DNA of 21,729 bases, from positions 1 to 21,729 of the IMG/VR virus record IMGVR_UViG_3300042402_003622. One strand, given 5' to 3'. This DNA is from a virus. Numbering within the stretch: the first letter of the stretch is position 1; each line of letters starts with the position of its first letter. The notes under the pieces are model-generated. The model worked only from the letters and a program-made list of their open reading frames with translations. It was not told the origin of the DNA and ran no database searches. Positions 1 through 21,729 of this stretch are shown piece after piece. The translations under genes and the position numbers were made by a program.

Positions 1-2
1 GA

Positions 3-7
3 TCCTT
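3..7 (-). promoter_or_regulatory. Ribosome binding site of a gene beyond the left edge
   Basis: Read on the minus strand the last bases of the window are AAAAGGATC, giving an AAGGA Shine-Dalgarno core about 10 to 15 bases downstream of the start point predicted from the promoter at 22-50. A start codon would be expected a few bases past the window edge. No reading frame of the next gene is inside the window, so this is inferred from spacing alone. Confidence 0.45.
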
Positions 8-21
8 TTAACTATTGCATT

Positions 22-50
22 ATTATAACAAGTGTTGGATTTTTTGTCTA
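22..50 (-). promoter_or_regulatory. Strong sigma70-type promoter reading leftwards
   Basis: On the minus strand there is TAGACA (positions 50-45), a 17-base spacer, then TATAAT (27-22) with an extended -10 TG (TGT TATAAT). This matches the -35 box at 5 of 6 bases and the -10 box at 6 of 6, with ideal spacing. It lies in the gap after the gene at 89-400 and is followed by an SD-like AAGGA at 7-3, so it probably drives a transcription unit starting just outside the window. The AT-rich background raises the chance of false hits, but combined -35, spacer, extended -10 and downstream SD is rarely accidental. Confidence 0.6.
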
Positions 51-88
51 TTTTTTTCATTATAGGTATTTAACAAATCCTACTTAGG

Positions 89-400
89 TTAACACCATTT
101 CAAATTAAACATTGATGTTTCTAGATCGGTAGCAAAGTACAATGAAATTTCTTGTCTACCCTCAGTGATAAAGTGCCAAGTCCATTTACGAATAAATGTA
201 GGCTCATTACCGGCCATTACCATGTAAAGTAATATATCTCTTTCGTAAGTATCACCAAATACATTCCAACACCAAGTTCTTAACTCAATAAATTTTTTAT
301 ATCGTTCAGATTTCGGTCCTAAAATAAGAACACGATGTTTGAAGTATTGGTTGCCAGTGAATTTTTTATCTAATTTCTGCCAGACTAGAGAGGCACTCAT
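89..400 (-). CDS. Small phage protein of unknown function (103 aa)
   Basis: I do not recognise this 103-residue protein. It is rich in aromatic residues (a WCWNVF stretch near residue 43 and WTWHF near residue 73) and has no signal peptide, membrane segment or clear motif, so it is probably a small soluble globular protein. The ATG at 400 has a good ribosome site, AGGA six bases upstream. The SD and start codon sit in the loop of a perfect 9-bp inverted repeat (387-395 with 420-428), which could control its translation. It follows the AAA+ ATPase gene after 35 bases and ends just before the promoter at 22-50, so it is probably the last gene of the leftward unit that includes the ATPase. Confidence is in the gene being real, not in any function. 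Confidence 0.8.
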   Translation of the reverse strand: MSASLVWQKLDKKFTGNQYFKHRVLILGPKSERYKKFIELRTWCWNVFGDTYERDILLYMVMAGNEPTFIRKWTWHFITEGRQEISLYFATDLETSMFNLKWC

Positions 401-428
401 AATGGTTCCTGTATATAAATGCCTCTCT
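387..428 (-). promoter_or_regulatory. 9-bp hairpin enclosing the SD and start codon
   Basis: In the minus-strand transcript AGAGAGGCA (428-420) pairs perfectly with TGCCTCTCT (395-387). The 24-base loop holds the AGGA ribosome site and the ATG at 400. The downstream arm lies within codons 2 to 5 of the 103-aa gene. No U-run follows the second arm, so an intrinsic terminator is unlikely. A translational control hairpin is the simplest reading, but this is inference. Confidence 0.5.
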
Positions 429-435
429 TTATGTT

Positions 436-1566
436 TTATCGTGAGTTAGCAGCAATGATATATTTGCCAAATCGTTTGTGGAACTCATCAAAGTTCTTCA
501 TCTTGTTTGGCAGGAACGGTAGGTTATAAGTAGTTAGAGCTACTCGAGCGCCCATTACAGTAAGTTCTGTGGTAAAGTTATCCATCATAAACTTAAAGAA
601 ATTGTCTGCCATTGCATGCCATTCTGCATTAGGTTGGGTCTTTCCATGTTTTTGCAGTTGATCTTGAAGTTCATAGCACAGGCTAATAACCATACTATAC
701 ATAGCACTGATTTCTTTAACCTTCAATTCTGTAACTTGACCCGATAGAACAGTTTCTGGACGAGGAAGTTGGCCTGCAATTTTACGATGCGCCATGAATT
801 TTACAGCCACACCTTCACCTACTGCGCCTGAAACAAGGTCAGTAAGATCATTGTCAGAAACATCACTGTCTGTAAGTAGCCTACTTACGAAAGTCCAACT
901 GCGTGGGGTAGCGAATGCGCGACTTGAACTACGAGGATCAAAGTCATTAAGATCCTGTTTTGCAAAACCAATGTAACCAACTACATCCTTATGAATACGA
1001 TTTAGAGTAGCCCACTTTTCCCAACTTTCATGATCTACTCGCATTTCAATATGCAAGAAACGATTTGCAAGTGGACTAGGCATGCGATAAGTTACACCTT
1101 TGTCACTTTCACGATTGCCTGCTGCTACGATCACTACATTGTCTGGCAATACATATTTGCCTACACGACGATTCAATACAAGTTGATATGCGGTGCTTTG
1201 AGTAGCAGGTGCAGCACTATTCATTTCATCCATGAATAGTACCACAATGGGATATTGTTTTGCAGTTTCCTCATCGGGCAGATCAATGGGAGGAGCCCAA
1301 TCCATTTTACCAAGTTCTTTATTATAAAATGGAATACCGCGAAGATCGGTAGGGTCCATCTGTGCTAGGCGTAGATCAATCATTAGTCCGCCTAGTTCTT
1401 TTGCAATACTGGCAACAACTTCACTTTTGCCAATACCAGGTGGTCCCCAAAGGAATACTGGTTGTTTAATATTAAATGCTGTCAACAGGCATCGACGAGC
1501 AGTTTCTGCAGTAACAGTTCGGGTTTCAGTTACAGATGATTTCTTTTGCGTATCTAGGCTACTCAT
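436..1566 (-). CDS. MoxR-type AAA+ ATPase
   Basis: A 376-residue AAA+ ATPase of the MoxR/AAA_5 group, whose members use ATP to remodel or load partner proteins, often with a von Willebrand A-domain protein. Seen directly: Walker A GPPGIGKS (41-48), Walker B VVLFMDE (108-114), sensor-1 Asn at about 151 in AAGNR, and the Arg finger in LANRF at 169. The last 180 residues are helical without a recognisable second domain. The ATG at 1566 is preceded by AGGAG with a 6-base spacer, one of the strongest ribosome sites in the window. A promoter candidate lies at 1608-1636. T4-like marine phages often carry such an ATPase with a VWA/CobT-like gene beside it, but no VWA protein is visible here; it could lie beyond the left edge. 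Its actual client is unknown. Confidence 0.9.
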   Translation of the reverse strand: MSSLDTQKKSSVTETRTVTAETARRCLLTAFNIKQPVFLWGPPGIGKSEVVASIAKELGGLMIDLRLAQMDPTDLRGIPFYNKELGKMDWAPPIDLPDEETAKQYPIVVLFMDEMNSAAPATQSTAYQLVLNRRVGKYVLPDNVVIVAAGNRESDKGVTYRMPSPLANRFLHIEMRVDHESWEKWATLNRIHKDVVGYIGFAKQDLNDFDPRSSSRAFATPRSWTFVSRLLTDSDVSDNDLTDLVSGAVGEGVAVKFMAHRKIAGQLPRPETVLSGQVTELKVKEISAMYSMVISLCYELQDQLQKHGKTQPNAEWHAMADNFFKFMMDNFTTELTVMGARVALTTYNLPFLPNKMKNFDEFHKRFGKYIIAANSR

Positions 1567-1607
1567 TGGGTTCTCCTAAGTGATAGAACAAGTTTACAGT
1601 GAACAGG

Positions 1608-1636
1608 AATATTTGTCTAGAGAAAAATTTTGTAAA
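1608..1636 (-). promoter_or_regulatory. Candidate sigma70-type promoter before the AAA+ ATPase
   Basis: In the 118-base gap 1567-1684, the minus strand has TTTACA (1636-1631, 5 of 6 to TTGACA), a 17-base spacer and AATATT (1613-1608, 4 of 6 to TATAAT). The predicted start is about 35 to 40 bases upstream of the ATPase ATG, leaving room for its AGGAG site. A 7-bp AT-rich hairpin (1635-1641 with 1650-1656, including one G-U pair) overlaps the -35 box. Confidence 0.4.
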
Positions 1637-1684
1637 TGTTGTTTATTTGCAACACTAACAATAACCATTTTATATTATAAGCTA

Positions 1685-2086
1685 TTATTTGTCAACCGAA
1701 CTATTGGCTAAATTTTCCAAGTATCCTATCAGATCCCCGCCCATTAAAATAATAAGGGTTACATAGTCTTCATCAAACAATATTATTTTTTGTGCAGTGG
1801 GCAATACATATACACCTGGATAGTGGCGTTCTAATATAAGAAGATGTTTATTAACTAAAATTTGTGAATCTAATACTACTTCATGGCATTTATAGCCAAG
1901 TTTTTTGAATAAAAGATAGCCTTTGTAATTTAATCTTAGGCTGTTGTCGTCTGTTGGATTATACCAAATTTGTTGTCGTAATAGTTGCCAAAAGGACGCA
2001 AAGTCTTGTAAATTTTGTGTCTCTTTTGCCAATATTTTTGTTAGTTGTATTTGGCTATATTTTTTAGGGGAAGATTTTATCACCAT
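1685..2086 (-). CDS. Phage protein of unknown function (133 aa)
   Basis: I cannot assign a function. The N-terminal 40 residues are predicted helical and polar. The rest alternates short hydrophobic stretches (HLLILERHYPGVYVLP around residue 90, then YVTLIILMGGDLIGYL near the end) that look like buried beta strands and a helix, not membrane spans. The ATG at 2086 lies 23 bases inside the end of the preceding gene (2064-2351), with no clear SD, so translation is probably coupled. It is the last gene of a run of five small unknown proteins before a 118-base gap. Confidence 0.75.
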   Translation of the reverse strand: MVIKSSPKKYSQIQLTKILAKETQNLQDFASFWQLLRQQIWYNPTDDNSLRLNYKGYLLFKKLGYKCHEVVLDSQILVNKHLLILERHYPGVYVLPTAQKIILFDEDYVTLIILMGGDLIGYLENLANSSVDK

Positions 2087-2351
2087 GCTTTAACAAAACC
2101 ACACTAAATTGGTCTGTTTTAAATAATGTATTTAACTTTTTGCAAAGATTAATAGCATGGCCTTTATTACTGAAACTACTCTTTTTATATTTGGGACCTG
2201 GGTAATTGATTAGCATATTACCAGACTTTAAATTGATTGGCTTATCTTGATAAAAAATGGCCCAAATGCCTTCACTTAACAGCACCTGCTCGGTTTTGTA
2301 ATTGGTTTTATTTACATACTCAATAAGAATGTGTGGTTTAGGTCTACTCAT
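2064..2351 (-). CDS. Small phage protein of unknown function (95 aa)
   Basis: A 95-residue protein without recognisable motifs. It is basic and rich in Lys and Asn, with short beta-like stretches (HILIEYV at 7-13, WAIFYQ near 30). It begins at the ATG at 2351, only 22 bases downstream of a perfect T4-type late promoter box (2373-2380). That spacing leaves a short leader with a weak GAGAA-like ribosome site. Late expression is therefore likely, perhaps together with the overlapping 133-aa gene. No function is suggested. Confidence 0.75.
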   Translation of the reverse strand: MSRPKPHILIEYVNKTNYKTEQVLLSEGIWAIFYQDKPINLKSGNMLINYPGPKYKKSSFSNKGHAINLCKKLNTLFKTDQFSVVLLKHGDKIFP

Positions 2352-2372
2352 AATTGAAAGTTCTCACTATGT

Positions 2373-2380
2373 TATTTATA
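2373..2380 (-). promoter_or_regulatory. T4-type late promoter box TATAAATA
   Basis: The minus strand has an exact TATAAATA octamer, the late-promoter element recognised by the gp55-type sigma factor in T4, in the 43-base gap upstream of the gene at 2064-2351. The expected start point is about 6 bases downstream, which leaves a leader of roughly 15 bases before the ATG. The octamer is exact and intergenic, which is more convincing than the same word inside a gene. Confidence 0.6.
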
Positions 2381-2394
2381 CATAAACTGCGTAG

Positions 2395-2604
2395 TTAAAA
2401 CTTACCGCCATCCATATTAAGAGTAATTACATCAACAGCAGGTTCAGCTCTTAAGTGTTTATTCAACGCATTATATTGATTCAATAGTTCAAAAATATCC
2501 GCATGCAAATTTCTAGCCTCTTGAGCTGATAACACAAGGTCCTTACTATTAGACTGATTCATTAGTCGCACCTTACTATTAAACATAGTAAAGTGTAAGG
2601 GCAT
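2395..2604 (-). CDS. Small conserved phage protein of unknown function (69 aa)
   Basis: Starting at the ATG at 2604 the protein has 69 residues. This start is chosen over ATGs at 2616 and 2631 because GGAG lies exactly six bases upstream of it, and it follows the stop of the preceding gene by one base (TAA-C-ATG), a typical coupled junction. The segment LSAQEARNLHADIFELL (about residues 25-41) is predicted as a strong amphipathic helix after a short beta-rich N-terminus. I recall very similar small proteins in cyanophage genomes, where they have no known function. Nothing here allows a better call. Confidence 0.75.
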   Translation of the reverse strand: MPLHFTMFNSKVRLMNQSNSKDLVLSAQEARNLHADIFELLNQYNALNKHLRAEPAVDVITLNMDGGKF

Positions 2605-2605
2605 G

Positions 2606-3112
2606 TTATTCTCCATTATTAAACCCTTCAAGATTGTTTTTAAATCTAGCTTGTTCTAGTGCTTCTAATTTTGTTTTAAATGGGCCAATAAATTCATATC
2701 TATTCAAGGTAATAAGTTTTGGACAATAGGCTTTAACCCAACCATGATTAAATTTAATTGCATAATACCCGGCACAGAAAAAACTTTTACTTTTTTTGTT
2801 TTTTGTAAAAACTGCAAATTTATGTTGAATATCCCAATATATATTATGTGCAGTTTGACTAATAGGAAAACCGTAAAGATCGTGTAGTTCTACATTACTT
2901 TGTTGGGTTTTCTTAGATTTATCAAAAGCAATATTATGTTGTGCAGTAAGTAATTTAATACTAGGATATTTTTGCCTTGTGCTTTGTTTATCTACAAATA
3001 CAAAGGAACCATCTTCAACTGCTTGAATAGTTGCAACTTTATTGTTAGTAGAATCTTCTACAATCCAAAATTTATTTTTTAAAATTGTTTTAGCTAATAG
3101 TTGTTCACTCAT
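2606..3112 (-). CDS. Conserved phage protein of unknown function (168 aa)
   Basis: A 168-residue basic protein without a named domain. The N-terminal third looks like a beta barrel-like run (FWIVEDSTNNKVATIQAVEDG, approximately 15-35). The C-terminal third contains CAGYYAIKFNHGWVKAYCPKL, in which two Cys flank aromatic strands, and ends in a helix rich in Glu and Lys. I recall related proteins of similar length in marine T4-like phages, all of unknown function. Its ATG at 3112 overlaps the end of the 76-aa gene upstream by 8 bases, and the 69-aa gene follows after one base, so these are one co-translated set. Confidence 0.75.
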   Translation of the reverse strand: MSEQLLAKTILKNKFWIVEDSTNNKVATIQAVEDGSFVFVDKQSTRQKYPSIKLLTAQHNIAFDKSKKTQQSNVELHDLYGFPISQTAHNIYWDIQHKFAVFTKNKKSKSFFCAGYYAIKFNHGWVKAYCPKLITLNRYEFIGPFKTKLEALEQARFKNNLEGFNNGE

Positions 3113-3335
3113 GTTTTAGTCTCGCAAAAGTAATTTCATGATCATACACTGTGGCTACTGGCTTAAGCCAGCCATTTTGTAGGCACTCCGTAATGACTCT
3201 CTTATAACTATGAGGGCATCGGGTATCTATTTCGAATCCTGCTCGGGGGGAAACAACGAATTGATCCTTTAACAAAAAATCTGGATCATTGGGTTTTAGT
3301 GTAACTAAACTTGTTTTATTGACTTTATACTTCAT
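3105..3335 (-). CDS. Small phage protein of unknown function (76 aa)
   Basis: The ATG at 3335 is preferred to the GTG at 3350 because AGGA lies seven bases upstream of it. This gives a 76-residue protein beginning MKYKVNKTS that overlaps the 3' end of the 5' nuclease gene by 11 bases. It has a central RAGFEIDTRCPHSYKRVI stretch and a C-terminal helix with KPVATVYDHEI. No motif or membrane segment is visible. The close overlap with the nuclease gene suggests coupled translation, though that alone does not indicate a replication role. Confidence 0.7.
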   Translation of the reverse strand: MKYKVNKTSLVTLKPNDPDFLLKDQFVVSPRAGFEIDTRCPHSYKRVITECLQNGWLKPVATVYDHEITFARLKHE

Positions 3336-4320
3336 CTGGATATCCTGCACTTAGAAATTCACTGTATCCACTTACTTGTTCTGAAATTTTAACTAGATCG
3401 TATTTACCACAAAATTTCAAAAACTTTGCACCCACCATGGGTAAACTTTTTGTTCTTGAATTTTCCTTAATACAAGATATAATTTTTTCTTTTATTTCGT
3501 CTGGTTGAGCAGTTAGATCAATAAGAGTTCTATTACGCTCATAGTCATCTAATACTCTATGCTCTACACCATTATGATCTGTCCATCGTTGCAGCATTAT
3601 ATTATTCCATGCAAACCCTTTTTTGCCACTGTCACTATAAGCTTCTAATAGTCCTACTTTATTTTTAGTTCCTTTAGTTCTTACACCAGGATAGGCACTA
3701 AAAACATTATCTGTAGGATCACCACGCATACATTTTTCAAACAAAATCCACTTTGGGTCAGGAATAGTTTTAGGCTCTTTAGTTTTCTTATCAATTACAA
3801 GCTTGCCTTTTCTATCGAAAATTCCCTCAATAGTATACAATTCGTCTGCAACACCATTATATTGCTTTACATTGTTGTTTAACAATTGATGAAAGTCACT
3901 GTCACTACTGATAATAATATGCTGGTCTGTTGGATGTGATTGAATCCAACCTGCAATTAAATCATCTGCTTCTAGTTGAGGATGTTGTAATACTGTACAA
4001 TTGGAACTGTCTGTTAAAAACTTTTTAAGGTCGTCAAATGTTTGCCAAAACATCTGATCTTCCTCTTGTTCTGTTTCAGTTAAGGCAGCACGAGCTACTG
4101 CTCTATTGGCTTTATATTGGGCATAAAAGTCTTTACGCCAACTTCTACCCTCTAAGCAGAAAATTACATGTTCAGCTTTGTGCTCACGCCATGCTTTATT
4201 TACACTACTTAAAGTAACATGAACAGCAAAACCTAGTTTTGTCCATAAGTCACTTTGTCGGTGAGCTGAATGTCGTGCTCTAAAAAAAGTATTTGCGGTG
4301 TCAATAATGATATATTTCAT
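3325..4320 (-). CDS. rnh: 5'-3' exonuclease / flap endonuclease (T4 RNase H-like)
   Basis: A 331-residue 5' nuclease of the FEN family, similar in size to T4 RNase H (305 aa). These metal-dependent enzymes remove RNA primers and flaps from lagging strands. The full acidic set is visible: D7 in IIIDTAN, E117/D119/D120 in LEADDLIAGW, D140/D142 in ISSDSDFHQLL, and D201/D204 in MRGDPTDN at the start of the helix-3-turn-helix that grips DNA (continuing PGVRTKGTKN). A basic arch segment, WRKDFYAQYKANR (61-73), is also present. The ATG at 4320 has no clear SD; a promoter candidate immediately upstream (4330-4358) would give a very short leader. It would act with the polymerase and clamp encoded further right. 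The call is firm; equivalence with T4 rnh as opposed to another phage FEN is likely but unproven. Confidence 0.93.
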   Translation of the reverse strand: MKYIIIDTANTFFRARHSAHRQSDLWTKLGFAVHVTLSSVNKAWREHKAEHVIFCLEGRSWRKDFYAQYKANRAVARAALTETEQEEDQMFWQTFDDLKKFLTDSSNCTVLQHPQLEADDLIAGWIQSHPTDQHIIISSDSDFHQLLNNNVKQYNGVADELYTIEGIFDRKGKLVIDKKTKEPKTIPDPKWILFEKCMRGDPTDNVFSAYPGVRTKGTKNKVGLLEAYSDSGKKGFAWNNIMLQRWTDHNGVEHRVLDDYERNRTLIDLTAQPDEIKEKIISCIKENSRTKSLPMVGAKFLKFCGKYDLVKISEQVSGYSEFLSAGYPDEV

Positions 4321-4329
4321 AGTACAATA

Positions 4330-4358
4330 ATAGTAGCATATTATACTATATAAGTCAA
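4330..4358 (-). promoter_or_regulatory. Candidate sigma70-type promoter before the 5' nuclease
   Basis: The minus strand reads TTGACT (4358-4353), a 17-base spacer, then TACTAT (4335-4330) with an extended -10 TGC just before it. The -35 matches 5 of 6 and the -10 only 4 of 6. Predicted transcription would begin a few bases before the ATG at 4320, giving a nearly leaderless message, which fits the absence of an SD there. A competing TATAAT at about 4345-4340 lacks a suitable -35. Confidence 0.4.
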
Positions 4359-4771
4359 CTTACTTCTGTTCTACCATCTCCAATATCTTTACGCTGGACT
4401 CCAGAAACTGGTCTTGGGCTATTAGCTTCATACTGTTCGTAAGTTTCCATAACAACATTTCTACAAATATCAGTAAACCATTGGTCTACGATTTCTTCTT
4501 CACTAGTGCCTTTATATCCAGCATTTAATAGTTTTGCTATGAAAATTTCGTTCCAATCTAGTTCAAAAGCACCTATACCAATATTATCTGGACTTAGTTC
4601 CATTGCTAGCACACTGATATATGGTTGTCCTTTTTTTGTTGCTAGTTCTTTAGCAGTTGGTTTAGGTTTTGGTTGTTTAGGCTGTCGTTTAGGTTTAGGG
4701 AGTGTTGAAGGTACAGGATCTGGTTCCTGTGGTTTATCTTTTTTAATTCGATTTTTAAATAAATTGAACAT
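4355..4771 (-). CDS. Conserved phage protein with Pro/Lys-rich N-terminus, unknown function
   Basis: A 138-residue protein in two parts. Residues 1-45 are very rich in Pro, Lys and Gln (repeats of KP and QPK), and are presumably disordered and basic. Residues 50-138 form a compact acidic region with LSPDNIGIGAFELDWNE, a helix EEEIVDQWFTDIC and a tail containing VQRKDIGDGRTEV. I recall the C-terminal region from cyanophage proteins of unknown function. The ATG at 4771 follows a perfect late box (4777-4784) by only five bases, so the late message may have almost no leader. The gene sits between queE and the 5' nuclease but appears to be under late control. Confidence 0.75.
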   Translation of the reverse strand: MFNLFKNRIKKDKPQEPDPVPSTLPKPKRQPKQPKPKPTAKELATKKGQPYISVLAMELSPDNIGIGAFELDWNEIFIAKLLNAGYKGTSEEEIVDQWFTDICRNVVMETYEQYEANSPRPVSGVQRKDIGDGRTEVS

Positions 4772-4776
4772 AAAAG

Positions 4777-4784
4777 TATTTATA
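4777..4784 (-). promoter_or_regulatory. T4-type late promoter box TATAAATA abutting a start codon
   Basis: The minus strand has TATAAATACTTTTATG: an exact late octamer, the CT-rich continuation often seen in T4 late promoters, and the ATG of the 138-aa gene just five bases after the octamer. Because late transcripts start about 5 to 7 bases after the box, the mRNA would start at or next to the ATG. It lies in the 37-base gap after queE. Confidence 0.6.
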
Positions 4785-4808
4785 AGTTATTAGTATGGAT
4801 ATTTTTAA

Positions 4809-5669
4809 TTAAGTCGACCATGCATTCTTAAAGAGAGGAACCTGCAGCCTATCACTATATCTAAAGCCATGTTTCATAGCCAATAGTGCAACATTTTTAT
4901 TATATAACTCATAAACACTTTCTACGCCACCTACAGGCATAAGATAAACTGGGCCAGTAAATCCTGCATCACGATAAGCATTCACTGCTTCTAAAATTTC
5001 CTCAGTATCTTGCTCTCCAGCTACAACAAATTTCAAATAAGTATATCCCAATAGATTGTAATCACATACTATATCAGGTTTAATTGCATCAGACCATTTT
5101 TCTCCACTCACACTAAGTTTAGGACTTACACTAAAAGTAATTTCTTTAACTAATGTATCTTCCATAAGATAGTGAAAAAATTCTCCAGTAAGCTCTTGAG
5201 TGCCATTTGTTTCAAAGGTAAGTTCTTGTAAACTTTGCATAAGTGGATGTTCTAACAGTTCTGGATATGCTCTTTGCCATCCTAATAGTGGTTCTCCACC
5301 AGTAATTACTAAATGCTCATCTTGCCATGTTTTTTGCGGCAATAAATCCACAATACTTTTAGCTAATTGATCTGCAGTATCTTTCATTACAAATTTTTTA
5401 AATTCAGGATATACTGAACTATAACTATCACATCCTGTTTTGACTAATGGCAAGTCTTTAAAATCATTATAATTGTCTATATTACGAATAATTTCAACCA
5501 CTTCTGGATTGTGTGTAATTTCCTCTCCAAGAATATGTTCCTGATATCTATTAAAATTTTTGCATCTAAAATTGCAGCCAAACATACGAAGGAATACACT
5601 AGGTACTCCCATGTAACGGCCTTCTCCCTGAATGGAATAGAATTTTTCTGTGTAATGAAATTTACTCAT
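4809..5669 (-). CDS. queE: 7-carboxy-7-deazaguanine synthase, radical SAM (QueE)
   Basis: QueE is a radical SAM enzyme that converts 6-carboxy-tetrahydropterin to 7-carboxy-7-deazaguanine (CDG). In 286 residues the family pattern is plain: YSIQGEGRYMGVPSVFLR (11-28), the 4Fe-4S region beginning GCNFRC (31-36), SAM-binding GGEP (124-127), FETNGTQ and a C-terminal VYLMPVGG. Oddly the third cluster Cys is not three residues after C36, where F39 stands. The expected third-Cys context, normally C-D-T-x-Y, appears as GCDSYSS at 79-85, after a 43-residue insertion, giving CX3CX43C. I recall the same arrangement in other phage QueE proteins. The ATG at 5669 has AGGAC six bases upstream. It ends the deazaguanine run that starts with dpdA; folE and queD-like genes are upstream. 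Confidence 0.93.
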   Translation of the reverse strand: MSKFHYTEKFYSIQGEGRYMGVPSVFLRMFGCNFRCKNFNRYQEHILGEEITHNPEVVEIIRNIDNYNDFKDLPLVKTGCDSYSSVYPEFKKFVMKDTADQLAKSIVDLLPQKTWQDEHLVITGGEPLLGWQRAYPELLEHPLMQSLQELTFETNGTQELTGEFFHYLMEDTLVKEITFSVSPKLSVSGEKWSDAIKPDIVCDYNLLGYTYLKFVVAGEQDTEEILEAVNAYRDAGFTGPVYLMPVGGVESVYELYNKNVALLAMKHGFRYSDRLQVPLFKNAWST

Positions 5670-5699
5670 TTATTGTCCTTAAATTAATTAATGTATGAT

Positions 5700-5915
5700 T
5701 TAGTATAAAAACCCTATTACATATACAAGGCTTAAAATAGCATTTCCTGTCCATAAACTAGGTTGTCGCCACATAATACCTACCAAGGTCCATGTAATAC
5801 TGCCAGTTAAGAAAAGATATTTATTAAGTGGTGTATAGTCAAAACTTGTAGCAAAAGCACCCAATAAAATTAAAAAATTACTGGACCACTTTAGGATCCA
5901 TTCTATAATGTTCAT
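5700..5915 (-). CDS. Small membrane protein (71 aa, about three spans)
   Basis: Seventy-one residues, mostly hydrophobic, with three likely membrane spans at about 10-26, 33-48 and 54-71, and polar turns containing DYTPLN and WRQPSLW. No signal cleavage site or catalytic motif is evident. The ATG overlaps the stop of the UDP-glucose-dehydrogenase-like gene as ATGA, and queE begins 30 bases after its end, so it is embedded in the deazaguanine run. Possible roles range from a transporter accessory to a lysis-type or host-takeover protein; none is supported by the sequence. Confidence 0.7.
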   Translation of the reverse strand: MNIIEWILKWSSNFLILLGAFATSFDYTPLNKYLFLTGSITWTLVGIMWRQPSLWTGNAILSLVYVIGFLY

Positions 5916-6703
5916 TCTTTTCGTAGATCTTTATTTATTATAACTGCTTGTTCCAACAAAGTCAATTTTATTCCCAACTTGTTGGCAAATTGTAACCAAG
6001 CACTTGTATCTTTAGGAAAACAATGACCACCGAATCCATATAAACCATCTGGTCCTGGAACTTTGCAGTGACTTAGTCCAACTCTTGGGTCTTTTTGTAA
6101 TAATCCAACAACATTATTCCAATTTAAATTACATCTTTCTGCAAGAAGAGCCATTTCGTTCATAAACACAACTTTTGTCGCAAGGAAAGAATTTTCTACA
6201 TATTTTACAAAGGCTGCTTCTTTACAGCTAGAAATGTAACTTGATCTTAATTTTAATTGTCCTAACCTAGTTAGTTCCATTGCTTGAACTATAAATTCCT
6301 GACGCAATAAATCGCCACCAATAATGTTGTCTATCTCGTCTGCATAGTCATTAATGCTATTATTTGCAGTAAGAAACTCAGGAATGTGTACAAGGTTAGG
6401 GAATTTATTAGATAAAGTTTCGTATATATCTGGAGTTGCAGTGGTTTTAGATATAATTAATTTATTGTAATTAGTAAGCTGATCTAAAGTATTAATTAAA
6501 ATAGATGCATCGCAAGAGCCATCTTCCGATGCTGGGCTGGGCACACAAATAAAAATAGCATCCGTACTAAAAAGATCATCAAAGTTATGAGTTGATTTTG
6601 TTTTGTCTATATCTACACATACTAAGTCATACTGTTTACTTTTATAAACATTCTTAACTGCATTTCCTACATATCCTAGTCCAATTATGCCTAATGATTT
6701 CAT
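5912..6703 (-). CDS. Shortened UDP-glucose/GDP-mannose dehydrogenase-like protein
   Basis: A member of the UDP-glucose/GDP-mannose dehydrogenase family, which oxidises a nucleotide sugar twice to the uronic acid using NAD. The Rossmann motif GLGYVG is at 8-13, VPSP near 54-57, the central helix with KYVENSFLATKVVF around 167-180, and the catalytic Cys motif GFGGHCFPKD at 223-232 (C228). The protein ends at 263, soon after this motif; typical members have 390 to 450 residues and use the missing C-terminal domain to bind the nucleotide. No frameshift is evident: the reading frame closes with an ATGA overlap to the next gene, so the short form looks genuine. It may act on a non-nucleotide or DNA-attached substrate, or need a partner. 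It is joined by ATGA overlaps to the HIT gene before it and the small membrane gene after it. Confidence 0.85.
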   Translation of the reverse strand: MKSLGIIGLGYVGNAVKNVYKSKQYDLVCVDIDKTKSTHNFDDLFSTDAIFICVPSPASEDGSCDASILINTLDQLTNYNKLIISKTTATPDIYETLSNKFPNLVHIPEFLTANNSINDYADEIDNIIGGDLLRQEFIVQAMELTRLGQLKLRSSYISSCKEAAFVKYVENSFLATKVVFMNEMALLAERCNLNWNNVVGLLQKDPRVGLSHCKVPGPDGLYGFGGHCFPKDTSAWLQFANKLGIKLTLLEQAVIINKDLRKE

Positions 6704-7068
6704 TTTAAGTAATTTCCTTTATTGGGTATAACATGTCTCACGCCGCCTCTCGGGTCATCACAATCCCCGTTACGACGAGGAATCATATGAACATGTGGAT
6801 ACATCACAGTTTGTCCTGCACTGTGACCTACATTTTGGCCCACATTAAATCCTTGCCATCTGTCTAGATCAATGCCATTATATCCCCATTTGTATGCTGC
6901 TTGGTAGCAACTCATCAAACATTCTGTATTTTGAAATACTGGGACAAATAATAAATGACCTTCTGTAACAGGGTAGGCATCTCTAAATACCCAAAATGTT
7001 TTAGATCTGAATTCTATCTCTGTCCAAGGTGCAATTTTAGCATCAAGTGCCTGTTCAATATCGGTCAT
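6700..7068 (-). CDS. HIT-family nucleotide hydrolase-like protein
   Basis: A 122-residue histidine-triad protein. HIT enzymes hydrolyse or transfer nucleotides from substrates such as Ap4A or AMP-amidates. The family signature appears as AGQTVMYPHVHMIPRRNGD (84-102), followed by DDPRGGVRHVIPNKGNY at the C-terminus, as in bacterial Ap4A-hydrolase-like HITs. In the strict HxHxH triad the first His is Tyr (Y90), with H92 and H94 retained; the catalytic His, usually the middle one, is present. N-terminal FWVFRDAYPVTEGHLLFVP (25-43) is the typical HIT beta-sheet region. No good SD precedes the ATG at 7068. Its stop overlaps the next gene as ATGA. Related HIT proteins occur in cyanophages, where their substrate is unknown. 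Confidence 0.88.
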   Translation of the reverse strand: MTDIEQALDAKIAPWTEIEFRSKTFWVFRDAYPVTEGHLLFVPVFQNTECLMSCYQAAYKWGYNGIDLDRWQGFNVGQNVGHSAGQTVMYPHVHMIPRRNGDCDDPRGGVRHVIPNKGNYLK

Positions 7069-7081
7069 TTATATATTTCTT

Positions 7082-7591
7082 TTAAATATCTTCTAAAAGA
7101 TTTTCGTTCCACTCTCTATGTCCTTCTCTAAATGCCATATTGCTTTGAGTTTCTCGTACTTCGACTTTATAGCACCAAACTCTTTCAGATTCAACTTGGC
7201 CCAAATAGTCAGGAATAAAAACAGAATTAACAAATTTATATAACATATCAGCGATTCTTTCGCAACCCATACCAGGCAATACAGTTAAATCTAAAATACC
7301 ATCTTTTTCAAGTTGCCTATATCGTTCTAGATCAGGATCATCATAAGCGATCAATGTTTTATGATCGAATTGATCTTTAAGAAGTTGTTTTAGTTCTTTT
7401 AGTCCACCGTAATCAATTACCCAGCCTCTTTTATCTAATTCATTTGCACCAAAGTAAAATTTTAAACTAAATGAATAGCCATGATTTTTATTACAATGTG
7501 TATCTGCCTTCCATTGTTTGTAGGCAACTGGAAATTCATCAATATATTCTTTTGTTGATGTAAATTTATAAACGATTGGTTGATATAGCAT
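7082..7591 (-). CDS. queD: 6-carboxy-tetrahydropterin synthase-like protein (QueD, altered zinc site)
   Basis: A T-fold protein of the 6-pyruvoyl/6-carboxy-tetrahydropterin synthase family, 169 residues. QueD turns 7,8-dihydroneopterin triphosphate into 6-carboxy-tetrahydropterin, the substrate of QueE. Visible: catalytic Cys C33 in CNKNHGY (33-39), VIDYGGLK (58-65, the VxDFxxLK motif), the Asp-His pair D76-H77, and the substrate-binding Glu in VEVRET (E147). Unusual: the zinc ligands are incomplete. H37 is there, but the CxxxHGH motif ends in Tyr (Y39), and the N-terminal His expected about 11 residues before C33 is missing. H32 beside the Cys might substitute. The ATG at 7591 has AGGA at good spacing. 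folE and queE lie either side in the same run, supporting the QueD role. A second T-fold gene (10705-11151) has the zinc residues that this one lacks. Confidence 0.8.
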   Translation of the reverse strand: MLYQPIVYKFTSTKEYIDEFPVAYKQWKADTHCNKNHGYSFSLKFYFGANELDKRGWVIDYGGLKELKQLLKDQFDHKTLIAYDDPDLERYRQLEKDGILDLTVLPGMGCERIADMLYKFVNSVFIPDYLGQVESERVWCYKVEVRETQSNMAFREGHREWNENLLEDI

Positions 7592-7600
7592 TCTTTATCC

Positions 7601-7933
7601 TTAGTTTTTTTTATCTTTACGATCCATAGTTTCTTTTATATTATGGCTTCTAACTCTTTCGTTGAATTTAAGCATAAACATACTAGCAGTGCCTATATCT
7701 TGTCCTAAAAAGTGTAATCTAGTTCCAAAAAGACCATTACTATGATGATGGCACCATTTGCTATTATATCTTACATAGTGTCTTACAATATTTCTACCTC
7801 TAGGGTCATAGTATGTATCTGTTTTTACTTCGCCACCGATTAATTTATACCATTCTATTATTTCTTCTGTTAGTAAATCTATATCTATCCAGATAGAGTA
7901 TGTTACTGAGCATCCTGGTGGCAACGGTATCAT
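7601..7933 (-). CDS. Small phage protein of unknown function (110 aa)
   Basis: The ATG at 7933, which overlaps the stop of the cupin gene as ATGA, is the most likely start (110 residues), although a TTG at 7972 and an ATG at 7963 are in frame further upstream. The protein is rich in aromatic and basic residues, with YYDPRGRNIVRHYVRY near the middle, CHHHSNG after it, and a C-terminal LKFNERVRSHNIKE helix. The His cluster could bind metal, but I recognise no family. It is part of the tightly packed run between folE and queD. Confidence 0.7.
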   Translation of the reverse strand: MIPLPPGCSVTYSIWIDIDLLTEEIIEWYKLIGGEVKTDTYYDPRGRNIVRHYVRYNSKWCHHHSNGLFGTRLHFLGQDIGTASMFMLKFNERVRSHNIKETMDRKDKKN

Positions 7934-8382
7934 TGTTTTCTTTCTAGTAAATATTGCTCCCATTGAATCCAAATATTATTTTTAAGAAATCCCCATTCGC
8001 GTTGGTGTGGTCCTGGCATAAACAATGTCCAGGCTGTTACCCCTTCTTTTAATTCAATACGATGATATGAAGTGGAAGAAGCGAATCTAAAATGACCAGG
8101 GCCACGCCAATGTTTTGTTTCCCCAATTTTTTCACCGTTGCTATTAAATTTAGGAGTCCATTCATAGTAGCCTCCTTTTAGTATTAATGTAGCATAGGGC
8201 CAAGGATGATCATGTAAATCATCTGGGTCTGATTTTAAAAATTTATGTAAAAATAAATTAAATGGAAAATTTTTTCTATCTTTTATAAACAGATAATAAC
8301 GCTCTAGATAAGGTTCATCGTTAACCCTATCCATTACAATGCGTTTACGATCTAATTTCTCTAAAAGTTTAAGTAAAATCAT
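7930..8382 (-). CDS. Cupin-fold protein, substrate unknown
   Basis: A 150-residue protein with a single cupin-like barrel. The first metal motif is LHDHPWPYATLILKGGYYEW (56-75; H57, H59 and probably E74), with a GPGHFRF turn (94-100) and the second motif His in SYHRIEL (H107). This is the general layout of small metal-binding cupins, which include dioxygenases, isomerases and sugar epimerases. The sequence does not match the RmlC-type sugar epimerase pattern that I remember, so enzyme class is open. An N-terminal basic helix precedes the barrel. It begins with ATGA at the end of the 90-aa gene and overlaps the following gene by four bases, in the run between folE and queD, which makes a role in modifying the base or its sugar conceivable but unproven. 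Confidence 0.75.
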   Translation of the reverse strand: MILLKLLEKLDRKRIVMDRVNDEPYLERYYLFIKDRKNFPFNLFLHKFLKSDPDDLHDHPWPYATLILKGGYYEWTPKFNSNGEKIGETKHWRGPGHFRFASSTSYHRIELKEGVTAWTLFMPGPHQREWGFLKNNIWIQWEQYLLERKQ

Positions 8383-8651
8383 TGTTTATATAGTTCCATT
8401 GCAACAATTCTACCTATTTCTTCTGCATAGTCTTTGTTGTCGGTAATAATATAAAGTGACACATCATTTCTATCTTTGGGTCTATTATATCTACTAAATG
8501 ATAACAAAATACCACCTTGAGCAGGTGTTACTCTAAAGTTCATGGAATGTCCTGTTTGGACATCGTTATCAGCTGTAGAAGTTATTGATAGCTCTGCTAA
8601 TTGTTTATTAGATTGGTTGTTACGATTAAACAGTTTGGAAAAAATATTCAT
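8379..8651 (-). CDS. Small phage protein of unknown function (90 aa)
   Basis: Ninety residues, with a polar N-terminal half rich in Asn and Ser (residues 8-35) followed by a compact part predicted beta-beta-alpha (GGILLSFSRY, VSLYIITDN, EEIGRIVAMELYK). I do not recognise it. It starts with a TAATG one-base overlap with the folE stop and ends with an ATGA overlap into the cupin gene, so it will be co-translated with both. Confidence 0.7.
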   Translation of the reverse strand: MNIFSKLFNRNNQSNKQLAELSITSTADNDVQTGHSMNFRVTPAQGGILLSFSRYNRPKDRNDVSLYIITDNKDYAEEIGRIVAMELYKQ

Positions 8652-9337
8652 TAATTATGTCCTTTCATACTTAGGCAAATATCGTAAAATTCTTTTTTAA
8701 GAGGGGGATGTGTATCAAAAGCACCTAGCATAATAGCAGTTGTCATATCAGACTCATGTTCTCTAACACCGCGTTGTGTCATACAATGATGTTCTGCTTT
8801 TACGATTACAGCAATATGTTCTGTTTTAGCATATTGTCTCAATGCTTCTGCAATTTGTGTTGTCATTTCTTCCTGAATTTGAGGCCGTTCACAGATATGA
8901 TGTACAATACGATTAAATTTGCTAAGGCCAATTACTTCATCTTGTGGAACAATACCAACCCAACATCTACCAACAATGTTTTGAAAGTGATGAGCACAAG
9001 TACTACGGATGCTAATAGGGCCAGTAGTGTATAGGCTTTTATAGCCAAGGTTAGGAAATGCAGTAACTTTTGGTACAGGTTTATAGCGGCCGCTGAAAGT
9101 TTCTTGAATGAACATCTTGGCCACTCTATGAGCAGTTTCTTGAGTATTGTGATCATGATCTGTATCAATAATTAAACTAGATAAAACTCCTTGGAATTTC
9201 GTTGCAACTTCATCTACAAGTTTATCTAATTCGCCTTCTTGAATATAGTCTGAAATATTATCATTTGCATGAAATCTTGCACCTGCTGTCTTGATTCGGT
9301 TTCTAATAGCATCACTGATATATGTGCCGTGTTCCAA
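8651..9337 (-). CDS. folE: GTP cyclohydrolase I (FolE)
   Basis: FolE converts GTP to 7,8-dihydroneopterin triphosphate, the entry to both folate and 7-deazaguanine synthesis; here the neighbours indicate the latter. In 228 residues the family motifs are clear: ISIRSTCAHH (108-117) with zinc ligands C114 and H117, VIGLSKFNRIV (135-145), the IQEEMTTQIA helix (154-163), and EHHCMTQRGVRE (182-193) with the third ligand C185. The usual CEHH is CAHH. The start is a TTG at 9337: an in-frame TAA lies two codons upstream, no ATG occurs before residue 75, and a strong GGAG stands six bases before it. A promoter candidate (9375-9403) precedes it, suggesting separate or extra transcription from here through queE. 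Confidence 0.95.
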   Translation of the reverse strand: MEHGTYISDAIRNRIKTAGARFHANDNISDYIQEGELDKLVDEVATKFQGVLSSLIIDTDHDHNTQETAHRVAKMFIQETFSGRYKPVPKVTAFPNLGYKSLYTTGPISIRSTCAHHFQNIVGRCWVGIVPQDEVIGLSKFNRIVHHICERPQIQEEMTTQIAEALRQYAKTEHIAVIVKAEHHCMTQRGVREHESDMTTAIMLGAFDTHPPLKKEFYDICLSMKGHN

Positions 9338-9340
9338 AAT

Positions 9341-9347
9341 TTACTCC
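9341..9347 (-). promoter_or_regulatory. Strong ribosome site that fixes a TTG start for folE
   Basis: The minus strand reads TTAGGAGTAAATTTTG. GGAG is six bases before the TTG at 9337, and the TAA within the same stretch is in frame, so translation cannot begin further upstream. A TTG start with a near-perfect SD typically gives reduced but steady translation. Confidence 0.65.
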
Positions 9348-9374
9348 TAATTTATATTATTTAGACAAAAAACA

Positions 9375-9403
9375 ATTATACAACAAAATAATTATAAAAA
9401 CAA
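9375..9403 (-). promoter_or_regulatory. Candidate sigma70-type promoter before folE
   Basis: In the 66-base gap before folE the minus strand has TTGTTT (9403-9398), a 17-base spacer and a perfect TATAAT (9380-9375). The predicted start is about 30 bases upstream of the TTG codon, leaving room for the SD. The gap is almost pure A and T, so the -10 match alone would mean little; the correct spacing and the position ahead of folE support it. Confidence 0.45.
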
Positions 9404-10510
9404 TTATTTCAATGATAAAATGTTATCAACCAATTTGTTTGCACTAAAAAAATGTTGTGTTAAAAATTGTGTTTGTTTATGTAGTTCTAATAATCTATTG
9501 TTATAGTCTTGCATGGTAATATTAATAAAGTGGCATAATTGATCTTTATTAACTTTATAACTATCCCATGATTCTGTCCAAACACTAGGATACTTAAACA
9601 TATCAAAATACATTTCTTTATAGCTTAATCTATCAGGCACAATAGGAATAGCACCCAGTAATGCACCTTCGTAACAGCCTATACCTAAAGTCTCTTGCAA
9701 ACTAGCACTAAAAACAATTTTGGCTTCAGACAGAATATTATGATATTGGTCTTTGGTCAAATTTTGATCTTGGCATACTATAAATTCGTATTGTGGTAAA
9801 TTATCGGCAAGAGCTCTAAAAATATCTACTTGTTTTTCTGGAGCGATTCTATGGGGAAAAACAATTAAATCTCGTTTAGATGATTGTTTAAAATTATGCA
9901 ATAGAGTAGGCATATATTCCATGGGCCATCCTGATCTAACAATTTTGGGCCATTCACCGTTTAAAATTTCTTCAAGATCTTCTTCAATCCAGGCGTTTTC
10001 TTGAAAACCATCATTGAGTAGATCGCGCACAAACATTTCAATATGAAATTTTGAGGCAAAATAATTGTAATCTATAGCGTGGAAGAAACTTTTCTCTGCA
10101 TGTCTTACCCATGCTGCGTTTCCTATTAATCTACCTAAAAAGTCATGTTTATCGTAACTTCCAGCATGCCAAAGTGCATGAATCTTAACTGGAATGTTAA
10201 GTAGTTCGCTCATATATTTTAAGTTTATGATGCCAGGATGCCAAGCATCAGTAAACAAAAAATGATCACCAGGCTTAATTGTTCCGGAGCAAAATAAACG
10301 ACCCATTTGCTCAACCTGCTGAGATTTATAGATATTAGTGCCACCAAAGTTAAGAAAAGCGCCTGGAGTGGTTGCACTAGGAATATCCGTAGAGCCAGAA
10401 ATAGTCTGTACATTTATACCGTTCCGTTGTAAAAGAATTGGCAGATGCCATTTCCATTGTGATGTGTATCTAGTCTCTACCGACTCGATATCTACTAGAT
10501 ATAGATTCAT
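9404..10510 (-). CDS. GT-B fold glycosyltransferase
   Basis: A 368-residue glycosyltransferase with two Rossmann-like halves. The C-terminal half has the donor-binding pattern of retaining GT-B enzymes: FPHRIAPEKQVD (218-229, with R221 and K226 for the phosphates) and an EX7E motif, ETLGIGCYE (E273 and E281), followed by GALLGAIPIVPD. The N-terminal half, which would bind the acceptor, is unfamiliar and rich in aromatic residues and His (WHAGSYDKHDF around 114-124). There are no membrane segments, so it acts in the cytoplasm. Related enzymes occur in cyanophages. Its position between folE and the second T-fold gene makes phage DNA, or a modified base in it, a possible acceptor; a host surface or protein acceptor is equally possible from sequence alone. 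Its stop side is followed by the folE promoter region. The ATG overlaps the preceding gene as ATGA. Confidence 0.85.
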   Translation of the reverse strand: MNLYLVDIESVETRYTSQWKWHLPILLQRNGINVQTISGSTDIPSATTPGAFLNFGGTNIYKSQQVEQMGRLFCSGTIKPGDHFLFTDAWHPGIINLKYMSELLNIPVKIHALWHAGSYDKHDFLGRLIGNAAWVRHAEKSFFHAIDYNYFASKFHIEMFVRDLLNDGFQENAWIEEDLEEILNGEWPKIVRSGWPMEYMPTLLHNFKQSSKRDLIVFPHRIAPEKQVDIFRALADNLPQYEFIVCQDQNLTKDQYHNILSEAKIVFSASLQETLGIGCYEGALLGAIPIVPDRLSYKEMYFDMFKYPSVWTESWDSYKVNKDQLCHFINITMQDYNNRLLELHKQTQFLTQHFFSANKLVDNILSLK

Positions 10511-10695
10511 TGCTGTCTGGCCGCAATCCTACGCTCTTTGTCAAACTTTTTCCATTGGTCACTTTTATAAATATCACGCTCATCATATCTAAGCATATTG
10601 TTTTTACAAAACTCTAAATAAGCATCAAGCTCATCGAAAATTTCAGTGACTTCAGGTTTCATACCCAAAAAGCGTTTGTTATTCTTTTGTGCCAT
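10507..10695 (-). CDS. Small conserved phage protein of unknown function (62 aa)
   Basis: Sixty-two residues, highly charged, probably helical throughout: FLGMKPEVTEIFDELDAYLEF (about 9-29) and a C-terminal segment rich in Lys, Arg and Asp. I recall close relatives among marine T4-like phages, with no function. The ATG at 10695 has AGGA six bases upstream, and the stop overlaps the glycosyltransferase start as ATGA, so the two are coupled. Confidence 0.75.
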   Translation of the reverse strand: MAQKNNKRFLGMKPEVTEIFDELDAYLEFCKNNMLRYDERDIYKSDQWKKFDKERRIAARQQ

Positions 10696-10704
10696 TATTC
10701 TTCC

Positions 10705-11151
10705 TTAAATAGAAATTAATTGAGGTTTATGTGTGTCGTACTTAATAAAACAACCATTTTCATCGTCTTCGCTTACTTCGATCCATACACTGCGACTTGG
10801 ATAGCGATCAGCAATTTGCAAATATAAATCATCTGCAATCATTTCACAACTTTTATAATCTAACGACAATACACTCGAGTTGCCAGAATACAATTGTTCA
10901 AGCCATCGCTTGAATTGAATAAATTCCAAGTCTCTATCATCGTGGAATACTGAAATCCAAACCCTAAAATGAAAAATGTGACGATGAGGATACGCAAGAA
11001 AACTGACATCATACTGGTCTCCCGTTGCTAATTTAGGATCAGTTTCAGCAGCTGGATATCTATGAATACCTTCTTTTTGAAAAGTTACCCAAATTTTTCT
11101 CTCAACTCGTTGCATAATCCTTGTTACTACTTCTCTCTGTTCCTGATTCAT
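10705..11151 (-). CDS. Second T-fold (QueD/PTPS-like) protein with intact zinc histidines
   Basis: A 148-residue protein I place in the T-fold superfamily. Its order of motifs parallels QueD: EGIHRYPAA (28-35) for the FxAAHxL strand with H30, YPHRHIFHF (54-62) for the HGH strand with H56 and H58, an LEFIQFKRWLEQL segment (75-87) for the VxDFxxLK helix, and SCEMIADDLYLQI (101-113) followed by IEVSED for the last helix and strand. The three zinc His are therefore present, but no Cys stands four residues before H56, and the catalytic Asp-His pair is absent. It could be a partner of the queD-like protein at 7082-7591, or a diverged enzyme such as a reductase. QueF was considered, but its Cys and E(S/L)K motifs are not seen. 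The ATG at 11151 has AAGGA with good spacing. I recall similar unannotated proteins in cyanophages. Confidence 0.65.
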   Translation of the reverse strand: MNQEQREVVTRIMQRVERKIWVTFQKEGIHRYPAAETDPKLATGDQYDVSFLAYPHRHIFHFRVWISVFHDDRDLEFIQFKRWLEQLYSGNSSVLSLDYKSCEMIADDLYLQIADRYPSRSVWIEVSEDDENGCFIKYDTHKPQLISI

Positions 11152-11164
11152 ATTTATTCCTTTT

Positions 11165-12085
11165 TTAAACCCAACTTAAATAGCCTCTGCTATATTTTTT
11201 ATGCCTATTTAAACCATCCTGAAATGCTTGTTGCCATTCTGTATCTCTATTATACCCTTTTGTCCAAAAACTGTCAACATTAATCTTACCAGTTTGTATC
11301 ATATAAACCGCTTCCCACATACATTCAAAAAAACCATCTGTTCTTGGACTTGGAAATACAATAGTGCATGCTTTCCATAATAAGTTTTGAAAATCGGTAG
11401 TAATTTTCTTTTGTGTGCCTAAAATTAATAATCCTTGCGTGTTTAAGGCTCCCTCACTAAATGCAAAGTCACTATTGCCTAAGTCTATAATTACATCATA
11501 ATTATGTTTAGGTTTTTTTTCTAAATTAGTTACTGACTTCCAAATTTCACTATTACTTGACCCTACAACATCAATTTTAAACTTCATGTTTAAATTTTTA
11601 ATTGTGTGAAAGGCTACCCACGCTAAAAACCCTGTACCAATAATAAGTAAATTTTTATTTGTGCCACTTCGTTTAATAATATCGTTCAAAGGTTGTAAAA
11701 CAAGATTTATACCACATGCTACTGGTTCTATAATATACCTAGGGTGAGCTTGCGGTACTAAAACATATTCATTTTCCCGCACAGTATAAAAGTCAGCATA
11801 TGCTGGCTCGCCCCTTGTAGCAACATAATCACCTACTTTAACATCCTCAACATCTGATCCTACTTCAATGACTTGTCCTAAACCTTCATGGCCTTGCATA
11901 TGCAGTGGTAACTGCCCAAATGAGCCAGTCATCATGTCAATGTCACTACGGCAAATACCTGTAAAAATTGCTTTTACTTTTATATCTGTATTAGTCAATA
12001 TGGGACAAGTGTAAGAAGTTTCAAAAAACTTTCCCTGTCCTAAAGTTTGTAAAACTCGATTTATGCTATTTGTTTGTGTATCCAT
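11165..12085 (-). CDS. Zinc-dependent MDR (polyol/alcohol dehydrogenase-like) oxidoreductase
   Basis: A 306-residue medium-chain dehydrogenase, an NAD(P)-linked oxidoreductase of alcohols or polyols. The catalytic zinc region is clear: GICRSD (43-48, C45), GHEGLGQVIEVG (65-76, H66 and E67) and IEPVACG (119-125, E120), the polyol-dehydrogenase arrangement with a Glu ligand. VGDYVA (84-89) follows, but the four-Cys structural zinc lobe that usually comes next is missing. The Rossmann part has LLIIGTGFLAW in place of GxGxxG, with a degenerate third position. At 306 residues it is shorter than the usual 340 to 360. It overlaps the end of the Gfo/Idh/MocA gene by 25 bases, so the two dehydrogenases are translated together, suggesting successive oxidation and reduction of one substrate. 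The substrate is unknown. Confidence 0.85.
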   Translation of the reverse strand: MDTQTNSINRVLQTLGQGKFFETSYTCPILTNTDIKVKAIFTGICRSDIDMMTGSFGQLPLHMQGHEGLGQVIEVGSDVEDVKVGDYVATRGEPAYADFYTVRENEYVLVPQAHPRYIIEPVACGINLVLQPLNDIIKRSGTNKNLLIIGTGFLAWVAFHTIKNLNMKFKIDVVGSSNSEIWKSVTNLEKKPKHNYDVIIDLGNSDFAFSEGALNTQGLLILGTQKKITTDFQNLLWKACTIVFPSPRTDGFFECMWEAVYMIQTGKINVDSFWTKGYNRDTEWQQAFQDGLNRHKKYSRGYLSWV

Positions 12086-12936
12086 ATGTCTTGCTCAAGT
12101 TGATTTTGCCAAAAAATATCGTTGTAAATGTTGGCATAAACGAATTTTAGCATATTTTTGTATGCAGATTCAGGACATAATCCAAGATCTATAAACTCAT
12201 TGTCGAAATATAGCCCTATATCGGACCCAGACATACTACGCCAATCAGTAGTAATTGTTATATCTTTATTAAAAATATTGGTGTTAAGAGTTACATAATC
12301 ATCTACATTGTATATCCCATCTACTTTTATATCCCCATAGTCGCTATCGGTTAGATCCTGCAATTGCCATTTTTGAGTTTTTATTTTATTATGCCAATTT
12401 GTTTGTTGATACTGTGGTTCAAATAAGGTATAAAAACTTAGTAAATGAGGCAAAAGGTCTTTACTTACCCCACCATAACTTAATTGACTATTAGTAAACC
12501 AACTGCCGGGTTTAGGAACACGATTATTATTAATCCAGTGTAATTTAATATTTTTACTTTTATGATATTTTGCAAATAGTAGTTTAGTATTATCTCTATA
12601 TTGATTATTTTTTATCATCATAAAGCGTGTATTTGGAAATTCTCTAACTAAAGATTGCCATTCCTGCGCATCTTTAACTCCAGGTTTTTCTATTAATACA
12701 ATTTTACTAACTTTTGCTACTTTTTTTGCAATTGAGTAATGTAAATAATTAGGTACTGAAACAATAGTAATATCTATAGAGTTAACATCTGTAATTGCTT
12801 GGTCTAAGTCTAAATAGTTTGGGTTTAGATCAGGATTTATATCTACTGTATAGCAAATATATTTTAAATCCTTACATACATTTTTATACAATTGGCCTAT
12901 ACCTAGGCCAACTACTAAACATTTAATTGCTGCCAT
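12061..12936 (-). CDS. Gfo/Idh/MocA-family oxidoreductase
   Basis: A 291-residue NAD(P)-dependent oxidoreductase of the glucose-fructose oxidoreductase/inositol dehydrogenase/MocA family, which acts on sugars, inositols and their derivatives. Seen: the Rossmann motif VVGLGIGQLY (8-17), SVPNYLHYSIA (60-70), the catalytic-Lys motif EKPG (83-86, K84), and GGVSKDLLPH (155-164), with the Asp and His (D160, H164) that complete the active site. It is shorter than the usual 330 to 400 residues. The ATG at 12936 is 14 bases inside dpdA, without a good SD, so translation is coupled to dpdA. This direct coupling to a DNA transglycosylase is the main hint that it works on a base or sugar linked to DNA modification; biochemistry is not predictable from the sequence. 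Confidence 0.88.
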   Translation of the reverse strand: MAAIKCLVVGLGIGQLYKNVCKDLKYICYTVDINPDLNPNYLDLDQAITDVNSIDITIVSVPNYLHYSIAKKVAKVSKIVLIEKPGVKDAQEWQSLVREFPNTRFMMIKNNQYRDNTKLLFAKYHKSKNIKLHWINNNRVPKPGSWFTNSQLSYGGVSKDLLPHLLSFYTLFEPQYQQTNWHNKIKTQKWQLQDLTDSDYGDIKVDGIYNVDDYVTLNTNIFNKDITITTDWRSMSGSDIGLYFDNEFIDLGLCPESAYKNMLKFVYANIYNDIFWQNQLEQDIWIHKQIA

Positions 12937-14485
12937 CTAAATTTTGTTCAAGTTTATCAAGTTCTGTATCTATAGCTTCTGGAGGTAAATCTTCCTCGTC
13001 AAAACTAAAATGTTTACTAAAATAAGTTTTACTATTTACAGCATTTTGACTTAAAGTTCCTCGTGTGCCAACAATACACATCCAATATTTGTTATATTCT
13101 TCAATTATAGCTTCTGCACGCCCTCTATCGCTAGTAGCAAAAATATCATTTACCACATCTCTAAAAAAGTTATGCCTATTAGATCTAAATGATTTTTTCC
13201 CTGCAATAGTGGATATAAGCATTTCTGGAACTATGCCATTATCATATTGCCTATTAGCTTCTTGTACTGCATAAAGGTGTGACCAAACATTATGCCCCAT
13301 TTGTAAAACATAACTAAAACTGTCCCAGCTGGTTTTGCCTTCTTTGCCTATTTTATTAAGATCGCCTGGTTTATATACACATACATCCTTAATTAATAAG
13401 CGTTTACTGATGGGACTTTCTAAAAATGTTTCAAATACTTTGTCATTAATAACAGCATCGCCAAAAAATCTATTATCCACAGAATATTTTTTATCATCTA
13501 CACTTGTACGCATTCTATAGACCCATTTTTTACGATCAGGAAATTCTGATTCAGTATAGATTTGTCCGTTAGCGGTAGCTAAAAATGGGCTTGCACAATC
13601 AAAACTTATTGTAAAGTTTTCGTTATGATATTTACGAATAGCTCGTTGAATATCTGTCAATAACAATCCCCATTCAAGTTTACCTGTTCCAAGGAAGTGC
13701 ATCCAATCATGTTTACCAGGTTCTAATAGTCCTTCGAATCTTAGTGCCACTAATCGCTTTAATGCTAGATGTACATCGCACATATTCTGCCCGCCCATTG
13801 CCCAACCATCAAATGGTTGTTCAAAGTGTTTAGGGTCACAATAATGTTTTACTTGATTATACCAACGGTCAGCTTCTTCATGTGTTTCTCCTTGTAATAC
13901 ATTTAGTAATTTGCAATTACCATTTCTATTACGCATGAAGTAATCATTATTAATTAATGTAGCTTGAATGGCTTCAGCTTCGCTAGTAATACCAGTGGCT
14001 TTTCTTGCTACTGCACTTCGTGCAGCCCAGCTAGGCACATCTAGAATCATACCTCGATCCATATATGCATCTAGCCATTCAATAACTTGTTTACGACGCT
14101 GGCCTGCTTTGGGACAGTTAGGATTTTTCCAATCGCCTTCCCAAACACCTTTACCAATTTGGAACCCGCCACTATCGCCTAAAATAAATGAATTTTGTCT
14201 ATCACGATTGCGCACCATTTCGTCTCGATTAGGTGGTGCATTCACATCCAGTGCAGCATGTCCTGCACTATATAAACTCCATTTATAGTGAAAGTATCCA
14301 TTGGTTTTATCAAACCAATTTAATCCATCAATGGATCCATTAAAATGAACGGGTATTCTTGTTTGTGACAAATAGTTAGGATTAAGTTTATTTTTACTTA
14401 GTTCACTTGAATAAAAACTACTTAATGCAGGTAAAAATATAGCATAATCCCGTTGTTTTGTAGTTAAATCGTCTTGGGGAATCAT
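12923..14485 (-). CDS. dpdA: DNA 7-deazaguanine transglycosylase (DpdA, TGT family)
   Basis: A TGT-superfamily base-exchange enzyme. DpdA proteins swap guanine in DNA for a 7-deazaguanine, as tRNA-guanine transglycosylase does in tRNA. Using the ATG at 14485 (520 residues; a TTG at 14494 is also in frame), the active site is seen as GDSGGFQ (103-109, D104), LDVP (148-151, D149), NVLQGE (195-200), GWAMGGQ (227-233) and the nucleophile in SFDCASP (D296). A helix MGHNVWSHLYAVQEANR resembles the C-terminal TGT helix, but the CxCxxC zinc site is missing, since no such Cys cluster exists. The start has no SD; a 6-bp hairpin (14491-14509) sits over the gp45 stop codon just before it. It follows the clamp gene almost directly and overlaps the Gfo/Idh/MocA gene. 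folE, queD-like and queE in the same run make a DNA rather than tRNA role very likely. Confidence 0.92.
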   Translation of the reverse strand: MIPQDDLTTKQRDYAIFLPALSSFYSSELSKNKLNPNYLSQTRIPVHFNGSIDGLNWFDKTNGYFHYKWSLYSAGHAALDVNAPPNRDEMVRNRDRQNSFILGDSGGFQIGKGVWEGDWKNPNCPKAGQRRKQVIEWLDAYMDRGMILDVPSWAARSAVARKATGITSEAEAIQATLINNDYFMRNRNGNCKLLNVLQGETHEEADRWYNQVKHYCDPKHFEQPFDGWAMGGQNMCDVHLALKRLVALRFEGLLEPGKHDWMHFLGTGKLEWGLLLTDIQRAIRKYHNENFTISFDCASPFLATANGQIYTESEFPDRKKWVYRMRTSVDDKKYSVDNRFFGDAVINDKVFETFLESPISKRLLIKDVCVYKPGDLNKIGKEGKTSWDSFSYVLQMGHNVWSHLYAVQEANRQYDNGIVPEMLISTIAGKKSFRSNRHNFFRDVVNDIFATSDRGRAEAIIEEYNKYWMCIVGTRGTLSQNAVNSKTYFSKHFSFDEEDLPPEAIDTELDKLEQNLDGSN

Positions 14486-14490
14486 ATTAT

Positions 14491-14509
14491 ACAAACTTAT
14501 TTTGTTTGT
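14491..14509 (-). promoter_or_regulatory. Weak hairpin at the clamp-dpdA junction
   Basis: ACAAAC (14509-14504 on the minus strand) pairs with GTTTGT (14496-14491) across a 7-base loop. The stem covers the gp45 stop codon and ends five bases before the dpdA ATG, where no SD is present. Only two of six pairs are G-C, so the structure is weak; any role in tuning dpdA translation is speculative. Confidence 0.3.
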
Positions 14510-15228
14510 GCAGGCAAAATATATTCGTACAATCCAAGGCCAGAATCTACTGTGATTAACATAACACCATTGTCACTGATCTTTATTGTTTTATCGCCAG
14601 ACAAATTTAAAACACTAAGAATAATTCCAACAGGATAGCTCATAGTTTTAGTCAATGTACCTAGTGTGTCATAATTAAAAATAAAATTACCTGCATGAGT
14701 GCTGTGATCACCAAAGTAAACTTTAATATCTTTTTTCTCTTGTTTAATGGTAAAACTAGTTTCTTCGCTATTTGCACTAGCTTGAAATTTTAGTCTTTGA
14801 ATTGCTTGGACACTTGGTTCAAATTCTACATGCCATTGTGCGCCTTTAAATTTTGGAGTTTTTAGTTTTTCCTCAATTGTGGCCTGGTTCATTAATCGAT
14901 ATTCATTTTTAAAATCTCCTACTGCATTTGTAAAATTAATGCTGGAGGGGATTTTTGTACCATTATCATCTTTAGTAATTACAGTAATATTAGCATCCTC
15001 TCTATATTCAGGGATATTAAGAACTGTATTAAGTTTATTTAGATTTGGCATACCGAATATACCGATAAAATCTGGTAACACATTATGGAATCTAGCTTTA
15101 ATAACCACAGAATTGTCAATACTAATGGTATGTAGTTGTGTTTCTTTTTCTGTTCCAACAATTTTTACAGTATCAATAACACCTAATGTATAGGTATTAC
15201 GAACTATATCTTGTAAATAGTCTTTCAT
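14497..15228 (-). CDS. 45: DNA polymerase sliding clamp (gp45-like)
   Basis: A 243-residue protein matching T4-type gp45 (228 aa), the trimeric ring that tethers DNA polymerase and, in T4, activates late transcription. I identify it from the conserved run GMPNLNKLNTVLNIPEY (59-75), the FEPSVQAIQRLKFQA segment around 135-150, FGDHSTHAGNFIF (about 172-184) and the C-terminal ITVDSGLGLYEYILPAQ, which I remember from marine T4-like clamps. The ATG at 15228 has AGGAG six bases upstream, one of the strongest ribosome sites here, fitting a protein needed in many copies. It lies one gene after DNA polymerase, whose C-terminal tail looks like a clamp-binding peptide, and directly before dpdA. The late boxes in this window imply that a clamp-dependent late system also operates. 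Confidence 0.92.
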   Translation of the reverse strand: MKDYLQDIVRNTYTLGVIDTVKIVGTEKETQLHTISIDNSVVIKARFHNVLPDFIGIFGMPNLNKLNTVLNIPEYREDANITVITKDDNGTKIPSSINFTNAVGDFKNEYRLMNQATIEEKLKTPKFKGAQWHVEFEPSVQAIQRLKFQASANSEETSFTIKQEKKDIKVYFGDHSTHAGNFIFNYDTLGTLTKTMSYPVGIILSVLNLSGDKTIKISDNGVMLITVDSGLGLYEYILPAQTK

Positions 15229-15272
15229 ATTAATCTCCTAACAAAGTATTGTATATTATATATTTAGAAAAA

Positions 15273-16124
15273 TCAAGAAGATTTGGCAATTATTTCGCCT
15301 AAAACTGGTTGCAATTTAATAGTATTTAAAGTACCAGGTTTGGTATAAATTATAAAATCAGCTTCTGAACTACGATGAGTTAAAGTTCCAGACTTATTAA
15401 ATATTTTAAAAAAGTCACCTACAGTTTGATATGGTTTCAAATAACTTTCTACTTCTTTTAATTCTGACAATGTGTCGCCATTTACAAAGTTAAATATTAA
15501 AGTACCGCCTGGGCGTAACAAATTATATATAATGTTTAATAGTTGTGTAAATTCTTTATTATTTAAATAATTAATTATATTCCAACAAACTATACATGAA
15601 AATTGCTTATGTGGTAAAGTAATATAACCTGATGTTAAACCATTACTTAACAGATATGGCCGTAATCTTTTCTGATATACTGGATTAAACCGTTCTAATA
15701 TGTTTTGTAATCCCTTTTCATTATAAGATGCAATATAAAGTGGATCTGCTGCAATCATAGAATGTACTAATTTGTACGCATCCCCTATAAACAAACTGGG
15801 ATATCTACAATCAGTGCTTCGTGTAATAAATGGAGTTACTTCTTCTAGTAATGTATCACTTAAAACTTTTTCAGTATCATTTTGTTGCAAACAACTAGAC
15901 AATGAATGTATTTGTAATTGTTCTTTAAGACGATTAGTTTCATTTTCTAAAAAACTTAACTCTCCCAATATTTTTTGATTGGCTTTTACCAGTAAATCAA
16001 GTTCTGAAGAAAGAGTTTTTAGCTGGTTATTAAAATCTACTTGAATACTTTTTAGTTGATCATGAAAGTCCTGTTGTATTTGTAAGGTCTTATCTAAATA
16101 ATATTGTAGTTCACTTAGTTGCAT
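15273..16124 (-). CDS. Coiled-coil protein with methyltransferase-like domain
   Basis: A 283-residue two-part protein. Residues 1-75 form a coiled coil (regular Leu/Ile spacing, many Gln, Lys and Glu). Residues 105-215 resemble a class I SAM methyltransferase: DLIF-type strands, FSCIVCWNIINYLNNKEF (175-192), and the LLRPGGTLIFNFVNG motif (202-216) typical after motif IV. Motif I, expected as GxGxG, is only PSLFIGDAY (109-117) and is degenerate, so methyl transfer is doubtful. The C-terminus is beta-rich. Its ATG abuts the polymerase stop codon (TAA then ATG), with no SD, implying coupled translation. Its location between polymerase and clamp genes suggests a role at the replication fork or in DNA modification, but it could equally be a glycan- or protein-modifying enzyme. 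Confidence 0.7.
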   Translation of the reverse strand: MQLSELQYYLDKTLQIQQDFHDQLKSIQVDFNNQLKTLSSELDLLVKANQKILGELSFLENETNRLKEQLQIHSLSSCLQQNDTEKVLSDTLLEEVTPFITRSTDCRYPSLFIGDAYKLVHSMIAADPLYIASYNEKGLQNILERFNPVYQKRLRPYLLSNGLTSGYITLPHKQFSCIVCWNIINYLNNKEFTQLLNIIYNLLRPGGTLIFNFVNGDTLSELKEVESYLKPYQTVGDFFKIFNKSGTLTHRSSEADFIIYTKPGTLNTIKLQPVLGEIIAKSS

Positions 16125-18785
16125 TTATTCAAAACTAAACAAATCAAGAAAACTGCTTTTAATATCAGTACTAGCAATAATATTCCAATTAAGCACGCCT
16201 AATAGATTTTCTACTTTTTGATCTACAATAGTGCCTTCCATTTCACTGTCATCAAATGGTAGGTCTTTAAACCAATTAGGGATATGATTTTCATCAATAG
16301 GATATGCTACACTTGTATAGCCTAAAGGATTATTTTTAAGTTTACATACAATGATTTTCATACCATCTACTATACTCATTGAGTAATTGTCACTGTTAAG
16401 TCTTCGTAAGTTATTCCAATTCATTGCTGCACGAACATGTCCTGGCATATTAGCCTTACCTAATTTTTGTTCTTGTTCAACATAATTAGTAAGGTTATTT
16501 ACTCGTTTAGGGGTGCCTTTTTCCCAAGGTGGTCTGTTTCTAAAGTCTAATTTAAACTCTTTAATACGGCCAATAATATAATCTTTGGTTTGTCCTGTAA
16601 GTACATCTAATAGAATACTACTTAAGAAGTCTTGCACAACTTTTGGGGTATCACTTCTTTTTAGATCAAGGCCCATAGCTTTAAGGTCGCCGGGTTTGCC
16701 GTTAGTATCTTTGCGTTTACCTTCTTTATCATAAATTAAAACAGCATACCTTTTCTTTTTAATAAAGATACCTTTACTGGCAACTAATTCTCTACCGCCT
16801 TTAATGATAGTGCCTAAGTCTCTAGTGCAGTGAAATGCTCTTTCCATAAATGATGGAAAGCTTTCATTAACTTGATCTGCTATTTTGTCATAAAGTTGGA
16901 TGCAAGTATCCTTACTCCACTCCATAGTTCCGGATTCAACTTCTGTTTTAATAATTGGCCATGCACTAAAATACACGCTATCTGTGTCACCGTAGATGAT
17001 ACTTTCGCCTGTATGGTCATATTTTCCTGTTATGCATTCATTTACAAATGCATCCATATGTTGAGCAATAGCTCTACCAGTTAAAGTTGTACTTTGGCCA
17101 ATTCTATGATCGAAAAATCTACAGCCTGGATTTAAAATCGCACCATAAAGGCTGTTTAGATTAATCTTTTTAACTAATTGTCGTTTATCCCAATAAACTT
17201 TATCTTCATCGGTTTCTGATTCTTTCAACTTCTTTTGCATTTCTTTTCGTTCTGCGTACCATTTTTCCAACAATCCTGGCACAATGCCTTTTTGTTGAAT
17301 GTTAAAAATAGTACCATTAGCACTAAGGGCCCAGGGTTTATCGCTTTGAAAAATTAATCGCCAAACATCTGCAGCAGAAAGTACATCACTATTTCCATCT
17401 TCCCAATCTATAGTAATTTCTGTGCCCTGATCTCCGTTCATTACTGCAGTGTATTCTAGACTACCAAATAAGCCTTCCCAAGCTTCTGCAAAGCTTGAGC
17501 CTGATTCCATTTTTGTTTTAATATAATGGTCTGTCATTATGGGTCTTAATTGACCCACAATAGTTTCAGGCCCCATGTTTAGTGCTCTGATTGTGGATGG
17601 ATATAGACTGTTGATGTCGATTGCACCGATGCTTTCATGCATTCCTGTTTTGGGATAAGCAACATAGGCACCTGCCGCTTGGGTTTCTCCTCCGTCTTCT
17701 TCCCTACTTTTCCGATTAGGAACGACCAATCCTTGACTGTGTGCTTCATTTATAATAGCCTGTTCTGTAGTTGCGACTGCGCCCATTGTGGTAGGTAACA
17801 GTACTGTGTTGTCATGTGCAATAGTATTAGCAAGGTCAATAAATCTCAATTTTGTATCAAGTTTTGCTAATAGTCTTGTATCCTGACGATTGTATTCAAT
17901 AAATGTGTCGAAGTCTTTGTTATAAAGTTGATCTAATGTTCCTTCATATGGTGTTTTCCTTTCCGAAAGTTCATATTCCCCGATTGCATCCAAACTATAA
18001 CTATGCCGTTCTTCATATGTATATTTTCTATATAACTGCATATAGTCAATATGTACACGACCTACCAAATCAAATGTGGTTTGTTCTGTGCCGTATCTTT
18101 CAAATATTCTTCCTTTAGGATGTTGCCCCCAAAGACAGAATCTTCTAGTATCGTCTGCACTAAGCACACGAGTTATTCTTTTTACCAAATAGGGAATATC
18201 AAAGCCTTCACTATTCCAGCCACTAAGAATATCTGCATCATCTATAATGTTGAGAAAAGTATCTAACAAGGTTGCTTCATCTTCGAAGATAAAGCAATCA
18301 GAGTGTTTAGCTGCAATTTCATTTGCAGTTTCTAGACTCATACCTTTAGGGGGAATAACCAGTGTAACTAGTTTATCTAACCAATCAAGGTAGATACTAA
18401 TTGCAGTAACCATGTTAAATGGATCATCAGGTTTACTAAACCCTTTTACAGGATCAAAGTCAACCTCAATATCAAAAAAAGCAGTTTGTAGTTTTGGTGC
18501 TTCTTGACCTAGATAATGTTCTTCTAAGCAACGGAATACAGGTTTAATATCACTTTCCCATAGCCGTTTATTGCTTTGTATTTTCAGTTCTTTATGAAAT
18601 TCTCTATGATTTTTAGTTGTGAACCTACTTACGCTAGTGCCGTAAATAGTTTTAAATTTACCTTTAGGGTCATCGTAGTAAAAAACAAGATTTACTGGAT
18701 ATTCCTGGTAAATTCGTTGACCGTTTACACGCTCAACAACATGTATACGGTCACTATGTTTATCTAAAATAGCATCAACATACAT
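16125..18785 (-). CDS. 43: Family B DNA polymerase (gp43-like)
   Basis: The replicative DNA polymerase, 886 residues (T4 gp43 has 898), apparently complete. The proofreading 3'-5' exonuclease is intact: Exo I FFDIE (D105, E107), Exo II NSEGFD (D196), Exo III YNRQD (Y298, D302). Polymerase motifs: A, AIDINSLYPS (388-397, D390); B, KKINLNSLYG (539-548); C, IYGDTDSVYF (597-606, D600 and D602); and KKKRYAV (677-682) for primer contact. The last residues, SSFLDLFSFE, resemble the C-terminal peptide by which T4-type polymerases bind the sliding clamp. The insertion with the acidic WEDGNSD near 461-467 is typical of T4-like enzymes. The ATG at 18785 overlaps the preceding stop as TAATG. No intron, intein or frameshift is seen. 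Confidence 0.98.
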   Translation of the reverse strand: MYVDAILDKHSDRIHVVERVNGQRIYQEYPVNLVFYYDDPKGKFKTIYGTSVSRFTTKNHREFHKELKIQSNKRLWESDIKPVFRCLEEHYLGQEAPKLQTAFFDIEVDFDPVKGFSKPDDPFNMVTAISIYLDWLDKLVTLVIPPKGMSLETANEIAAKHSDCFIFEDEATLLDTFLNIIDDADILSGWNSEGFDIPYLVKRITRVLSADDTRRFCLWGQHPKGRIFERYGTEQTTFDLVGRVHIDYMQLYRKYTYEERHSYSLDAIGEYELSERKTPYEGTLDQLYNKDFDTFIEYNRQDTRLLAKLDTKLRFIDLANTIAHDNTVLLPTTMGAVATTEQAIINEAHSQGLVVPNRKSREEDGGETQAAGAYVAYPKTGMHESIGAIDINSLYPSTIRALNMGPETIVGQLRPIMTDHYIKTKMESGSSFAEAWEGLFGSLEYTAVMNGDQGTEITIDWEDGNSDVLSAADVWRLIFQSDKPWALSANGTIFNIQQKGIVPGLLEKWYAERKEMQKKLKESETDEDKVYWDKRQLVKKINLNSLYGAILNPGCRFFDHRIGQSTTLTGRAIAQHMDAFVNECITGKYDHTGESIIYGDTDSVYFSAWPIIKTEVESGTMEWSKDTCIQLYDKIADQVNESFPSFMERAFHCTRDLGTIIKGGRELVASKGIFIKKKRYAVLIYDKEGKRKDTNGKPGDLKAMGLDLKRSDTPKVVQDFLSSILLDVLTGQTKDYIIGRIKEFKLDFRNRPPWEKGTPKRVNNLTNYVEQEQKLGKANMPGHVRAAMNWNNLRRLNSDNYSMSIVDGMKIIVCKLKNNPLGYTSVAYPIDENHIPNWFKDLPFDDSEMEGTIVDQKVENLLGVLNWNIIASTDIKSSFLDLFSFE

Positions 18786-19045
18786 TAAAGAGTACGCCCA
18801 ACTGTTTCTAGAATAGAATTCAGTTCTTCGTTTTCTTTATTTGTTTCCCCTAGTTTGCTTTTAAGTGCAATACGCACTGCTTTTTTTAATACACTAGGTT
18901 TAATTTCAAGTTCTTCTGCGATTGCTTTAATTGTATCACTCAAACCTGCATTTAAGTCTTCTACTTCTTGCATAACACTTACGCCCTCATTAATAAGTTG
19001 AGTAAGTTTAAGCTTCTGTTCTCCACTGAACATTCTACTTGACAT
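18785..19045 (-). CDS. dsbA: DsbA-like double-stranded DNA-binding protein
   Basis: An 86-residue, almost wholly helical protein. Its length and the pattern LNAGLSDTIKAIAEELEI (about 31-48) followed by KPSVLKKAVRIALKSKLG (49-66) resemble T4 DsbA (89 aa), a small protein that binds dsDNA near late promoters and assists late transcription. I recall near-identical sequences annotated this way in marine T4-like phages. The ATG at 19045 has GGAG five bases upstream, a strong site. It is immediately followed by the polymerase gene (TAATG). Being T4 DsbA, it is unrelated to the disulfide isomerase of the same name. The assignment rests on pattern and context, not on a catalytic motif. Confidence 0.65.
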   Translation of the reverse strand: MSSRMFSGEQKLKLTQLINEGVSVMQEVEDLNAGLSDTIKAIAEELEIKPSVLKKAVRIALKSKLGETNKENEELNSILETVGRTL

Positions 19046-19063
19046 AATAGCTCCGTTAAAAAA

Positions 19064-19645
19064 TTATTTAAAACCGATTTTCATAAATCTTGTATAATTT
19101 GAATTTGGATCTTGTAAAGGTTTTTGTTTTAATATCAAAGTTTTTGTAAGCGGAAAAGCATCATCAAATTCAAATATATCATTAGTAACTACAGGTACTA
19201 ATTGTACATTATTTCTACCTTGAAGTGCAACAAGAGATCCTGCCGGAATGTTATCTAACCAACCATTATTTTCCATATCGTTGCAACTGGTATTAATTAT
19301 AATATGATTTTTGTTCTTTTGATATGAATGTTCATTTGCGTCTCTTAGTATGGGTAGTACTTTATAATGATTGATATTTCCCAATACTGTTTTAGACACA
19401 TCTAAATTTTTTTTATCTATATCTACCAATAAAAGTTGTTTAAATTGAATGTCATGCGCATCCAAAAATAAACCTAAATTGCCATACCAACTTCCCAATA
19501 TGGTAATTATATCTGTATTATGGTTAAATTTATTTTGGATTAATTTAAGATAATTACAAAGCCATTTTTTGCTTAAGATAAGATCATCTGTAAAGCTGCC
19601 TGGTAAAGTATCTGGACTTGCCTCTTTTAAATCTCTACTTTTCAT
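19064..19645 (-). CDS. Methyltransferase-like Rossmann-fold protein
   Basis: A 193-residue protein resembling a small class I SAM-dependent methyltransferase. The first strand and glycine loop read IITILGSWYGNLGLF (46-60), in place of a classic GxGxG; the acidic residue that would hold the ribose is in LLLVDIDKKNL (71-81, D75), and IIINTSCNDMENNGW (115-129) is a motif IV-like loop. IPAGSLVALQGRNN (133-146) follows. I recall similar proteins in cyanophages. The substrate (DNA, RNA, protein or small molecule) is unknown. The ATG overlaps the stop of the Dps gene as ATGA. Its TAA is followed by the dsbA start after 18 bases. Confidence 0.65.
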   Translation of the reverse strand: MKSRDLKEASPDTLPGSFTDDLILSKKWLCNYLKLIQNKFNHNTDIITILGSWYGNLGLFLDAHDIQFKQLLLVDIDKKNLDVSKTVLGNINHYKVLPILRDANEHSYQKNKNHIIINTSCNDMENNGWLDNIPAGSLVALQGRNNVQLVPVVTNDIFEFDDAFPLTKTLILKQKPLQDPNSNYTRFMKIGFK

Positions 19646-20076
19646 TTAAGAGTTGATCTTAACATCCATGAATGTTTTTTATGAGCATCCATTCTTTCAG
19701 CTAAAAAGTTACTTAACCCATGTTCACCATAAGTTTCTGCTTTGTCGTATACCATTTTGAAAATCTTAATTGTTTTTTCGCTATCGTCCAATAGTTCTTG
19801 TATCATATTTTCTGCAGCCAAGATCTGCATTTCATCATCTATTTGTGTTAGCATACTTAGTCTGGTATAGCTACCTGGTGTATATGAGTTTAGTTTTCTA
19901 ATATTTTCAGCAAAGTCGTCTATACTTGCATAGACTTCTTCATAGATTTTACCAAAAAGTTTATGATATTGACTAAAGTCTGGCCCTTCTACATTCCAAT
20001 GAAAGTAATGGGCTTTTAAATAAAAACTAAATTCAGTTGCAAAAGCAATTTTAAGTGCTTTAATTAAATCATCCAT
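19642..20076 (-). CDS. dps: Dps-family miniferritin
   Basis: A 144-residue four-helix ferritin-like protein, the usual Dps size. Dps forms a 12-subunit shell that oxidises and stores iron with hydrogen peroxide; some members also bind DNA. The complete ferroxidase set is present with standard spacing: H26 in FHWNVEG, H38, then D53 and E57 in DDFAEN (intervals 12, 15 and 4, as in E. coli Dps H51, H63, D78, E82). The ATG at 20076 is preferred to an in-frame GTG at 20121: it follows the previous stop by one base, and an AGG lies about nine bases upstream. That shorter start removes a Lys-rich leader (RKKTKTKRQ) that would otherwise resemble a DNA-binding tail. The gene sits in the replication region, ATGA-linked to the methyltransferase-like gene. 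Confidence 0.88.
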   Translation of the reverse strand: MDDLIKALKIAFATEFSFYLKAHYFHWNVEGPDFSQYHKLFGKIYEEVYASIDDFAENIRKLNSYTPGSYTRLSMLTQIDDEMQILAAENMIQELLDDSEKTIKIFKMVYDKAETYGEHGLSNFLAERMDAHKKHSWMLRSTLK

Positions 20077-20077
20077 A

Positions 20078-20509
20078 TTAATCTGCCTTTTTGTTTTTGT
20101 CTTTTTCCGTAATAGGGCCACCAGTTACCCAAGCGGTGCATGATCTCTGGCCTGCACATTTAAAATGTAAAAAGTTGCAATAGCCAAGATCGGATAAATT
20201 TATGCTTGCGTTTGCGTCGATATTTTTTTCATCGCCTTGTATGCCTTTACTAATACATTCACGCATACTATCACTTACATCAAATGCAGCACAATTAGAG
20301 CAACGCATAGTTTGGGCTGTTGATTCAGTTATTTTCCATTGTTTAGCTGCATTTTTCCAGTACTCCCCTGGTTTATCAGGGTTAGCGGGGCCATAGTTAT
20401 AATCATCAATGGCTTTTTGTCGATTTTTCAGGTTTATATCAATATTATATGTGGCGGTAGGGCACCCATTATCTACTGCTTCCATAATATTAATTAAACG
20501 CCTTAGCAT
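20078..20509 (-). CDS. Cys-rich phage protein, possible metal or Fe-S site
   Basis: The ATG at 20509 gives 143 residues; an in-frame TTG further upstream lies inside the preceding gene and is less likely. Six of its Cys fall in the C-terminal half: MRCSNC (C70, C73), C85, YCNFLHFKC (C111, C118) and SCTAW (C124). This spacing is reminiscent of small high-potential iron-sulfur proteins and of zinc ribbons, but does not match either exactly. No signal peptide is seen. I recall relatives in marine phages without a function. The late-like AATAAATA box at 20513-20520 lies four bases before the ATG, with no SD. A neighbouring Dps gene gives an iron-related link of unknown meaning. Confidence 0.65.
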   Translation of the reverse strand: MLRRLINIMEAVDNGCPTATYNIDINLKNRQKAIDDYNYGPANPDKPGEYWKNAAKQWKITESTAQTMRCSNCAAFDVSDSMRECISKGIQGDEKNIDANASINLSDLGYCNFLHFKCAGQRSCTAWVTGGPITEKDKNKKAD

Positions 20510-20512
20510 AGT

Positions 20513-20520
20513 GTATTTAT
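20513..20520 (-). promoter_or_regulatory. Possible late promoter box AATAAATA at a start codon
   Basis: The minus strand reads AATAAATACACTATG: 7 of 8 to the TATAAATA octamer, with the start codon four bases after it, as in the exact box at 4777-4784. It overlaps the stop of the upstream gene (20517). One mismatch in AT-rich DNA makes it only a candidate. Confidence 0.3.
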
Positions 20521-21729
20521 TTTTTATTTTTAGGAATAGATCCAACAGGGCTTAGTACAAAGTCGTCACCTTTAATTGGGGCACTACCAGTTCCTTTACT
20601 CATATCAAATCCTTCTGATGTATCTTTATATACAGGAAAGGCTTTTAAGGCATTTTTGTATGATTTTTTAAAATTTTCTTGGCCTTCTTTCAAATACCAA
20701 CCTTTAGCATCATGTCTAAGATTAAAACTCTCTCTTAATTCTGTTTCATTTGCTAAACTTTTAGGAATACTAAAATAAATTTTATTTTCATTTACATTTT
20801 TTGATTCGTTCTTTTTGCCCCAATTTTTTGCGCCTTTTTTACGGCATTGTACTAAAGCGCCGCTTGCATATGCACTTGGCCATACTTTATAACGACTTTT
20901 TACTTTATAATAACAGCTATCTTGCTTTTCATTAATCATAATTTCTGCAACAATTGAACCTTTGCATTTAGGACAAATTCCTTCATGTAAATTACGCATA
21001 TCTAAAGTAATAGGTGTTAAAAAGTTTTCAGCTTGAGGATCGTAATCATAGCCTAAATCATTTAACTCTTGATTTAACGCTACTATCTTATCTTTCAACC
21101 GGTTTATAGATGGGTGTTTTGGGCTAGCAGCAATTAATTCTCCTAATTCTAAAACCATGTCATTAAGTTCTTTAGCTAATGAAACACTAGTAGTTTTATT
21201 AACATTATACTGATCGCCGTATCTGCTTTCTAAATTTACATTTTCTTTTTTCATTTTATTACCTTGTACAGCAGTAGTTCTGTTTGGCTCGTCTGCTAAT
21301 TTAACTTTTGCATTTGGCATGAATTTGTTTATAGACGCAATAGTAAGTGGTCCCAGTATTCCGTCAACATCTAAATTAGCATTAAATTTATCGTTTAACA
21401 TTTTTTGTATTCTGAGTGTAGCTTCTTTTCGTCTATTGGTAGCTTCTGTTATACCTTGCTTCCCAATGTGTACTCGTACAAGTGGGCCAGATATCAACCA
21501 ATCTAAATTTTCTTTTTTTGTATTTTCTCTTACATCTAAAACATTTACATAGAACCCTTTTTCCCGCAATTGCTCCTCTGCCTCTTGAGTAGCCGACTCT
21601 TTAGCTTCATCACCATACATATAGATGTTAGAAGAATTGCTTAGAAGATCATCTGCCAACCACCATCGCCCTACAATTTTGGCAATTTTATTGTCGTTAT
21701 ACCATATTCCGTCATTAGTATCATCTGGT
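20517..21729 (-). CDS. Phage protein with peptidoglycan-binding-like segment (5' end outside window)
   Basis: The reading frame is open all the way to the right edge (403 codons visible), with no ATG and no stop between 21659 and 21729, so the gene starts outside the window; a TTG at 21659 would be an artificial start. Within it, 21315-21422 encodes a segment with IQKMLNDKF and DVDGILGPLTIASINKF, resembling a peptidoglycan-binding type 1 fold. A CPKC pair lies at 20964-20975, and a short motif YKVWPSAYASGALVQCRK, then GAKNWG, at about 20817-20894. I remember the latter motif from several marine phage proteins. The middle (about 21040-21250) is helical. A structural or tail-associated, wall-contacting protein is conceivable, but I cannot name it. 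It is immediately upstream of the Cys-rich gene. Confidence 0.75.
   Translation of the reverse strand, partial: PDDTNDGIWYNDNKIAKIVGRWWLADDLLSNSSNIYMYGDEAKESATQEAEEQLREKGFYVNVLDVRENTKKENLDWLISGPLVRVHIGKQGITEATNRRKEATLRIQKMLNDKFNANLDVDGILGPLTIASINKFMPNAKVKLADEPNRTTAVQGNKMKKENVNLESRYGDQYNVNKTTSVSLAKELNDMVLELGELIAASPKHPSINRLKDKIVALNQELNDLGYDYDPQAENFLTPITLDMRNLHEGICPKCKGSIVAEIMINEKQDSCYYKVKSRYKVWPSAYASGALVQCRKKGAKNWGKKNESKNVNENKIYFSIPKSLANETELRESFNLRHDAKGWYLKEGQENFKKSYKNALKAFPVYKDTSEGFDMSKGTGSAPIKGDDFVLSPVGSIPKNKK

Follow-up and report, generated by a model that had tools for sequence, protein, structure and literature searches.

A phage locus encoding a zinc-ligand-poor QueD variant and a second QueD-like T-fold protein, probably DpdL, in a putative 7-deazaguanine pathway

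The DNA analyzed here (the window) is a stretch of 21,729 nucleotides, IMG/VR virus record IMGVR_UViG_3300042402_003622, and represents a fragment of a phage genome. A preliminary description had placed two open reading frames for T-fold proteins on this stretch, and both were found where it put them (7082-7591 and 10705-11151), ~3 kb apart on the minus strand. They are accompanied on that strand by genes with functions related to 7-deazaguanine synthesis and DNA modification. No canonical QueC, Gat-QueC or ArcS/QueF-L was seen within the window; as this covers only part of the genome, the phage may have a QueC elsewhere. The features are as follows.

4809-5669, minus strand: QueE, 7-carboxy-7-deazaguanine (CDG) synthase, radical SAM (phrog_2076, E-value 6.3e-47; motif scan)
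7082-7591, minus strand: QueD (6-carboxytetrahydropterin synthase) of the CxxxHGY clade, 169 aa (Pfam, phrog_2389, conservation, model)
8651-9337, minus strand: FolE, GTP cyclohydrolase I (Pfam PF01227, E-value 3.2e-44; phrog_2197)
9404-10510, minus strand: GT-B (GT4-like) glycosyltransferase, conserved neighbor of the probable DpdL (Pfam, locus survey)
10705-11151, minus strand: T-fold protein of phrog_17812, probable DpdL (CDG decarboxylase), 148 aa (conservation, model, hhalign)
12923-14494, minus strand: DpdA-like protein, putative DNA guanine transglycosylase (motifs DSGGFQ, LQGE, HFLGT and FDCASP; hhalign)

In the QueE gene product, the motif scan showed a cluster motif whose third Cys is displaced behind an insertion (CNFRC ... 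GCDS).

The 7082-7591 protein matched the Pfam PTPS/QueD family (PF01242) with an E-value of 5.6e-18 (65.5 bits; cut-off, 22.4 bits) and phrog_2389 with an E-value of 7e-36. Its AlphaFold2 model (pLDDT 94.1) aligned with QueD/PTPS-family structures at VIA-align Z scores of 12.6-15.5. The translated open reading frame contains C33, H37-G38-Y39, D76-H77 and E147, as had been reported, and the Cys, the Asp-His pair and the ligand-anchoring Glu of QueD are all present. The His/His/His zinc triad of QueD (the N-terminal His and the two of HGH) was not found. In an alignment with E. coli QueD, with a reference sequence that agreed with a stretch of 3QN0, Y24 aligned with H16, the N-terminal zinc His, and Y39 occupied the position of the second His of HGH; two of the three zinc ligands are therefore absent, as first noted. 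Compared with known QueD proteins (PF01242; E. coli 4NTK, A. baumannii QueD2 7V0F), the 7082-7591 protein shares the T-fold, the Cys, the Asp-His pair, the Glu and the folE/queE neighborhood, but two of the zinc His are replaced in it, by Y24 and by the Tyr of HGY. Because of these replacements it is termed a QueD variant, and its function as a QueD is inferred.

Conservation was evaluated in 38 relatives of this protein. C33, H37, G38, Y39, D76, H77 and E111 were invariant, E147 was kept in 37, and position 24 was Tyr in 25, Phe in 11 and His in 2. Since Y39 is invariant and position 24 is mostly Tyr or Phe, the ligand loss is a property of the clade and not a sequencing error. By its sequence, the 7082-7591 protein is a member of a widespread phage QueD clade that has CxxxHGY throughout instead of CxxxHGH (hereafter HGY QueD), and the loss of the zinc site across a whole clade was one of the less expected observations. 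Zinc is regarded as essential for QueD chemistry, and a phage-wide clade with two aromatic replacements therefore makes that belief directly testable.

The genomic setting of the HGY QueD bears on whether it still acts as a QueD. It is the sole PF01242 protein of R7M, RHEph05, Iggy and HD01, where it lies between queC and folE within queE-queC-queD-folE runs; for these reasons the zinc-poor protein was taken to be a working QueD. We consider it quite unlikely that the HGY protein has given up the QueD reaction for a different step in pterin or 7-deazaguanine metabolism, with CPH4 supplied by the host or by a second phage QueD. Such a change would be in keeping with the replacement of two zinc ligands out of three in the majority of the clade, and since PA5oct and Paride each hold both a zinc-complete and an HGY QueD, the latter might serve another purpose. 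Against this stand the retained Cys, Asp-His pair and Glu, together with the four phages above in which no other PF01242 protein was found. Judging from these residues and this gene order, the 7082-7591 protein is most likely a QueD with a largely dismantled zinc site.

The second T-fold protein (10705-11151) was assigned to no family in a Pfam scan, the PF01242 model does not detect it, and sub-threshold Pfam matches of its relatives were scattered. It matched phrog_17812, for which no function is assigned, with an E-value of 4e-34. The residues that had been listed for it, H30, H56 and H58, were confirmed, as was the absence of both an Asp-His pair and a Cys four positions ahead of H56. At least 599 relatives were found in a scan of viral contigs, and H30, H56, H58, H70, R73, E76, S101, C102, E103 and E128 were invariant in 56 of 56 relatives. 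Position 54 was variable, position 52 was an invariant Leu, and no Asp-His pair was conserved. Scans of viral contigs with phiST and D479 proteins returned no relatives, and a direct sequence search of the PDB with the single 7082-7591 and 10705-11151 proteins gave nothing at useful E-values.

The T-fold of the 10705-11151 protein had only been inferred in the preliminary description, and the predicted structure agrees with it. The AlphaFold2 model (mean pLDDT 89.9) gave E. coli QueD as the top Foldseek match (E-value 7e-5, TM 0.58/0.70), and the top VIA-align matches were PTPS/QueD structures (Z 10.5-11.7, rmsd 2.1-2.7); further T-folds (DHNA, QueF-like, GTP cyclohydrolase, uricase) ranked lower or level with them. 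PDB entry 2HFQ was considered as a relative and rejected, as the match was weak (E-value 0.17; profile 0.95) and disagreed with the structure search. Profile alignment (hhalign, 85.6%) revealed two correspondences between the two window proteins that had been missed: E128 of the second protein corresponds to E147 of the QueD, and S-C-E at 101-103 corresponds to the G-C-E around E111. By the order of elements and this same alignment, H30, H56/H58, S-C-E and E128 correspond to H16, H31/H33, T-S-E and E110 of QueD. From the fold matches and the profile alignment we conclude that the 10705-11151 protein is a QueD-like T-fold protein in which the metal ligands and the ring-anchoring Glu are kept. 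It shares with QueD the T-fold, the zinc triad and the anchoring Glu, but it is missed by the Pfam model and is not filed as a QueD because the catalytic Cys and the Asp-His pair are absent.

It had been proposed that the two proteins form a hetero-oligomer in which the second provides zinc and the QueD provides the Cys, Asp-His and Glu, neither working alone. We judged this proposal from distribution and chain geometry. The residue losses of the two T-fold proteins do look complementary, their genes lie close together on one strand, and an HGY QueD is present in 9 of the 12 reference phages that carry the second protein (phages with both include phiST and ACP17). Each protein also occurs without the other, however, and the hetero-oligomer was for that reason not supported. 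Searches of whole records showed that R7M, RHEph05, Iggy, Moby and HD01 have the HGY QueD and lack the second protein, which the search recovers in 12 of 12 reference phages known to carry it. Conversely, the QueD that accompanies the second protein is zinc-complete in Vibrio phage Bakedbeans, where AH and HGH are kept, and zinc-complete and canonical in Magnetospirillum islands, and a whole-record search of Vibrio phage D479, which has the second protein, gave no PF01242 match. The second protein furthermore has an invariant Glu of its own, E128. In QueD/PTPS structures, a single chain carries the whole CxxxHGH motif, its two His four and six residues beyond the Cys. Because the Cys and the HxH share a chain, C33, four residues from H37, should face the vacant zinc place of its own chain and not that of a partner, and sharing the partner's zinc would need a large rearrangement. 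Taken with the distribution, this makes the hetero-oligomer highly improbable.

The other possibility raised at the outset, a true QueD whose metal site is altered, next to a second protein that has taken on a new role, fits the data. Genomes that hold both proteins contradict the idea that the second one stands in for QueD. The two proteins most likely catalyze consecutive, independent steps toward an altered guanine of the phage DNA, and the new role of the 10705-11151 protein is most likely to act on CDG.

The gene company of the second protein was surveyed in the 12 reference phages that carry its family. FolE and QueE were each present in 12 of 12, and a PF01242 QueD in 11 of 12. QueC gave no match in 10 of the 12. 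The match in X1 is annotated as an NAD+ synthase, and the match in D479, annotated as a QueC-like PP-loop protein, is degenerate, with SGIDS where QueC has SGGxDS (PMC13329287). None of the 12 thus has a clear, canonical QueC. In a small, hand-picked comparison set of five phages with an HGY QueD and no second protein, QueC was present, with strong matches in R7M, RHEph05, Iggy and HD01 and a weak one in Moby. The simplest reading is that CDG, which QueE makes, is the substrate of the 10705-11151 protein, and that this protein takes the place of QueC.

DpdL was reportedly predicted by Cui et al. in 2023 to be a CDG decarboxylase that gives dDG. The family of the 10705-11151 protein is found in gene company of the DpdL type (folE, queE and a DpdA-type gene, without QueC), and, as reported for DpdL, it travels with folE, queD, queE and DpdA in phages that lack QueC. 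Its presence in Cellulophaga phage phiST and Acidovorax phage ACP17 agrees with the reported occurrence of DpdL. The 10705-11151 protein is probably DpdL; in the papers searched for this name, only unrelated uses of those letters turned up. In a Magnetospirillum island, the glycosyltransferase, the probable DpdL, a DpdA-like protein and a canonical QueD are encoded near one another on the same strand.

The motifs of the DpdA-like protein (12923-14494) were read in the sequence and are mostly invariant. In hhalign comparisons it scored 82% with the ACP17 DpdA-like protein, and 4% and 0.4% with those of X1 and 9g, respectively, as single sequences. Its Magnetospirillum relative had a weak Pfam match to TGT (PF01702, E-value 0.026). 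A DpdA-like gene was present on the same strand in 110 of 122 viral loci of the second protein. In other reference phages, differing proteins, putatively DpdA by motif and position only, adjoin the second-protein gene.

We think it rather likely that FolE, QueD, QueE, the probable DpdL and the DpdA-like protein make up a pathway by which the phage would obtain a 7-deazaguanine base for its DNA, with QueD working alone. This scheme follows the known FolE-QueD-QueE-DpdA logic. FolE would convert GTP to dihydroneopterin triphosphate, the 7082-7591 protein, as a QueD, would make CPH4 by itself with its zinc site largely dismantled, and QueE would make CDG. With no canonical QueC in the window, CDG would then be taken by the 10705-11151 protein, a putative QueD-derived zinc T-fold enzyme. 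Its conserved residues suggest a mechanism. E128 may hold the guanine-like ring at its 2-amino-pyrimidinone edge, by analogy with the equivalent Glu of QueD/PTPS, while a zinc presumably bound by H30, H56 and H58, together with R73, H70 or E76, would grip the carboxylate. CO2 would leave and C7 would be protonated, giving 7-deazaguanine (DG). The DpdA-like protein would then swap guanine in the DNA for the new base, which would protect the DNA from host nucleases. The pattern in the second protein, with zinc ligands and Glu kept and the Cys and Asp-His lost, suggests a route from a synthase fold to a decarboxylase.

The window shares FolE, QueD, QueE and a putative DpdA-type transglycosylase with the phage dPreQ0/dG+ pathway (Enterobacteria phage 9g, CAjan, Rosebush; PMC6884629), but differs in that neither QueC nor Gat-QueC nor ArcS/QueF-L was seen. 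The QueD of 9g, which complements E. coli (Hutinet et al. 2019, PMC6884629), is zinc-complete and of another type than the HGY QueD of the window.

The glycosyltransferase (9404-10510) raises the question of whether DG is the final product. Pfam Glycos_transf_1 was detected in 9 of 14 relatives (best E-value 8e-12). The gene was present in 118 of the 122 viral loci of the second protein, on the same strand with a median gap of 397 bp, and whole-genome searches found it in 6 of the 12 reference phages that carry the second protein. Full-length, strong matches in phage records were all in records that also have the second protein. No link between a glycosyltransferase and DpdA was described in the titles and abstracts searched.

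Given how frequently the glycosyltransferase is present, the final base may not be plain DG, and the linked gene points to a DNA base that is possibly more elaborate than 7-deazaguanine. Instead of simply decarboxylating CDG, the second protein could prepare CDG or DG for a sugar added by the neighboring glycosyltransferase, which would leave a glycosylated 7-deazaguanine in the DNA. The linkage in the viral loci and the restriction of strong matches to records with the second protein favor this reading, but the other 6 of the 12 reference phages lack this glycosyltransferase, plain DG has no hydroxyl for a sugar, and the enzyme could target another base or the cell surface; we regard it as unlikely. 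Similarly doubtful is a wider proposal, that a cassette shared with Magnetospirillum mobile islands combines a CDG-acting zinc T-fold protein, a DpdA-type transglycosylase and a GT-B glycosyltransferase to place a sugar-bearing 7-deazaguanine in DNA, fed by a QueD clade from which two of three zinc ligands are gone. The preferred pathway ends with DG, and the glycosyltransferase may act on the modified base or on something else. Its linkage to the second protein was nevertheless among the less expected results, and in the Magnetospirillum islands the glycosyltransferase gene lies directly before that of the probable DpdL.

The glycosyltransferase, the probable DpdL with its fused forms, and the accessory genes discussed here are located as follows.

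Window 9404-10510, GT4-like glycosyltransferase, neighbour of probable DpdL
L184 8823-9992 (locus of Magnetospirillum aberrantis SpK), GT4-like glycosyltransferase, neighbour of probable DpdL
L184 7176-16340, bacterial cassette comprising a glycosyltransferase, the probable DpdL, a DpdA-like gene, a small unknown gene and a zinc-complete QueD
L007 7254-8405 (Vibrio phage Bakedbeans), probable DpdL with a different fused N-terminal region
L011 7482-8363 (Chryseobacterium phage MA9V-3), probable DpdL with a different fused N-terminal region
Window 5912-6703, 11165-12085 and 12061-12936, sugar-type dehydrogenase and oxidoreductase genes

The GT4-like glycosyltransferase adjoins probable DpdL, an arrangement conserved in phages and in Magnetospirillum islands. 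The SpK cassette has a CoiA-like nuclease upstream and a phage-type integrase close by, and the cassette was also found at loci L183, L185, L186, L189 and L190. The N-terminal region fused to the MA9V-3 probable DpdL looks like an HNH-type nuclease region.

Among the first 93 sequences looked at, the sugar-type dehydrogenase and oxidoreductase genes of the window turned up in no more than 4 to 8, which places them outside the conserved set. Window 7930-8382 matched phrog_4786, labelled cysteine dioxygenase (4e-39); Pfam gave no clear match for it. A motif scan of the window QueE (4809-5669) identified CNFRC, with the third cluster Cys approximately 45 residues further on, in GCDS. This displacement is common to many relatives, and others have the compact CX3CX2C.

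Further QueD arrangements were observed in other phages. PA5oct (L168, L152) encodes two PF01242 proteins in one phage, a zinc-complete copy and an HGY-type copy, the latter with His at position 24. In Aeromonas phage Ahp1_CNU-2021 (L167, record 87168-87563), a 305-aa ORF reads like two T-folds fused, the first without zinc ligands and with DH, and the second with AH and HGH. The preliminary description had put forward a hetero-oligomer in which one T-fold supplies zinc and the other the catalytic residues; the fused ORF reads like an in-cis form of that complementarity.
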